Shown here piece after piece: positions 1 through 64,000 of a stretch of 64,000 nt of DNA. Under the pieces are notes generated by a model. That model saw nothing but the letters and a program-made list of their open reading frames with translations, ran no database searches and was not told where the DNA came from. Each line of letters begins with the position of its first letter. Positions within the stretch are counted from its first letter, which is position 1. Both the position numbers and the translations under genes were made by a program. Source of the stretch: Actinomycetes bacterium (GTDB lineage Bacteria > Actinomycetota > Acidimicrobiia > Acidimicrobiales > Acidimicrobiaceae); contig JAKCDL010000010.1 in assembly GCA_021841935.1 (NCBI GenBank), forward strand, positions 1-64,000, in the 5' to 3' direction.

Positions 1-2
1 CA

Positions 3-428
3 GCTACAAATATCACACTCAACAGACCAATCGTAGGAATCATCTCAACATCAGATGGAAGAGGTTATTGGTTAGTTGCATCTGATGGTGGAGTCTTTGC
101 CTATGGTGATGCAACCTACTATGGATCAGCAAACAACATAGACCTCAACAAACCAATAGTAGGAATAACATCTACTCCAGATTCAAAGGGCTACTGGTTA
201 GTTGCATCTGATGGTGGAGTCTTTGCCTATGGTGATGCGACCTACTATGGATCAGCAAACAACATAGACCTCAACAAACCAATAGTAGGAATAACATCTA
301 CTCCAGATTCAAAGGGCTACTGGTTAGTTGCATCTGATGGTGGAGTCTTTGCCTATGGTGATGCAAACTTCTATGGCTCTGCAACCAATCTTCACCTCAA
401 CCAACCTGCTATCTCCATACAGGGGTAG
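3..428 (+). CDS. C-terminal end of a repeat-containing surface protein (partial)
   Basis: The reading frame enters from the left edge and ends at a TAG at 426-428, so only about 141 C-terminal residues are visible. They consist of 42-residue repeats built on GYWLVASDGGVFAYGDA, with the Tyr/Gly-rich segment YYGSA and a PIVGI spacer. Proteins with such repeats are common, from memory, in Acidimicrobiia, where they are annotated as hypothetical or cell-wall-associated repeat proteins. No enzyme motif is visible. The start, any signal peptide and the N-terminal domains lie outside the window. A cell-surface or structural role is an inference from the repeat character. Confidence 0.75.
   Translation, partial: ATNITLNRPIVGIISTSDGRGYWLVASDGGVFAYGDATYYGSANNIDLNKPIVGITSTPDSKGYWLVASDGGVFAYGDATYYGSANNIDLNKPIVGITSTPDSKGYWLVASDGGVFAYGDANFYGSATNLHLNQPAISIQG
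63..428 (+). repeat. 126-bp coding tandem repeats
   Basis: Copies start at 63, 189 and 315, giving a 126-bp period that equals 42 codons. Copies 1 and 2 differ at only three positions, two in the GYW codons and one in GCA/GCG. The third copy diverges after YGDA and ends the protein. Such similarity at the DNA level points to recent unequal recombination or gene conversion. Confidence 0.9.
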
Positions 429-583
429 GTAGGTGACTAAAAGGTGACTGGGGGTTGAAAGGGACTTATCCGCTTAGTTGAGCGATAAAGACTTAACGTC
501 TAACTACCCTCTCGACCTCGAAGGTCTAACGGATTTATTGCCACCATCTAATGGTGCTTATTTAGAAGTTCGCCCTCATTTGA

Positions 584-620
584 GTACGGTAACTCTCTCA
601 AAATGAGAGTGTTACCGTAC
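584..620. terminator. Strong hairpin between convergent genes
   Basis: A 17-bp stem with one mismatch (584-600 pairing with 604-620) closes on an AAA loop. It lies between the repeat-protein gene and the leftward ATPase gene, so it is placed to stop transcription from both sides. There is no clear T-tract. The rest of the 339-nt gap (429-767) shows no gene. Confidence 0.6.
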
Positions 621-767
621 TTATGGCAATAGTATCCCCATGTACTCCCCTGGGAAAGGATGGAAGGTCACTCTCCAGGAAGTTTGGCATCTCTTATCCT
701 GAAAGACCGCATCTGTTTCTCTTGTCATTGGTGCCTGAATTGCCTGAGCTGACGACCGCCCCTTACC

Positions 768-1937
768 TTAGATAGCATCGCCAGTCGCAATATCAAAGAA
801 GAGTATCTTTTGGGTGTTCAGCGCTAGTTCAATCTTTTCACCTTGGTGGAAGTTGTAGTTTGGTGCGATACGTGCAACGCCGACTCCCTGTCCAGCGCCC
901 TTGCTCGAACCAAATTCAATATCAACGACCTCTTCATCTTCTGCAACTGCGCCAGCTACCTTGATGGCCTTAGCGTTGAATCTAAAGTAGACCAATAGCT
1001 CAGATCCAAGTGCTTCAACCAGATCAACCTCAACTTTGAGACAATTCGCCGCATCGGAGGTCGATGCGATATTGAGGTGCTCGGGACGAAAGCCAACAGC
1101 AACCTTTTTACCGCGGAATCTTGCAAGGTTAGGATTCGAATTGACGTCAAATTCAATCCTTTGTCCACCTAGGGTAAAGTAAGTTCCATCTTCTGCAACG
1201 CCTGCTTCAAAGATGTTCATAGAGGGAGAGCCGATAAAGCTTGCCACAAAGAGATTTGCGGGCTTTGAATAGACAGTCTGAGGATCGGCGCACTGTTGTA
1301 GGTCGCCTGCGTGCATCACCGCGACTCTATCGCCCATCGTCATGGCCTCAACCTGGTCGTGAGTAACATAAAGAGTGGCAACACCAAGTTGTCGTTGTAC
1401 CCGCGATACCTCAGCGCGCATCTTGACTCTGAGGTTTGCATCAAGATTCGAAAGTGGCTCATCCATCAGAAAGACCGAAGGATCTCGAACGATTGCTCGT
1501 CCCATTGCAACTCTTTGGCGTTGTCCACCTGAGAGTTGCCCTGGCTTTTTCTCCAACTGTTCGAACAGTCCGAGAACTTCCGCAGCATTTGCTACCGACT
1601 TTGCGATCTCTTCTTTAGGCTTCTTTCTTAGCGTCAGGGCAAATCCTATATTTTGAGCAACAGTCATATGTGGATATAAGGCGTAGTTCTGAAAGACCAT
1701 TGCTATATCGCGGTCGCGTGCTGTCAGGTCGTTGACGACACGATCGCCTATCATCAAAGTTCCGTCAGAGATCTCCTCGAGGCCCGCAACCATTCGAAGG
1801 GTTGTAGTTTTCCCGCAACCTGATGGTCCGACGAGGACGACAAATTCCCCCTCTCTAATTGAAAGGTCTAAGCCGTGTACTACCTTTTGACCATTTGGAT
1901 AGACCTTCGTTAGCTTTTCCATGGTTACAGTTGCCAT
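768..1937 (-). CDS. ABC sugar importer ATPase (MalK/UgpC/MsmK type)
   Basis: This is the nucleotide-binding subunit of a CUT1-type carbohydrate importer, 389 residues with the chosen start. Walker A GPSGCGKTT is at about 37-45, the LSGGQ signature at 135-139 and Walker B VFLMDEP at 155-161; a TOBE-type regulatory domain fills the last third. The reading frame is open further upstream, but the ATG at 1937 has a good GGGAGG ribosome site 6 nt before it and starts where the family starts. The matching binding protein and permeases lie at 11997-17875, which lack an ATPase of their own, so this subunit probably energises them and possibly other importers. It diverges from the FadR-type regulator. 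Confidence 0.9.
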   Translation of the reverse strand: MATVTMEKLTKVYPNGQKVVHGLDLSIREGEFVVLVGPSGCGKTTTLRMVAGLEEISDGTLMIGDRVVNDLTARDRDIAMVFQNYALYPHMTVAQNIGFALTLRKKPKEEIAKSVANAAEVLGLFEQLEKKPGQLSGGQRQRVAMGRAIVRDPSVFLMDEPLSNLDANLRVKMRAEVSRVQRQLGVATLYVTHDQVEAMTMGDRVAVMHAGDLQQCADPQTVYSKPANLFVASFIGSPSMNIFEAGVAEDGTYFTLGGQRIEFDVNSNPNLARFRGKKVAVGFRPEHLNIASTSDAANCLKVEVDLVEALGSELLVYFRFNAKAIKVAGAVAEDEEVVDIEFGSSKGAGQGVGVARIAPNYNFHQGEKIELALNTQKILFFDIATGDAI

Positions 1938-2057
1938 TTGGACCTCCCAATTTTGAGGCTTCTCTCTTTGAGAACAGCCGTCGTCGGTGAAAAATAGTTG
2001 GCAGATAAGAGTTCTTACCACTGGATAAAGTACAATGATAGCATCAGTGTGTGTTCT

Positions 2058-2068
2058 AGGTCACACAA
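2058..2068. promoter_or_regulatory. Weak operator-like site in the ATPase/regulator divergent region
   Basis: AGGTCACACAA matches 8 of 11 positions of the AGGTCATACCT core found before suyA. It sits in the 365-nt region between the divergent ATPase and regulator genes. No TTGACA promoter stands in the register seen at the three good sites, so this is only a candidate. Nothing else is recognised in this region apart from ribosome sites. Confidence 0.2.
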
Positions 2069-2302
2069 GTTGATTGGCTTTTTTACTCCCGAGGGGGACT
2101 AGCGGGTTTTGAAAGGCTAAGAGTGGGTGGGGATGCTATCTATTTGCTTCGCTAAAGATGGATAACAGAGATCGCAGCGTGCGATAATAGAAAGCAAGAG
2201 AGGCTTTCAAAGTATTTAGATTTGGTAAATTTTCATCGGTGAACGGATATTCCTCCCCGTTCCTGTGCTAACAAATATTTAGGTAAAGTTCGAGAGGAGT
2301 CC

Positions 2303-3025
2303 ATGGAAACGATCTGGCAACCCATCAAAGATTCGGGGCATCTAACAGAGAAGATCGTCGCAAGGATTGAACAGATAATCGAAGAGTCACAGCTATCGGC
2401 TGGTTCACGACTACCGTCAGAGCGCGAATTGGCCAAGTTGTTAGGAGTATCGAGGCCCGCTCTTCGCGAGGCTGTAAAGACCCTTGAGGCACATGGAAGA
2501 GTAGTGGTTCGCCACGGTCAAGGCGTATTTATAACCGCAAGTGCGGACGAGCTCATGAGAGACCGTCTGGCAAACCAAGAGGTCTCCATGATGGAGCTCT
2601 ATGCAATGAGAAACGTTCTTGAGGCGCCGGCTGCAGGATGGGCGGCTGCAAACGCTAGCGACCATGATATCGAACGTCTTCGCCTAGCACTAGAGGCTGA
2701 AGAAGAGGCCAGAACAAATACCACCGACTTTGCCAGACTCGCACAACTCGACTCTGGTTTTCACCTCTTGATCGTAGAGATAGCCCGTAACAGGTTTCTC
2801 CTTCAGACTCTAGGCATCTTGCAAGAGATGATGGCTGCAGGTATGGATACGACACTTACGGTACCAGGGAGGCTAGAGAGGTCTCGTCAAGACCATCGTG
2901 CAATCTTTGAAGCTATCCGTGATCACGATATCGAGGCAGCCAGAGTAGCAGCGTCTTCACATATCATTGGAGCAAGAGAGGCGGCACTTTCAAGGGTCCG
3001 CGGATCCTCCGCAGATGATATTTAA
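2303..3025 (+). CDS. FadR-type GntR-family transcriptional regulator
   Basis: A 240-residue regulator with an N-terminal winged helix at about 10-78, containing the typical SRLPSERELAKLLGVSRPALREAVKTL region cut by short turns, followed by an all-helical FCD ligand-binding domain. The ATG at 2303 follows CGAGAGGAG. Family members usually repress catabolic genes until a pathway acid or sugar acid binds the FCD domain. It is the only regulator in the first 18 kb. It stands just before the suyAB-led gene run and is divergent from the importer ATPase, so local control is likely. FadR-class operators often have a TGGTnnnACCA-like core, and the shared sites at 3096, 13462 and 17989 resemble it. The ligand is unknown; a pathway intermediate such as sulfolactate is my guess. 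Confidence 0.88.
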   Translation: METIWQPIKDSGHLTEKIVARIEQIIEESQLSAGSRLPSERELAKLLGVSRPALREAVKTLEAHGRVVVRHGQGVFITASADELMRDRLANQEVSMMELYAMRNVLEAPAAGWAAANASDHDIERLRLALEAEEEARTNTTDFARLAQLDSGFHLLIVEIARNRFLLQTLGILQEMMAAGMDTTLTVPGRLERSRQDHRAIFEAIRDHDIEAARVAASSHIIGAREAALSRVRGSSADDI

Positions 3026-3056
3026 TTATCACTTTCAAAGTCAGCTCTGTTTTTAA

Positions 3057-3106
3057 TTGACAGAGCTATCTTCAGTGGCTAAAGTTATTGGACAGAGGTC
3101 ATACCT
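3057..3106 (+). promoter_or_regulatory. suyAB promoter with overlapping operator
   Basis: TTGACA at 3057-3062, a 17-nt spacer, TAAAGT at 3080-3085, then 4 nt and GGACAGAGGTCATACC at 3090-3105. The inner 11 bases at 3096-3106 (AGGTCATACCT) are a perfect palindrome around CAT. The same layout, with the same 16 bases, occurs before the permease operon at 17990-18038, and a variant occurs before the binding-protein gene. The operator covers the expected transcription start, as for a repressor. The suyA ATG is 31 nt downstream, behind a GAGGTGG ribosome site. Confidence 0.75.
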
Positions 3107-3136
3107 TCAAAAAATAATTAGACACTGAGGTGGCAC

Positions 3137-3433
3137 ATGAGCGATGAATTGGCCTTTCTTGGCCATGAAGTGGGGGACTCCGTAGCCGTTGCGGTTAGGG
3201 ATGTGGAGGCTGGTAAGGCGCGTGTCGCATTTCTCGACTCCGAAGATCAAGTTGAGATTACGACCACAGAATCGATTCTGTTGGGGCATAAAGTTGCGCT
3301 AGTTTCGATCCCAGCTGAAACACCAATAATCGAATACGGAGAGGTGATCGGCACATCTAAGAGCGATATTGCCGTCGGTTCTTTGGTTCACGTTCACAAC
3401 ATAAGGAGCAATAGATGGCAAGTCAAGGCCTAA
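3137..3433 (+). CDS. suyA: Sulfolactate sulfo-lyase small subunit (SuyA-like, SAF domain)
   Basis: A 98-residue stand-alone SAF-domain protein of the UxaA/GarD superfamily N-terminal type, ending in the SAF hallmark VHVHNIRSNRW. Altronate and galactarate dehydratases normally carry this domain fused in one long chain, whereas (R)-sulfolactate sulfo-lyase is split into a small SuyA and a SuyB of about 390 residues, as here. From memory the C-terminus also resembles known SuyA proteins. With SuyB it would cleave (R)-3-sulfolactate to pyruvate and sulfite in the cytoplasm. It overlaps the next gene by 19 nt, so the pair is translationally coupled. A split sugar-acid dehydratase is the main alternative. 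Confidence 0.68.
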   Translation: MSDELAFLGHEVGDSVAVAVRDVEAGKARVAFLDSEDQVEITTTESILLGHKVALVSIPAETPIIEYGEVIGTSKSDIAVGSLVHVHNIRSNRWQVKA

Positions 3434-4572
3434 CTGGGTATCGTCGCGCAAACGGAACCGTTGGTATCCGAAACTATGTAGTAATCTTGGCCGTCGACGA
3501 CCTTTCGAATGCCGCCGTTGAAGGTATTGCAGCACTCGTTCCCGGTACAGTTGCAATTCCGCACTCTTACGGAAGGCTTCAATTTGGTGAGGACCTCGAG
3601 CTCACCTTTAGGACTTTGATCGGCACTGGCGCAAATCCGAACGTAGCAGCCGTCGTCGTAGTTGGCATTGAGCCATCGTGGACAGATCGTGTGGCAGATG
3701 GAATAGCAGAGACGCAAAAGCCAGTCGAGCGGCTATCGATCGAGCGCAATGGAGATCTAAACACCATTGCAGCCGGGGCTAGGATCGCAGCACGCCTCCT
3801 ACAAGATGCGAGCGAGATCGTGCGCACCCCAGTTGAGCGCCATGAAGTCATGATGTCTATCAAGTGCGGAGAGTCCGATACAACAAGTGGTCTTGGAGCC
3901 TGCCCAACTACATCGGAAGCCGTCGATCGAACTGTATTTGCTGGTGGGACCGTTCTCTTTGGGGAGACAACTGAGCTGACTGGCGGTGAACACCTAATTG
4001 CAAATAGGTGCGTCAGTGACCCAGTGCGAGATAAGTTCATGTCGTTCTTCAACGACTACTTGGCAACGGTAGAGGCACAAGGAGTCGATCTTCTCGGTTC
4101 ACAGCCGACACAGGGTAATATCCGTGGCGGATTGTCGACCATCGAAGAAAAGGCTATGGGCAATATCGCAAAGACTGGTTCTGTACCGGTCGTCGACGCC
4201 CTAGAGCCGGCAGTTGCACCAAGTGTTCCTGGCCTTAACTTCATGGACACTTCCTCTGCTGCTGCAGAGTGCATTACCCTTATGGCCGCCGCAGGAGCTG
4301 TAATCCACCTCTTCCCGACTGGTCAAGGAAATATCATCGGTAACCCAATTGAACCAGTTATCAAGATAACTGCCAACCCCTTGACAGCCGCGACGATGCA
4401 GGAGCACATCGATCTTGACGTCTCTGGCCTTCTTCGTCGCGAGTATGGACTCAAAGAGGCTGGTGATCGCCTGATGGAGATCATCGATCGTACAATCAAC
4501 GGTCGACTTACCGCAGCTGAGGCTATTGGTCACAAAGAGTTCGTGATCACAAAGCTCTACCGGAGCGCATAG
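3415..4572 (+). CDS. suyB: Sulfolactate sulfo-lyase large subunit (SuyB-like)
   Basis: 385 residues of the UxaA/GarD C-terminal catalytic family, with the conserved runs GYRRANGTVGIRN near the N-terminus, KCGESDTTSG in the middle, and FPTGQGNIIGNP and DVSGLLRRE near the end. Length, split organisation and these motifs fit SuyB, the catalytic subunit that eliminates sulfite from (R)-sulfolactate to give pyruvate. The ATG at 3415 follows AAGGAG and lies inside suyA. The ComC-like and SlcC-like dehydrogenases at 9667-11852 are the known partners of SuyAB in sulfolactate degraders, which raises confidence. Automatic annotation would probably call it altronate dehydratase. A sugar-acid dehydratase role cannot be excluded without an alignment. 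Confidence 0.68.
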   Translation: MASQGLTGYRRANGTVGIRNYVVILAVDDLSNAAVEGIAALVPGTVAIPHSYGRLQFGEDLELTFRTLIGTGANPNVAAVVVVGIEPSWTDRVADGIAETQKPVERLSIERNGDLNTIAAGARIAARLLQDASEIVRTPVERHEVMMSIKCGESDTTSGLGACPTTSEAVDRTVFAGGTVLFGETTELTGGEHLIANRCVSDPVRDKFMSFFNDYLATVEAQGVDLLGSQPTQGNIRGGLSTIEEKAMGNIAKTGSVPVVDALEPAVAPSVPGLNFMDTSSAAAECITLMAAAGAVIHLFPTGQGNIIGNPIEPVIKITANPLTAATMQEHIDLDVSGLLRREYGLKEAGDRLMEIIDRTINGRLTAAEAIGHKEFVITKLYRSA

Positions 4573-4574
4573 TT

Positions 4575-6047
4575 ATGACCATTACCACTCGCGCACTTAT
4601 TGACGCGGGAGAGGTAGTGCCAATGTTGATTGGAGGAGAATGGGTCAACTCATTCTCCTCTGTTCTACGTGAGGTAACTAACCCCGCCACTGATCGCGTA
4701 ATAGCCTCGATTGCATACGGAAATAGCTCAGAGGCGACAGCTGCCGCCGACAGTGCAAAAGCCGCCTTCTTGAATTGGTCGAATAGTTCAACTAGATATC
4801 GTGCCGACATACTCTTTAGGGCCTATGAGTTGATCATGGAACGTGCAAGTGACATCGGTGGCCTCCTAGCTCTAGAGACTGGAAAGCTACTTCAAGAGGC
4901 GATCGGAGAGACGCGCTTTAGCGCTGAGTACTTCAGATGGTTCGCCGAAGAGATCAGAAGGCCTCAAGGAGAAGTATTTGCGAGCGAAGATAGAAGTCGG
5001 CGACAACTTTCAATATCTCGTCCAATTGGCGTAGCGGCGACACTAACCCCTTGGAACTTTCCCATATCAATCCAAGCCCGAAAGGTAGCTCCAGCTTTAG
5101 CTGCTGGCTGTACCGTTGTAGCTAGACCTTCAGAGAAAGCGCCACTAGCCGTAGCCGAACTCTTTAGGGCACTCATCGATGCTGGTATCCCAGATGGTGT
5201 GGTAAATCTAATCTATGGCCCAGCCTCGGCTCAATCCAATGCGCTAATTGATCACGATGCCGTTGAAGTTATAAGTTTTACCGGATCTACCCCAGTTGGA
5301 TCAGCCCTGATGAGACAGGCGTCCAACCGTATTGTCAGGTGCGCCCTCGAATTAGGTGGGGATGCACCATTTATCATCTTTTCAGATGCCGACATCGACA
5401 AGGCCATAGAAGGACTTGCAATCGCCAAGTTCAGAAACAACGGTCAGTCGTGCATCGCTGCGAATCGAGTCTTTGTGGCTTCGTCCAGAATGGATGAGGT
5501 ATGCGAACGCCTTGGAAGCCTCACAGAGGCGATGGTCGTTGGCGATCCCCTTGGGGGCACCAAAGTTGACCTCGGGCCGCTCATAGATCAAAGTCGCGTT
5601 CGAGACGTTGAGGCAATTGTGCGAGATGCGTTGGACTCTGGCGCCCACTTCTTAGGGGGCGCTCCGGAGATCCCAGATGGACCGAACTACACCAGACCGG
5701 GGTTCATTGTAAATGCATCTCACGATTCGGCTCTCGCAAAGGAGGAGGTCTTTGGACCGGTCTCTGGCGTATTTTCATTCGACGATGAAGATGAGGTCAT
5801 AGCGAGGGCCAACGATACCACGATGGGACTTGCTGGGTACGCCTATACTTCAGACCAAGGTCGAATATGGCGCCTCTCAGAGAGGCTAGAGGTTGGCATT
5901 CTTGGAATAAATCACCCTCTTCCTTCGGTCGTCTACTCTCCCATGGGTGGTGTGAAGAGAAGTGGACTTGGACGTGAAGGGGCCCATGAAGGACTGCATG
6001 AGTTTCTAGAGACCAAGTATGTATCGATTGGTGTGGATGGACTTTGA
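4575..6047 (+). CDS. NAD(P)-dependent aldehyde dehydrogenase, proposed sulfolactaldehyde dehydrogenase
   Basis: A full-length 490-residue ALDH of the GabD-like class. Visible signatures are TPWNFP with Asn161, the general base Glu259 in LELGGDAPF, and the catalytic Cys293 in NGQSCIAANR. It starts 2 nt after the suyB stop and overlaps the dehydratase start, so it belongs to the same transcript. In sulfo-Entner-Doudoroff pathways an enzyme of this class oxidises 3-sulfolactaldehyde to 3-sulfolactate, which fits the neighbours. If the cluster instead serves an ordinary pentose or sugar acid, the substrate could be alpha-ketoglutarate semialdehyde or glycolaldehyde. The ALDH fold is certain; the substrate is inferred. 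Confidence 0.85.
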   Translation: MTITTRALIDAGEVVPMLIGGEWVNSFSSVLREVTNPATDRVIASIAYGNSSEATAAADSAKAAFLNWSNSSTRYRADILFRAYELIMERASDIGGLLALETGKLLQEAIGETRFSAEYFRWFAEEIRRPQGEVFASEDRSRRQLSISRPIGVAATLTPWNFPISIQARKVAPALAAGCTVVARPSEKAPLAVAELFRALIDAGIPDGVVNLIYGPASAQSNALIDHDAVEVISFTGSTPVGSALMRQASNRIVRCALELGGDAPFIIFSDADIDKAIEGLAIAKFRNNGQSCIAANRVFVASSRMDEVCERLGSLTEAMVVGDPLGGTKVDLGPLIDQSRVRDVEAIVRDALDSGAHFLGGAPEIPDGPNYTRPGFIVNASHDSALAKEEVFGPVSGVFSFDDEDEVIARANDTTMGLAGYAYTSDQGRIWRLSERLEVGILGINHPLPSVVYSPMGGVKRSGLGREGAHEGLHEFLETKYVSIGVDGL

Positions 6048-7762
6048 CGGAGAATCTACGAAGTTGGAATTGGTTTGGTCAAAGCGGAAAGCTTGGTTTC
6101 TACCATCGCTCCCATACTAAATCGGAGGGATTTCCAGATGACATGTTCTCTGGTCGCCCGGTCATCGGTATTGGTGCTTCGTGGTCTGACTTAGCCCCTT
6201 GCAACTACCACCTTCACGAGATAGCACAGTCAGTAAAGGCAGGAATCTACGAAGCCGGCGGAGTACCCTTCGAATTTCCAACGATGGCACTTGGCGAGAC
6301 GTTGATGCGTCCAAGTGCCATGCTCTATCGCAACTTAGCTGCAATGGAGATCGAAGAGCTTATTCGGGCGAATCCCCTCGATGGAGTGGTCCTTCTCACA
6401 GGTTGTGACAAGACGACTCCAGCTGCAATCATGGGGGCTCTAAGTGTTGATTTACCGACGATCATCATCACCGGTGGGCCAATGATGAATGGAGTCTTCA
6501 GGGGCGAGACTGTTGGCTCAGGTACTGATCTGTGGCGCTTTTCCGAGGACGTTCGCGCAGGGGTTATGACCCAAGAGGACTTTGTCTCTTCGGAGGCCTG
6601 CGTTTCACGCAGCGTCGGCCACTGCACGACTATGGGTACCGCGTCGACCATGGCCTGTATCGGTGAGGCTCTTGGCTTAGTACCAAGTGGAACGGCAACC
6701 ATCCCAGCAACAGATGGCCAAAGAAGAAGTACAGCTCAGCTTGCTGGGCGGCGAATTGTAAAGATGGTAAACGAGGACCTTCGCCCCTCAAAGATCCTCA
6801 CCAGAAAGAGCTTTGAGAATGCTATAGTCACCAACGTTGCCCTCGGCGGATCTACCAATGCGATCATTCACCTCCTAGCAATAGCAGGAAGGGCTGAGAT
6901 TGAATTGAAGTTGGGGGACTTCGACGAGTTAGGCAGAGATGTCCCTACCATCGCCAATCTAAAACCTAGCGGACGGTTCTTGATGGCAGACTTTCACGCT
7001 GCCGGTGGCCTTCCCGCACTTCTCTCTGAAATCTCTAGCCACCTGCACCTCGATGCGATGACAGTATCGGGCAGGACGATTGGTGAAGAGATTTCGTCGG
7101 CTCGAAATTGGAACAGTGAAGTAATCAGAACTATTGACAGGCCACTTCTTCCCCCTGGAAATGGAAGTGTGGTACTCTTTGGCAATCTTGCACCCGATGG
7201 CGCAGTTCTAAAGCTCTCCGCCGCCGACCCCAAGTTGCTGGTCCATCGCGGGAAGGCATTGGTCTTTGATTCAATCGAAGAGTACAACACAACGGTCGAT
7301 CGTGAAGACTTTGTCGCTGACCCAAGCGACATATTGATCCTGAGAAATGCTGGTCCAAAGGGCTATCCTGGTATGCCAGAGGTTGGAAACTTAGCCATTC
7401 CAAAGGTGCTAGTGAAAAAAGGGCTTCGAGATATGGTGCGAATCTCAGATGCACGGATGAGCGGCACCTCCTTTGGGACAGTCGTCCTACACGTCTCTCC
7501 GGAGGCTGCTAGTGGTGGTCCCTTAGCTCTCGTCGAAAGCGGAGATAGCGTGCTTCTCGACGTACCCAATCGCCAATTGACCTTAGAGATATCAGACGAG
7601 GAGTTTCAGAGGCGCCAGACAAACCACGTTGCTACCAACTTTGATGACACCAGTGGTTATGTTCGCCTCTATCGAGAGCACGTACTTGGAGCCGACACCG
7701 GGGCTGACTTTGACTTTCTCGTTGGACGAAGAGGTTCAGATGTACCTAGGAGGTCTACGTGA
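6044..7762 (+). CDS. IlvD/EDD-family sugar-acid dehydratase, proposed sulfogluconate dehydratase
   Basis: A 572-residue iron-sulfur dehydratase. Cys53, Cys121 (in GCDKTTPA) and Cys194 (in VGHCTTMGTAST) are spaced like the three [2Fe-2S] ligands of characterised arabinonate/xylonate dehydratases, with Asp122 and Lys123 as likely Mg-site residues. The family removes water from C2-C3 of an aldonic acid to give a 2-keto-3-deoxy acid. Length and N-terminus are closer to the pentonate/6-deoxy-6-sulfogluconate dehydratases than to true IlvD. The start is a TTG at 6044 that overlaps the TGA of the preceding gene. In this cluster I infer 6-deoxy-6-sulfogluconate as substrate; arabinonate or xylonate are the alternatives. 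Confidence 0.85.
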   Translation: MTENLRSWNWFGQSGKLGFYHRSHTKSEGFPDDMFSGRPVIGIGASWSDLAPCNYHLHEIAQSVKAGIYEAGGVPFEFPTMALGETLMRPSAMLYRNLAAMEIEELIRANPLDGVVLLTGCDKTTPAAIMGALSVDLPTIIITGGPMMNGVFRGETVGSGTDLWRFSEDVRAGVMTQEDFVSSEACVSRSVGHCTTMGTASTMACIGEALGLVPSGTATIPATDGQRRSTAQLAGRRIVKMVNEDLRPSKILTRKSFENAIVTNVALGGSTNAIIHLLAIAGRAEIELKLGDFDELGRDVPTIANLKPSGRFLMADFHAAGGLPALLSEISSHLHLDAMTVSGRTIGEEISSARNWNSEVIRTIDRPLLPPGNGSVVLFGNLAPDGAVLKLSAADPKLLVHRGKALVFDSIEEYNTTVDREDFVADPSDILILRNAGPKGYPGMPEVGNLAIPKVLVKKGLRDMVRISDARMSGTSFGTVVLHVSPEAASGGPLALVESGDSVLLDVPNRQLTLEISDEEFQRRQTNHVATNFDDTSGYVRLYREHVLGADTGADFDFLVGRRGSDVPRRST

Positions 7763-8550
7763 AAGATGTTTTAGAGGGCAAAGTTTGCCTAGTAACCGGA
7801 GGTGGTGGAGGAATAGGCGCTGCTATTTCACTGCTTCTCGGCCAAAGCGGAGCACGCATCGCAGTTGTGGACCGAGATCTAGAAGGAGCAGCTAGAAGCG
7901 CAGATGAGATCGGTTCAACTGGTGGCAGTGCGGTCGCAATACAAAGCGATATATCTATAGCCAGCGAGCGGATTAGGGCTTATGAGCAAGCACAAGAAGC
8001 CTTTGGCGCTATTGATATTTTGGTAAATAACGCCGCCGACCATGGATCAAGATCGAAGTTTCTCGATGTCTCTATCGAAGAGTGGGAGAGGATCCTTTCT
8101 ACGAACCTCAGCGCCACGTGGCACTTTAGCCAGTTGGTTGCCCCGCAAATGATAGAAAAGCAAGAGGGATCTATCATCAATTTAGGTGCGATTCAAGCCT
8201 CCTTGCCTGTGGCAACCTATGCCTCATACGTCGCTACCAAAGGCGGAATCCTCTCCCTCACCAAGGCCCTAGCAGTTGAGCTTTCTCAATATGGAGTAAG
8301 GGTAAATGCAATCTCACCTGGCGCAATAGCATCTCCTTCGACCCAGAGCGCCCTCTCTAACTTGGGGACGAACCAAAAGGCACCTACCCTTCTTGGAAGG
8401 ATGGGAACGTCACACGACGTAGCTCAGGGAGTACTATTTTTGGCATCTCCGGCTTCATCGTTTGTAACTGGCGAAAACATTGTCATCGATGGTGGTAGAT
8501 CGCTATCGAGAGACCCAGATCCCTTTGCCTCATTTAGCAATAGGACCTAG
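7759..8550 (+). CDS. Short-chain dehydrogenase/reductase, proposed sulfosugar dehydrogenase
   Basis: 263 residues with a classical Rossmann SDR layout: TGGGGGIG at 13-20, NNAA at 90-93, and the YVATK catalytic Tyr157/Lys161 pair. The GTG start overlaps the stop of the dehydratase by 4 nt, so it is cotranscribed. In sulfo-ED pathways an SDR oxidises sulfoquinovose at C1 to the lactone, and this is the only candidate for that first oxidation here. An odd point: the residue 13 before the Tyr, normally the catalytic Ser, is Ala144 within INLGAIQAS; Ser148 may substitute. No lactonase gene is seen nearby, so lactone opening would be spontaneous or encoded elsewhere. Confidence 0.82.
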   Translation: MKDVLEGKVCLVTGGGGGIGAAISLLLGQSGARIAVVDRDLEGAARSADEIGSTGGSAVAIQSDISIASERIRAYEQAQEAFGAIDILVNNAADHGSRSKFLDVSIEEWERILSTNLSATWHFSQLVAPQMIEKQEGSIINLGAIQASLPVATYASYVATKGGILSLTKALAVELSQYGVRVNAISPGAIASPSTQSALSNLGTNQKAPTLLGRMGTSHDVAQGVLFLASPASSFVTGENIVIDGGRSLSRDPDPFASFSNRT

Positions 8551-8742
8551 TCAGTTCCCGTAGTATCCAACACACCTTTGATAGGCATATCTAAAGATTT
8601 AGCTTTGGCCTTATGTCGAACCCTTCTTGGATGGTAGATCTAGATCAAGTGCCATAGGTGGTCTATAAATTTAGAAAATGACGCTCCAAGAGACAGTTTG
8701 GAGATTGAAAAAGTGGCGAGCAAGTAAGGATTAGGAGATTCA

Positions 8743-9657
8743 ATGACAGAAGAAAATGACTCAAGAAGGGCACCAAGAGGTGTATTCGTAGCGCTCGCTA
8801 CGACTCTAAATGACGACTCAACGGTCGACTACCCCTCGCTCTCAAAGCTTTTGAATCACGTCGTAGCGGGTGGTGTAGATGGGATATGCCCAGTTGGCTC
8901 AACGGGAGAGGGACCCCTTCTTCAACGGAGGGACCGAATTGAGATAACCCAATTTGTCAAATCTAAAGTTAGTGACGGTATGGATGTAATTCCTGCAACT
9001 GTCTCTGTAACTCCAGCTGATGCTTTGACTGATTTGCATAGCTACCATGAAGTTGGTGCTAGTAGTGCCTTGGTTCCACCACCTTTTTACTATCCAATGG
9101 AGGCTGGAGCGATCAAAGAATTCTTTACGACCCTTGCAGATGCATCGCCTCTTCCAATCGTTCTCTACAACATCCCACAGATGACAAAGGTATCGATCCC
9201 GCCAGCTTTGGTTGGAGAACTTGGAGCTCATGAAAACATCATCGGTATCAAAGATTCAAGTCGGGACTTTGAATACTTCTCAAGCGTCTGTGATCAAGTT
9301 GCGATGCGTGAATTGGATAACTTTTCAGTTTTGACCGGTACCGATACCATGCTTAGCTCTTGCAATCTCGTCGGTGGAAGTGGCACAATTGCGGCCTCGG
9401 TCAATCTCGTTCCTAAGTTAGTCGTCGATCTCCAGAAGGCGACTCTAGATAAAGACTACGATCAGGCGAAGAAGTACCAAGTTCAACTACTTCGGATCGT
9501 ACAAGCCTGTAGAGTTCCTGGATTTCCTGCCGGTTGGAAGGCGGCCCTGTCACTTCTTGGCCTCTGTTCAATGAACGTTGCCTTGCCAGCAAGGATTGCA
9601 GATGAGGCCCAAGTCGAAAAGTTACGCGGAGCCCTCGTCGACCTGGGAGTGATTTGA
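8743..9657 (+). CDS. DapA/NanA-family lyase, proposed 2-keto-3-deoxy-sulfogluconate aldolase
   Basis: 304 residues of the class I pyruvate-dependent aldolase/DHDPS superfamily, a TIM barrel with Schiff-base chemistry. Visible are GSTGE at 52-56 for the pyruvate carboxylate, the LYNIP motif with Tyr142, and the Schiff-base Lys170 in GIKDSS. Cleaving a 2-keto-3-deoxy acid to pyruvate plus sulfolactaldehyde would link the dehydratase with the aldehyde dehydrogenase. The family also contains keto-deoxy-arabinonate dehydratases, which would suit a Weimberg-type pathway instead. A 192-nt gap separates it from the SDR gene, with no strong terminator and only a 6-bp CTCCAA/TTGGAG inverted repeat close to the start. 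It is convergent with the ComC-like gene, 9 nt away. Confidence 0.82.
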   Translation: MTEENDSRRAPRGVFVALATTLNDDSTVDYPSLSKLLNHVVAGGVDGICPVGSTGEGPLLQRRDRIEITQFVKSKVSDGMDVIPATVSVTPADALTDLHSYHEVGASSALVPPPFYYPMEAGAIKEFFTTLADASPLPIVLYNIPQMTKVSIPPALVGELGAHENIIGIKDSSRDFEYFSSVCDQVAMRELDNFSVLTGTDTMLSSCNLVGGSGTIAASVNLVPKLVVDLQKATLDKDYDQAKKYQVQLLRIVQACRVPGFPAGWKAALSLLGLCSMNVALPARIADEAQVEKLRGALVDLGVI

Positions 9658-9666
9658 GTAGTCGAT

Positions 9667-10701
9667 CTATCCTCTCCAAGTAGGGGGTAGATCGACTCCT
9701 TTACTTGCTGCAAGTTGAATAATCTCACTCGCAACTGAATCTGCTACTTCAACTTCAGTCGTATCGGTAACCTCATCTGGTAATGGCCTTGAGGTGCCAG
9801 GAAGGCGGCCGTTAGTTGAAATAACCTGTTCTGCCATGCGATCGAGGCGAGAAGATGCGCCGTTGTCGTCGCTAAATGCACTTGGGTCGATTGCTATAAG
9901 TAAGTGGCTAAGGCCCTGAGGTCTAGAGATATCGTTGAGTGAAAGCGGGTCAGCCACGTCGTTTGAGAGTGATGGCCCGACCAATCCACCTGTAAGTGCC
10001 TCCACCATCAGTGCTAGTGCAAAGCCTTTAGCTCCAGCCATAGGGGCCAACATCCCAAATAGCGCCGCCTTGGCATCGTTTGTAGGATCACCATTGGCAT
10101 CGAAGGCCCAACCGTCGGGGATCTCTTCCTCCTTGGCTGCTGCTTGAGCAATTCGCCCCCTAGCAACGGTTGAGGTAGCTAAATCAATAATGGCTGGACG
10201 GGGTTTGGCAGGTATTCCACACGCTAACGGACTCGTCGATAAAATAGCCTTATTTCCGCCCCAGGCGGGCATTACGGCTGGTCCATTCGTAAAGGCTAAG
10301 CCGATAAAGCCTCTGCTTACCATATCTAGAACGTAGAGTCCCAATACCCCACAGTGGTTGGAGTTTGCCACTGAAACCACCGATACGCCATAGTTTTCTG
10401 CTCGTTCGGTGGCCAAAGCGCTCGCTTGGCTAGCTTGATAGTGGCCCATGCCACCGTTTCCGTCCAATGATAGAACTGGACCTTTGTCTTTGATGGTTGT
10501 CAGTTTCGACTCCTTGTCGATTCCACCGGCAGAGATTCGTCGTAGGTAGTGGGGTAGTCGCAGAAGTCCGTGCGAGCCTCGCCCCCAGGCGTCAGCCATA
10601 GTGATTTGCCTAGCTGAACTTTCAGCAACGTGGGGTGCTAGTCCATATGCAATGAGTAGATCTTTAGCGATCGTCTGGGACTGCGAAAAGTTTGACTTCA
10701 T
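9667..10701 (-). CDS. comC: Ldh2/MdH2-family dehydrogenase, ComC-like (R)-sulfolactate dehydrogenase
   Basis: 344 residues of the malate/L-lactate dehydrogenase (Ldh2) family, which has its own NAD-binding fold rather than a Rossmann fold. RGSHGLLR with His44 and the NSNHCG motif with His116 are the expected substrate and catalytic residues. The frame is open 82 codons further upstream, but that stretch is not family-like; the ATG at 10701 behind GGGGGT is preferred. ComC of this family interconverts (R)-sulfolactate and sulfopyruvate. Paired with an SlcC-type enzyme it makes the (R)-isomer needed by SuyAB. The gene stands head-to-head with the SlcC-like gene. Other Ldh2 substrates (malate, lactate, ureidoglycolate, pentonates) are possible on sequence alone. 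Confidence 0.72.
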   Translation of the reverse strand: MKSNFSQSQTIAKDLLIAYGLAPHVAESSARQITMADAWGRGSHGLLRLPHYLRRISAGGIDKESKLTTIKDKGPVLSLDGNGGMGHYQASQASALATERAENYGVSVVSVANSNHCGVLGLYVLDMVSRGFIGLAFTNGPAVMPAWGGNKAILSTSPLACGIPAKPRPAIIDLATSTVARGRIAQAAAKEEEIPDGWAFDANGDPTNDAKAALFGMLAPMAGAKGFALALMVEALTGGLVGPSLSNDVADPLSLNDISRPQGLSHLLIAIDPSAFSDDNGASSRLDRMAEQVISTNGRLPGTSRPLPDEVTDTTEVEVADSVASEIIQLAASKGVDLPPTWRG

Positions 10702-10746
10702 TTTACCCCCACTAAGTGATGACTTTATATCCCCTAATCCTAGCAG

Positions 10747-10757
10747 TGGTAAGACCA
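10747..10757. promoter_or_regulatory. FadR-type palindrome between the comC- and slcC-like genes
   Basis: TGGTAAGACCA is a perfect TGGT-N3-ACCA palindrome in the 149-nt divergent intergenic region and has the core layout of the other proposed operators. It lacks the upstream GGACAGA half and the TTGACA-N17 promoter register seen at the three good sites, so it may be a weaker site or chance. Confidence 0.4.
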
Positions 10758-10850
10758 TTAAGCCAAGATCAACGAGTAGAATCGAGAGGGTGATACTCAA
10801 TCTCTGGCAGAAAACGACCTCCAGAGCCAAGTTGCAAAGGGGCATCGACC

Positions 10851-11852
10851 TTGAATAACCACACTTTGGAAGGCGAGTCGGGAAGTCCAACACCGATTGA
10901 CGTACTTGTCGTCGAAGATGTATGGGGTGACGCATTCGACGAATCAAAGAAGCGTCTCAACTTCGAGTACAACCCAGAGCTCTTTAGCAACGAAGCATCC
11001 CTAAAGGAGGCTTTGAAGGGGGCTAAGGCCCTTGTGGTTAGAAATCGAACGCAAGTCACCCGTGAGCTTCTTCAGGGAGCGCCAAAGCTCAAGATCGTAG
11101 CTAGGGCTGGGGTGGGACTCGATAATATCGACCTGAAGGCCGCTAACGACTTAGGGATCGTGGTTGTCGCAGCCCTTGGAGCAAATGCCACAAGCGTCGG
11201 AGAGCACGCCGTTGCTATGGCCTTTGCCTTTGCTAAAGATATCGTCAACCAAAGTAACGAAACTAAGGCTGGTTCGTGGGATCGAAGATTGGGCTTCGAA
11301 CTAGCTGGTAAGACCTGGGGAGTGATCGGACTAGGTGCCACTGGACGCGAAACCGCTCGAATTAGCCATGCCATAGGAATTAAGGTCTTTGGTTATGACC
11401 CGATGGTCGACAAAGACAAGGTAATCGATAACGTGGATCTACGGGTGGAGTCGATCGATGAGCTTCTCCCCTTGTGCGATATCATCTCGTTACATGTTCC
11501 ACTAACTGCCTCAACCAAAAATATGGTCGACGGAGCCTTCATCTCGAAGATGAAAAAGGGTGCATTCATCATAAACTCCTCGAGGGGTGGCCTCGTAGAT
11601 GAAGATGCACTCCTAGCAGCCCTTGAAAGTGGTCATCTAGGTGGTGCTGGCCTCGACGTAAGAGTCAGTGAACCGCCTAAGCCACACCCACTCAATAGCC
11701 ATAAGAACGTCATCGTCTCGCCTCACGTCGCCGGATTGACCAATGAGTCGCAGAGTCGTATTACAGATATTCTCGCCTCGGAGATCGAAGTCGTACTCTC
11801 GGGCAGTGAGGCTAGCTACAACGTTGGGCTCTTCAAAACTCCCAATAGGTAG
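10851..11852 (+). CDS. slcC: D-2-hydroxyacid dehydrogenase, SlcC-like (S)-sulfolactate dehydrogenase
   Basis: 333 residues of the phosphoglycerate-dehydrogenase-like family. The NAD loop GLGATG is at 160-165, and the catalytic Arg245 (NSSRGG), Glu274 (VSEPP) and His292 (SPHVAG) are all present. There is no ACT or ASB domain, so it is not a typical SerA. The early motif VRNRTQV at 63-69, as I remember it, also occurs in Chromohalobacter SlcC. That enzyme oxidises (S)-sulfolactate to sulfopyruvate; with ComC it acts as a two-enzyme racemase. The start is a TTG at 10851 with AAGGGG upstream. The neighbourhood (comC, suyAB) is the main support; glycerate or another 2-hydroxyacid is possible. Confidence 0.7.
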   Translation: MNNHTLEGESGSPTPIDVLVVEDVWGDAFDESKKRLNFEYNPELFSNEASLKEALKGAKALVVRNRTQVTRELLQGAPKLKIVARAGVGLDNIDLKAANDLGIVVVAALGANATSVGEHAVAMAFAFAKDIVNQSNETKAGSWDRRLGFELAGKTWGVIGLGATGRETARISHAIGIKVFGYDPMVDKDKVIDNVDLRVESIDELLPLCDIISLHVPLTASTKNMVDGAFISKMKKGAFIINSSRGGLVDEDALLAALESGHLGGAGLDVRVSEPPKPHPLNSHKNVIVSPHVAGLTNESQSRITDILASEIEVVLSGSEASYNVGLFKTPNR

Positions 11853-11862
11853 AAGAAAGAGA

Positions 11863-11898
11863 TTCGCACTTGCATCAACCCATCGGTGCAAGTGCGAA
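11863..11898. terminator. Hairpin after the slcC-like gene
   Basis: Perfect 12-bp inverted repeat TTCGCACTTGCA / TGCAAGTGCGAA with a 12-nt loop, 10 nt after the stop codon. It is the first of two hairpins between this gene and the convergent binding-protein gene. Confidence 0.6.
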
Positions 11899-11913
11899 CC
11901 CATTCGAAATCGT

Positions 11914-11959
11914 AAAGATCCCCCGGTTAGCCTCATTCGGGGCCATCCGGGGGATCTTT
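11914..11959. terminator. Bidirectional terminator between convergent genes
   Basis: Perfect 13-bp stem AAAGATCCCCCGG / CCGGGGGATCTTT with a 20-nt loop. The A-run on one side and T-run on the other make it usable in both directions. It ends the slcC transcript and the leftward binding-protein transcript. Confidence 0.8.
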
Positions 11960-11996
11960 GATGGGGAGCTTAGCCTAGAGTTCTCTAGTGCTTGCC

Positions 11997-13376
11997 TTAA
12001 GCGACTACTGCGCTAGCAACGGCGGCTTGCATTGCGCTTAGACCGGCAGATACCGACGATTGATTGGCGATCACAGAGTTCAGCGGTGCCTGCAACGTTG
12101 CGGAGACAGCTGGGTAGTTCTGAATCGAAGGTCGTGCCTTAGCGCTCGCAAGGATCGTTGGGAGAGCCTTCAAGTTTGGTGACTTGACTAGAAGTTCGCT
12201 GTTGGCCTGAACGTCTTGTCGAGCAGATAGAAGTCCAGCACCTGCAGTGAGCTGGATCTGCTGTGCTTGGGAGGTCAGATACTCAATTACTCTCCAAGCT
12301 GCCTCTGGTCGAGCAGACTTGGCGTTGATTCCATACATCCATCCACCTGTGCATCCGTGGCCACTTCCGTTGGTCAATCCGGGAAGGGGAGCGTTGGCGA
12401 CCATTCCAGGAACCTTAGATTGAGTTGGGCTATTTGCTAGTGCATAGGCATAAGTCCAGTTACGCATGAACATAGCGTTGCCATTTTGCATGAGAACCAA
12501 TGCGTCGTTTGGCTTCATGGTCGACGTTCCTGGAGGGGAGATCTTGTTGGTGTAGACGGCGTCGTATAGGAACTGAAGTGACTTGTTACCAGCGGCGGTA
12601 TCGAGTGTCACCTTAGAGCCAGAGGAGATCTCTCCACCATATCCCCAGGTGTACTCGCAGAATTCATCAAAGATCGCTTCGATCTGGGCGCCTTCCCAAA
12701 CGTATCCCCAGAAGTTGGGGTTGTTAGCCCTCTCTCCAGCTTGTACCTTTTGCGCAATTCTAACTAGTTCGGCATAGGTCGTTGGGACAGTCTCATTGTA
12801 CTTAGTTAGAAGGTCGGTTCTGTAGTAGAGCTGGCCAACGTCGATCGACTGCGGAATTGCATATAGCTTATTCTTGTACTTTCCGATCTCGAGGGCGGTC
12901 GGTACGAATGCCGACTGGAACGACGACGATGCGTACTGGTCGAGTGGGAGTACCCATCCAGCAGCCGCAAAGGTGCCGGGGTAGGTAACGTCCATGGTGA
13001 GTACGTCTGGAGTTGATGCTCCACCTGCTAGAGCGGTGACGTATTGGTTGTATACGTCATTGGTCGTTGGTGGAATCGTCTGGAAGGTAACAGGAGTATC
13101 TGGGTTTGCGTTGTTCCACTGTTGAATAAGGATCGCGACTGTACCTGAGTTATCCTGAGGACCGGCTAAGACTATCGGCCCGGTCTGCTTTGCTGGAGCA
13201 CCGGTGGTAGTGGTGCCAGCTGCTGCGGCAGCAGTTGTCGTAGATGAGGAGCTACCGCTTCCACAAGCTGCAAGTACAACACCACCAATGGCGGCCATTC
13301 CGAGACCAAGGAATTTTCTTCTTCCAAACTCTCCATTTACGGAGACCTCGTCTCTTTCTTCCTTTTCTGAACCCAT
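11997..13376 (-). CDS. ABC transporter substrate-binding lipoprotein (sugar, CUT1 type)
   Basis: 459 residues with a twin-arginine lipoprotein signal: RRKFLG at 19-24, a short hydrophobic stretch, and the lipobox LAAC with Cys38. A Ser/Thr/Ala-rich linker precedes a type 1 extracellular solute-binding domain. The frame is open 11 codons further, but the ATG at 13376 has GGGAG 7 nt upstream. It would capture the sugar or glycoside for the permeases encoded at 15979-17875. It has its own promoter with the shared operator (13462-13511), so it can be made in excess of the permeases, as is usual for binding proteins. The ligand cannot be read from sequence; a sulfoquinovoside is inferred from the cluster. 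Confidence 0.88.
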   Translation of the reverse strand: MGSEKEERDEVSVNGEFGRRKFLGLGMAAIGGVVLAACGSGSSSSTTTAAAAAGTTTTGAPAKQTGPIVLAGPQDNSGTVAILIQQWNNANPDTPVTFQTIPPTTNDVYNQYVTALAGGASTPDVLTMDVTYPGTFAAAGWVLPLDQYASSSFQSAFVPTALEIGKYKNKLYAIPQSIDVGQLYYRTDLLTKYNETVPTTYAELVRIAQKVQAGERANNPNFWGYVWEGAQIEAIFDEFCEYTWGYGGEISSGSKVTLDTAAGNKSLQFLYDAVYTNKISPPGTSTMKPNDALVLMQNGNAMFMRNWTYAYALANSPTQSKVPGMVANAPLPGLTNGSGHGCTGGWMYGINAKSARPEAAWRVIEYLTSQAQQIQLTAGAGLLSARQDVQANSELLVKSPNLKALPTILASAKARPSIQNYPAVSATLQAPLNSVIANQSSVSAGLSAMQAAVASAVVA

Positions 13377-13461
13377 ATGTCGGCTCCCTTTCCCCCAGTG
13401 TGGGTGCACACTTCAAACTAACTTATCGTGACTACCCTTAGCCATTTAGCTTTAATTTACG

Positions 13462-13511
13462 TGGTTTGTCCACTGACCACTAACTCTAACAAATGTTTAC
13501 TCAAATGTCAA
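13462..13511 (-). promoter_or_regulatory. Binding-protein gene promoter with overlapping operator
   Basis: On the minus strand: TTGACA at 13511-13506, a 17-nt spacer, TAGAGT at 13488-13483, a 4-nt gap, and GGTCAGTGGACAAACC at 13478-13463. Compared with the suyA operator 12 of 16 bases agree and all four differences are A/T swaps, giving GGWCAGWGGWCAWACC. The register of -35, -10 and operator is identical to the other two sites. It lies about 86 nt before the start codon. Confidence 0.72.
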
Positions 13512-13570
13512 GTAATGGAAACTCTGTAACGATTACTTTGCATTACACCTAAGTAATCCAAATCTATCTG

Positions 13571-15979
13571 TCAAATACTTCGCCTAACCACAGTAAGTGG
13601 AACCTTAGAGCCGTCCCTTTTGTGAAGGTATCCATCCCTAATGCGACTGATCGGCTCGTCACAGATCAGAATTGGAGAGCCATCGTCGCCACCGGTCGGA
13701 TCATAGAGATAGTTAAAGGCGATTCCATCATGATAGATGACACTGCTATGGCGTTCACCATCCCAAATTTCAATATCCCAGTGATCCGTCGGTATCTCGT
13801 CGGTATATTGTCCCAGCGGACCAAATGCAATGGCAGCACCACTTCTGATGTAGATCGGAATCCGATTTAGAGGAACCTCTACCTTGAAGCTCTTTGGGCC
13901 AACGTGTGACTCGCCGCTCCAAAAGTCTGACCAGTTACCCTTTGGTAGCACTACGTCTACTGTGGCGGTCTCGCTCTCTTCGGAGATTACCGCAACAACT
14001 AAGATGTTGGAGCCGAGTAAAAATTCATGGTCGACTCGATATAACGAAAGATCATTAGAGTCTTCAAAGATTAGAGGACGAAGCATGGGCCATCCAAAGG
14101 ATGCTCCCTCCCATGCCGCACTTATGATCGTTGGTAAGAGCTGGTAGCGGAGGTTTACAAATTCGCGAACAATATCTTGCGCCTCTTCGCCAAAGTGCCA
14201 CGGTTCGCGAGGAGTTAGGCCATGGAATCGGGTTAGAGGTGAAAAACAACCAACTTGTGCCCACCTTATGTAGAGCTCTTTTGTTGGACCTACGCCATAG
14301 AAGCCACCAACGTCGTGTGCCCACATTCCAGGTGCAGATAGCCCCCAACTCAATCCGCCTCGTAGGCTATTTGCGAAACCGGCAAAGCTCGACTCTGGAT
14401 CTCCACCCCATTGGGCGGGGTATCGCTGGGAGGAGGCCCAGCCGCTCCTACTCCAAACTAGTGGATTGTCCTCTTTGTACTCATCCATCGCCTCTGAAAC
14501 GGTACGCGAGTACCACAGTGGGTATAGATTGCGCCAGTTACGCCCCTTGCGCCCATCGCTCATAACGCCAGTATCTGGAAGTCCTTCACCAAAGTCGCAT
14601 TTGAGAACAGAGACGCCAAGATCAAGTAGGCCCTTATTCTTCATCTTCCACCAATTGCGAGCCTCAGGATTTGAAAAATCGACCAACCTTCTAGGCCGTC
14701 CGTCCCGCGAAAATGTTCTAACCACCTTTGCGGCGTCACCGTCTTCGGCTGCGACAAGATAGCCACCAGCTCGTGCCTCCTCAATTACCGGAGAGGCATC
14801 GTCTAGGTAGGGGAGCTCCCATAGGGAGATTCGAAAGCCATCTTCTAGGAGATTCTCCATCATCTTCTTTGGCTCGGGGTACTTCTCCTGTGACCAAATA
14901 AAGTCACAGTTGAGTCGATCCAAAACCAACCAATCTGGATCTATGTGAAGAACATCGCATGGGATCTGATGTTCCCTCATCCCATTTGCAGCCTCTTCGA
15001 GGGATTGTCTATTTGGATATCGACACCGAGACATCCAAAGGCCAAAGGCCCACCGAGGAGGTACCCTCATTCGACCAGTAAGTTCTGTATAGAGGCTCAA
15101 CCTCTCCGGAAGGTCAACTCCCGCAATCAAAAATAGGTCGAGGCGAGCCTCCTCGTTGAGGACCTCAAGGACGTTAGGTTGTGGATCACCAACCCTCACA
15201 GTCATAGGGCCAGGGCCATGCACGAAGGCGCTGTAGCCTCTAGAGGAGTGAAAGACCGGAGCGGGCTTATACACGAGGCCAGTTCCAACACCTGATGCGT
15301 CGTTGGCAACTAGCTCAAAGGATGTTCCATTGTGAACTAGGGGCGTGAACTGTTCGCCGAGGCCAACGATGTACTCATCGTGCAAGATCTCTAATGAAAA
15401 CGACGAAGCATCTTCGGTAAATGAGATGTGGGGGGCATAAGGGAAGCCCGCAACTTGGCGTCGATCGCCTCCACCCTTTGTTATCCGCTTGCCACTCTTA
15501 TCTAGAAGTTCAAAGCCAAACGGCCCTTTGAAGAGGCGAAGTGTCAACTCTTCGCTCTTTATCTCCAAAGTCTTTGGATACTCGGTGACCTCAACTTTTT
15601 CTAATTGCGGAAGGTCATTCAACAAGATTCCAAATTCGTTACCATCGACGTCATCTACCTCTAGATCCTCAGGAACCAAGGTTATACGAATGGTATTTTG
15701 ACCGTAGAAGCGAACGTGGATGGTTGCATTTGCACGGACCGTCGGATCGTTCATCTCGTCTAACTGTTCCAAGGTGGGGGCATTTGGTAGTAGCGACTCC
15801 AACCCTTGCTTAGATGTTGGTTCTGTTGTTATGATCCCAGGAACCATGCCTATTGGAACAAAACTTACTCCACCTACCCTCAAGTGCAGCCCGTCTTCGT
15901 CTTGGTTAAAGCTCTCAATGGTTCTAACAAGGAAGTTATTACCCGAAAGACGGTCGCTCTTAGCTTCACTTACAGTCAT
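13571..15979 (-). CDS. GH31 alpha-glycosidase (YicI/alpha-xylosidase-like)
   Basis: An 802-residue family 31 glycoside hydrolase with an N-terminal beta-sandwich, a TIM barrel from about 305 and C-terminal beta-domains. The nucleophile is Asp462 in KCDFGE and the acid/base is Asp527 in WGGD. No signal peptide is seen, so it acts on imported substrate in the cytoplasm. Length and the HIDPDWL and CDFIW motifs place it nearer YicI alpha-xylosidases than YihQ sulfoquinovosidases, which are shorter. One tentative point from a remembered alignment: Arg355 falls where YihQ has its sulfonate-binding Arg301 and YicI has Phe, but the YihQ Trp304 position is Cys358. The start codon shares one base with the permease stop. 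Substrate: a sulfoquinovoside or a xyloside; undecided. Confidence 0.88.
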   Translation of the reverse strand: MTVSEAKSDRLSGNNFLVRTIESFNQDEDGLHLRVGGVSFVPIGMVPGIITTEPTSKQGLESLLPNAPTLEQLDEMNDPTVRANATIHVRFYGQNTIRITLVPEDLEVDDVDGNEFGILLNDLPQLEKVEVTEYPKTLEIKSEELTLRLFKGPFGFELLDKSGKRITKGGGDRRQVAGFPYAPHISFTEDASSFSLEILHDEYIVGLGEQFTPLVHNGTSFELVANDASGVGTGLVYKPAPVFHSSRGYSAFVHGPGPMTVRVGDPQPNVLEVLNEEARLDLFLIAGVDLPERLSLYTELTGRMRVPPRWAFGLWMSRCRYPNRQSLEEAANGMREHQIPCDVLHIDPDWLVLDRLNCDFIWSQEKYPEPKKMMENLLEDGFRISLWELPYLDDASPVIEEARAGGYLVAAEDGDAAKVVRTFSRDGRPRRLVDFSNPEARNWWKMKNKGLLDLGVSVLKCDFGEGLPDTGVMSDGRKGRNWRNLYPLWYSRTVSEAMDEYKEDNPLVWSRSGWASSQRYPAQWGGDPESSFAGFANSLRGGLSWGLSAPGMWAHDVGGFYGVGPTKELYIRWAQVGCFSPLTRFHGLTPREPWHFGEEAQDIVREFVNLRYQLLPTIISAAWEGASFGWPMLRPLIFEDSNDLSLYRVDHEFLLGSNILVVAVISEESETATVDVVLPKGNWSDFWSGESHVGPKSFKVEVPLNRIPIYIRSGAAIAFGPLGQYTDEIPTDHWDIEIWDGERHSSVIYHDGIAFNYLYDPTGGDDGSPILICDEPISRIRDGYLHKRDGSKVPLTVVRRSI

Positions 15980-16899
15980 TATTTGACGGCTCCTAATGTC
16001 ATTCCACTTATTAGACGCTTTTGAAATACAGATACAGCAAGGGCTACGGGTACTAGAGCCAGAACGGTTGCTGCCGAGATTATGCCCCAGGGGAATGTGT
16101 ATTGTCCTGGGTAAAGAGCAATTCCAACTGGTAGTGTTCGCATCGAATTATCAGTCATGAAGGTAAGTGCTAGTAGGAACTCATTCCAGTCGGTCGCAAA
16201 GATAATTAAGCCCGCTGTGACGATTCCAGGTATTGCAACTCGCAAGATAATTCGGATAAAGGCACCGAAGTAGTTCAATCCATCCACCATCGCAGCCTCT
16301 TCGAGCTCCTTTGGAAGGTCCTGCAGGTAAGCATTCATTAGCCAGACACAGATCGGGAGGCTAAGAAAGGTGTAAGGAATGATGAGAGCCCAATAGGTAT
16401 TCAGAAGGGAAAAGTGGCGAAAGAGGTTGAAGAGAGGAACCACGAGTGTTATCGGTGGCAGGAATGAAAATGCCAAGATGACTAAGAGCACCGTCTTTTT
16501 GAACCTAAACCGTAGTCTTGCGATCGCATAACCTGCGAGAGTTCCGAGGATCAATGTAGCGACGGTGGAGGAGAGGCTTACAACGAGTGAGTTGATGTAG
16601 TAGCGGCCGAAGGGTGCCTGTCCAAGTGCTGTTCGATAGCTCCCAAGAGTTATCGAAGAGGGGATTATTGTAACCGGTTGCGTCGTGAGCTGTGACTGTG
16701 GCTTTAGAGAGGTAATCAATATCCACAGTACGGGAAAGAGTGCATAAAATCCCAGGACAATCGCGCTGGCATTAAATAGTCCCATTCGAGCTTTGGCCCA
16801 GCCACTGCGCTTTGAGCGCCTGACTGGCCCACTTCTATAACGTTGAGATGAGGTCTTTCGCTTGGCTTCACGTTGACTTTGAACTTCTGTAAGTGACAT
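15979..16899 (-). CDS. ABC sugar permease, MalG type
   Basis: 306 residues with a basic N-terminal tail (about 45 residues) followed by six predicted membrane segments. The EAA loop EEAAMVDGLN, which contacts the ATPase, is in the C-terminal half. It is the second permease of the importer. Its stop codon overlaps the GH31 start (TAATG) and it follows the MalF-type gene by 19 nt, so permease, permease and glycosidase form one operon. Length is typical once the tail is allowed for. I see no strong ribosome site, only GAGCGAG. Confidence 0.9.
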   Translation of the reverse strand: MSLTEVQSQREAKRKTSSQRYRSGPVRRSKRSGWAKARMGLFNASAIVLGFYALFPVLWILITSLKPQSQLTTQPVTIIPSSITLGSYRTALGQAPFGRYYINSLVVSLSSTVATLILGTLAGYAIARLRFRFKKTVLLVILAFSFLPPITLVVPLFNLFRHFSLLNTYWALIIPYTFLSLPICVWLMNAYLQDLPKELEEAAMVDGLNYFGAFIRIILRVAIPGIVTAGLIIFATDWNEFLLALTFMTDNSMRTLPVGIALYPGQYTFPWGIISAATVLALVPVALAVSVFQKRLISGMTLGAVK

Positions 16900-16918
16900 T
16901 TTAAACTCGACTCGCTCT

Positions 16919-17875
16919 TTAGCCCAAGGATTCGGGGCGGTACAGGACTTTTACGTAAAAGATTGCAAAGGCTGAAATCATGATGGCTAGGACGACGCCC
17001 ATTGCAGAGCCGTATCCGAAGTTCAAACCCTGGATAGCCTGCTGGTATAGATAGAGGGGTAGGTTCAAGGTTGAGTATCCCGGGCCACCTAGAGTAAGGC
17101 CGTAGATGATGTCAAATGCCTGCAGAGCCTCCACGGTTCGAAGAACCAGAACCACAAGAATCGTTGGTCGAAGCATAGGCATTGTGATGCGGCTGAACTT
17201 TTGCCATGCAGTCACTCCGTCGACATCTGCTGCCTCATAGACAGAGGCCGGGATCGATTGAAGGCCCGCCAAGAAGACGAGGGCGGCAAAGGAGTTCACC
17301 TTCCAAATAGCCACTAGGAAGAGGGCAATGATCGCTAACGTTGGCGAACCAAGCCATACAAATGAGTGTGGTAGTCCTAGCCGCTCAAGGATACCGTTGA
17401 AGAGGCCATAGTTGGGATCGTACATGAAACGCCAAACAACTGCTGTTATAACCGTTGGCATCATCCATGGGAAAAGTAGCGCCGCTCGAAAGAGCCCCCT
17501 ACCTCTGAACTCTCTATTTGCCATCAATGCGACCCCGAGGCCAACTATCGATTGTCCTATGACGCTAAGGACCGCATAGAAGATAGTGAACTTCAAAGCA
17601 AGCCAGAATACGTGGTCGTGAAAGAGTTGTGTGTAGTTGGAGAAGGTAAATCCGTGTTGGAATGGATCCGTCAAGACGTAGTGCTGGAACGACCAGAGAA
17701 TCGTCTGAAACGATGGATATAGCAAGATTGCTGTTAGGCCGACAAAAGTTGGCAGTATCAACCAAAAGGCAAAGCGCTTTTCCCTCGAACCAAGGCCTCG
17801 TGACTTCTTTTTGGCCACAGCTTTCTTACCAGAACTAGGTAGCGGCCTAGATTCATCCGCGATTATTTCTTTCAA
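16919..17875 (-). CDS. ABC sugar permease, MalF type
   Basis: 318 residues with six predicted membrane helices and the EAA loop YEAADVDGVTAWQKF. It is the first gene of the permease-permease-GH31 operon. The frame opens at a GTG (17902), but a TTG at 17875 has a strong AGGAGGGG ribosome site 5-6 nt upstream. The GTG lies inside an inverted repeat, so I chose 17875. The promoter with the shared operator is about 115 nt upstream. With the MalG-type subunit it forms the membrane channel. Confidence 0.87.
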   Translation of the reverse strand: MKEIIADESRPLPSSGKKAVAKKKSRGLGSREKRFAFWLILPTFVGLTAILLYPSFQTILWSFQHYVLTDPFQHGFTFSNYTQLFHDHVFWLALKFTIFYAVLSVIGQSIVGLGVALMANREFRGRGLFRAALLFPWMMPTVITAVVWRFMYDPNYGLFNGILERLGLPHSFVWLGSPTLAIIALFLVAIWKVNSFAALVFLAGLQSIPASVYEAADVDGVTAWQKFSRITMPMLRPTILVVLVLRTVEALQAFDIIYGLTLGGPGYSTLNLPLYLYQQAIQGLNFGYGSAMGVVLAIMISAFAIFYVKVLYRPESLG

Positions 17876-17894
17876 CGATTCCCCTCCTACCTTC

Positions 17895-17917
17895 AACTGC
17901 ACTTACAAAGTGCAGTT
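17895..17917. repeat. Inverted repeat in the permease-operon leader
   Basis: Perfect 10-bp arms AACTGCACTT / AAGTGCAGTT with an ACA centre, directly upstream of the AGGAGGGG ribosome site of the MalF-type gene. It could be a second operator or an mRNA leader hairpin affecting translation. Confidence 0.55.
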
Positions 17918-17989
17918 AGGTAACCGTGACATCGATCTCCCCTAAAGATCAAATAGAGATACCAATTACTTCATTATGAGAACTTAGTT

Positions 17990-18038
17990 GGTATGACCTC
18001 TGTCCTTTAACCCTATTCGAATTTTAGTTTTGTGTCAA
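17990..18038 (-). promoter_or_regulatory. Permease/GH31 operon promoter with overlapping operator
   Basis: On the minus strand: TTGACA at 18038-18033, a 17-nt spacer, TAGGGT at 18015-18010, 4 nt, and GGACAGAGGTCATACC at 18005-17990. The 16-base operator is identical to the one before suyA and stands at the same distance from the -10. It covers the likely start site at about 18003. Confidence 0.78.
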
Positions 18039-18501
18039 TCGGCTTCGCTAGACCAAATGAGTAAAAATAAATAATTCTCTACTTTTCCATTTGCATACGA
18101 AGACTAACAATAGGCCACTTTGTGCCCGGTGGCTGGAGATTTAGAGTGCTGAGTACTAAAACTAACCTTCGTCGCGAAGTATCGAACTGGAGATTATCAG
18201 ATCTAGAAAATTATCGAGAGGTGGTTTGACTAAAGGCAAGCAGCTATTTGGAGCAAACCTTCACACAAGAATTAACGAAACAGTCCTTTACACCGTCACG
18301 GAGACGTCTGGGCGGAGGCTTACTAAAAGAGGTGCAAGGTAGTTGGTAGCACCTAGCTAGCACTTGCAGGTATAACCGTTCGATTCATACAAGACATTCG
18401 GGATGAGCCAGCAGTAGAATAAAGGGATCGACGAATTGATACCGATCGTCAAAGTCGATAACTTATAGATTTAATTTGATCCTTACTGGAGCCGTGGCCA
18501 T
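18039..18501. other. Gene-free stretch
   Basis: Intergenic DNA between the importer promoter and the glutaredoxin-like gene. I see no credible reading frame, RNA gene or strong hairpin. It marks the right end of the sulfonate/sugar unit. Confidence 0.5.
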
Positions 18502-18966
18502 CTAGCTACTGCGGTGGCGAAGTCTATAGCTTCTCATAACCAACCAAAAGATGGCATTTACACCGTCCGTGGCCCAACTCAAAGATCGCTGACCAAGATA
18601 TTCAATGAAAAAGCTCAGTGCGATCAAGGTAAAAATAATCGTCCACTGAATGACGGCTAATTTGTCGAACCTTGATGGTATTCGATCCAAATTATCGGTG
18701 ATCAATGAAGCATCTACCGCTTTGATAGCGGCAACAACCTCATCGATAGTGGGGTTCACCAAGTTGAAGTTACATATCACTACCGTAGGAACAGTTTCGT
18801 TCCCATTCGCTACCTTCCTAACGAATGCACTCGCTGAAGGATCCTCCCAAATGTTGTGTTCCACGGTTGAAATACCTAATTTGTCGAGCTGACGGCGAAG
18901 ATGAAGACAATCAGGACATTTGGGACGCCAATATAGGTCAATCAGTGAGTCGCTCATGGAGGCCAT
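18502..18966 (-). CDS. Membrane-anchored glutaredoxin-like protein
   Basis: With the ATG at 18966 the protein has about 154 residues. It has a thioredoxin-fold glutaredoxin/mycoredoxin-like domain with the redox pair Cys17-Pro-Asp-Cys20 and a TVPTVV cis-Pro region. One clear membrane helix (about 105-127) follows, then a second shorter hydrophobic segment and an Arg-rich tail. The frame is open to a TTG at 19053, adding 29 residues with four cysteines (CHCDSCQNDC). That extension has no good ribosome site, so I left it out with reservation. It probably reduces mixed disulfides or carries electrons at the inner face of the membrane. No partner gene adjoins it. Confidence 0.65.
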   Translation of the reverse strand: MASMSDSLIDLYWRPKCPDCLHLRRQLDKLGISTVEHNIWEDPSASAFVRKVANGNETVPTVVICNFNLVNPTIDEVVAAIKAVDASLITDNLDRIPSRFDKLAVIQWTIIFTLIALSFFIEYLGQRSLSWATDGVNAIFWLVMRSYRLRHRSS

Positions 18967-19594
18967 AACTACCCGATACTCTAAGACATTTCCAGATTGT
19001 ATTAAATCGCAATCATTCTGGCAAGAATCACAATGGCACTCCATCGACTTCAATCAAGCTGGCATCGGCTTATTTGAGCTGCTGTTCGTGGAAAGTCAGC
19101 ACTGACGTCGCGGTGAAAACCTCCGAGTTCGCAGTCCAAAAAAGGCAAATTCAGAGATACAGAGTTGAAATCGATCCTTTTGCCGATAATTTCACTTCAC
19201 CAAATCGCAACCACGAAGTTCAGATGGGCAGACATTGCTCAGAACTGATCTCTAGCAATGAGTGACCCACTAAATGTCCCTCTCAACGAGCGTTCACTCG
19301 ACCCATTCTCTACAGAATAACTTAGATCTAACGACGAATTTAACGAGACATTGGCTAATCCGAGATTGACAAATAATAGTAATTTCTCTCCGGTGTATAA
19401 ATTCGCGATGATAGCGGCAATACTTCTGAGTATATGGATTCCCAATTGAAAGTCCAAAGTGATACACCCTCATGTAATGCTAGATAATTGCTAGAGCTAC
19501 CTATCTCTTCACAGGGTTAAAGCTACCTAGTACACAAATTGAAAATACTTTTGACGCACTAGGAAGCGTCGTAAAAGAAAAAAAGGGGGAGAAG
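18967..19594. other. Gene-free stretch
   Basis: Apart from the possible Cys-rich N-terminal extension of the glutaredoxin-like gene (to 19053), no credible gene is seen. The end contains a purine-rich GGGGGAGAAG ribosome site for the next gene. Confidence 0.45.
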
Positions 19595-20098
19595 ATGGTT
19601 AAGTCAAGAAGTTTTACATTTGATGGAGGGGCCTTAACTTACTGGGGAACTCAGTTACTAGCTTTGCTTATCACTTTAGTAACATTTGGGTTTGGTTATC
19701 CATTTGGCCTCGTTCTAAAGTTGAGATGGCGAAGTAAGCACACTCGAGTGAATGGTATTGCGTTAGCCTTCAACGGATCGGCACTGGGACTTATAGGTCA
19801 TTGGCTACTGTGGTGGTTATTGACCTTAATAACGGTCGGATTCTACAGTTTCTGGGTATCACCACAGTTGAATAAGTGGATCGTTGAGCACACGGATTTC
19901 GATAGCTCTTCATCGCTTCCAGCATCTATTTCTATCAATGGAGTTATCTACGTCCAGCTTCAAAGTTCTACCAGCCCACAACTTCAACTTGAAGAATCAG
20001 TATCCGAATTAGAGGGTCAAATGCCGGTTAGTACCTTGGAGCAAGAGTCAACAGTGGGCGAATCCAAGACTCTTGACGACGCTGAAGGGGCTGAATAA
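19595..20098 (+). CDS. DUF898-like small membrane protein
   Basis: 167 residues with FTFDGGALTYWG at the N-terminus and two WxLLxLxTxG-type hydrophobic hairpins, the pattern of DUF898/YjgN proteins. There are about four membrane segments in residues 15-105, followed by an acidic Gln/Glu/Ser-rich tail. The domain half FxFxG-(Y/L)xG appears twice (residues 7-50 and 55-100). The ATG follows GGGGGAGAAG. The function of the family is unknown. It stands alone between gene-free stretches. Confidence 0.65.
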   Translation: MVKSRSFTFDGGALTYWGTQLLALLITLVTFGFGYPFGLVLKLRWRSKHTRVNGIALAFNGSALGLIGHWLLWWLLTLITVGFYSFWVSPQLNKWIVEHTDFDSSSSLPASISINGVIYVQLQSSTSPQLQLEESVSELEGQMPVSTLEQESTVGESKTLDDAEGAE

Positions 20099-20745
20099 GT
20101 AAGGTTCAGATTCGCTCGAAGGTTAATCGGACATAAATCTATAGAGTGCTGGCTGCGGGGGGCACATAATCTCAGAGGCGCCGACGCCGTTGCAGGGTTC
20201 AGCGAAGATATCTCCGAGTTATATTGCGCATTGTGGATCAGTTCATCAACGTCTTTAGCGAGACGAGGTATCTTTGTAAAGGGAGACTGCGTTTTCAGGA
20301 AATTTGGTAACTTTCAGCAGCGTCAAGTGTATTGTGCATACACCATCACATTAGGTTCCCACTTTCATATGGCTATACAAAAGGAGTGAATACCATCTCA
20401 CCTTGGTCAATATATTCCATTACTTTACTCAAAGACAGCCCGGCGATGGTCTCTAAAGGCTCAAGTATCTCTGAAACATCTTTCTACTCTGGGACTCCAA
20501 GGGTCGATATAGGAGATTGATAATAGTGAGCTTAGAGCTTCAGTTACTTTGATTAGCAGTCCTTATTGAACTTAGATCTTTCGGTATCTAAAGCTATCTT
20601 CTCTCAAATCTCGTAAATAATCTTTCGACTTAATAATTCAAAAACCATTTGACGTTATCTTTTAGCGATGATCAAATATGGAAGCAGTCAAAGCATTCGA
20701 AGGGCCAAAAATAGTAACGAAAAGCCCTTTCGGCACTTAAATCAT
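20099..20745. other. Gene-free stretch
   Basis: AT-rich DNA without a supported gene. The short frame at 20332-20520 has no family resemblance or ribosome site. The frame of the next lipoprotein can be read back to an ATG at 20668. Confidence 0.45.
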
Positions 20746-21858
20746 ATGAAAAATGGTTCATCTAATACATTTAAAGCCACTAGAGATACTGTTGGATTTG
20801 TGCCGCTAGTAATCTCTTTGGCAGGTTGCTCATCGTCGGCAACTTCGTTACCTCCCGTTGGATCACAGGCGACGTCGTCTCACGGCTCTGCACCAACGTC
20901 GGTCACTTCGCAATCGCTTCTTTCGCCATCCGCACCGTCGCCATCGACAGCATCTTCACCATCGTCTACGCTTCTTTCATCAACTCCGTCCACTATCACA
21001 GCGACATCGATACCAGTTGGGACGTTACCGATCGGAGATGGAAACGTCTTAAGTAAAAGTGCAAAAGTTGGCTACGTCGACTCATGTTCAACGCTGAATA
21101 CCAACATGCGAATGGTGCACGGCGGACCTTGGATAGATAGCGCTAGTGGGACATGGACACCTTCACTAAAAGCAGTAGTACAAGGAAGCAACTACTTCTC
21201 AAATGCCTACTACCACATGTCGATCTCCGGTGGAGTTCGAACTATATCAACTGATTCAGTTCCAGTGAATATGCCGGTTGGTAATTTTCCTATTTCACCA
21301 AGTGACCCGGCATATCAATATGACACCAATCCGAATCACGTAACCGCCCGAGCTTTGAATATAACTTTGCCTGCCAACCCTACGGTCGCCCAATCGGTCA
21401 CATGTCTGCCGCAAGGCGCAATTGGTGTACTCACTAATGGAGTGAAGCTCTACAGTGCACTTGATGCCGGAACCCTAGACGCAGTTGCCCACGAAACACA
21501 AGACAGCTGTGGCGGTCACCCTGACCGTCAAGGGACCTACCACTATCACGACATCTCACCGTGCGTCATAGCCCAGACTACTCATTCATCATCGACCCTA
21601 GTAGGATACGCCCTCGACGGATTTGGAATATATGTGGAGCGAAATAGTAATGGCTCACTTGTGACTAACTCTCAACTTGACCAGTGTCACGGTAGGATCT
21701 CCCCGATCAATTGGGATGGTCAAACAGTAACTATGTTCCATTACGACGCTACTAATGAATATCCATATACCTTAGGTTGTTTCGAGGGGACGATAACGCA
21801 AAGTGCGGTAATGTCGATCGGAGATCCACCTCCTGCATATTATGCCATGGTTGGATAA
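20746..21858 (+). CDS. YHYH-domain lipoprotein
   Basis: About 370 residues. From the ATG at 20746 a lipoprotein signal reads into ISLAGC, followed by a long Ser/Thr/Pro-rich linker (about 30-100). A globular domain then contains DSCGGHPDRQGTYHYHDISPC and GYALDGFGIY, the hallmark of YHYH proteins. These are secreted or surface proteins of unknown function whose His-rich motif suggests metal binding. An ATG at 20668 would add 26 polar residues before the signal, which makes 20746 more plausible; neither start has a strong ribosome site. It stands alone and is followed by a hairpin. Confidence 0.75.
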   Translation: MKNGSSNTFKATRDTVGFVPLVISLAGCSSSATSLPPVGSQATSSHGSAPTSVTSQSLLSPSAPSPSTASSPSSTLLSSTPSTITATSIPVGTLPIGDGNVLSKSAKVGYVDSCSTLNTNMRMVHGGPWIDSASGTWTPSLKAVVQGSNYFSNAYYHMSISGGVRTISTDSVPVNMPVGNFPISPSDPAYQYDTNPNHVTARALNITLPANPTVAQSVTCLPQGAIGVLTNGVKLYSALDAGTLDAVAHETQDSCGGHPDRQGTYHYHDISPCVIAQTTHSSSTLVGYALDGFGIYVERNSNGSLVTNSQLDQCHGRISPINWDGQTVTMFHYDATNEYPYTLGCFEGTITQSAVMSIGDPPPAYYAMVG

Positions 21859-21859
21859 G

Positions 21860-21889
21860 GGCAAATCATTGGCAAGTCAATGATTTGCC
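21860..21889 (+). terminator. Hairpin after the YHYH gene
   Basis: Perfect 12-bp stem GGCAAATCATTG / CAATGATTTGCC with a 6-nt loop, starting right after the stop codon. No T-tract follows. Confidence 0.55.
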
Positions 21890-22345
21890 GTCGACATTGA
21901 ATCCACAACATATCGACTTAACTCTCGGTGGAATTTCGTTTTTATATGTCGTGGTACATTCAGGTCTTTTCCCTGTAGGTGGCATTCCTAGTAGTCGTAA
22001 AGCTTTGATTGTCGCCGATCGTTGACCATAGGTGATACCGGGAAGGTTTTAGCGGAGGCTCCTGCCCAAGGATTCAATAGACCAACTCGTCAGAAACCCC
22101 TCAACTTGCCCTTTGAGAATTGCTAGTGGTGATCCGACAATCACACTTAAAGTTTTCTCGAAGCAACCCACCGTATAATTTGTTAGTTCATTCACCGCGA
22201 ATGCCGGCAATTCAATGACCAGCATCTTGCAGCGCCAGAATTGCTAGCTGTACGCGTGACACTAGAGCGATGAGAACTTTGTTCATTTTGAAAAGGTTCT
22301 CTAGGAGTTACAACCCCAGTACCTCCAGTGACAGGTACTCAATCA

Positions 22346-22373
22346 AGAAGGCGCCCCTACTGAGGCGCCTTCT
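22346..22373 (+). terminator. GC-rich terminator-like hairpin
   Basis: Perfect 10-bp stem AGAAGGCGCC / GGCGCCTTCT with an 8-nt loop, followed by CTTT. It lies in the gene-free stretch 21890-22473, 100 nt beyond the end of the leftward ATPase gene. It reads best as a rightward terminator, although no rightward gene is recognised just before it. Confidence 0.55.
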
Positions 22374-22473
22374 CTTTAGACGAAATGCTTACGGAAAGCT
22401 GACTTATTGGCAACGCGCTAAGCATGAGCACACGTTTTTACTATTCGCTTTTGTTCACCACTATTGGACTTGG

Positions 22474-23565
22474 CTACTTACCTTTGACCAAGAGAGCTTG
22501 GCCCCTTGAATAAAGATTTACAGCGTCTACGCCTTCAACTAGAGCAGCATCGGACGTTGGGATCGCTACAGAAATGAGGCGATCGGTCCTATCAAGAAGG
22601 GTAATCTTTATCGTCGATCCAAGAAAGCTTTTGGCGAGAATTCGACAACCCGCGTCGCTACCTTCACGGATACCAATCGACTCAGGTCTTACTAAAACTT
22701 CAACCTCAGAGCCCGTAGCAAAACTGGAGTCGGACTTATATTCGACCAAGCCGACGTTATGAACGTCAACGTGACTCGAATCTACGATGCGGCCTGGCAG
22801 GCGATTTACGGTACCTACAAATTCAGCTACGAACTCAGTAGCGGGGTTAGTATAGACCGCTAGGGGAGTATCAAGTTGCTCTAGTTGACCTTGATGCATT
22901 ACGGCGATCCGGTCAGCTATTGCGAGTGCCTCTTCTTGATCGTGAGTAACGAAAAAGGTAGTAATACCTAATTCGAGTTGAATGCGACGAATCTCATCGC
23001 GAAGATTAGATCTGACCTTAGCATCGAGTGCGGAGAGCGGCTCATCCAAAACTAATACTTCAGGTTGGACAGCCAAGGCGCGCGCTAGAGCCACACGTTG
23101 CTGCTGACCACCCGAGAGCTGATGGGGGTAGCGATCTGATTGACTCTTTAGACCGACGAGCTCGAGTAATTCACCAGATCGAGTAGATCGATCACTTTGA
23201 CTTTGCCCCCGTACTCGAAGTCCGAACTCTACATTCTCCTTCGCTGTCATATTCGGGAAGAGGCTATAACTCTGGAAGACCATTCCGATGTTGCGCTTAG
23301 CTGAGGGGAGCGAGGTTACATCGTGGTCGCCGATGATAACCCTTCCACTATCTGGCATCTCAAGGCCGGCGAGAACACGAAGCGCGGTCGTCTTACCGCA
23401 ACCAGAGGGTCCAAGCAGCACAATCAACTCGCCTGGCTCGGCATCAAGGTTGAACGACTTGAGGGCTGCCACATCTTTAAAGTTTCGGGCTACATTTTCG
23501 AATTTAACGGGCAAACCGGAACGACTATAGCGTCCACCTTTGATGCTGGTCATACTCGACATCAT
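22474..23565 (-). CDS. ABC importer ATPase (PotA/FbpC type)
   Basis: 363 residues. Walker A GPSGCGKTT is near 52-60, the Q-loop is in VFQSYSLFP, LSGGQ at 150-154, Walker B VLVLDEP at 170-176, and a C-terminal TOBE-like domain follows. It is the last gene of a leftward binding protein-permease-permease-ATPase operon and energises that importer. AAGGAG lies 11 nt before the ATG, rather far. The family covers ferric iron, polyamine, sulfate/thiosulfate and phosphonate importers; the ATPase does not distinguish them. Confidence 0.9.
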   Translation of the reverse strand: MMSSMTSIKGGRYSRSGLPVKFENVARNFKDVAALKSFNLDAEPGELIVLLGPSGCGKTTALRVLAGLEMPDSGRVIIGDHDVTSLPSAKRNIGMVFQSYSLFPNMTAKENVEFGLRVRGQSQSDRSTRSGELLELVGLKSQSDRYPHQLSGGQQQRVALARALAVQPEVLVLDEPLSALDAKVRSNLRDEIRRIQLELGITTFFVTHDQEEALAIADRIAVMHQGQLEQLDTPLAVYTNPATEFVAEFVGTVNRLPGRIVDSSHVDVHNVGLVEYKSDSSFATGSEVEVLVRPESIGIREGSDAGCRILAKSFLGSTIKITLLDRTDRLISVAIPTSDAALVEGVDAVNLYSRGQALLVKGK

Positions 23566-23646
23566 TTAATTCTCTACTCCTTTTACAAATCATCATCGAC
23601 ACACCGGCACAGACACGAACGCTAAAACAGTCTTGAAGGCACTTTT

Positions 23647-24498
23647 CTACTCATCAGCCACCGCGATAGAACGGCTTGCCCTACGCTGGGAGAAGACAAG
23701 AGTTATTACCGCTAGTGGAATCCACGTAAAGAGCAGCGCGATGAGTGACAAAGCAACAGCTTGGCTCGCAGCAAGTTGTCCTACCTGAACCAAGAAGACT
23801 GGGAATGTCGTAAAGCTCAGAAGCGATGCAACTGCAAATTCCCCCAGGCAGAACGCAAAGGTCAGAATCGATGCACCAATGATTCCACCTCGAATGTTTG
23901 GCAGGAGAACATAACGAAGTAGCTTTATCCAGCCCGCCCCTAGTGATTGTCCCGCTTCAACGAGTGTCTTTAGATCGATGGCCTGAACTGATGAATCGAG
24001 GGCTCTGTAGCTAAAGGGGAGTGCAAGCACGACGTACTCTAACGAAAGGATCACTGGCGTTCCGTAGATAATGTTTGGTAATCCTCGGAAGGATGTGATC
24101 ACGCCCAAAGTAACGACTACTGAAGGAACAACTAACGGAAGTAGCGAGATAGCCTCAAAGATCCTTCGCATCTTCGGAAGTCGTACGTGTACCCAAACCA
24201 CCGTTGGAATCAATAAGACAAGGGTCAAGAAAACCGTTCCAATCCCCACCTTGACCGAGAGGAAGAGGGTGCTCCAAAACTGCGCGGTTCCAAAAAGCTG
24301 TGTATAGGCCGAGATTGTAAAGGAGTTATGGTTCCCAAGGAACGAAAAGCGAGCCGAAGATACGATCGGCACGATGAAAAATAGACCCACAAGTGTTAGC
24401 ACTATGTAACGGAATGGGCGTCCAAGCTTTAGAACGTCACTTGAGTTGTTGCTATTCGACTTAGTACTTGGCGTTAGATCTGGAGCTATCGTAGCCAT
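23647..24498 (-). CDS. ABC permease, PotC/FbpB-like
   Basis: 283 residues with six predicted membrane helices and the EAA loop LVEAGQSLGAGWIKLLRYV. The ATG at 24498 lies 13 nt inside the end of the upstream permease gene and has AAGGAG 9 nt before it. Together with the preceding subunit it forms the channel of the second importer in this window. The substrate is not apparent. Confidence 0.88.
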   Translation of the reverse strand: MATIAPDLTPSTKSNSNNSSDVLKLGRPFRYIVLTLVGLFFIVPIVSSARFSFLGNHNSFTISAYTQLFGTAQFWSTLFLSVKVGIGTVFLTLVLLIPTVVWVHVRLPKMRRIFEAISLLPLVVPSVVVTLGVITSFRGLPNIIYGTPVILSLEYVVLALPFSYRALDSSVQAIDLKTLVEAGQSLGAGWIKLLRYVLLPNIRGGIIGASILTFAFCLGEFAVASLLSFTTFPVFLVQVGQLAASQAVALSLIALLFTWIPLAVITLVFSQRRASRSIAVADE

Positions 24499-25427
24499 CG
24501 AGAAGTTCTCCTTTGGATCGTTGCATAGATGACGCCAGCAAGTACTACTACCAAAATCATGCCTGCGCCCAAGGCATCGCCGAGGTTAGTTTGACCAGCC
24601 AGAACATTACCGGAAATCAATGCACCAAGTTGGATAGGAACTAGCGGAATAGTACCTGATGTAAGTGCTTGCGCAGTTGCATATGCAGCGAAAGAGTCCG
24701 TGAAAAGGACGATGAATGCTGCAAAGATGGGGGGAAGTAGAAGGGGGATTCCGATCCACCGCCAAAATTGTGAGCGCGAGGCCCCCAATGACTGCGATGC
24801 ATCGACCCACTCTTTTCTAATCGCCTGGATTGGCGGAAGCATTATAAGAACCATAAGAGGGATCAAGAAGTACTGATAAACAATCGCTAAACCAGTCACC
24901 GAATAAAGAGAAAATCCATGTGCATAGATGTCAATTCCAGCAGACTTCAATAACTTCGTTATGATTCCAAAGTTGCCGACTGTGGCAATGAAGGAGAAGG
25001 CGAGTGGGACGCCTCCCGTGTTAGCAAAGACACCCGATCCTGCAGTAACCAGAGAACGTACAACTCGATTGGTCGTCGAACTTACAGCTAATGCTGCCAG
25101 CAGACCTACAACTACAGCCACTAAGGCTGCAACAAATGATAGTTCAATACTCGCGACGAAGCTCTTGAAGTAAACTCCATGGACAGCCTCGTTGAAGTTA
25201 GAAAGCGTAAATTTTCCGTTACCGTCTTGAAATGCAGTTGTGATAACAGATATTGCTGGGAGCGCCAAGAACACTCCGATATATGCGATAAAAGGAATTG
25301 CACCTAGCGCATTTCTTAAGCCCCTACGGCGCCCCCGCGAACTTCGCCCAACAGGTATTTGGGCTTCTTCCCTGTTACCTGTTGGGCGAACATCCGAATC
25401 GAGGAGCTCGTCGTCGTACTTTGTCAA
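24486..25427 (-). CDS. ABC permease, PotB-like
   Basis: 313 residues with a polar N-terminal tail of about 35 residues, six predicted membrane helices and the EAA loop VDASQSLGASRSQFWRW. The frame opens at a TTG (25445), but a second TTG at 25427 stands 5 nt after AAGGAG and is the better start. It overlaps the next permease by 13 nt and follows the binding-protein gene by about 31 nt, so all four are one operon. Confidence 0.87.
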   Translation of the reverse strand: MTKYDDELLDSDVRPTGNREEAQIPVGRSSRGRRRGLRNALGAIPFIAYIGVFLALPAISVITTAFQDGNGKFTLSNFNEAVHGVYFKSFVASIELSFVAALVAVVVGLLAALAVSSTTNRVVRSLVTAGSGVFANTGGVPLAFSFIATVGNFGIITKLLKSAGIDIYAHGFSLYSVTGLAIVYQYFLIPLMVLIMLPPIQAIRKEWVDASQSLGASRSQFWRWIGIPLLLPPIFAAFIVLFTDSFAAYATAQALTSGTIPLVPIQLGALISGNVLAGQTNLGDALGAGMILVVVLAGVIYATIQRRTSRWLR

Positions 25428-25458
25428 CTTCGCTCCTTGCGACAAGTTTTTACCTAAT

Positions 25459-26610
25459 TTAGCCTGTTATTGAGGTCCACTGGTTAGCCACAAGAGTCTG
25501 CGCTGCAGACAACTCAGATTGGGTTGGGAACTGAGGTGTTCCACTTACCGATGGCAGAAGGCTCATATAGGACGAATTTACGGTACCTGCGGACTGCATT
25601 GCCGGCAAAAGTACTGGACGCGCCAGGCCCTTTAGGTAAAGGTTTTGGCCTTCAGCGGAGTAGAGGTACTCTTCCCAGAGGCGAGCTGCTGCGGGGTGCG
25701 GTGCATTCGCAGAGATTGCCTGAGCGTAGTAGGAGGCGTACTGACCTTGTGCGGGAACGAATACCTTCCAATTCACCTTGCCCTTGGTTGCAATTGCGTA
25801 CGCGGCGTTGAGGTAGTCCCAGTCAATGTTCACCTTGATCTGACCGCTTTCAATTACAGCCGGGGAGCTTTGTACTGGCACAAAGTTGCCGGCGGCAGAT
25901 AGCTGCTTGAAGTAGTCAAGACCTGGTTGGATGTTAGAGAGCGAACCACCATTTGCCAAAGCAGCTGCATAAACAGCACCAAATGCCGCGCCTGCGCTAG
26001 TTGGGTTACCGTCTAGAGCTACAGCACCCTTGTATTGAGGTTGAAGCAGGCTAGCGAAGCTCGTTGGGGGGTTCGATCCAAATGCGTCGGCGTTGTATCC
26101 GATCGAGATATAGCCGCCGTAATCGTAGTACCAATTCCCAGCCGAGTCCTTGGAGTTGGCTGGAATTTGATTCCATGATGCAACCTTGTAAGGACTAAAG
26201 AGACCCTGCTGTGCGCCGAGGAGGGCGAATGAAGGTCCGACGTCAACTACGTCTGGCTCCTTGGAGGTTCCCTTCTCTGCCTTTAGTGCTGCAAGTTCTT
26301 GGGCAGATGATCCATTTGGGTTTTCACTATTGATGGTGATGCCATACTTCTTCTCGAAGGAAGAGATGATTTCTCCATAGTTAGCCCAACCTGGTGGTAG
26401 TGCAATAACGTTGAGGGTTCCCTCTTTCTTTGCCGCTGCAATGAGGGCGTTCATTCCGCCACCAGCTTGTGCGGATGTAACCGTCGCCCAATTTGTCGAT
26501 GCCGTGCTGCTCTGAGTAGAGCTACTAGAACTACTAGCACTCGACCCACAGGCGGCCAACATAATTGCCATAGCTGAGCTGCCAACGGCAATCTTTACGC
26601 TCTTTTTCAC
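25459..26610 (-). CDS. ABC substrate-binding lipoprotein, family 1
   Basis: 383 residues. A GTG start follows AGAGGAG. The lipoprotein signal ends in MLAAC (Cys21), followed by a Ser-rich linker and a PotD/AfuA-like binding domain beginning KKEGTLNVIALPP. It is the first gene of the operon. The motif set resembles binding proteins for iron, polyamines or small organic anions without identifying the ligand. A gene-free 350 nt lies upstream and should hold the promoter. Confidence 0.85.
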   Translation of the reverse strand: MKKSVKIAVGSSAMAIMLAACGSSASSSSSSTQSSTASTNWATVTSAQAGGGMNALIAAAKKEGTLNVIALPPGWANYGEIISSFEKKYGITINSENPNGSSAQELAALKAEKGTSKEPDVVDVGPSFALLGAQQGLFSPYKVASWNQIPANSKDSAGNWYYDYGGYISIGYNADAFGSNPPTSFASLLQPQYKGAVALDGNPTSAGAAFGAVYAAALANGGSLSNIQPGLDYFKQLSAAGNFVPVQSSPAVIESGQIKVNIDWDYLNAAYAIATKGKVNWKVFVPAQGQYASYYAQAISANAPHPAAARLWEEYLYSAEGQNLYLKGLARPVLLPAMQSAGTVNSSYMSLLPSVSGTPQFPTQSELSAAQTLVANQWTSITG

Positions 26611-26779
26611 CTAAGCTCCTCTCGATGTCAGGTTTTATGAAATCGCCTCAATGGAAGATAGCACTCAAAATAAAAAATATCCGTCACATCTGTAATGTTT
26701 AAAGATCTGTTAATCGGGATGTTAAAAACGATTTACAAAAAGTTCATCATCAGAACGAACTACCAGTCTTTATAACTTT

Positions 26780-26806
26780 AAACAAATATATTATTACTAT
26801 TTGTTT
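26780..26806. repeat. AT-rich inverted repeat upstream of the second importer
   Basis: Arms AAACAAATA / TATTTGTTT around a 9-nt centre, about 170 nt before the binding-protein start in an otherwise gene-free stretch (26611-26966). It is a possible operator. No FadR-type site like those of the first importer is seen here. Confidence 0.35.
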
Positions 26807-26966
26807 CTTTTCACTAGGTTTTCCGCCATTGGAACGACACTACAACGACACTTAAGGTAAGACCTTACACCATCAAAACACTACTAGTTGGAACTTCAAG
26901 CAATAAAAACGGCTCGAATTAGATAATTACCTATCGCCGCAGGCGAAAGAGAGAGAGACAGTCAGC

Positions 26967-27525
26967 GGTCGTCTCACGCGATGCATAAGACCGTATACCA
27001 AGACGATTGCAGCGGCCGTAGAGGGATGAATATGCCCGCCGCCGATCTTGGCGCTGCTGCGACAGAGCTAATCAACCGTCAGGTCGGTGCGCTCCGAGAC
27101 GAACGGTGGTATATACCGCAACAGCGCGTCATCGAAGGTCTCGCCGTTGCTGTGCAGTCTGTGCACTGCACACTCCAGCTAGACCATTTTCTTCTTTACG
27201 ATGACTGCCATCACCGTTCCCTGCTTGATCGAGGTTGGCAAGGCGCAGGATTTCCTCCTAATTGGCGCGGACATGCTTAATTTTTGACCGTGCCGCCGAT
27301 CATTGGCTTGAGCTCTCCATAGACGGCATCGCTTTCAGGATGTGGTGCTTGGAGTAGCCGAGGTCGCGGATCCGCAACGCGAAGCGGAAGCCCAGTAGGC
27401 GCATCAGCACGACGACGTGTTCGTTCAAGTCCACCATTCGATATAGTGCCCTTTGACCTGCAGGTCGGATTCGTGAAACAGTAGGCCATCGAGCACGTAG
27501 GTCGAGTCTTACATGTCGACATTCA
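26967..27525 (-). pseudogene. Tn3-family transposase (TnpA) relic with terminal inverted repeat
   Basis: Translated leftwards in shifting frames, this stretch shows successive Tn3 TnpA landmarks: TYVLDGLLFHESDL near 27500, LLGFRFALRIRDL near 27370, LKPMIGGT and KHVRAN near 27280, IKQGTV near 27220, then RYIPPF, SERTDLTVD and RSSAKIGGG near 27060. Stops, frameshifts and a large internal deletion make it non-functional. GGTCGTCTCA at 26967-26976 matches the inner bases of the classic Tn3 terminal repeat and is correctly placed beyond the TnpA C-terminus. It is richer in GC than its neighbours, so it was acquired. Confidence 0.75.
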
Positions 27526-28588
27526 CGACCTTGGTGTGGAACGGCGGGTATTGATCAGAAATGTGGGTATTGAAGGTCCGCCTCGGACTGTTTCTGTATT
27601 CCAGGTTGATTTGTCTGGTGCTCTTGACCTTTCTTTGCTGACATAAATTCAAGGATTCGTAGCAAGTAGCTACCACAGCAGCATGTTCCGACGAGGAATT
27701 GGCGATCAATCTCTTAGTTTCAAAACGTATGGTCGATCGCAGCCACTTGGACGATTCGGTATTTGAAATCTAGAGTGTCTTCACAGTCATAGATTCCCAC
27801 TGTAAATTCAACGTCTGTATTTCCCAAGATGCACACCGCACATGTGTACGTAAATTAGGGTAGTCAATACATTTCTAGGGGTATCATCCACCTGGAAGGG
27901 CAATCAGGAAATACCGATTTATCCGCAAAACAACCCAGGCCGCGCTAGCAGCGAAAGCAGATTTGCATTGCAGCATCCTCACGGCCATAGAAAACGCGCT
28001 CTCGTCTGAGCAACTCACTTTTATTATGAAGACGCTTGAATATTCTCGAACTCGAGATTGTCCTTCTTGAAAGAAGCAAATAACATTCGCGTTGGTCAAA
28101 TTCCACTCTGGAATGCTCTTAGTTGCCGGATTACGACAGTGCGCAGCAGCGAAGAAAGACAACTCATCACATGGAAAGATGGCAGGGAAACTGAGATGCC
28201 TGAGGTAAGAATAGATCGCTTACTAATAGATCAAACGACCAAATAGTCTTCTCCTCTCTTTGACGAAGCACTCACCACCTACTTTAGAAGGGAATTTGGT
28301 GTACCCATCGATGAAACCTTGGGGCTATTCGTAAGCGGCAAGCAACAGATTGGCTCAGTTATTATTCAATAACTGATATCCGAGGCTAAATCCTGGGGAA
28401 CTCCACGAGAAAGAGTGATCAAGGTAATTGCGACTACCTGTGAATGGCCATCAACAAATTGTGCATACACCGTGACTAGCAACGCAATTGCGAGCAGCGA
28501 AGGTACTTTGAGCAGTAACACACAACCTTTGGTATGGGATCCGAATCTGCTAACTCTAATTACCTTCAAGATAACTGACATTTGCGAA
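27526..28588. other. Decayed intergenic stretch
   Basis: No intact gene. On the plus strand a frame from 28058 ends at a TAG at 28246 and then continues in the same frame with LFDEALTTYFRREFGVPIDETLG to 28372. This may be one gene broken by a stop, but I do not recognise the family. Confidence 0.35.
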
Positions 28589-28627
28589 ATACACTAACCG
28601 TACATACATTGTGTATAGTTAGTGTAT
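28589..28627 (+). promoter_or_regulatory. vapBC promoter/operator with leaderless start
   Basis: A 10-bp inverted repeat ATACACTAAC (28589-28598) / GTTAGTGTAT (28618-28627) spans the start region, with a nested TACA/TGTA pair. TATAGT at 28614-28619 would be the -10, placing transcription start at or next to the ATG at 28626. There is no room for a ribosome site, so the mRNA is probably leaderless. The repeat overlaps the start codon and suits autoregulation by the VapBC complex. Confidence 0.55.
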
Positions 28628-28835
28628 GGGAAAGATTAGAACGAACATTGACATTGAAAGCGTTTATCTAGAGGCCATTATGGATCGCTATGGCATCCAC
28701 ACTAAGACGGAAGCTGTCAATTTAGCTCTGCGGTGGATGGCGGGGCAGCCTATGAACCGGGAAGAAGCTCTTGCAATGCGTGGTGCAAATGCTATTGGTG
28801 AAGTTCCGGAAGACGTCGATCCGAGGCCTCAATGA
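28626..28835 (+). CDS. vapB: VapB-type antitoxin
   Basis: 69 residues beginning KIRTNIDIESVYLEAIM, a ribbon-helix-helix DNA-binding start typical of VapB antitoxins. The TKTEAVNLALRWM helix follows, and an acidic tail would embrace the toxin. It overlaps the PIN-domain gene by 4 nt (ATGA). It should neutralise VapC and repress the operon through the inverted repeat at its start. Confidence 0.85.
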   Translation: MGKIRTNIDIESVYLEAIMDRYGIHTKTEAVNLALRWMAGQPMNREEALAMRGANAIGEVPEDVDPRPQ

Positions 28836-29242
28836 TATTGGCAGATACATCAGCGTGGGTCGAGTTCGACCGTGCAACAGGAAGCTCTGCCGACTTGCGA
28901 ATCACTAACCTTATTCGAGATGACGGTCCATTAGCTGTAACTGAACCAGTAATAATGGAGATAATGGCCGCGGCGCGAAGTAAAAAGCAAGAAACTGATT
29001 TGCGCCGACTTTTGCTAAGTTTCAACCTTATTAGATTTGATGCATCCATCGATTTTGACGGTGCTGTCCGACTATACCGCAAGTGTCGCCTCGAAGGCAT
29101 AACACCTCGTGGAATGGTTGATTGCATGATCGCTTCGGTAGCGAACAGAGTTCGAGCGTCACTGCTAACTTTTGATGCAGACCTAATCAGGATCGCAAGG
29201 GTCGCCCAAATTAAAATCGACGATGCTTCACTTTTGCAGTGA
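28832..29242 (+). CDS. vapC: VapC-type PIN-domain ribonuclease toxin
   Basis: 136 residues with a complete PIN domain: Asp5 in ILADTSAWVEF, Glu43 in EPVIMEI, Asp97 in GMVDCMIA and Asp115/Asp117 in LLTFDADL. These acidic residues bind the metal for RNA cleavage. It is translationally coupled to the antitoxin. The pair lies in an accessory region between a Tn3 relic and duplicated genes, as is common for mobile stabilising modules. Confidence 0.87.
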   Translation: MILADTSAWVEFDRATGSSADLRITNLIRDDGPLAVTEPVIMEIMAAARSKKQETDLRRLLLSFNLIRFDASIDFDGAVRLYRKCRLEGITPRGMVDCMIASVANRVRASLLTFDADLIRIARVAQIKIDDASLLQ

Positions 29243-29705
29243 TATCCGACTAGAAGCCCTGACGAAGCCGTGGATGATTTACAGTGCATTCCTGATCAAT
29301 TTTTAGCAAATTCACAAGCACTCACCGTAATTCGTGTTACTTTTCGATCTGAGTAATATCCTCATTGGAGCGTTGATGAAGTCAAGTTTAAGGGGCAACT
29401 GAAGATTCTGAAAGCGCTTACCCCGTAGTTCGACACTGCAAAAGATTACAGTTGACGTCGAAGATTATTGCGACTGATATACCTTTACCAAAAAAGCCAA
29501 AGGGCGATGAGTTATTTGGCCGACTGCTTCAAAAGTGCCATTGCAAACATCACTAAAGTTACTGTAACCCCTCAAAAAGGAGTTGGCTAATGTGATATTT
29601 GTCTAACCGGCAACGTACATAAACTAATGCTAACGTCGCATCGAAGCCGTGATGAACTTCGGGTGCAAACAATCTGATGTCGCCTCGACGAAGATTATGC
29701 GTTTA
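29243..29705. other. Gene-free stretch
   Basis: No supported gene, hairpin or RNA is visible between vapC and the NUDIX gene. Confidence 0.45.
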
Positions 29706-30245
29706 TCAAAGGCCAAATTCCGAAAGGTCGATGCCTTCCAAGGTGTCAAGTGGATCCTTCATTGACTTGTCAGCTACTTCTCGAGCTCGTTCCAAGTCGA
29801 ACCAACTGATCTCTTGACTCTCGCCTTCAGGTGGTGACGGATCTTCCTTTCCACCTAAAACGAGGTATTGAGAGTCCAGATGAAAGTGTTCGCCTGCTGG
29901 ATGGCATGAGATATGAAAAAGTAGGGGAGTGGCGTTCGGATGCACAAGCTGTAATCCCGTCTCCTCCCTTCCTTCCCGGAGGGCAGAATCCCATGGACTT
30001 TCGCCGGGATCAATGTGACCTCCGGGCTGAATCCACGCGTTGAACTTTTTGTGCTTATGAAGAATGATGCCGCGGGGACCAACGACCATAGCGGAAGCTG
30101 TTGCGTGCCTTGGATTTGCGAATCGATCAAAAAAATCCACTCGGCTGGTCGCTTCAGCGATGATCATTGTCTTGTCAGCTTGCTGCTGCTCGTTCCTAGC
30201 ATTGAAGTCTCTTATCGACTGAATCCAATTTTCATACCAATCCAA
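29706..30245 (-). CDS. NUDIX hydrolase
   Basis: About 179 residues from a TTG at 30245 that lies 6 nt after AGGGAG; the frame is open to 30269. The Nudix box G-x5-E-x7-REG-REETGL is complete at about 76-98, within QPGGHIDPGESPWDSALREG. The family hydrolyses nucleoside diphosphates linked to another group, as in housecleaning or nucleotide-sugar turnover; the exact substrate is unknown. A carbonic anhydrase gene lies upstream on the same strand. A decayed second copy of the gene is at 33094-33650. Confidence 0.85.
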   Translation of the reverse strand: MDWYENWIQSIRDFNARNEQQQADKTMIIAEATSRVDFFDRFANPRHATASAMVVGPRGIILHKHKKFNAWIQPGGHIDPGESPWDSALREGREETGLQLVHPNATPLLFHISCHPAGEHFHLDSQYLVLGGKEDPSPPEGESQEISWFDLERAREVADKSMKDPLDTLEGIDLSEFGL

Positions 30246-30439
30246 GACAAGCTCCCTGTGGCAAAACAAACGCGCAAGTTGAAACCGTGACCATACTTTT
30301 GGAACGATACCTATAGGCCAGTTGAAAAAACGTTAGCCCAATATTGCGCAAAAAGGCTCGATTTCATTTTCTTCTTTTGGGGGAATCTTTTGAATTTGGT
30401 CGTCAATACCAGACCTATTAGAAGTCGCAAAACGAATTT

Positions 30440-30481
30440 TGATGGCCGAGATGCGATGATATCAAAGAGTCTCGACCATCA
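30440..30481. terminator. Hairpin downstream of the carbonic anhydrase gene
   Basis: TGATGGCCGAGA / TCTCGACCATCA, a 12-bp stem with one mismatch and an 18-nt loop, 9 nt after the leftward gene's stop. It is repeated at 36940-36981. Confidence 0.6.
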
Positions 30482-30490
30482 GAATTAACG

Positions 30491-31069
30491 CTATTGAGCC
30501 TTACCTATGGTCGTCGCCTCTTCAACCTCAATCAACTTTCCTGAAGCGACGTCAAAGATGTATCCATAGACGGGAATCGATGACGGTATCAATGGGCTGT
30601 TTTTAATTCGAGTAACGTCTTCCTTCACCGAAGTTACTTGGTCAGCGATCGTTAGCCAATTGATGTACTTTCCGTCAGTGGCGCCAGGACCACTTCCAAC
30701 GTCTTTGAAGCCCTCTTCAGTAAGTGCTGCTGTTTCGAGACTCGATTCAAGAAGGTTACCCATCAATTCACTGGTGAAGAACTCCATCCCACAGTTTGTG
30801 TGGTGGATGACAAAGAACTCCTTCGTTCCCAGTAACTTGTATGAAATAACTAGGGAGCGAATGGCGTCGTCGCTTGCACGTCCGCCGGCATTTCGTATTA
30901 CGTGAGCATCACCTTCGCTAAGCCCAGCAAACTTTGCTGGATCGAGACGAGCGTCCATACAGGTTAAGACCGCAAAGCGACGTGATGGTGGCATGGCAAG
31001 ATTTGCCCTATCGCCAAAGCTGGCCGCATATGCGGCATTTGATGTAAGAACCTCATTTAGCACTGACAT
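30491..31069 (-). CDS. Beta-carbonic anhydrase, copy 1
   Basis: 192 residues of the beta class, interconverting CO2 and bicarbonate. The zinc ligands are Cys37 and, after HH, His90-Thr-Asn-Cys93. Asp39-Ala-Arg41 of the CMDAR motif forms the catalytic dyad, and [15 protein letters not shown] follows. The ATG has GGAAG upstream. The protein is identical to that at 36991-37569, and the downstream hairpin is also duplicated. It neighbours a NUDIX gene on the same strand, an arrangement that recurs in decayed form at 33094-34165. Confidence 0.92.
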
Positions 31070-31406
31070 TATCTTCCTTTCGACACACTCGCAACTTTCA
31101 AGTGGAGATACTAATTCAATTTATGACTTAATTGATCGGATTTATCAAATATTCCTAAGTTCGGATCAATGCCTATGAGATGGTTGAAAATTGTTGTCTG
31201 GTAACCCTGCAAACTTCTGAGTTAGATAGCTCAGCTGTTTAGAAGAACATAATTTTTGGGTAGCCATCCCCACGATTACTTTCATTTCTCGATTACATTT
31301 GAGCATTTAAAAGAGCTCTGATCTAAGTAGCGGAACGTTTCGTATTTTCATCCTTAATGCCGTCGAAAGTGAACTTAGGAATACCGAGCGCCAGGCACAC
31401 GTGTAG

Positions 31407-31708
31407 ATGGAGTTGCTCACCAAAGGCAACATATTCGCAACTTTGCTAAGCAACCTTCAATATGACCGACTTTTCATACTCAATTCCCTAGGTGTAAATC
31501 AACCGGAACTGTACAGGATTTGGAACGTTACCAATTCTCACGACGTCTTTCCAACTTGGTTGATATTAGAAACGCCTATTGATCATTGCATCTCCATGAT
31601 GGCGAAAAGTCAAATCGGATAGTGACAGCTGGCAAACTAGATGACTCCCCGAGCACTATTCTTCGTCCGTATTCAGAGAAATGCCATCAGATTTTCAACA
31701 AAATCCCT
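31407..31708. other. Gene-free stretch beside the repeat
   Basis: Sequence just beyond the duplicated segment. No supported gene; the small frame at 31407-31622 begins exactly at the repeat boundary and resembles nothing known to me. Confidence 0.4.
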
Positions 31709-32347
31709 TTAGAGGTTTCTCCCATTGAAGACCAAAGTGCAGCTCATTTGCGAAGGATATGTCGACGCCCAATGGAGGTAGCCATCGCAACCATTTAATG
31801 TTATCGAGTCACCATTTCGAGTTGCCGTAACTGTCGATCCGGCTGAAAGTGTCGATTCGGGTACACCTCCCGGAGTCAAAGAGGCGTCAGCGTTTGCCGT
31901 AATCGCAAGCTCTCCGTTGTAACTGTAACTAATTGAGATAGGGAAGATTGTGTTCACTCGTCCATCTTGATAGAGAAAATCAAGATTTCCGCTGGCACTT
32001 TCAGGGGTACTAGCGGTAACTGCGAGTACGTAGGAGGGTCTCCCTGGAGGACTGTCGACGTAATCCCCTTGAGCAATTAGGTCTGCGTTCGAGGTATTTG
32101 CAGTAGTGGAGGTTGAAGTTGTAACAACGGTAGGGGTGGTAGTCGAGGCCGTGGACGGAGCTGCAATTGGCGATGTTATAACTTCGCTTGTAGCGGCAGC
32201 GGACTTAGCCTGGACCGACCCATTGGCCCCCGCCTTATGACTCTGCGACGTGATCAACGCTGCCGATACACCGGCGAGCACTACCACCGCTGTGGCAGAC
32301 GCTATTGCGGGAGCTAGGAATTTACGGTCGCCCTTCACATCGATCAC
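31709..32347 (-). CDS. Secreted or membrane-anchored protein of unknown function
   Basis: 212 residues from a GTG at 32347 with AAGGA upstream. There is one N-terminal hydrophobic helix (about 10-32) that may be a signal peptide or anchor. An Ala/Ser/Thr-rich linker with many TTT/TST runs (about 40-88) and a C-terminal beta-rich domain follow. The domain has two cysteines that could form a disulfide (NGCDGYLH and MSCTLVF). I do not recognise the family. It stands alone. Confidence 0.6.
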   Translation of the reverse strand: MIDVKGDRKFLAPAIASATAVVVLAGVSAALITSQSHKAGANGSVQAKSAAATSEVITSPIAAPSTASTTTPTVVTTSTSTTANTSNADLIAQGDYVDSPPGRPSYVLAVTASTPESASGNLDFLYQDGRVNTIFPISISYSYNGELAITANADASLTPGGVPESTLSAGSTVTATRNGDSITLNGCDGYLHWASTYPSQMSCTLVFNGRNL

Positions 32348-33093
32348 TTAATTCCTTGTGAGAGATATTGACGTAGTGTAGCAAAATATTTTCCAGTATG
32401 AATATACCACCATTACCAACTTCTTTAAGGAAAAGAAAAGCCCCCACTTGGAAAGCAAAAACGACTAATTGAATCGCCTTAGTCAAACCCCCACAAGTCA
32501 TCAGCTAAAACTGAACGGCGATCCACAGCTGCAATTCACTTGGCAGTCGCGCCAAAAATTTGTTCAACGACGGAGCATACGCGAACCAAGATTACAAACC
32601 AAGGGCGCCCGCGACCATCAAATCAAATACAGTTGAAAGCCACACTCCGACTAAGTCACACAGAGACTTTCAATCCGTTTGATTGAGGAAAACAAGTCCA
32701 CGAGGAGCCGGCGGATAGAGGATTGACCTATGGCAAAAACTAGGCAATCGAGGTGTAATTTGTACGCTGTCAATCAATCGCCCGATCAATACCCTTGTGG
32801 GATCTCTTCCATTATGCTCAGCGAATACCGCATGAATAGACCAGTCAGAGGACAGTCAAATCGAGCACCGTTCCGCCCGAAGTCGAAGACGGTTCACCGT
32901 CCTCGTTTCAATATAGTAGCTTCCATGCAGACGCTTCAATTCTGGCGCCTTACTCCTAAGTCGAAGTGTCGATCTCACGCTCCAAATTGGATGCATGGAT
33001 TGCATCTAAGTAAACTTAGCGGTCCAGCGTCGCCGAAACAGTGAGGTGTCGAACGTACCCCGCGTCATATCTAGCGCTGAAAAGAGTGACGAG
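32348..33093. other. Gene-free stretch
   Basis: About 745 nt without a supported gene. The frame at 32730-33044 has no ribosome site or recognisable domain. Confidence 0.4.
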
Positions 33094-33650
33094 CTACTCG
33101 ATTCCAAATACCGACAGATCAGTGAACACCAAATTGTCCAGTACATCCTTCATCGATTCATCGGCGACTACTCGAGCGCTCTCGAGGTCGAACCAACCAA
33201 TCTCTTGACTCTCGCCTTCAGGTGGTGATGGATCTTCGTTTCCACCTAGGAATAGGTATTGAGAGTCCAGATGAAAGTGTTCGCCGGCTTGATGACACGA
33301 TATGTGAAAGAGTAGGGGAGTGTGGTTGGGATGTGCAAGCTGCAATCCTGTCTCTTCAATTCCTTCACGAAGGGCTGAATCCCATGGACTTTCGCCGGGA
33401 TCAATGTGACCTCCGGGTTGAATCCATGCGTTGAACTTTTTGTGCTTATGAAGAATGATGCCACGAGGACCAACGACCATAGCAGAAGCGGTGGCATGCC
33501 TTGGAATTGCAAATCGATCAAAAAATCCGATCTGCTCGTCGCTTCGTCGATGATCATTTTCTTATCAGCTTCCTGTTGATCACTTCTTGGGTTGAATTCT
33601 CGTATCGACTGAATCCAACTTTCAAACTAATCCAAGACAAACTCCCAATC
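33094..33650 (-). pseudogene. NUDIX hydrolase, decayed second copy
   Basis: The C-terminal 128 residues, including an intact Nudix box (REGIEETGL in place of REGREETGL), closely match the gene at 29706-30245. The N-terminal part continues in another frame: the A-run at about 33516-33521 has six A where copy 1 has seven. The codon matching Tyr12 of copy 1 (in LDWYENWIQ) is a stop. The gene is therefore broken, yet the downstream half is well preserved, suggesting fairly recent inactivation or a remaining short product. Confidence 0.8.
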
Positions 33651-33884
33651 ACATATCAAACGCGTAAGTTGAACCTTCGACTTTACATTGAGAATAGTTC
33701 GCATCGCAAAATCGACGCGAACTCAGAGACATCACGAATAAGAGTTCGAAATAGCCCCCGCAGGAGGATCTACTGCATAAGTGCACGACAGCCTTCACGA
33801 CGTGGCTCCATGGTACAAAGTTTGTAAACGAGAGCGAATGGAATCAAAGGCTTTAAGCCGTCAAGCCCGCGATATCGACCTCCG

Positions 33885-34165
33885 CCCATCGATGTTACCT
33901 CTTCGACCTCGATCAGTTTGCTCAACGCAACGTCACAGATATTTAGATTGTCACGAACTGAAGACGGCATAAAGGTCTGTTTTTGATTTGTGAATCATCT
34001 TCACTGACCGAAGTTACTTGTCTAGCGAATGGAAGACAGTTGAGGTACTCACAATCCGATGCTCAGGGTCCACTTCCGACTTCCTTGATGCCCCCTTTGG
34101 CAAGGGCTTGAAGTCTCGGAGACTTGATTTGAGAAGGCGAGCAATCAATTCACCGATGGGGGTCT
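33885..34165 (-). pseudogene. Carbonic anhydrase, decayed copy (C-terminal part)
   Basis: On the minus strand this stretch aligns at DNA level with the 3' half of the carbonic anhydrase genes: the Val/Glu-rich tail region, the GACCGAAGTTACTTG block, and the GACTTGATTTGAGAAGG and ATCAATTCACCGATG blocks. Many substitutions and small indels separate them, and no open frame remains. With the broken NUDIX gene it is an older duplicate of the 29706-31069 module. Confidence 0.75.
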
Positions 34166-34673
34166 CAATCTACAATTAGTAAATCGATCGCAGCGTGGTC
34201 GTCCCCACCTCTAGAGTGTCGCAGGAGTCATAGTCAACATATCTGATACCCACTAAATAGCTGACCACGTCGACAGATGATCACCTCGATTATCAGCAAC
34301 AATGTGAACTTCACCGACGCAAAGCTCAGTTGAGAACCGTTTTACTCTTCTAATGACTCCACCCTCTTGATACTTAGAGCCTCCAACTTTGACGGGTCGC
34401 ATCAGCTAGGCGGCGTAACTATCACGGTGGAAAAGCACCTACTCGGTTGCGGGAGTACAAATCACTTAGCAAATACAGGTCTTCAATACTTGTATTGGTA
34501 CAGAGATAAGAAAATCGTGGACTATTCATATGAAATAAAACCTGATGATCTATTGTGGCCGGGATTTGTCAACGGAGCGAGGTCTGCTTTTTTGGTTGTG
34601 AATGAGTCACCGTAAGCAGTCAGCGACTCTTGGCGAAGTCAACTAAGTACTGAAGCATAGCTAACATAAGGCG
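34166..34673. other. Stretch without a supported gene
   Basis: The 82-residue plus frame at 34367-34615 (VTITVEKHLLGCGSTNH inside) is the only candidate. It lacks a ribosome site and family resemblance, and may be a gene remnant. Confidence 0.35.
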
Positions 34674-35960
34674 ATGGGTGAAATTTCTATACCTCCTAGT
34701 CCAGTCCGTCGTGACGTAGTTGCGAATCGCCAAGAGGTTGAAAGTTGGGTAAGACAGCACCTCTCCGGACTGTATCTAGAAGAACCAGAAGAAGCACACG
34801 GTTCGAGCTCATTTTTCGGAGGTCAAGACATTGCTGACAAAGCATTGGAGACTCTAGATATCACGGGTTACGCAAGCAAGCGAAGCAGGGTAGCACCAGA
34901 GGCTCTCAGAGGCGCTACACGGCTATCGCCGTATATTCGCCACGGTCTACTGACTTTGCCTGAAGTCTGGCAGGCGGTGAAAGGCGGGAGTTACGAAGAC
35001 CTTAAAAGTTTCCGAAATGAGCTGTTGTGGCAGGATTACAGTCGTCATCTTTATAACTTTCTCGGACGAAATTCTCAAGAGCCTATTCGATATGAACTCT
35101 CCCAAATTGATACAGCAATGGAGATCGTGGAAGTTCTGGCCTACGACGAAGATATGGAATGCTTACGCCGGTGTAACGAGGAGTTGCGCGAGAGCGGTTG
35201 GCTCGTGAATCAAACCCGAATGTGGATGGCCTCTCACCACTCGATCCGCGAAGGACAACCCTTTGATATAGGAGAGGACGAATTTTTCAGACACCTTCTT
35301 GATGGTTCTCGAGCAGCTAATCGTCTTGGCTGGCAATGGGTGGCGGGAACTCTGACCGGAAGACCATATGGATTTAGCCGAAGTCAAGTCACTAGGCAGG
35401 CGCCGCAGTGGTGTAACGAGTGCGCCCTTCGCAGTCGATGTCCGATCGATACGATGCCCGATTCCCCTGAGTATGTGGTCCGACGAGAGTCGGCTTCACT
35501 TCGGATTCAGGAGGATCTCGGTCCGAAAGCCGAGATAAAAGATGGCCCTGATGCCGATTGCGTGTGGCTCACAGCCGAACTACTTTCACTTCGTCAGTCT
35601 GCCTTAGTTCAAAACCCGAATCTACCCGCGGTATTCGTCTTTGATCGTGCGTTACTTGGGCAATTACGACTGTCCTTCAAGCGATTGGTCTTCCTAGCGG
35701 AAACACTCTTTGCCATTGGTGCCGAGCGTACACTTGAACTTCACGTCGGAGATCCGACTGAAGTGCTTAGCGGTCGTCGAATCGCGGCAACGTGGACACC
35801 AGTACCTGGATGGAAGAAGCGACAAAAGAACCTCAACATCACCGAACTCCACCCTTGGCCGTGGTTATGTGTGAGCAAGGGTGTCATTTCCCTAGGCTCA
35901 TTTAGCGCTTGGAGCAAGGCTGCTGTCTTTGCCGATGGCCGTCGGCACAACTTTCGGTAA
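34674..35960 (+). CDS. Cryptochrome/photolyase-like protein with reversed domain order
   Basis: 428 residues. Residues 55-240 look like the helical FAD domain of photolyases: LSPYIRHG, ELLWQDYSRHLY, GWLVNQTRMWMAS, and HLLDGSRAANRLGWQWVAGT. A Cys cluster C247-x2-C250-x5-C256 follows. Residues 293-365 (VWLTAELLSLRQSALVQ, AVFVFDRALL, LSFKRLVFLAETL, HVGDPTEVL) resemble the alpha/beta antenna domain that normally comes first. The order therefore appears permuted. It probably binds FAD and may repair UV-damaged DNA or sense light; the cysteines could ligate a metal or Fe-S cluster. It stands alone. Confidence 0.75.
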   Translation: MGEISIPPSPVRRDVVANRQEVESWVRQHLSGLYLEEPEEAHGSSSFFGGQDIADKALETLDITGYASKRSRVAPEALRGATRLSPYIRHGLLTLPEVWQAVKGGSYEDLKSFRNELLWQDYSRHLYNFLGRNSQEPIRYELSQIDTAMEIVEVLAYDEDMECLRRCNEELRESGWLVNQTRMWMASHHSIREGQPFDIGEDEFFRHLLDGSRAANRLGWQWVAGTLTGRPYGFSRSQVTRQAPQWCNECALRSRCPIDTMPDSPEYVVRRESASLRIQEDLGPKAEIKDGPDADCVWLTAELLSLRQSALVQNPNLPAVFVFDRALLGQLRLSFKRLVFLAETLFAIGAERTLELHVGDPTEVLSGRRIAATWTPVPGWKKRQKNLNITELHPWPWLCVSKGVISLGSFSAWSKAAVFADGRRHNFR

Positions 35961-36938
35961 ATTCAAATTCGACGGGTGGGACACTTACACGGCGGAGACG
36001 GACATATAACATCGTTGGTGTTTTTATCTCGCGTTGATATTCGACTGTGGAGTACTAACTTCGCATACCAATGTTGTGATAGGGCAGGCGACCCCCAAAC
36101 CTACATCCAACTATTTAGACACTGGAGCGACTTCGAATTGAGAATCGACGGGTCGCTAAAGACGCCGTGGAGGGGGTACCATTTGACGTTGCTAGTCGTG
36201 TCAAAGTCCCGCTATACGCTTGTTAGCGAAAGTGCAATTGAGTTAGCTGATACTTGAAAATATCCACCCTTATCCATGCGCACGAAGCCGTATTGGACTG
36301 ATCCGTCAAGACCACTTCACTGTCGGTTCCCGTAATTATTTTCACGAAGGCCGTTACTGTGCGGGAGATAGCGTCTCCGTTAGATTTCGTGGCCTTTCAT
36401 GTAATTGGACCGAATACTCATTTGCTTGAGCGCTAGTTGTTGTGACAGCGATTAACGCTCCTCGGCGCACGACGGTTGGAACGAGCCAAGTCCATTTACC
36501 GAGAAATTTCTGGTTGGGGAGTTGTCTCAATTGGATATTCCATACCCCATGCTCAATCAAACGAATTCTGGACCTGAAGACGGTTTCTGATCCCACCTTT
36601 GCTTGCACGTTAGTCAACACCGCAACACCAGTTGTTGCGGACTCCTCTAATAAGGCCACGAGCTCGCTTTCTCGAGAGCGAGCTCGGGACTATCAATAGG
36701 AGAATAAGCTCTACAAGATGTAAAGGCTTAGACAACGTTGGTACCTATCTAAACAAGTTCACGTACTTTACTCCGTGGACCGCCACGATCATCGCAGAAA
36801 GGATATTCGCTAAATCCGAGGAACTACAAACTGCAATTTTTGGTACGTCCTGAAAGCTTGAAGAACAGAACGCTTTTACGGAGGATATGTTTCACAGATT
36901 TAGAGTAGCAAAACAGCAAGAAACACCAGAATTAATAG
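35961..36938. other. Stretch without a supported gene
   Basis: About 980 nt. The minus frame at 36354-36659 has no recognisable domain. A strong hairpin is at 36659-36686. Confidence 0.4.
36659..36686. repeat. Hairpin-forming inverted repeat
   Basis: Perfect 10-bp arms CGAGCTCGCT / AGCGAGCTCG around an 8-nt centre in a gene-free stretch. There is no T-tract on either side. Confidence 0.5.
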
Positions 36939-36939
36939 T

Positions 36940-36981
36940 TGATGGCCGAGATGCGATGATATCAAAGAGTCTCGACCATCA
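36940..36981. terminator. Hairpin downstream of carbonic anhydrase copy 2
   Basis: Same 12-bp stem with one mismatch as at 30440-30481, carried along in the duplicated segment. It begins one base inside the repeat border. Confidence 0.6.
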
Positions 36982-36990
36982 GAATTAACG

Positions 36991-37569
36991 CTATTGAGCC
37001 TTACCTATGGTCGTCGCCTCTTCAACCTCAATCAACTTTCCTGAAGCGACGTCAAAGATGTATCCATAGACGGGAATCGATGACGGTATCAATGGGCTGT
37101 TTTTAATTCGAGTAACGTCTTCCTTCACCGAAGTTACTTGGTCAGCGATCGTTAGCCAATTGATGTACTTTCCGTCAGTGGCGCCAGGACCACTTCCAAC
37201 GTCTTTGAAGCCCTCTTCAGTAAGTGCTGCTGTTTCGAGACTCGATTCAAGAAGGTTACCCATCAATTCACTGGTGAAGAACTCCATCCCACAGTTTGTG
37301 TGGTGGATGACAAAGAACTCCTTCGTTCCCAGTAACTTGTATGAAATAACTAGGGAGCGAATGGCGTCGTCGCTTGCACGTCCGCCGGCATTTCGTATTA
37401 CGTGAGCATCACCTTCGCTAAGCCCAGCAAACTTTGCTGGATCGAGACGAGCGTCCATACAGGTTAAGACCGCAAAGCGACGTGATGGTGGCATGGCAAG
37501 ATTTGCCCTATCGCCAAAGCTGGCCGCATATGCGGCATTTGATGTAAGAACCTCATTTAGCACTGACAT
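36991..37569 (-). CDS. Beta-carbonic anhydrase, copy 2
   Basis: Identical in nucleotide and protein sequence to the gene at 30491-31069, with the same zinc-site residues Cys37, Asp39, His90 and Cys93. The upstream 337 nt and downstream hairpin are duplicated with it, so both copies should have the same promoter and be expressed alike. No NUDIX gene accompanies this copy. Confidence 0.92.
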
Positions 37570-37906
37570 TATCTTCCTTTCGACACACTCGCAACTTTCA
37601 AGTGGAGATACTAATTCAATTTATGACTTAATTGATCGGATTTATCAAATATTCCTAAGTTCGGATCAATGCCTATGAGATGGTTGAAAATTGTTGTCTG
37701 GTAACCCTGCAAACTTCTGAGTTAGATAGCTCAGCTGTTTAGAAGAACATAATTTTTGGGTAGCCATCCCCACGATTACTTTCATTTCTCGATTACATTT
37801 GAGCATTTAAAAGAGCTTTGATCTAAGTAGCGGAACGTTTCGTATTTTCATCCTTAATGCCGTCGAAAGTGAACTCAGGAATACCGAGCGCCAGGCACAC
37901 GTGTAG

Positions 37907-38694
37907 GCCTCTATACTCGGCCGCAGTCCGAGATGATAGCCTTCCCGCATCTCTCGACTTTCTCCCAAAGTCATCCCCGATCTTCATCGGAAACGATTCT
38001 CATGCATAGTGGAAGTTGTATCGTGATCTACATATTTTTGCTTTCATTGACGCAGGTCTATCATGTATTTGAAGACTCCTGCTCGGCCGTATTCTTCGGA
38101 TCCATTTGATAATAGTGTTCGAGTAACTGATGCTTCATAAAGAAGGATGCGCCGACTAAGTTGTTTGCCACGTAGCAGCAAGTACCTAGGCACCTAGATT
38201 CGCTCAAAAGCGACTCTCTTACGATAGCACTGCGCTTGCACCGTCCCTGGGGGCTTTTGTGCGCCGCATGACTTACGTAGTCGCTAGAAGTCAACGTTCT
38301 GGCTTTATGAAATCGCGTAGGAGGTGGTTGAGAAACCTTGGTTCAGGTTGGTTGAGACCTTTTCGATTGAAGTTTGAAGAGCTGGTCGGGAGAGAATTTC
38401 GAGTAACGATGAAAACCTATTCGATCGAACGGAAAGATGCTATCATTACGTAGATCCTAGCTTTGTTGTCAGATCCGAATCCGCCAAGGGGAGCTTTCGC
38501 ACAACATTCAAAAGGGGAGCAAGATCCCACACCTCAATAAGCGGAAAAAGAATGTTGAAGTTGAGTTGCATCATCAGGATAAGATTCACTCGAATTGCAA
38601 TCTTTAGCTTCGGGGATTGCCTTTGCCACAGTGGAGCCTTCAAAAAGATGGGAATATTGGGTCTAAACCATATAGAAGGGGACAAAAGATTTAC
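37907..38694. other. Stretch without a supported gene
   Basis: About 790 nt between the repeat and the DUF4407 gene. Small frames on both strands show no domain or ribosome site. Confidence 0.4.
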
Positions 38695-40044
38695 TTAGAG
38701 TTGGTGACCTCTGGAGAACTCTAGCCGTGTTGATGTCGCTAATATGGCGTCTGCCGCTGCTGTCCTGAGGTGAGCAAGAGCGGTTATAACGTCAGGATTG
38801 TCAGCCTTAGATAATTGTTGGAATATGATCTCCGACGATTCTAAGTGTGCGCGGGAGATGATTTCGATGGTTCTAATTAAATGGGCCAACTCCATTTCAG
38901 TAGCAAGAGCAGCGATGTGCGCCTCGGCTACCTCTTTGCTCTCTAGTGCCGCTCGCCTGCGTTCCTTCGACACAAGGACATCGACGATCGCTTCTTGTGT
39001 ACTTGCATCAAGTGCGATTTCATAAACTCCAGCAGGAGTCGAAAGTTTCAGGAAGAGTGCCGTCAAATCTATTGAGAAGAAGAATAGAAAGAGAAATATC
39101 TCAAGGATCAAAACTTCGGGATGAACCCTCGCAACCTGTTGCAGGGCTTGCAAGCGAGCAGGGTAGTCACTACTAAATGCAGAGAGATACTGATTTATCT
39201 CAGTAGTCGTCTGATGATCAATGGCGATATATTTATTGCTAACGCTGCTACTAAGGGCATCGACTCTCTGTTGGAGTTGAGGAATTACGACATTATCCAG
39301 ACGTAGCTTTCGTGAAAGATCGCTCCGATATATCGGCCCCTGTGAAATGTTGCCAGAACTACTCCCGCAGGAAAGTTTCGCAGCTACTCCGCTCTGCTCG
39401 TCAGAGAGGAGTGTTCCAAGACACTGTGACCTAACCTGCTCATTCGTGAGTTCCAACTTTGCGGCATCAAGGCCAGATGACCTATTTAGGGCAGCTTTCT
39501 CCCTCTCTGCGTTAGCTAGCATCGTCGAAACAGCCGCAGTCTTATCTGAATTCAATTGCGCTCGAATAGTACCTGAGTTGATCAACAAAACTATTGGATC
39601 AGAGATAACTGCACTTAGGAGAAGGGTAAATACCACGCGGGAAAGAAGCGGAAGTATAGGCATCCCTCGCAGAGCCTTCAATCTGTTGCGACCGTCCTCA
39701 CTGTTACCATAATTTCGAACTATCTTCCCCGCGCTCGTTTGGGACTTGTGGAGCGTTGAAACGATATATCGATCTATCGACAAAACAACTAATCCAAAGA
39801 AAAGGCCGATCAAGATCGACGCCAATATGCTACTTGACACGGTAGAGACCAGATACATCATCGAACCGGTAGCGAGGGTCGCCGGTATAAGGACCAAGGC
39901 ACCTTGGGACGCCAACCTTCGAGTTTCATATTCTCGCATCGAGCCACACCGCTCCAGGATGGCGGGATCTGCTCCCACCATCCATAAGAGCACAGATTGT
40001 AAACTAATTGCGAGCTGCTTGAATTTCGAATTCAAACTCTGCAC
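38695..40044 (-). CDS. DUF4407-like membrane protein
   Basis: About 449 residues from a GTG at 40044 that follows AAGGAG by 5 nt; the frame is open to an ATG at 40059 that lacks a good site. Early LLWMVGADPAILERC and the DRYIV motif after two membrane helices are typical of DUF4407. A third membrane segment, a long extracytoplasmic helical region with three cysteines (about 175-310), a fourth membrane helix (about 325-345) and a cytoplasmic helical tail follow. Function unknown. The gene is cotranscribed with the helical protein at 40080-40655. Confidence 0.7.
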   Translation of the reverse strand: MQSLNSKFKQLAISLQSVLLWMVGADPAILERCGSMREYETRRLASQGALVLIPATLATGSMMYLVSTVSSSILASILIGLFFGLVVLSIDRYIVSTLHKSQTSAGKIVRNYGNSEDGRNRLKALRGMPILPLLSRVVFTLLLSAVISDPIVLLINSGTIRAQLNSDKTAAVSTMLANAEREKAALNRSSGLDAAKLELTNEQVRSQCLGTLLSDEQSGVAAKLSCGSSSGNISQGPIYRSDLSRKLRLDNVVIPQLQQRVDALSSSVSNKYIAIDHQTTTEINQYLSAFSSDYPARLQALQQVARVHPEVLILEIFLFLFFFSIDLTALFLKLSTPAGVYEIALDASTQEAIVDVLVSKERRRAALESKEVAEAHIAALATEMELAHLIRTIEIISRAHLESSEIIFQQLSKADNPDVITALAHLRTAAADAILATSTRLEFSRGHQL

Positions 40045-40079
40045 TTCTTCTCCTTTCATCTCACAACTGATATTGAGAC

Positions 40080-40655
40080 CTATCTCACAACTCGTCCGCT
40101 GAGACTCTTCACGAACCCGGACAACAACTTGTTCATCGTTTCAAATTGCATATCTAGCTGACAGTTGAGTTGCTCCTTGGCACGAATGTAAAGCTCTGGT
40201 CGCCCCTGGTGCAGTTCGATCTGATCGGCAGCGGGACCGTAGCTTTCCATGAACCGATTCCGCATTTCGGTAATCGTCGCATGGAGTTGAAAGACCTGCT
40301 CGGCAGCGAAGGATGCCAGCGAATTCTGAAGGGATATTCCTACTGAAGCAATTAGTGTGTCTGCCTGCTTTCTGGCAATCTCGAGTCGAGTTTCGGTATA
40401 TATCTCCATCATCGCAGCCCTGCGGGCTGCCTGCTCCTTCATACCTCGAACTGCCAGATCTTGACGGGCTCTCTCAACTTTAGAGGGAGGAAGTAGCCGA
40501 GAGAGAATTCCTCCACTTCTATCGAATGCAACACTGAGTTCCCTCTGGGAGGTCGTGTCGTCATCCCTGAGCGCCATCCCAATCGTCTTGCTAATTTCCC
40601 CTAAGTCATTGACTGTAACGTCAGACTCAGTTCGAGAAAGTTGTTGATAATTCAT
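40080..40655 (-). CDS. Helical protein of unknown function
   Basis: 191 residues, almost entirely charged helix with Ala/Gln/Glu/Arg-rich stretches (about 55-110) suggesting a coiled coil. There is no membrane segment and no cysteine cluster. The ATG has AAGGGGG upstream. It is the first gene of a two-gene operon with the DUF4407 membrane protein, 35 nt downstream, and may be its cytoplasmic partner. I do not recognise a family. Confidence 0.65.
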   Translation of the reverse strand: MNYQQLSRTESDVTVNDLGEISKTIGMALRDDDTTSQRELSVAFDRSGGILSRLLPPSKVERARQDLAVRGMKEQAARRAAMMEIYTETRLEIARKQADTLIASVGISLQNSLASFAAEQVFQLHATITEMRNRFMESYGPAADQIELHQGRPELYIRAKEQLNCQLDMQFETMNKLLSGFVKSLSGRVVR

Positions 40656-40878
40656 AGTATTATCCCCCTTATTTATCGGACAAAAGGCTGATTCATGCTT
40701 TTTTTCACTGCAATTATGCGAAATGAAGGAGTCAAATTAGATTCTTCCACTTGCTAAAAAGGCTCGTCATTGCCTTGGAGCTAGAAGCTACAGCCATGAA
40801 TTTGATAAGTCAATCGATATTGTTCGATTACAAAGAACTCCGGACATCTGCATAAAATGTGTCCGGATTAAAAGGGAA

Positions 40879-42348
40879 TTGAATTCAACGAAGCCATCGC
40901 GACTAATTGGCAGTGATAACTTCTTAGCTATGTGGAAGAGTTCAGGTGATCTATTACGTATGTGGAGGACGCAAGTGGCGAAGCTATCGCTTCGTGACCT
41001 CGCAGCCAAGACCTACCTTAGCAAGACAACTCTATCTGATTGGGAGAACAATAAGGTCGACCCTGATCTAGAGATTTTGGAGCAGGTCTTCGAATCAGGT
41101 GGAACGCTTGAAGACCTTTACCTGGCTACTAATAAGTTGCTTCCGCCTCGATGGGAGTGGGCACATAATTATCAGAACAGCAATGGTACCAAGGTTGGGG
41201 GTCCGGTTTGGGTTCTACTTAGGCCCGGTCCAGATTCTCCAAATAGAGTTAGGGCCAAAATCAGATGGGGGCTATTCGGAGTCGTAGTAGATGAACAATG
41301 CAATGAAGACGGAATCTTTATTACATGTCGGGTAAGCACCCCTCATCCAGCCGCATTTGTCTATTTCTACGATGGTCCGGGGTGGGCGAATTTTGGAAGA
41401 GGAAGGCTTCCTAATCGAGAACTTGGTGTTGTAGCACACCCTGAATTGAGAATAATCGATGCCGTTGAAGTATCTGAATCGGTCAGGCGTCTCGTGAAGG
41501 AAGGGCTTCGTTATATGGGTCGATCCTTTGTTGGCATGATGATTTACGGGGATCCGAAGGAAAATAGAGAGGTCGCCCTCACCAAAGGACTACTCAAAGT
41601 AGATAATCACACGACAACAGCCCACAGAGTTACAAACCATCAGGCGGAGAGAAAGATAGAGCAGTGGCACCAATTTGATCATAACGAATACCTTCAGCTA
41701 CGACAGAGTTTGAGGCTATCTAGGGAGGCCGTGGTAAGAATTATTAACGCTGAAGGTGTCAAACTATCAAAGGCTGATCACCATATCTATCCAAATCAAA
41801 TGGTCGCGCAGGTAATCACAATCGACCAACTTAAGTACTTTGAAGAGACAGGGAGAACGACTGTATCTAACCTGTCGTCAAGACTTGACATGGTCTATCG
41901 TCTCGATGGATTTAGTTGTCGAGAGGAAGTGAGTCCGACATCTATTACAAGCGATTTTGGAAAACAGAGAGCAAAGATAGAGTTCCCGATTCATTATGTG
42001 GGACCCGTAGTAGTGACTGCAATGGCACCAACAGATGACGAAGTCGAAGGCGAGATAACCCTCTACTGGGGACCTTGGAAGACATCGATAATTGTTCAAA
42101 GTGGAATTGGGGTAACTTGTCGCAAGGATAAGCCAGGTGCAGGAGCTCCCTTAGAGGTCGAGTATCCATTGAATTGGATTGTACGTGCATCAATTGGCTA
42201 TAGCCCCGACGCTGTTTCTATTAATAACGATATTTGGGATCCCAGAGATATTGAAGCTGGTGCATCCATAATCGAGAGATACATACCACTCTTTACAAGC
42301 CTTTGGCGTGGAAGTAAAGAAGAGGGGAGCCGACTTCCTTGGAGATGA
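40879..42348 (+). CDS. XRE-type helix-turn-helix protein with a large unknown domain
   Basis: 489 residues from a TTG at 40879 (AAAGGG upstream; an ATG at 40930 is an alternative). Residues 28-75 form an XRE-like helix-turn-helix (SLRDLAAKTYLSKTTLSDWENNK). A second motif-like stretch is near 268-300 (LQLRQSLRLSREAVVRIINAEG). Two similar beta-rich segments follow each HTH (about 115-190 and 350-440), so the protein may be an internal duplication. It is divergent from the operon of the helical protein and DUF4407 protein, and may regulate it. No enzyme motif is seen. Confidence 0.65.
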   Translation: MNSTKPSRLIGSDNFLAMWKSSGDLLRMWRTQVAKLSLRDLAAKTYLSKTTLSDWENNKVDPDLEILEQVFESGGTLEDLYLATNKLLPPRWEWAHNYQNSNGTKVGGPVWVLLRPGPDSPNRVRAKIRWGLFGVVVDEQCNEDGIFITCRVSTPHPAAFVYFYDGPGWANFGRGRLPNRELGVVAHPELRIIDAVEVSESVRRLVKEGLRYMGRSFVGMMIYGDPKENREVALTKGLLKVDNHTTTAHRVTNHQAERKIEQWHQFDHNEYLQLRQSLRLSREAVVRIINAEGVKLSKADHHIYPNQMVAQVITIDQLKYFEETGRTTVSNLSSRLDMVYRLDGFSCREEVSPTSITSDFGKQRAKIEFPIHYVGPVVVTAMAPTDDEVEGEITLYWGPWKTSIIVQSGIGVTCRKDKPGAGAPLEVEYPLNWIVRASIGYSPDAVSINNDIWDPRDIEAGASIIERYIPLFTSLWRGSKEEGSRLPWR

Positions 42349-42713
42349 AATTGGAATACTGCATCGATCTTGCCCACTGTACGACGAGAGTTGTCTTGGT
42401 ACCCCTACAAGGTAGATTATCCCGCCATCATTGCTTCATAACTTCTGGTCGGCTAGTGGCAATTTGTTCGTGCACCGATCGAAGACTACCGTAAACTCCA
42501 ATGGATTTGCCGTCGAAGGGCATAAATCGATGAGCAATTAGTTTCATATCCAAAATTACTTGTGATTTTTAAAATGGCGAATTAATTCGGCACTTTCGCC
42601 AGATCCGCACTGCGCTGGTAGACGTTTTTTCTCTCGCCGATTTTGAAAGCCTTTTGAGACCTTTGAGTTTGTCAGCTAAAAATGGACACAATGGCTATTT
42701 GGCGCTAGCGGAT
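42349..42713. other. Stretch without a supported gene
   Basis: About 365 nt between the HTH gene and an IS3 relic; nothing recognisable. Confidence 0.4.
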
Positions 42714-43118
42714 TCAAACGCGTGTAGTCCATAACCGACTTACAGAGATGTTGCCGATCTGTAAGTACCGCCGTTTAAGGTTATAAAAGTCCATATCGAC
42801 CCTAATCCAAGCCTTCAATTTCGATATATCTTCAAATACATAGCGGTAGAAGTACTCATGATCAAAGTTGTCGACCAGAACGACTTTGGCGGTTGCGTGA
42901 TCGTAGCAAGATCTGGTTTTACCCATTGATCTTTGTATCCCGTTAGCTTCACACAAGTTCCACGACTCAGACAATCGTTCAATTGGCTTGTACCCTATTA
43001 TATGAAAAATGCACCTTTGCTCGGCTTCAGGGGTGAGCGCAACGGTCGAGAGGAATTCACTGGTGCATAATTCAACCAGAGGAGTATCGTTGACCACACA
43101 TTTGAACATTGAGCTCAA
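42714..43118 (-). pseudogene. IS3-family transposase fragment
   Basis: The frame shows the C-terminal part of an IS3 ORFB integrase core: SESWNLCEANGIQRSMG, the degenerate YDHATAKVVLVDNFDHEY where the catalytic Glu region should be, and FYNLKRRYLQIGNIS. The preceding DRG-containing segment is in another frame, and no N-terminal half is present. A related relic lies at 63542-64000, with matching decay of the same segments, so both derive from one ancestral element. Confidence 0.7.
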
Positions 43119-43379
43119 GAGCGCTTGGCAGGCGCCTTCGGAGTAGAGGCTGGAGTCTTAGAGCTATCGCGAAACAGGTTGGTTGTGGCCACTTCGGGAT
43201 TGACGTCGTGTTGAATGGTAAATCCTAAGAGGTGCGGCCGATCGAGTTGATTTAACGACATGATGCACCTACCATCTCTGAACCCTAGGAGATCTCCCGT
43301 CGGCTCAGCCGCGGCGACTCACTCTAGTGCCATTGTCCTTCAACTCGGATGTGCTCCCTGCAGAAATAACACGAGAGGT

Positions 43380-44240
43380 GGGTAAGGGTGGGTTAGGACG
43401 GCTTATCGAATATGGCAAGCACACTGCCGCGCTCGTGAGCGTGCCAAGCGCCCCAAGAGGAAGAAGCTAAGCTATGTGTCGCTGGCGAAGCGAGTCACGA
43501 GTGATCTCGAGAAGCTCTTCTCGCCCGAGGAGATCTCCCGTTAGCCAAAGAGAGCTCGGGGAGAAGGAGCCGCGAATGAACCTTTGCCACGAGACCATCT
43601 ATGAGTTCCTCTACGTACAGGAGAAAGGTTAGCTGAGCAGGGAACTCGCCCGCTGTATACGTTATGGCCACACCATCCGTCAAGCACAGGGATCGCGCAA
43701 GAAGTCAGGCCCTATTGCCAAAACCTCCGATCGACCACCAGAAGTGAAAGACCGTGCTATACCAGGGCATTTATGAGGGTGATTTGACCATCGTTGCTCG
43801 TGGCGCAAGGGCCACCGGCACGCTTCTCGAGCGCACTAACCGCTTTGTCATGCTCCTCCATCTCTCATACGGTCACGGCGCAAAAGAGGTCGAAACAGCA
43901 ATTGGGGGAGAGATCAGGACGCTTCTAAAGTCACTCACCAAGACCATCCCTAACGTCCAGGTAAGCGAACTTCCTCAACACGTGGGAGTTCACCGTCGCG
44001 ACCGGCGTGTGCACTTGTACTTACTCGATACCTACTCCCCATGGCAGCTAGGATCGAACGAGAACACCATTGGACTCCTTCGTCAATACATAACAATACC
44101 TATTAGGAGGGGCACTGACCTCTCCACGTACTGCCGAGCCGATCTAAAACGCATCCAAGACAACTTGAACGATCGTCCGAAAATAGACCCTAGGATTTCT
44201 CAAACGAGTGGAGAAACTTGCCTAGCTCGTTGCGCTGACG
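43380..44240 (+). pseudogene. IS30-family transposase relic
   Basis: In changing frames the plus strand gives IS30 landmarks: RKKLSYVSLAKRV and LFSPEEISR near 43460-43545, HETIYEFLYV near 43600, HYEGDLTIVARG near 43770, LLERTNRFVMLLHL, then FTVATG-like bases near 43992, DTYSPWQLGSNENTIGLLRQY near 44030-44090 and LNDRPK near 44175. Several in-frame stops, frameshifts and loss of the WDQG segment make it inactive. Composition is richer in GC than the surroundings. Confidence 0.78.
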
Positions 44241-44353
44241 ACTTGAAGGGGCCCACAGAAACTAAAGTCCAACCGCTACACCAGAAGCACATTCTGACGA
44301 AAATCAATCGACTGCACGCGGTGTTTGAAGTACTACAGCCTATTTACACGTAG

Positions 44354-45437
44354 CGAAGAATTTGATGGGGTAGTAATGATTGAGTAATATCCACCAAGAG
44401 CCTCACGATAGTGGATCAAGCAAGACGGAGATCGAAAAGTCAGCAAATCGTCTGCGCAAAACTGAAGCAACTAGTCCATCGAATAAAAAACGAGGAGTCC
44501 GCGCAAAGGTTATCCAGTATCTCGTTCGTAATTTCGCGGTTTCGTTGCATGCTTAGCTACGTCATCCGCCATTTATCCCTCCACTACTATGAGAAGGAGC
44601 TACCGCAGACGTTAGCCCTGCGATTGGAATTTCAGTTGGAGTAGTCGCCTTGGCCTTCGACGCTAGGGGCATTCGCAAATTGCGGGCGATCTGGTATCGT
44701 TACAAGTGTCAGATGACGACGATCTACCTAATGGATATGGCGCTAGTCTCATACCTAGTAATAGTTGACGTGACCCCCTTCTTCACAAAGTAGCGTGATC
44801 CTTTAGAGAAAAAATTCTCAAATTGCTATGTTCGTTCTTTAGACCACGGTACCGGAATTTTTCGCCTCATTTTTGTTGTTCCAAACACCTACGTTTATGA
44901 GAATATTCACTAGGTGGATTTACTCCTCGAATGCGAAACAAGCTCTAAATTATTTACGCTACCTTCAACTTAGCTGACTGAATGATCTATTTCGTTGGAG
45001 CACAGCCGATCGAACTTTGCCTTCTTCAAAAGTGCTATTAGATCCACTCGAATATCCTTGATTTTGCCTCCTCTCTGGTATCGGAGGTCTTTAAATAGAT
45101 CGTCTAAAACTTGGTCTCATCAGACTAATTACGTAAACGTAAGTAACTTTTATTTACCTCTTTGTCGGACTCAGCCGACGTCCGGCTCTTTTTATTAGCT
45201 ACAAAAAATTAATAAATTATTGATAATACTCCTTGAGACACCTCGATACAGAGCCACTCTTAGGAGGGACCAGTTACCAAGTTCAACAATCTTGGCTAAA
45301 TTCAGGCTCGAACCAAAGAGTTAGGCAACTCAATCAATGCTACCTTTTGTGTATTGAACTGGCTTCTCTGCCATTTTTCTGGGATCAGGATAGAGTCGTG
45401 TCGAGTATCCTGAGAAGGTTCAGATCTTCTAACTTTG
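44354..45437. other. Decayed stretch with a small IS3 fragment
   Basis: No intact gene. On the minus strand near 45035-45100 the bases encode TSDTREEAKSRIFEWI followed by a stop, the usual C-terminal helix of IS3-type transposases. A similar block occurs at about 59970-60050. Confidence 0.5.
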
Positions 45438-46544
45438 CTAAGGTACAACCGAGAGAGCATCAACGATAACCGCATTCCACTGTCTAGCCACTTGCTCCTT
45501 ACCATAAAACTGATCCAACCACTCCGACTGCTTCGCTAGTCGATCTTGAGTGCAAGCTGGATCTTCAACGGTTTCGAGAACCTCTTGAACTTTATGAGCA
45601 AAATTGTTCAGATCGCACTCGATCATGCCAGAAGTTAGTGTCAAACCTTCGAATGCAAGTTTGGTTCCTACTACCTGCTTACCGTGCGCGAAGTAGTGCA
45701 GTACCTTTGTCTTCACCCCTGCACCCGATGCAAGGGGAGCTATACAAAGATCTGACGCCCCTATCACGGAGTCCACGTCAGCGACGAAACCGAGACCTTT
45801 GACTTTCGCACCCGCACCACCTTCCCTTTGGAATTGCTCGCTACCTTCTCCGCACAAAAGGATGGATACAGATTCAGGAAGATTTGGTGCGAGATTTTCA
45901 ACGATCCATTTGACCGCGGCAAGATTTTGCTTACCAGAAATTGCACCCACGAAACATACTATTTTGTCATCAATTGGAGAGTTTGTCTTTGCCAATACTT
46001 CCTCCTTAGTTGACGCGGGTGGCTTTGCAGTCCAAGCGATTGAATGGTTTACTACTCGCACCTTCTTATTCAAACGTGGGAACAATCTCACCCACTCCCT
46101 AGCCTCTTGGTCACTTATCGCCACAAAAAAACTTGCGCAAGATGCTGCGGTCGCTTCTATGAGGTACCAGATTGCATAGCGAATGCGATTTTGTAGAGTT
46201 CGAGGCAATCTTGAAAGGTGCAGAGTTTGACATTCTCCCAATTCAATTATCAGGGGAATCTTAGATGTTGATAATTTCAGCAAAAGGACAATAAACGGTG
46301 TCTGGCATATAATCGCACCGTACGATGCGTAATTTCGCCTCAACCATAGAGCAAGCCCCAAGGTTTTCAAGGGCTCAGCCCAAGGCTTACTACTGATATA
46401 TTTGCAATCAAAGTCGTAGTTCATTGCTTCAAGTGCAGATCTAGTGGAGATATTTCGAACTTTCGATCCATGCATTTGATCATTTTCGAAAAGTGAACTT
46501 AGAACGAGTAGACGACTAGAGCCAAATTTGGAAGAATTGAACAT
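45438..46544 (-). CDS. GT4-family glycosyltransferase
   Basis: 368 residues of a GT-B glycosyltransferase. The N-terminal half contains the CQTPFIVLLLKL and ELGECQTLH acceptor-side loops. The C-terminal half has VCFVGAISGKQNLAAVKW, VKGLGFVADVD and APLASGAGVKTKVLHYFAHGKQVVGT, with the Gly-Ala-Gly-Val-Lys-Thr-Lys segment binding the donor nucleotide. It would transfer a sugar to a growing cell-surface polysaccharide at the inner membrane. The neighbouring leftward membrane genes at 47560-52841 point to the same process, although a 1-kb gene-free gap separates them. Donor and acceptor are unknown. Confidence 0.82.
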   Translation of the reverse strand: MFNSSKFGSSRLLVLSSLFENDQMHGSKVRNISTRSALEAMNYDFDCKYISSKPWAEPLKTLGLALWLRRNYASYGAIICQTPFIVLLLKLSTSKIPLIIELGECQTLHLSRLPRTLQNRIRYAIWYLIEATAASCASFFVAISDQEAREWVRLFPRLNKKVRVVNHSIAWTAKPPASTKEEVLAKTNSPIDDKIVCFVGAISGKQNLAAVKWIVENLAPNLPESVSILLCGEGSEQFQREGGAGAKVKGLGFVADVDSVIGASDLCIAPLASGAGVKTKVLHYFAHGKQVVGTKLAFEGLTLTSGMIECDLNNFAHKVQEVLETVEDPACTQDRLAKQSEWLDQFYGKEQVARQWNAVIVDALSVVP

Positions 46545-47559
46545 TACTCTTCACCGTTTCCATGTTTGGGCAAGCGAAGAAGTGTTGAATTTTCAGACTC
46601 TATATCAATTGCTTTCACGCCCACCTCAATGTTTAATGTAAGTTAGTTGCAGTTAAAAATCTAATCCTAACCCGCTCACCATCGGACCCTAAAGTGACAT
46701 GGTCAAACATAACTTCGACAGGGGAAGAACCAACATGGTCCTCGCCTCAAACATAAATTGTCTGCGGCTTATCAAGAAGGAATTTTCACGGACTGTGTAT
46801 GCCATTCATTGCGAGCATTCGCGCCGAGTGTTTGGATCCGTAAATGACCGCCGTTTTAGAACGAGTCTTACATAAGTAACATTCAGACTGCCACTACCAA
46901 TCATCGGCAAAGATATCCAAAGTGCGACATTCCGTAGCGAAAGAGGGAGATAATTTATCGATTGCCCTTTCGATTGAACTCTTTGAAGCTTGAGGGAAGC
47001 AAAGATCGATGAGAAATACCGGATCTTGCAACGACCATGCAACCGCTGAATCGATTTGTTCGACAAAGTTGCTTGCGGTAACTCTACCGAAAAGCATTCA
47101 CATCTACGTCCGAGCTAAGGATTGGAATTAGGCCATAAACAAACTTTTACAACGGAATTCATTGCTACTCAGGGATCGGCAACTTCTCACTGATTGCTTA
47201 TGAAGCGGGCTAGAAGTTGCTTTTATAATTTGGTTTTACTACAAAAGCAAAGGACAAAGCTGAACTTGGCTCTTATGGAGCCTCGCTGTCTTTGCAAAGA
47301 ACATGAACCACTTTTAGATCGACTTGGGCGACTAGTAAGCTTTGGGCACGAGCATTGATTGACAACATTGTGGTTTGGATCAAAAAATTTAGAACCACCT
47401 TTAGCTAATCTCTATAGCTCACACTTGCGTCTTTCAATTCGCGCAGCGACCAAGTTATTGAATGGTCAAATTGCCATGATGTTATCTAAATGAGCCAAAG
47501 CTCTTTGAAAGTTAGCTAACACTTTTGTACTACGATCGGACGCGGTTCGAGTTCGTTCA
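46545..47559. other. Decayed stretch between surface-polysaccharide genes
   Basis: About 1 kb without an intact gene. At 46803-46845 the plus strand reads FIASIRAECLDP, a phrase typical of integrase-core transposases, so an insertion-sequence relic is likely. The minus frames at 46806-47097 show no domain I know. Confidence 0.4.
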
Positions 47560-50500
47560 TTAGAAACGACTTGCTTGCGCGGACTTTAGAAGGGATTTAA
47601 TTTCTGCTTTCGTATCGGGAGCGCTGGCCGGCGTATTTGAGATAGCCCTAGAAAATGATTGTGCTGCCGCAGAAGCTTCACCGTAAGCGAGGTAGTAGCG
47701 ACCGAGTGATGTAAGAAGATTGGAAATTCCAAGGCCACTTACACCGGTTGGCTGTGCATATGGCCCGACGGTTGCCACATAGTACTGGATAGCCGATTTT
47801 TCATCGCTAATCGCCTTTTGAAGATTACCAGTATCTGCCTCTATCGCTGCAAGATCATCCAATGTACCCGATTGGGTGGGGGTAATTTTGAGCGATTCAT
47901 CGCAAAGCTGTATTGCCTCGCCATATTGGTGGCGACTCAAGTAAAACTCACATGCATACCGTTCTACCTCGCCCTGAATTATTCGACTAGATCCAGAGGC
48001 TGAGAGGCGCAAGGCTTCGTTAATCGATGAAACGGCATTGGATTCTTGCCCTGCAACTATTTGAAGACGTGCTCCTGTAATCAAGACTATGGGATTATTT
48101 GGAAAGAGTTGTGAATCTAATGCAAACGTCTTAGTGGCATAGTAAGTGAGGTGGTTGTCGATAAAAAAGTTAACTAACTGCCTAAACAGATTGGGGGAAA
48201 CATTGGGTGCGTTAGCAAGTTTGAGAGCAGTAGTAAAAGAATGTTGGTCCTGCCCGGCTGCCAACTGCATCTCAGAATAGAAATAAAGTATGTTTGCATC
48301 CGTTGGCCTGAGCGCTAAAGCGCGCGCTGCGTCTGCTAGCATCCCGTTAAAGAGCCTTGAATCGGGACTCGCGTAACATATAGCTCGACCGATGTAGAGC
48401 GACGCAACGTTGGGGAATTGTTGGAGCGCAGCCGTGTAGTTCGCAATGCACGACGGGGCATTCTTCACTGCATATCCGAGTTGTGCGTCTGCGATTGAGA
48501 ATCCAGTTATTTTTGGTGACGGAGCCCCTGCCGAAAGTGCTTTGTCGACGTACAAGTTTGAGGTCGAGAAAGGTGCTATACCGCAGGATGCGACGATCAT
48601 TCCGAGAATTGCGAGAGGAATGGCCTTCCAGCGCGACTGAGTACGCTGTTTTGACCATACTTTAGAGCTCGCATTATCGCCAACAAATCGTCGAATGACT
48701 CTGTATACGAGTGCAGAAGTGATCAGAAGTGACGTCATAGTGACGAAGATGTCGGGCAATAAGTAGGGATCGGAATTTGGAGTTGTCCAGGGAAATTTTG
48801 AAGCAATTCCGGTCGACGTATAGATCTGTGCGAGTACCGCAAGGGACATTAAAGTAAGCGCGACTCTATTCAGAGCTGGCGCAAAGACGTTTGAATTAAA
48901 TAACGGAAGAGCTGCATCTGGACCAAGATCTCGTAATTTTAATCTTCTACTGAATGTTAGAAATAACAATATTACGAGAAGTCCGGTGGCGGAGAGTGCG
49001 ATTCCTTCAAGCTGGTACGGATAACTCGAGTATTCAAAGGTGAGTCGTTGGGGAGCGTTCGGAAGGTAGAACAGATTGAATAGCTGATCTCCCAGCGCCT
49101 TTGTGAAGTGTGCCCCACTTTTCCATGCCGTATCGTAAGATACTGCAAGTTCGTACCATGGTCCTTGTCGATGAACTATCGTACCAGCGTAAGATTGGCC
49201 ATTGGGTGCATTTCGGAGTTGCGAGTAGGCGACTTTTGAATGCAGTGCGCGCAGCGCAATGTTATTCCACTCTACTGCGGGTCCGATTAAAGTTCCGGAA
49301 GCGCTAACTGACTGGTTTCCTATAGCTAAATTTACGGGACCATAAGCACTCCACCCCTTTACGTTTTCGAAAGATGCCGCTCGAAGTAGAGTTGCAGTGA
49401 CGTTATTTATTGTAAAAGTCATTGACTTTTCGCTCGACTGTGCGAGTATCACGTACTTTGCCGGCACCGCATTTCTATACCCGAGACCATTGATATAGGG
49501 ATCAAGCGCGAGACTATCCGGATACTTTCCTGTTGCAGCAGGTTGATCGAGCTGATTGAACGTAGCAGTGAATGTAACCTCAAGATGAAATGCGTCAATC
49601 GCCGGTAGATCAGACTGTAGAGTCCAAGGACCGCTATACACAACGCCGATTGCCGGATAATTTCGAATGGCTGAGTAGGACGATGGTATGTGCCAAACGT
49701 AGATTGCAGTGTCACCCGAACCAAGAACCTTTGGGGTACCGTATACAGCTGCAACCTGGCTTTCTAGCCATCCGTACGAGACGTTTCCAGCGGGCGCCCC
49801 TAGGGCTGAACCTTTAGGACTTACTAAATAGGTGGTATTCGTTTGCTGAGTTAAATAAGGCAGGAGAGTACTGTTCAAATAGCAATAGGGCTGTTTGGGA
49901 TCGTTGCAGAACGTTTGAAACGGGTCGCTCGCTACAACAGCTTGGGAGCTAACGTTTCCTCCGAGAAGGGCTAGGGGATGCAAAGGTGAGGAAATGTTGT
50001 ATTCATGCGAAGTATTGGACGAGTCAAAGTAGTGAGGGGCACCCAGCCATAGAACCTGGCCCGGACTATGGTCATTCGCTAACACAGATGTCAGGTTAGA
50101 AAAGGACGTTGGTTCACTTACCGGTATCGTCGTAGACCTAAGTGAACCGTTGAGTTGAGACCACGATGTTGCAGCAAAGAGTGAAAGGATCGCCACTAGC
50201 GACACGACCCTTATAAATTTATTTGTGACGAGTGCGATTCTACTTACGACAGTGGTCCGACTCTCCCACATGTCCTTGAACGCGCTAGGTACGAGTATTG
50301 ATAGCGCCATTGCAACAGGGAAAAGGAACTTTGATCCTTCGCGAAAGAGATTAAAGCTTGGAAAAAATCTGTACAGAAGTTCGTAAATAAATCCAAATGG
50401 TGCAGTCGTTGTTTTGGCTAGAAAGCCAAAGATAACAACGGTAAACCCTAGCCACAGATAGTCGACCGAAAGCTTTTTCCGAAGCAGCACCACGAATGCT

Positions 50501-51459
50501 ATGAGAGGAACAACGAGGAACAATGGATTTAGTACAGATGCTACGACCGGAGCGGGTTTAGCCCCAGTCCACTCGGACAATACTCCCGCAATTCCGTGAA
50601 GATAATCAATTATGTTCACGTCGGGTGCAGATGGAATTGGAAGCTTCAGTCCGCCGTGGTAGAACTTTATAGGTAGGAGCCATGTAAGTTGCAGAACCAG
50701 GTAGACACCGCCCGCAACACCCGCTAGAAGAAGGCGATTGACGATCGCTCGACCTTTCGGATCGGCGATTACAACTAAAATCATGTACATGGCGAGCATG
50801 TAAGCTGTTACAACTGAAGGTCGAATGTCCACTGCGGTAGAAAGAGCCATAAACAGGCCAGTGAAGATTGCCCATCTTATCGATCTTCTCCGCATCGCGA
50901 CAATGAAAGCTCCGATGGTAAAACATGAAATGGCCTCCGAAACAGCAAGCGGGGGCTCAGTGGCTGTAGTCACCAAGATGTATGTGTTCGCTACGAAAAG
51001 AAGCGGGACAAGAAACGTCCAACGAGTTTTTCCCATAATCTGCCGGGATAGCCACCAAGGTGCCGCGGGAATCACAGCTGCTCCAGGAAGATACATAACT
51101 GCGCGTTCGGCTATGTTCCAATGAAACCCAAGGTGTGCAAATATTCCGTAGAGCATGTATACCGGAAAACGAAATGCATTGAATGCGACAGCGCTTCCTC
51201 CGATGCCATGTGTGGTATCCCAAAATCCAGGCCAAGGAAAGTATGTTGCAAAGCGAGCGATGGTTGGCCAGCCTTGGTCGCCGGCTACCAATGGGGCGGT
51301 GTTCAGCCATCTAAACCTAAAGGCTAGGCCAAGAATCGCGAGAATCACCATCGTCCAAGCTGGATGGTCCAACAACCAAGCGGATTTTTCTTCCCAAAAT
51401 ATACGAATGTTTGAATATTTTCGCTCGTCTGTTTTAGCGCTGCTTATATCGGTCATCAC
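47560..51459 (-). CDS. Large GT-C-like membrane protein with TPR-like C-terminus
   Basis: 1,299 residues. The N-terminal 430 residues contain about a dozen membrane helices with an early GDQGWP loop and LFREGSKFLFP, as in GT-C or YfhO-like lipid-linked-sugar transferases. A long extracytoplasmic domain follows (about 440-810), then more helices (about 815-990). The C-terminal region (about 1010-1299) contains helical repeats with Ala/Leu/Tyr spacing like tetratricopeptides (NILYFYSEMQLAAGQ, YLAYGEASAAAQSFSRAI). Its GTG start overlaps the flippase stop (GTGA), so the two are coupled. It probably glycosylates or exports a surface polymer. The exact family is uncertain. Confidence 0.7.
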   Translation of the reverse strand: MMTDISSAKTDERKYSNIRIFWEEKSAWLLDHPAWTMVILAILGLAFRFRWLNTAPLVAGDQGWPTIARFATYFPWPGFWDTTHGIGGSAVAFNAFRFPVYMLYGIFAHLGFHWNIAERAVMYLPGAAVIPAAPWWLSRQIMGKTRWTFLVPLLFVANTYILVTTATEPPLAVSEAISCFTIGAFIVAMRRRSIRWAIFTGLFMALSTAVDIRPSVVTAYMLAMYMILVVIADPKGRAIVNRLLLAGVAGGVYLVLQLTWLLPIKFYHGGLKLPIPSAPDVNIIDYLHGIAGVLSEWTGAKPAPVVASVLNPLFLVVPLIAFVVLLRKKLSVDYLWLGFTVVIFGFLAKTTTAPFGFIYELLYRFFPSFNLFREGSKFLFPVAMALSILVPSAFKDMWESRTTVVSRIALVTNKFIRVVSLVAILSLFAATSWSQLNGSLRSTTIPVSEPTSFSNLTSVLANDHSPGQVLWLGAPHYFDSSNTSHEYNISSPLHPLALLGGNVSSQAVVASDPFQTFCNDPKQPYCYLNSTLLPYLTQQTNTTYLVSPKGSALGAPAGNVSYGWLESQVAAVYGTPKVLGSGDTAIYVWHIPSSYSAIRNYPAIGVVYSGPWTLQSDLPAIDAFHLEVTFTATFNQLDQPAATGKYPDSLALDPYINGLGYRNAVPAKYVILAQSSEKSMTFTINNVTATLLRAASFENVKGWSAYGPVNLAIGNQSVSASGTLIGPAVEWNNIALRALHSKVAYSQLRNAPNGQSYAGTIVHRQGPWYELAVSYDTAWKSGAHFTKALGDQLFNLFYLPNAPQRLTFEYSSYPYQLEGIALSATGLLVILLFLTFSRRLKLRDLGPDAALPLFNSNVFAPALNRVALTLMSLAVLAQIYTSTGIASKFPWTTPNSDPYLLPDIFVTMTSLLITSALVYRVIRRFVGDNASSKVWSKQRTQSRWKAIPLAILGMIVASCGIAPFSTSNLYVDKALSAGAPSPKITGFSIADAQLGYAVKNAPSCIANYTAALQQFPNVASLYIGRAICYASPDSRLFNGMLADAARALALRPTDANILYFYSEMQLAAGQDQHSFTTALKLANAPNVSPNLFRQLVNFFIDNHLTYYATKTFALDSQLFPNNPIVLITGARLQIVAGQESNAVSSINEALRLSASGSSRIIQGEVERYACEFYLSRHQYGEAIQLCDESLKITPTQSGTLDDLAAIEADTGNLQKAISDEKSAIQYYVATVGPYAQPTGVSGLGISNLLTSLGRYYLAYGEASAAAQSFSRAISNTPASAPDTKAEIKSLLKSAQASRF

Positions 51460-52841
51460 TCTCTTGCATCATCGGTCGGAGGGGCGGTCTCATGGGATTT
51501 CGTTCCAAAGACTTGATTTTTTCTATGGACTTCACTTTCGTCTTTCAGGAACATTGCGAAGAGTGAAGTTGCAAAAACTAGAACTAGGGCATCGGTAACT
51601 AGGACTACTTGAAGCGGCGATTTATGAAACAAAAGTAACAGTGCTACACGAGCTACGAGCGCAGGTATTAGAGCCCACAATAGTGTAAACCGATTACGTA
51701 CTTGCTGAGCATGCATAAGGGTAGTTGACCAGCTTAGAATTCCCATACCGATCGCGTACCATCCCAGATAAGAGGCTCCTCCTATGTACCTACTTCCAGC
51801 GTAAAACCTAAGTATTTCAGCTCCAAAGAACTGTAAGAAGATTGCTCCAATAGCTGTTCCAAGTGCGAAGATCCCGATAATTGAGAACACGATCGGACCT
51901 GCGGATAACCCTTTACTTTGGCGTTCTGCGACATATGGAAACATAACGTTAACCACCCCCGTAGTAACGGAGAATAAAATGTTACCAATTGCGGCTACTA
52001 CCGCATACTGTCCTGAAACTTGGTGTGAGAGATAGTGCTGGATAACAACGACGTCCGCACTAAGAAATACACCGTTGGTAAGTGTTGCCACTATACCGTT
52101 CGTCAAGAATGGGAGATCTTTGAGCCATGGTACCTTCATTGGTACCCTCACGGCTCTTGCGAGTGACTGCCGAAGGACTGCAACGCATACGAAAAACCCA
52201 ATCGTTGATCCCAATGCCATTGCGAGGAGCACGCCAAAAACTTGAAAATTTGTTAGCAGGCTAACCACGCCAACAACATAGAGTGCTGGGACCATGACAT
52301 TGATAGCGCTCCATGTTAGAAAACGACGCTCACCCTCCAAAGCTCCTTTCAGGGTTTGAAGGCCGAGAACAAACGGTGCTGCCCATGCTGTTACGAGAAC
52401 GTCAGATGGCTTTGCGTGGAAGAAATTCGCTATCACCGCCGAGTACGCAGTAGAGATGAGGCCAATGACAATACCCGCGGAAAACAACCAAAGAGTAAGT
52501 CGAAGCAAAACTGAGTCCGCTAACGATGGCCCATTTATCTCTTCGTCGGAACGTCTGCTCATATGCCAAGCCACTTGTCTTCCGAAAGAGCGCGCTGGCC
52601 TTGTTAGGATCCCGTAGAAGCCAAAAAGCGCAAAGGTACGTCCGTAATTTGCGGGAGACATGTTATGACCGGCATAAGACTGTAAACCGAACGTCAATGT
52701 CCCGGTAGCGACAGTTGCGATTGCTGAAATGAGATTGTCTTTCAGGAAACGCATCGAGAGACCTGAGTCTCGTAATGACTTTGATTCTCGTTCGGTCGAT
52801 CGAGTGCGCGCTCGATTAGGTGCGTGTGGACTCGGTGTCAT
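51456..52841 (-). CDS. Polysaccharide flippase (Wzx/MATE-like)
   Basis: 461 residues with a short polar N-terminus (about 1-32) and 12-14 predicted membrane helices covering the rest, as in the MOP superfamily of oligosaccharide-lipid flippases. Motifs include GLQSYAGHNMSPANYGRTFALFG cut by loops near the start and LKGALEGERRFLTW near residue 165. It would move undecaprenyl-linked oligosaccharide across the membrane. It is the first gene of the two-gene leftward operon with the 1,299-residue protein. Confidence 0.85.
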   Translation of the reverse strand: MTPSPHAPNRARTRSTERESKSLRDSGLSMRFLKDNLISAIATVATGTLTFGLQSYAGHNMSPANYGRTFALFGFYGILTRPARSFGRQVAWHMSRRSDEEINGPSLADSVLLRLTLWLFSAGIVIGLISTAYSAVIANFFHAKPSDVLVTAWAAPFVLGLQTLKGALEGERRFLTWSAINVMVPALYVVGVVSLLTNFQVFGVLLAMALGSTIGFFVCVAVLRQSLARAVRVPMKVPWLKDLPFLTNGIVATLTNGVFLSADVVVIQHYLSHQVSGQYAVVAAIGNILFSVTTGVVNVMFPYVAERQSKGLSAGPIVFSIIGIFALGTAIGAIFLQFFGAEILRFYAGSRYIGGASYLGWYAIGMGILSWSTTLMHAQQVRNRFTLLWALIPALVARVALLLLFHKSPLQVVLVTDALVLVFATSLFAMFLKDESEVHRKNQVFGTKSHETAPPTDDARE

Positions 52842-53183
52842 TCTTCTATCGTATACATCTTTTGTCGGCGTGCATTTGAATTGAAACCTATTCCTTGAAA
52901 AAGCTCAGCTGATTAGCAAGATTTGCCAATCGCTATCTCAAGTTGCTGGTTGGAGTTTTGCCCGGAACTTAGCGCTCTGCAAATCAATATGACACTAAAT
53001 CACTCAGAGTGTTTATAAACACCTGTGGTAATTAAATCTCAACAAAAATATGAATTTGGACTTGAGAATCTACTCAATGTGGTCGATGGCATTGGTAATA
53101 GCCACTAAGAGTGTCTTCTTTTTCGAAGCAACACTTGATAACGGCTCGTTTTGTGCATATTCGATTGATAGGGAGCAATAGTC
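52842..53183. other. Divergent intergenic region
   Basis: 342 AT-rich nt between the flippase and the rightward pectate-lyase-fold gene. It must hold both promoters. The end (AGGGAGCAATAGT) is the ribosome site of the second gene and recurs before its paralogue at about 57300. Confidence 0.5.
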
Positions 53184-54737
53184 GTGGTTCAAATGAGGTC
53201 ATCTTCCCTTAAGAGTTTCGTTAAACTCGCGAAAAAGTCAACAGTCGCAGGAATAATTCCCACACTCGTCGTTGGAGCATTTACAGCAACTGGTACAGGC
53301 AAGATTATGTATCCGTCGCCGTCCGATTCCGTTAAGATAAACCCGGGCTTATCCCCGATTGCAAGCGGGCTGCATAGTTCATCTTCGCGTGCAGTTAGTC
53401 CTAGTGTTGTACCAAAAACACAGTTACCAAGAAAGGCGAACGTAATTGGGGTTTCATCAATTTCGGCGCCTTCAAATACCGGTTCATCGCTATCCCAAGC
53501 AAATGAAAAATTAGCCACCTATCCTGGCTCTTCGGGGTTGGTACAACCTCCGTCGGTAACAACTTCATCGAACGGCACCGCTACCGCGTCGAATCTATCT
53601 CCAGCAACGGCTACGACTAGAACGATGGAACTAAGCGCGGAGTTAACGTCGGCTACAATACCTGCGATTGAGCCAATCGGTGGTAAGAATATCGTAATAA
53701 CTAGCTTCATAAATGTCGTAGATTACGGTGCTGACCCCACCGGGCAGAGCGACTCAACCAATGCAATCATTGCAGCAATAGCTGCGGCTGAATCGCTGAA
53801 TGATCATGCGACTGTGTATTTTCCTGCAGGCAGATACATATTGACGAGACCACTGAATCGACTGTTCGACTTTGTCGTGTCCTCGCCTCTCAATTTGGTT
53901 GGTGCGGGTCAAGGTCTAACAGTAATTGAGAACGAGGTCGGTATCGACACTGGCGCTACCGTCCCACCTGGCATGTTTAAAATATCGGGGTCGGGTGGAC
54001 CTACGCCTGGTGGTGCAGATGGAACCATAATCGGCGATATGACTTTGGATGTGATGACATACCAATCTGGTACCGCGGTTACCGACTATGGAAACAACAC
54101 CACCATAGGTAACTTGACCGTCTACGCTCCCACAAGTACAAATAAATACAATCCAAATCAATTTGGAATTCGCGTAATTGCCGTTTGCAATCCAACCAAC
54201 ATCTTCACGAATTATCGCGTTGGCAATCTAGTTCAAAATGTTTACATAGCAGGCAACGGTTGGGATGGCAACACTGAGCTCGACATATCCTGCCAGGAAA
54301 ACACCACTGTTAACGGAGCAACGATCGTTGGAAATGGCGTTGATATCTACATGAGTCGCGACGACAGCCTCTCAAACCTCAAACTTACGGGTGGGAATAA
54401 CGGAGCAGCTAATTACTTCACTTGGGTTATTACTGATTCGCAGAATATCAACTTAACTAATGTTGTAACTACAGGTCAGCCAGGCGTCATAGAACAGTCT
54501 TCCGGCGATACTACTTCAAACGTTGTGATAAACAACGAAGTTTCGAATTCCCCCGCAGCGCATATACGGATTGGAGACGCCCTCGATACGACCATCGAAA
54601 ACAGTAACTTGGGCGGCATATATCTCGATCCGAGTCGAGTACTAGATGGCCTTACTGTGCAAAATTCAACCTTCGGTAACATCTACTGTGTAAAACCAAG
54701 CTACATAAGGGGATTGTCAGGTCTCGAATGCCCCTAG
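53184..54737 (+). CDS. Pectate-lyase-superfamily (right-handed beta-helix) secreted protein, copy 1
   Basis: 517 residues from a GTG with AGGGAG 9 nt upstream. There is a weak N-terminal signal (KSTVAGIIPTLVVGAFTA) and a long Ser/Thr/Pro-rich linker (about 45-175). A beta-helix domain then begins with INVVDYGADPTGQSDSTNAI and continues with VYFPAGRYILTRPL, the Pectate_lyase_3 start. It is followed by many short Asn/Thr-rich coils and four to five cysteines near the end. It probably binds, cleaves or modifies an extracellular polysaccharide. A paralogue is at 57325-58572, and each is followed by a sulfotransferase gene. Confidence 0.8.
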   Translation: MVQMRSSSLKSFVKLAKKSTVAGIIPTLVVGAFTATGTGKIMYPSPSDSVKINPGLSPIASGLHSSSSRAVSPSVVPKTQLPRKANVIGVSSISAPSNTGSSLSQANEKLATYPGSSGLVQPPSVTTSSNGTATASNLSPATATTRTMELSAELTSATIPAIEPIGGKNIVITSFINVVDYGADPTGQSDSTNAIIAAIAAAESLNDHATVYFPAGRYILTRPLNRLFDFVVSSPLNLVGAGQGLTVIENEVGIDTGATVPPGMFKISGSGGPTPGGADGTIIGDMTLDVMTYQSGTAVTDYGNNTTIGNLTVYAPTSTNKYNPNQFGIRVIAVCNPTNIFTNYRVGNLVQNVYIAGNGWDGNTELDISCQENTTVNGATIVGNGVDIYMSRDDSLSNLKLTGGNNGAANYFTWVITDSQNINLTNVVTTGQPGVIEQSSGDTTSNVVINNEVSNSPAAHIRIGDALDTTIENSNLGGIYLDPSRVLDGLTVQNSTFGNIYCVKPSYIRGLSGLECP

Positions 54738-54982
54738 AAGAGTCTCGAAAGGTAATCAACTTCCCTTATGGTACCGAGGTGCGCGAAACGCATACGAGGG
54801 AATGAACTATCTTCCTAGTTGATTGATATCTTCTTCATTGACTTTATAGTTGAATACGAGAGATGCGTCGTAGGGGTTAATGCTAGGTTTTGCACCCGTC
54901 TCGATTTGGCATTTAGTTATGGAGCTAGTTCAATCAACTAGAACATGCGGCGTAACCGCGATAGGTTAGTAAGGTGAAGTAA

Positions 54983-55963
54983 TTGCAGTCGATTTTGGAT
55001 ATTCGGGATATGCCAAACAGAGGTCGAACTGACAGGATCCTAATTGTCGGTGTCGGTCGAACCGGAAGTACATGGCTCACAAAGGCTCTAGGTCAAACGA
55101 CAGGATCAGTGCCATGGTTCGAGCCAGACAGAATCGACGCAGCCCAAATTCCTGGAAAGGACTTTGGAAGATCTGGATTTGGGCCCTACCCCATAATCGA
55201 CCCGGACGATCCGGGAAGTGTCTACCGGCCACTTTGGGACGTGGTTTTCAAAGGCGCGATTACGTCCGACCAACTTCGCCGAATGACTCCTCTCCTGCAA
55301 CCTTTCCTAAAGTTACCAAAGCCAATTTTACATCCTCTGGTAAAAGCGGGAGGTACCGTTCTTTCAGCCTTACCACGCAAGAATGTTCGCAACATTGCAA
55401 AAACAATATTTGCGTGCTTCTCAATCGAGTGGATAGTCAATAACTACGATCCGCAGGTCATCGTGGCGCAGCGTCATCCGTACAGCGTAGTAGCTAGCTG
55501 GAGAGAGTTGGATTTGCCGAAATTCGACATTCTGAATCGTCACGAAATTCTAAAGCGTTATGGCGATCTGTTCGAAGGCAATCCGCCTAGTTCTTCTGAC
55601 TCTGAACTTACGCAGATTGCTTGGATTGTGGGGCTTCAAACCGCTGCCTTGGGTGCCGCGGCGGAACGTCACCCCGAATGGGTCGTGGTAAATCATGAGG
55701 ATATGTGCGTCGATCCAATAGAGAAGTTCAAAGCTCTCTGTAAGATCCTTCAGATTCCGTGGTCAGATAATGTTGCAGAATTCCTCGAATCCTCGAATCG
55801 CCCAGGGCAAGGAAAATTGACCAATCGAGTCGCAAGCGAGCAAGTAAACAAGTGGCGTCGAGTCCTCTCGGACGGTGAGGTAGACGAAATTGCATCGGTG
55901 CTACAGCGCTTTCCCAACTACGGCTGGGTAGTAAAGCCAGATGACTGGGCGGAGCTCATCTAG
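54983..55963 (+). CDS. PAPS-dependent sulfotransferase, copy 1
   Basis: 326 residues from a TTG at 54983 with AAGGTGA upstream. The 5'-phosphosulfate loop is GVGRTGSTWL (about 23-32). The 3'-phosphate motif is QRHPYSVVASW near 164-174, and HEDMCVDP lies further on. The family transfers sulfate from PAPS to hydroxyls of sugars or other acceptors in the cytoplasm. No membrane helix is present. Its gene follows a beta-helix protein gene and lies beside polysaccharide genes, so a surface glycan is the likely acceptor. It is closely similar to the protein at 61657-62643. Confidence 0.85.
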   Translation: MQSILDIRDMPNRGRTDRILIVGVGRTGSTWLTKALGQTTGSVPWFEPDRIDAAQIPGKDFGRSGFGPYPIIDPDDPGSVYRPLWDVVFKGAITSDQLRRMTPLLQPFLKLPKPILHPLVKAGGTVLSALPRKNVRNIAKTIFACFSIEWIVNNYDPQVIVAQRHPYSVVASWRELDLPKFDILNRHEILKRYGDLFEGNPPSSSDSELTQIAWIVGLQTAALGAAAERHPEWVVVNHEDMCVDPIEKFKALCKILQIPWSDNVAEFLESSNRPGQGKLTNRVASEQVNKWRRVLSDGEVDEIASVLQRFPNYGWVVKPDDWAELI

Positions 55964-56039
55964 CAGCGGCATTTCTCATATTAGAAAATTCAGATAACTG
56001 AGTTTTTGTGCGTTTGCCCGTCTGCAACTGATTTCAATG

Positions 56040-56060
56040 CACGGTGGTTAGTCCACCGTG
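56040..56060 (+). terminator. Hairpin downstream of sulfotransferase copy 1
   Basis: Perfect 8-bp stem CACGGTGG / CCACCGTG with a TTAGT loop, 77 nt after the stop codon. No T-tract. Confidence 0.45.
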
Positions 56061-56665
56061 ATTAGCTTCGCTACGTAAATCACAGTTTAGATAACCTTTT
56101 GGTCGCTAATCAGGTATCCTGCATTAGTTCGTATCAGCAAGAAAGCGTCTTCAACATCTCATAGTAAAGAACTTTGCGGTTGAAATTTTGGAGATAACTT
56201 CTCACTTACTTTTTTTGCACGAATCTTGCGGCAGGCGCATTGGGTCGATCAATGCAAATTCCTCATGTTCTGTTTGACTGTTTTTTGAGGGCATTTTCAA
56301 CTATCGAATACACCGCCTTGGATGCGGCAATACAGCTGTACTGGTTTGCGACCGTTCGAAAGCTAGCAGACTTTGTTCGGAATGCTCGACGACTGGATTC
56401 GAACTATCTAATTTCCATCTTCAGTCACCTCTAGCATGTGAATTTGCCTGATGTATTCGGCGATGGATAGACTTAATGGCGCTACCAGCACACTCACATC
56501 AAATGCGAAATTCGAAGGTTCCGGTGGAAGAGCTACATAGTTGCGGCTTGGGCTCTATCCGCGAATAGGGCGATACTGGATTTCGCAACGTGCGTCGGGG
56601 ATTGCCAACTGGATCGCTCTATCTTTTCGGGAGGTAATAGGCTTCGTACTGGTAATGGTACGTCA

Positions 56666-56692
56666 ATTCCGCCTTTGCTCGAAAGGCGGAAT
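56666..56692. repeat. Hairpin-forming inverted repeat
   Basis: Perfect 11-bp arms ATTCCGCCTTT / AAAGGCGGAAT with a GCTCG loop inside the gene-free stretch; a possible terminator or remnant of a mobile-element end. Confidence 0.5.
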
Positions 56693-57324
56693 CACAATAT
56701 GTAGTGGGAGATTGGTACCAACAGTAGTGTCTCACTCTAAGACGATCCCATTTCTGGAATTCGGGAAGTCGCTAGTTCATACAGAATAATTATGTTGGTC
56801 AGCGATTGCGGCGTAGCCGAAAACGGGATCCCCGTAATGCTTTTTGGTAGCGAACTATATTGAAAAAAAATAGTGCCTGGAACAGCGTTATCGAATTGAC
56901 GACTTGGTGCATTACGAGATCCTTTAGCGGCGTATGCGAACACTTCAAAATTGCATCAAATCAAGGTCCGGAAGCCAATTTTTTCCATAATCTTGCACCC
57001 TATGAGGGCAGCAAGGCCACGAGGGTAACTTCGCAAAAGGTTAGGTTGCAGTTTTGGACATGATTGGTGCAGCGTCTAAACAATGGCGATTCCGTAGCGA
57101 AATTCGTTCGTGCAAAGTTAAGTCTTAGAGTAAGAGCCTTCTTTGAGTATTTATGCCATCAAAAACCAGAACACCGAACGATATGACCAACTTAGACGCT
57201 AATCCTGCTTGGGAACATATCTGTATGGTGTTCCCCCAAATTTCATTGGGTTCGAACTATAGTATTTCGTAGGTATCTAATGTCTGAGCCAGACGTATTG
57301 GAGCAATAGTGTGGGGCAAACTAA

Positions 57325-58572
57325 TTGAAAGATAAAAGAATCCGCGTAGCGATTGCGGCTTTAGCCTTCGCATTGGTTCCCGCAATAATCTTTGGATTTA
57401 TAGTAAAATTTCAATCTTCTAAACGGATAACTACGTCGTCAACTACTTCAACAACGTTAGCTAGCACGACTACACAACCGTCTACATCTTCGACAACAGT
57501 ATCAACAGTTCCGAATGCATCAATAGTTCAATTTAACGGAAGGGTTGTAAACGTACTCAACTTTGGCGCTGACCCGACAGGTGTCAAAGATTCGCGTGCA
57601 GCCATCGATTCTGCTCTACTTTCAGCCGAAAAAGAACCGGGATCGGAACTCTTTTTCCCACCTGGTACGTATATTCTCACGAGTACAACGACAAAAGTAG
57701 GCGACTTTGTAGTTACCACGCCCATAAGAATTGTAGGGGCTGGCACTTCAGCTACAAAGATAATCAATGAAGTCGGACTTAAAACAGGATCTTCTTCAGC
57801 GCCTCCCGTTTTCGTGATAAAGGGCGGGGGTTCTCCGACGCCCAGCATGGCAAGCGGCACGTTGGTAGAATCATTAACAATTGACTGCTCTACATATATA
57901 TCTGGTACGGCAGTTATGGACTTCGCAGACAATACTGCCATAGAAAACCTACTGGTGTACGCGCCTAAGAGTACAGACAACTACAACACAGATCAGTTTG
58001 GCGTACGTGTCATTGCTATTTGTAATCATTCGAATTATCAGACGATATACCGAACTGGAAACCTAGTTCAAAATGTCTCGATTATAAGCGGCGGAAGCGT
58101 AGGTAATACGGGTCTTGATATTTCCTGCCAGCTGAATACTAATGTTTCGAATGTAACGATACAGGGAAACGGCCTCGACGTTTACTTCAGTCGCAATGTA
58201 AATTTGACTAATCTCCGACTCACTTCTGGACTAAACGGCGAGCAGGGATATTTCACTTGGGTGGTAGTTGGTTCACACAATATCAACTTGTCGAACATCG
58301 TTACCGTAGGAAATGGTGGTGAAATTACACCAGCAACGAAGTCCTTGTCGACGGATATAACGTTAGATAACGAAGTAATGATGTCCAAGACGAAAGACAT
58401 TTACATTGGCGACGCAGATGGGGTAAAAATCATCAACAGCCAACTCGGCGGAGTTGCGTTTACACCATCAATTAGGACATCCAACGTACAATTTGTCGGA
58501 AGCTCCTACAGCGGAGTTCGTTGTCCCCTAGCTTCTAAAGTCAACAATTTATCGGGGATTGCATGCGGATAG
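57325..58572 (+). CDS. Pectate-lyase-superfamily (right-handed beta-helix) secreted protein, copy 2
   Basis: 415 residues from a TTG at 57325. An N-terminal membrane helix or signal (about 8-30) is followed by a Thr/Ser-rich linker (about 33-66) and the beta-helix domain starting VNVLNFGADPTGVKDSRAAI, then LFFPPGTYILT. It parallels copy 1 throughout the domain (RTGNLVQNV, GNTGLDISCQ, GYFTWVV). It lacks about 100 residues of linker. The upstream GGAGCAATAGT box is shared, so duplication included the leader. The matching sulfotransferase gene lies 3 kb away, separated by insertion-sequence relics. Confidence 0.78.
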   Translation: MKDKRIRVAIAALAFALVPAIIFGFIVKFQSSKRITTSSTTSTTLASTTTQPSTSSTTVSTVPNASIVQFNGRVVNVLNFGADPTGVKDSRAAIDSALLSAEKEPGSELFFPPGTYILTSTTTKVGDFVVTTPIRIVGAGTSATKIINEVGLKTGSSSAPPVFVIKGGGSPTPSMASGTLVESLTIDCSTYISGTAVMDFADNTAIENLLVYAPKSTDNYNTDQFGVRVIAICNHSNYQTIYRTGNLVQNVSIISGGSVGNTGLDISCQLNTNVSNVTIQGNGLDVYFSRNVNLTNLRLTSGLNGEQGYFTWVVVGSHNINLSNIVTVGNGGEITPATKSLSTDITLDNEVMMSKTKDIYIGDADGVKIINSQLGGVAFTPSIRTSNVQFVGSSYSGVRCPLASKVNNLSGIACG

Positions 58573-58731
58573 TATAACTTGCTTGGTCGGCACGCAAGTT
58601 TGGATACTGCAATAGCGTTCGCGAAGCAATTAGGTTTATTCAAATCCCGTGCTCATTGTGAAGTTTGAAGCAATCTTTTTTTTGGACAACAACCTAAACT
58701 TGCGAATAGAGTTCGACTCTGGGAGGCGTCA

Positions 58732-59880
58732 GTGCCCGCAAGAAGAAATAAGTACAAAGCTGAGTTCAGAGCCAAGTTGGATCTTGAAGCTGTAAAGGGT
58801 GGCAAGTCCACAGCTGAGCTAGTTCATCCGTATTGAGTTCATCTAGCCATAGTTACAAACTAAGAAGAAGCAACACATCGAAAATGCTCAATTTGCTTTT
58901 GAACAAAAGAACAGTTCTGTTAGTAGTGAATCCAAGATAGATGCGGATGCTCTATTTCGTAAAACTGGCCATCTCAAAGTGGAAAGGCATTTTTAGCCTT
59001 GAGGGAAGGCGACGTCTTTCAATCAAAGATAGACGACAGATTATTGACCATGCCATGAAACACTTAATGACACTAATCATTGTGATTTCCTGGGATTATC
59101 TAGATCTACCTAAAAATAACAGTGCAAAGACAACTCAGAATGCGACCAGAACCTCGTCCTCATGGAACGTATGGACGGGTTGTGGACTAACCATCCTGCA
59201 TTTGGATCTAGAAAGTCACCTCAATATTTAAAAGACAAGTTGAAGAGACAAACTGCAAGCGAGTTAACAGATGGTGGGCGTAATGGATATCAGCTCGCTT
59301 TTGTCAAAGCCAAGCATTACAAAGGCAAATAAAGCCCACCATAAGTATCCGTACCTTCTCAAAGGGAGCAAGTGTTGATCACCCAAACCAAGTTTGGTGA
59401 AACGACATTACATTCATCCCTTACAAGAAGGGAATCTTCTACCTGGGAGCAGTGATCGACTGGTATTTAGAAAAGGTCTCAGCGTGGCGACTATCCAGCA
59501 CCGATACAATTCAGCTTTGCAACTCGAATCCCAATGAAGCGCTTACAAAATACGGTAGATGCGGAATCTTCAACTCCGACCAGGGGGCTAAATTAATTCC
59601 TGCCAATATAGGTCGATCCTACATGGGGCTGAAATCGCAATGTCGATGGATGGCAAAGGACGTGCTATCGACGATGACTTCTCGATCAGACTTTGGGGAA
59701 CAGTGAAGTACGATTGCATATATCTCGAGTCCTACTGACAACGCGTCCGAGCTAAAGGAGTCAATTGCGACATGCATAATAACCTTCTACAACCAAGACC
59801 GACCTCACGATGGCTTAGGTGGATCAACTCCCGATGAGGTTTACTTCGATACAAGTTCAAATCACCAGCTAGTAGCCTGA
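58732..59880 (+). pseudogene. IS3-family element relic (orfA and orfB)
   Basis: The beginning resembles orfA: RRNKYKAEFRAKLDLEAVKGGKSTAELV, then a stop, and later KIDADALFRKTGHLKVE. From about 59390 orfB follows: NDITFIPYKKGIFYLGAVIDWY with the first catalytic Asp, NSDQGA with the second, then in other frames ISMDGKGRA, RLWGTVKYD and YNQDRPHDGLGGSTPDEVY. Frameshifts and stops throughout show it is dead. It begins about 160 nt after the beta-helix gene and helps separate that gene from its sulfotransferase. Confidence 0.8.
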
Positions 59881-59944
59881 TAAATGCAAATGAAAATCAC
59901 TTCCATTTCTTAGCAAGTCGGTAGGACTGTCCAAAGGAGGGGGT

Positions 59945-60110
59945 CCACCTCGTTCTACTTCTCATTTGCCATTGGATCCAATCGAATACCTCTGATCTTG
60001 CCTCCTCCTTAGTATTGAAGATTTTCCTTTTCCTGTAGGCAATCTCTTTCTTTAGAGGTGCCATAGGGCCTCTGCTAGGGCGTTATCGTAGGAATCGCCA
60101 ACGCCTTCCA
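59945..60110 (-). pseudogene. IS3-family orfB C-terminal fragment
   Basis: Minus-strand translation gives GDSYDNALAEALWHL followed by a stop, then KKEIAYRKRKIFNTKEEARSEVFDWIQW, cut by a gap. This is the region around the catalytic Glu and the C-terminal helix of IS3 transposases. It is a separate relic lying opposite to the elements on either side. Confidence 0.65.
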
Positions 60111-60219
60111 TCGATCGTGCGAATCGCGATAGGTTTAATGTTTCTCTGAATCTACTCCTCGTGCACCCAAGACCCGTGTTCGCAAGTGAAAGCGGGTGCT
60201 TGTTGCATTCCTAATCCTT

Positions 60220-60670
60220 GGCTTCTCATAATCCGGTTCAGACGGTAAATATATCTCTGAGCAGCTAAAGGTAGTTGTTAAGAGAGCTCATACTAGAGAG
60301 AAAGGTCTACCGAAAGTCATCCATAGTGACAATGGCCCACCCATGAAGGAGTGGTCACTAGTTGAATACCTATACGAGTTAGATGTAGATATATTGAGTC
60401 CAAGACCTCGGGTATCTAACGAGAATGCCCATATCAAGTCCCTCTTCAAAAGAAGTTAAGTATCTTCTGAGACCTATCCCTATTTCACGGCCCTTTCTCG
60501 TCTTTGGGAGTTGTTCAAACCCAATCATGCCGAAGACAAGGGCCTCCATTCTTCTTTTTTCCTTAAAAGTGATAGCCAGAAGACCATGGTGTCAACAACT
60601 CTTGGATCGATTAGATCTAAAAGCGGTTGATCACGCTAGGCGTTCATCGCGTATGCAATTTTCGTGGCCA
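60220..60670 (+). pseudogene. IS3-family orfB fragment
   Basis: The plus strand encodes VIHSDNGPPMKEW and LSPRPRVSNENAHIKSLFK, the second and third catalytic segments of an IS3 transposase, then a stop and YFTALSRLWELFKPN in another frame. Where the catalytic Glu is expected the bases encode Ile-Lys. The N-terminal part is missing. Confidence 0.65.
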
Positions 60671-60899
60671 TAATCATTCATTCCAAATGGCCATATTCTT
60701 GCATTTTCTAATATCCGTTGACATACGGGACGAATCAATAATCCCGACTACCAAGCCTGCGATAAGAGTATCAAAAGAGAGGCAAAAGGAGTTAGCTTAG
60801 GTTGTGCGAAAGTCACAACTTTCTCGGCAGGCTCCGGTAGTTCTCCGAAAAGCAATTGAAGATTTAGCTATAATTCCGAACCTTGACATAATTGTAGAT

Positions 60900-61320
60900 A
60901 TCAACTTTCGACTTCACCAGAGATCGGTTTGATATTTGAGTTCCTTTTGAATTCTTCGAGTACCATGCGTACCCTGTGAAGCTTTGAAGTTCGCCCTGAT
61001 ACGAACTTCGATTGCTGAGATTCGATTAGTTCTAACGAAGTTACCCCTATTAGACCAAGAGTAATAATCAGAACACGAAACTTTCAATATATTAGCCAAC
61101 CGTGAAATTGACAATGGCCACTCTCCGCCCTCACCAGGGAGATTCAACGATTCTGTGGCATGTACGTAAGAGTACACGCATGGCTTTCCCATAGAACTAA
61201 TTGTCCTTTTTGAGCTCTGCTCTTCTCACGACGAACTTTTATGAGGTCTCTTCTTTCTTCAACACTAAGTGATCCTTCATTTGATCCAGATGCAGCTTCT
61301 AGACGTCGACTTTAATCTAT
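60900..61320 (-). pseudogene. IS3-family relic (orfA end and orfB start)
   Basis: On the minus strand LSVEERRDLIKVRREKSRAQKDN near 61270-61200 is the leucine-zipper end of an orfA. SISRLANILKVSCSDYYSWSNRG and SQGTHGTRRIQKEL near 61100-60920 are the start of an orfB. A stop and frame change lie between, and the catalytic core is lost. Confidence 0.65.
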
Positions 61321-61656
61321 AACCATCGATAATGCGACACCAGAGAAATGGATAATTCCTTTACGACTTCTGGAACATTCCCTCCAGAATCTTCGACCAG
61401 AAGAGTGAGTTTCTCATCTTGAACGAGAGGGGGAATTCATGCCTTGTCTTCGACAAAAATAACTCCCTTTCTATCAACAAAATATGTTGGATTAAGAGAT
61501 GTCAAACTAATCTGGGAAACCTCATTAGATATCAGTCTCAATCATTCTGAGTAAATCAAAAACTTCGAGCTTCAGCGTGGCGGGTTCTCCAGCTTTGATT
61601 TGTTAGGATAGTCCCAAGCTCGAATAAGTACTACATGTTTGAAGTAAGGGTGCGAT
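61321..61656. other. Stretch without a supported gene
   Basis: About 335 nt between an IS3 relic and the second sulfotransferase gene; nothing recognised except AAGGGTG as the ribosome site for the next gene. Confidence 0.4.
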
Positions 61657-62643
61657 TTGGAATCAATACTTAACGCTAAGCCCAGTCTGCGTAATGGACG
61701 GGATGACAGGATACTTATAGCTTCAATTTCGCGAACAGGAAGTACGTGGCTTGTGAATGCCCTGGCAAATACGCCGGGAACCAGAAGTTGGCCTGAGCCG
61801 GACGGCATTGGCACAAGTCTTGACGCGACAGAAAAGTATGGTTCAACGGGGTTCAGACCATATCCGATATTGAAAGCGGGAGATGACGGAGGCGTGTATC
61901 GTGCGCTCTGGGATATAGTCTTCAAAAGCGCCGTATCTGAAAAAATGGCATCTACCGTGGAACCGATGTTGAAGCCTTTCCTTAAGCTTCCGAAGCCAAT
62001 ACTTGAACCACTTGTGCGCGCTGGTGGCAAGGCCCTAACAATGCTACCCAGCCGCGCTGAACGCAATCTAGTCAAAACTGTATACGGCTGCTTCGCTCTT
62101 GACTGGTTTGTTGACGTATACGACCCTCGGGTTATTGTTACACAACGACATCCATTGAGCGTAATCGCTAGCTGGCGTGATGTGGGGATACCTCAGTACG
62201 ATCTAATTACACGGCCAGAATTTCAAGAGGCTTACTCTGATTGGTACGAGGGTAACCCGCCAAGCGAACGTGACTCTAATATGACTCGAATCGCATGGAT
62301 CGTTGGCTTTTTAACCACTGTTATGAGCGATGCTTATGATCGTCACCCCGAATGGCTATTGGTTAATCACGAAGATATGTGCATCGATCCCGTCAGGAAA
62401 TTCAAAGCACTCTGTAACGTAGTGGGTATACCGTGGTCAGATAAAGTGGCGGACTATCTCACGAAATCGAATCGACCAGGAGAAGGTCTTAAACCCGAGA
62501 GGATCACCTCGGAGCAGGTTGACAAATGGCGCTCGATTCTTACCGAAAATGAAGTACGTGAAGCTGTAGAAGTGCTTATGCGATTTCCAAACAAAGGTTG
62601 GATTCGGCGGCCCGAAGATTGGGAAGAACTGCTTCAACTTTAG
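61657..62643 (+). CDS. PAPS-dependent sulfotransferase, copy 2
   Basis: 328 residues from a TTG at 61657 behind AAGGGTG. The 5'-phosphosulfate loop is SISRTGSTWL (about 23-32). TQRHPLSVIASW is the 3'-phosphate motif, and HEDMCIDPVRKFKALC, ITSEQVDKWR and RFPNKGWI near the end match copy 1 almost residue by residue. It is intact despite the insertion-sequence debris upstream. The acceptor is probably a surface polysaccharide. Two paralogues may sulfate different positions or simply raise dosage. Confidence 0.85.
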   Translation: MESILNAKPSLRNGRDDRILIASISRTGSTWLVNALANTPGTRSWPEPDGIGTSLDATEKYGSTGFRPYPILKAGDDGGVYRALWDIVFKSAVSEKMASTVEPMLKPFLKLPKPILEPLVRAGGKALTMLPSRAERNLVKTVYGCFALDWFVDVYDPRVIVTQRHPLSVIASWRDVGIPQYDLITRPEFQEAYSDWYEGNPPSERDSNMTRIAWIVGFLTTVMSDAYDRHPEWLLVNHEDMCIDPVRKFKALCNVVGIPWSDKVADYLTKSNRPGEGLKPERITSEQVDKWRSILTENEVREAVEVLMRFPNKGWIRRPEDWEELLQL

Positions 62644-63139
62644 TAAAATTTTCTCAGAATGAAATAAGGGCATTGGCAGCATATGGAATGCTCGTTAGCA
62701 AGGACTTGGGCCCTCTCACCCCACGCGAAACGACCTACCCTTATTTATGGAAGAATGGTAGAGGCGCCAGTTGAATCCCCTCAAAGGGTAACGTACGAAA
62801 GAGGCACGCCACTTGAGTCCAGGCGTGACTTTATTCAAGTTGGTTGAAGTTGGCAATTAGTTCATCTGAAAAGTCGCTCTAGATGCAAGCCTTTCGAGAG
62901 GAACTCTAAGTAACTCAGGTATGTACAGCTAAGAAAGAAAGCAAAGCTTCAACTTGATCCAGTCAAGATCTCGTTGAAGATGATATATTTCAGCGAAAAG
63001 AGAATGAGCAGCCCAAGATGAAGCGTGTTGCAGAGTGACTTTTCCACAATCTTTGGACCACCTAAATATCGATCTGATTAGCTTGCCTTGACGTTTGTAT
63101 TAAGTCGCAAATGATAAGGCTTTATGTAAGGTCTTCAAG
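62644..63139. other. Stretch without a supported gene
   Basis: About 500 nt of AT-rich sequence with short broken frames, probably further insertion-sequence debris, but nothing I can assign. Confidence 0.4.
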
Positions 63140-63480
63140 GTGCCTATGGTCTCGTTTTACCGTTTGTTCGATAGGAGAGATGTCATTAGAGATATAGCGG
63201 TTGCACGTGAAGGGCTAAAGGAGATGCTCCTTGAGGCCATTGTAACAAACAGGAAGATCTATGGAGTAGAAAAAGTTTACCTATGAACTTAGATCCATGG
63301 GTGTAGATATCAAACGGGCAACCGTTAGTCGCCTGATGGCAGAGTTATCCATCTCTGGTGCTTGTGGAAGGGCTCAAATAATCACTACTAGACCTGATAG
63401 GCACCATCGAAAGAGCGTTGATTTTTCAACTATTTCTGAACTTCTCTGAAAATGAACCTAACAAGCTCACGGGTAAGTGG
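63140..63480 (+). pseudogene. IS3-family orfB N-terminal fragment
   Basis: The plus strand reads DVIRDIAVAREGLKEML, NRKIYGVEKVYL, then after a frame change RSMGVDIKRATVSRLMAELSISGA and PDRHHRKSVDFSTI. This is the HTH_21-type region that precedes the integrase core of IS3 transposases. The core itself is absent. Confidence 0.65.
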
Positions 63481-63541
63481 CCTGACTTATGTAGGTACCT
63501 AGAGAAGGTTTGAGGTTACCCAAAAGTAATGGAAACATAGA

Positions 63542-64000
63542 CTACGCCGCCTTGGCGGACTCCAATGATGTTAGTTCATAACCAATTGGTGAGATGTTGC
63601 CGATCTTCGAGTACCGCCTTTTATGGTTATAAAAATTCATGTAAATCCTAATCCCAGCCCTCAATTCGGACATACCTTCAAATACGTGCCGGTAGAGGTA
63701 CTCACGATCAACGGTATCGACCAGAACGACCTTGGATGTTGCGCGATCGTAGCAAGATCCAGTTTTACCCTTTGAACGGATAATGCCATTCTGTTCACAC
63801 AAGTTCCACGACTCAGACGATCGGTGAATTGGCTCCCGCAGTCTTATGTGAAGAATTACACCTTGTATAACCTTGTCCCTGAGCAATATTGCCCGTTGAA
63901 GTGCCTCTAAAACAAGGCTTGTCCTCATATGACGATCAATTGCATATCCAAGTACTCGTCCCGAATGCTCGTCACGAATGGCCCACAGTATTCGTGAAGA
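63542..64000 (-). pseudogene. IS3-family transposase relic (runs off the right edge)
   Basis: From the window edge leftwards the minus strand reads ILWAIRDEHSGRVLGYAIDRHMRTSLVLEALQRA, interrupted at the expected turns, the middle of an IS3 ORFB core. The DCGSQFT segment (normally DRGSQFT) then falls in a different frame, before ESWNLCEQNGIIRSKGK and FYNHKRRYSKIGNISP. The frameshift makes it inactive. It is a sister of the relic at 42714-43118. The start lies outside the window. Confidence 0.72.

Follow-up and report, generated by a model that had tools for sequence, protein, structure and literature searches.

A photolyase-like protein of Acidimicrobiaceae with its FAD domain first and a putative Fe-S site

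The window presented here, which is the whole stretch of 64,000 nucleotides that was analysed, bears a photolyase gene whose product has its FAD domain first and its alpha/beta domain last. Homology and conserved residues make it probable that the protein is a flavin photolyase of the Fe-S, FAD-first kind with inverted domains, and that it most likely repairs cyclobutane pyrimidine dimers (CPD). Reversed-order photolyases are central to the debate on the first photolyase, namely whether the catalytic domain came first and whether it held an Fe-S cluster or not. The features of the gene are the following (window coordinates):

34674..35960, + strand: gene of the reversed-order photolyase (428 aa; start ATG, stop TAA)
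34854..35378, + strand: FAD/catalytic domain, residues ~61-235 (PF03441, PDB matches, hhalign, residue counts)
35028..35033, + strand: W119-Q120, Q120 replacing a flavin-contact Arg (A. nidulans R287; alignment and residue list of PMC9426592)
35160..35162, + strand: C163, putative Fe-S ligand 1 (invariant, aligned with FeS-BCP Cys1)
35205..35222, + strand: V178-N179-Q180-T181-R182-M183, with a CPD-type Asn at the PhrB His366 column (alignment, H366N literature)
35307..35309, + strand: S212, replacing a flavin-contact Asp (A. nidulans D382; alignment)
35412..35441, + strand: putative Fe-S ligands 2-4, C247-x2-C250-x5-C256, where the FAD domain ends (aligned with FeS-BCP Cys2-4)
35553..35927, + strand: C-terminal alpha/beta (antenna-type) domain, residues ~294-418 (hhalign, swapped-order HMM blocks)

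Domain order of the 428-aa protein

The FAD domain was identified by several searches. PF03441 (FAD_binding_7) matches residues 167-230 with 40.2 bits against a curated cut-off of 27 (E-value = 3e-10), and the best PDB match by phmmer is the Thermus photolyase 1iqr, residues 62-232 of the protein aligning with 193-364 (E-value = 7e-13). Sequence searches of the PDB gave significant E-values for the FAD domain and for no other part of the 428 aa. Comparison of profiles by hhalign showed a 99.7% probability between canonical FAD domains and the FAD domain of the family, and the residues noted within it are E116, W119, N179, R182, M183, D210, N216, W220 and W222.

Searched alone, the C-terminal domain had no Pfam or NCBIfam match. 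A profile of this domain, consisting of the actinobacterial orthologues, was matched to canonical photolyase N-terminal domains by hhalign (Prob 91.9%, E-value = 6.9e-7, 73 columns), and the aligned columns begin at the first strand and reach the 'GDPxxxL' motif. Two control comparisons, one of the C-terminal domain with canonical FAD domains and one of the family's FAD domain with canonical N-terminal domains, gave a Prob of 0.1-0.3%. Additionally, the family HMM falls on many canonical photolyases as two blocks with their order swapped; for example, in L020 HMM positions 276-356 fall onto residues 76-157 and positions 39-218 onto residues 281-465. The C-terminal blocks are weak one by one (i-E-values of at least 0.03, the best being 0.03), yet they are found at the same place every time. 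The same HMM matches P0006, a free-standing alpha/beta protein from Deinococcus, at an E-value of 1e-15, and P0006 itself reaches an E-value of 2e-4 against PF00875, just under the gathering cut-off of that family. The profile comparison, the swapped HMM blocks and the P0006 match together confirm, at the level of sequence profiles, that the domains stand in reversed order, FAD domain first and alpha/beta domain last, opposite to textbook photolyases. The same profiles make the C-terminal domain a homologue of the antenna domain that ordinary photolyases carry, and its fold is predicted from these sequence profiles; its second half, beyond the GDP motif, is shorter than in canonical photolyases. 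An AlphaFold model from a two-row alignment was not usable (pLDDT 33). The sequence-only reading had reported both the ORF and the reversed order of its domains, and on these two points it was right.

The 428-aa protein is matched along its full length by an orthologue with 86% identity (dN 0.079, dS 0.488), giving a dN/dS of ~0.16 overall, ~0.14 for one half of the gene and ~0.21 for the other, which indicates purifying selection in both. This orthologue and the low dN/dS show that the gene is not a product of chance. The reversed layout is unbroken in most of the more than 80 actinobacterial genomes carrying the gene. An artefact, a frameshift or a fusion pseudogene was considered and ruled out, as full length is kept in many genomes under that same dN/dS.

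Putative Fe-S site, lesion site and flavin site

C163, C247, C250 and C256 are invariant in all 52 actinobacterial members aligned and in all three Deinococcus proteins, and all four are absent from the NewPHL-like protein of Ruegeria (P0004). In a joint alignment, which includes the FeS-BCP of the same genome (L104), they share their columns with the four [4Fe-4S] ligands of FeS-BCPs, represented in PhrB by C350, C438, C441 and C454 (PMC3204975). Because the four cysteines are invariant and aligned with the FeS-BCP ligands, it is likely that they hold a putative [4Fe-4S] cluster. A metal or Fe-S site at C247/C250/C256 had already been suggested from the sequence, and it is plausible since all four FeS-BCP cysteines are present, of which C163 had been missed.

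Concerning the lesion site, Asn179 occupies the PhrB His366 column and Glu116 the PhrB Gln306 column in 52/52 members, whereas FeS-BCPs have His and Gln, respectively. The significance of the FeS-BCP Gln/His at the lesion site, as against the CPD-type Glu/Asn, has been described (PMC3204975), and the same His-to-Asn exchange in PhrB (H366N) abolished (6-4) repair (PMC4619345). The lesion-contact residues Trp119 and Trp222 are kept among the 52 members and Met183 is mostly kept. The flavin site has diverged. Q120 (Arg-to-Gln) and S212 (Asp-to-Ser) are fixed in all 52 actinobacterial members, whereas Arg and Asp are retained at those flavin-contact positions in the Deinococcus, NewPHL-like and class I proteins; the corresponding R287 and D382 belong to the flavin-binding residues that PMC9426592 describes as kept in every Phr group. 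Both substitutions being clade-wide, the geometry of the FAD may differ. Furthermore, where class I enzymes have the middle Trp of their electron chain, the protein of the window has Phe197, and this Trp is missing in the window's genus; 49/52 members have it.

In CPD repair as we envisage it for this protein, the N-terminal domain would hold reduced FAD, which on excitation by blue light would donate an electron to a flipped-out CPD gripped by E116, W119, N179, M183 and W222. The Fe-S cluster would be structural or would aid DNA binding, as proposed for FeS-BCPs, and the C-terminal domain would pack on the FAD site, where an antenna may or may not be carried. This role is favoured because Glu116 and Asn179 are CPD-type, because exchange of the PhrB His at the Asn179 column for Asn abolishes (6-4) repair, and because an FeS-BCP already exists in the genome. 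We count against it the Q120/S212 swaps, Phe197, the published (6-4) prediction for related proteins with its UV-C phenotype (see below) and the pLDDT of 33 of the AlphaFold model.

It is unlikely that the protein is a light sensor (bacterial cryptochrome) rather than a repair enzyme. The altered flavin contacts and the missing electron-chain Trp of the window's genus would suit a sensor, and the FeS-BCP CryB has signalling roles (PMC9178010); however, the canonical lesion contacts E116, W119, N179 and W222 are all kept and M183 mostly so, and no conserved signalling neighbour was found in the 14 neighbourhoods compared.

Activity as a (6-4) photolyase is a further reading, following Haney et al. 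(PMC9426592), who predicted (6-4) repair for Phr4/Phr5 and Phr6 from their cysteines and reported Synechococcus phr4 mutants to be sensitive to UV-C rather than UV-B. The Fe-S cysteines are indeed common to the (6-4)-specific FeS-BCPs and the mutant phenotype is biased towards UV-C, but we regard this activity as quite improbable here: the essential His is replaced by Asn179 and the Gln by Glu116 in every one of the 52 members, the H366N mutant of PhrB loses (6-4) repair, the genome already has an FeS-BCP, and Fe-S clusters also occur in the SPL CPD photolyases, as these are described in PMC9649867. The CPD-type active site thus argues against taking Fe-S cysteines alone as a mark of (6-4) repair, which bears on the published function predictions for Synechococcus Phr4/Phr5.

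Distribution, companion photolyases and genomic surroundings

Orthologues with 42-86% identity were found in 9/98 genomes among the relatives, the window's own counted. The gene was present in 62/296 sampled genomes of the class and in 26/396 of the phylum, making the Fe-S, FAD-first form broad in Actinomycetota. Orthologues are mostly full length, a few being broken off at contig ends, and nearly all sampled members of one genus with streamlined genomes of 0.6-1.1 Mb (g102) carry the gene. In the FAD-domain tree the actinobacterial proteins form a clade (100/100) on a long stem with the fused Deinococcus proteins as sister (88/81), and class I photolyases and FeS-BCPs form their own separate clades; in this tree, which includes no cyanobacterial Phr4/Phr6, the NewPHL-like P0004 is a long branch and the deep forks have no firm order. 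Judged by the aligned residues, the actinobacterial branch is distinct by its own flavin-site substitutions, within a kind that has already been published. A viral or phage origin was also considered and rejected: three scans of viral contigs gave no relative, and phage and plasmid matches had at most ~75% query cover and at most ~33% identity.

The same genome encodes a canonical class I photolyase (C24:4215-5561) and an FeS-BCP (C24:48294-48962). PF03441 has two matches only in this genome, the reversed-order gene and the class I photolyase, and PF04244 (DPRP) matches the FeS-BCP only, the reversed-order protein being without an N-terminal DPRP domain. Across the class, an FeS-BCP is present in 55/62 carriers of the reversed-order gene versus 47/234 non-carriers. 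Counted by genus the figures are 18/22 versus 29/126, with a Fisher p of 2e-7; the counts are uncorrected for kinship and shared habitat. Because most carriers also have an FeS-BCP, a redundant (6-4) role is unlikely. Several carriers have no FeS-BCP (e.g., G018, G125 and G133), for which incomplete assemblies are possible. The two genes adjoin in 3/36 neighbourhoods, belonging to three different families; these pairs aside, a comparison of 14 neighbourhoods showed no conserved operon. In G455 (L112:4566-7405) the FeS-BCP gene is followed by the reversed-order gene with a 4-bp GTGA stop/start overlap, which suggests translational coupling of the two; in G344 (L124) the pair is on the same strand, and in G514 (L122) the frames are adjacent or overlapping.

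These data raise two further readings. One starts from the Q120 and S212 substitutions, the reduced C-terminal domain and the gene overlap seen in one genome, and takes the actinobacterial branch as functionally separate, its flavin following another redox or photochemical route and the protein acting as a coupled pair with the FeS-BCP; this is a tentative idea to which we give little weight; if true, the branch and the FeS-BCP would be one light-driven unit against both UV lesions. Very unlikely is an accessory partner of the FeS-BCP, such as a heteromer or a DNA-loading subunit with no independent enzyme activity, as the strong co-occurrence and the adjacent genes of the three families speak for it but linkage is seen in so few neighbourhoods, several carriers have no FeS-BCP at all, and co-occurrence may simply mark sunlit habitats. 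NewPHL photolyases act on single-stranded DNA. For the CPD photolyase that we favour, one may speculate on a niche of CPD repair outside the coverage of class I photolyase and FeS-BCP, perhaps also on single-stranded DNA.

Several repeats were noted in the window. A 968-bp direct repeat at 30439-31406 and 36939-37906 (99.8% identical, 879 bp exact) flanks a 6.5-kb segment containing the reversed-order photolyase gene, and its copies hold two identical 192-aa carbonic-anhydrase-like (Pro_CA) genes; it is possibly a recent duplication or an effect of assembly. A third, degraded copy of the carbonic-anhydrase repeat (71%) is located at 33898-34153. Another repeat with 84% identity, at 29738-30283 and 33129-33673, comprises two NUDIX-domain genes. 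Because these repeat in the same order beside the carbonic-anhydrase copies, an older unit of NUDIX and carbonic anhydrase appears to have been duplicated. A DUF4407 protein is encoded at 38695-40059. Short internal repeats (77-90% identical) are located at 18-406, where they include a tandem repeat of ~126 bp at the left edge of the window, at 42725-42988 and 63572-63834, and at 55664-55806 and 62338-62480.

Comparison with known systems

Class I CPD photolyases (E. coli, A. nidulans and the one of the same genome) share the FAD domain and the lesion-site residues with the protein described here, but they have the opposite domain order, no Fe-S cysteines and ~30% identity in the FAD domain only. 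FeS-BCPs (PhrB, CryB) have homologous cysteines and a related FAD domain (hhalign Prob 96.8%, E-value = 2e-10); they differ in the opposite domain order, the DPRP antenna domain, the His and Gln of the active site and the CX2CX12-15C spacing. SPL (Xu et al. 2021 MBE) are presented in PMC9649867 as short photolyases. By that description, which is the only ground of this comparison, CPD repair and the Fe-S cluster are features of SPL and they have no N-terminal alpha/beta domain; that domain is absent there and C-terminal here.

The sequence-only reading had taken the opposite order to be universal among characterised photolyases and had proposed that the protein may represent a distinct class. 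Neither claim is supported by the literature, as a FAD-first layout has been published for NewPHL in 2020 and for Phr6 and Phr4/Phr5 in 2022, so that the layout is already that of known families, as far as the accounts cited here describe them. NewPHL (Emmerich et al. 2020, NAR 48:12845) is presented in PMC9426592 and PMC13274461 as FAD-first and without the four cysteines. In the terms of these accounts, it has in common with the present protein the inverted topology, the CPD-type lesion residues and an 'RMW' motif, and it differs in the short Z-domain at its end and in the four cysteines, all of which are present here; the NewPHL-like Ruegeria protein is 23% identical.

A close likeness in layout is seen with Phr6 and the split Phr4/Phr5 of marine Synechococcus/Cyanobium, in which the FAD domain is first and the photolyase domain last (PMC9426592). 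Phr4 and Phr6 already combine this order with the same cysteines (C169, C254, C257 and C263 in Phr4; PMC9426592) at nearly identical spacing, C-x~84-C-x2-C-x5-C. That paper gives the flavin-binding residues, R287 and D382 included, as conserved in all its groups, whereas all 52 actinobacterial members have Gln and Ser at these positions, a difference drawn from the published description only. Split and fused forms likewise occur together in Deinococcus (P0005 and P0006 split; P0002 and P0003 fused). On a plasmid of Deinococcus sp. QL22 (L034:3896-5187), a reversed-order photolyase is divided into two overlapping ORFs, FAD and then alpha/beta, a layout that resembles Synechococcus phr4/phr5, though in another phylum.
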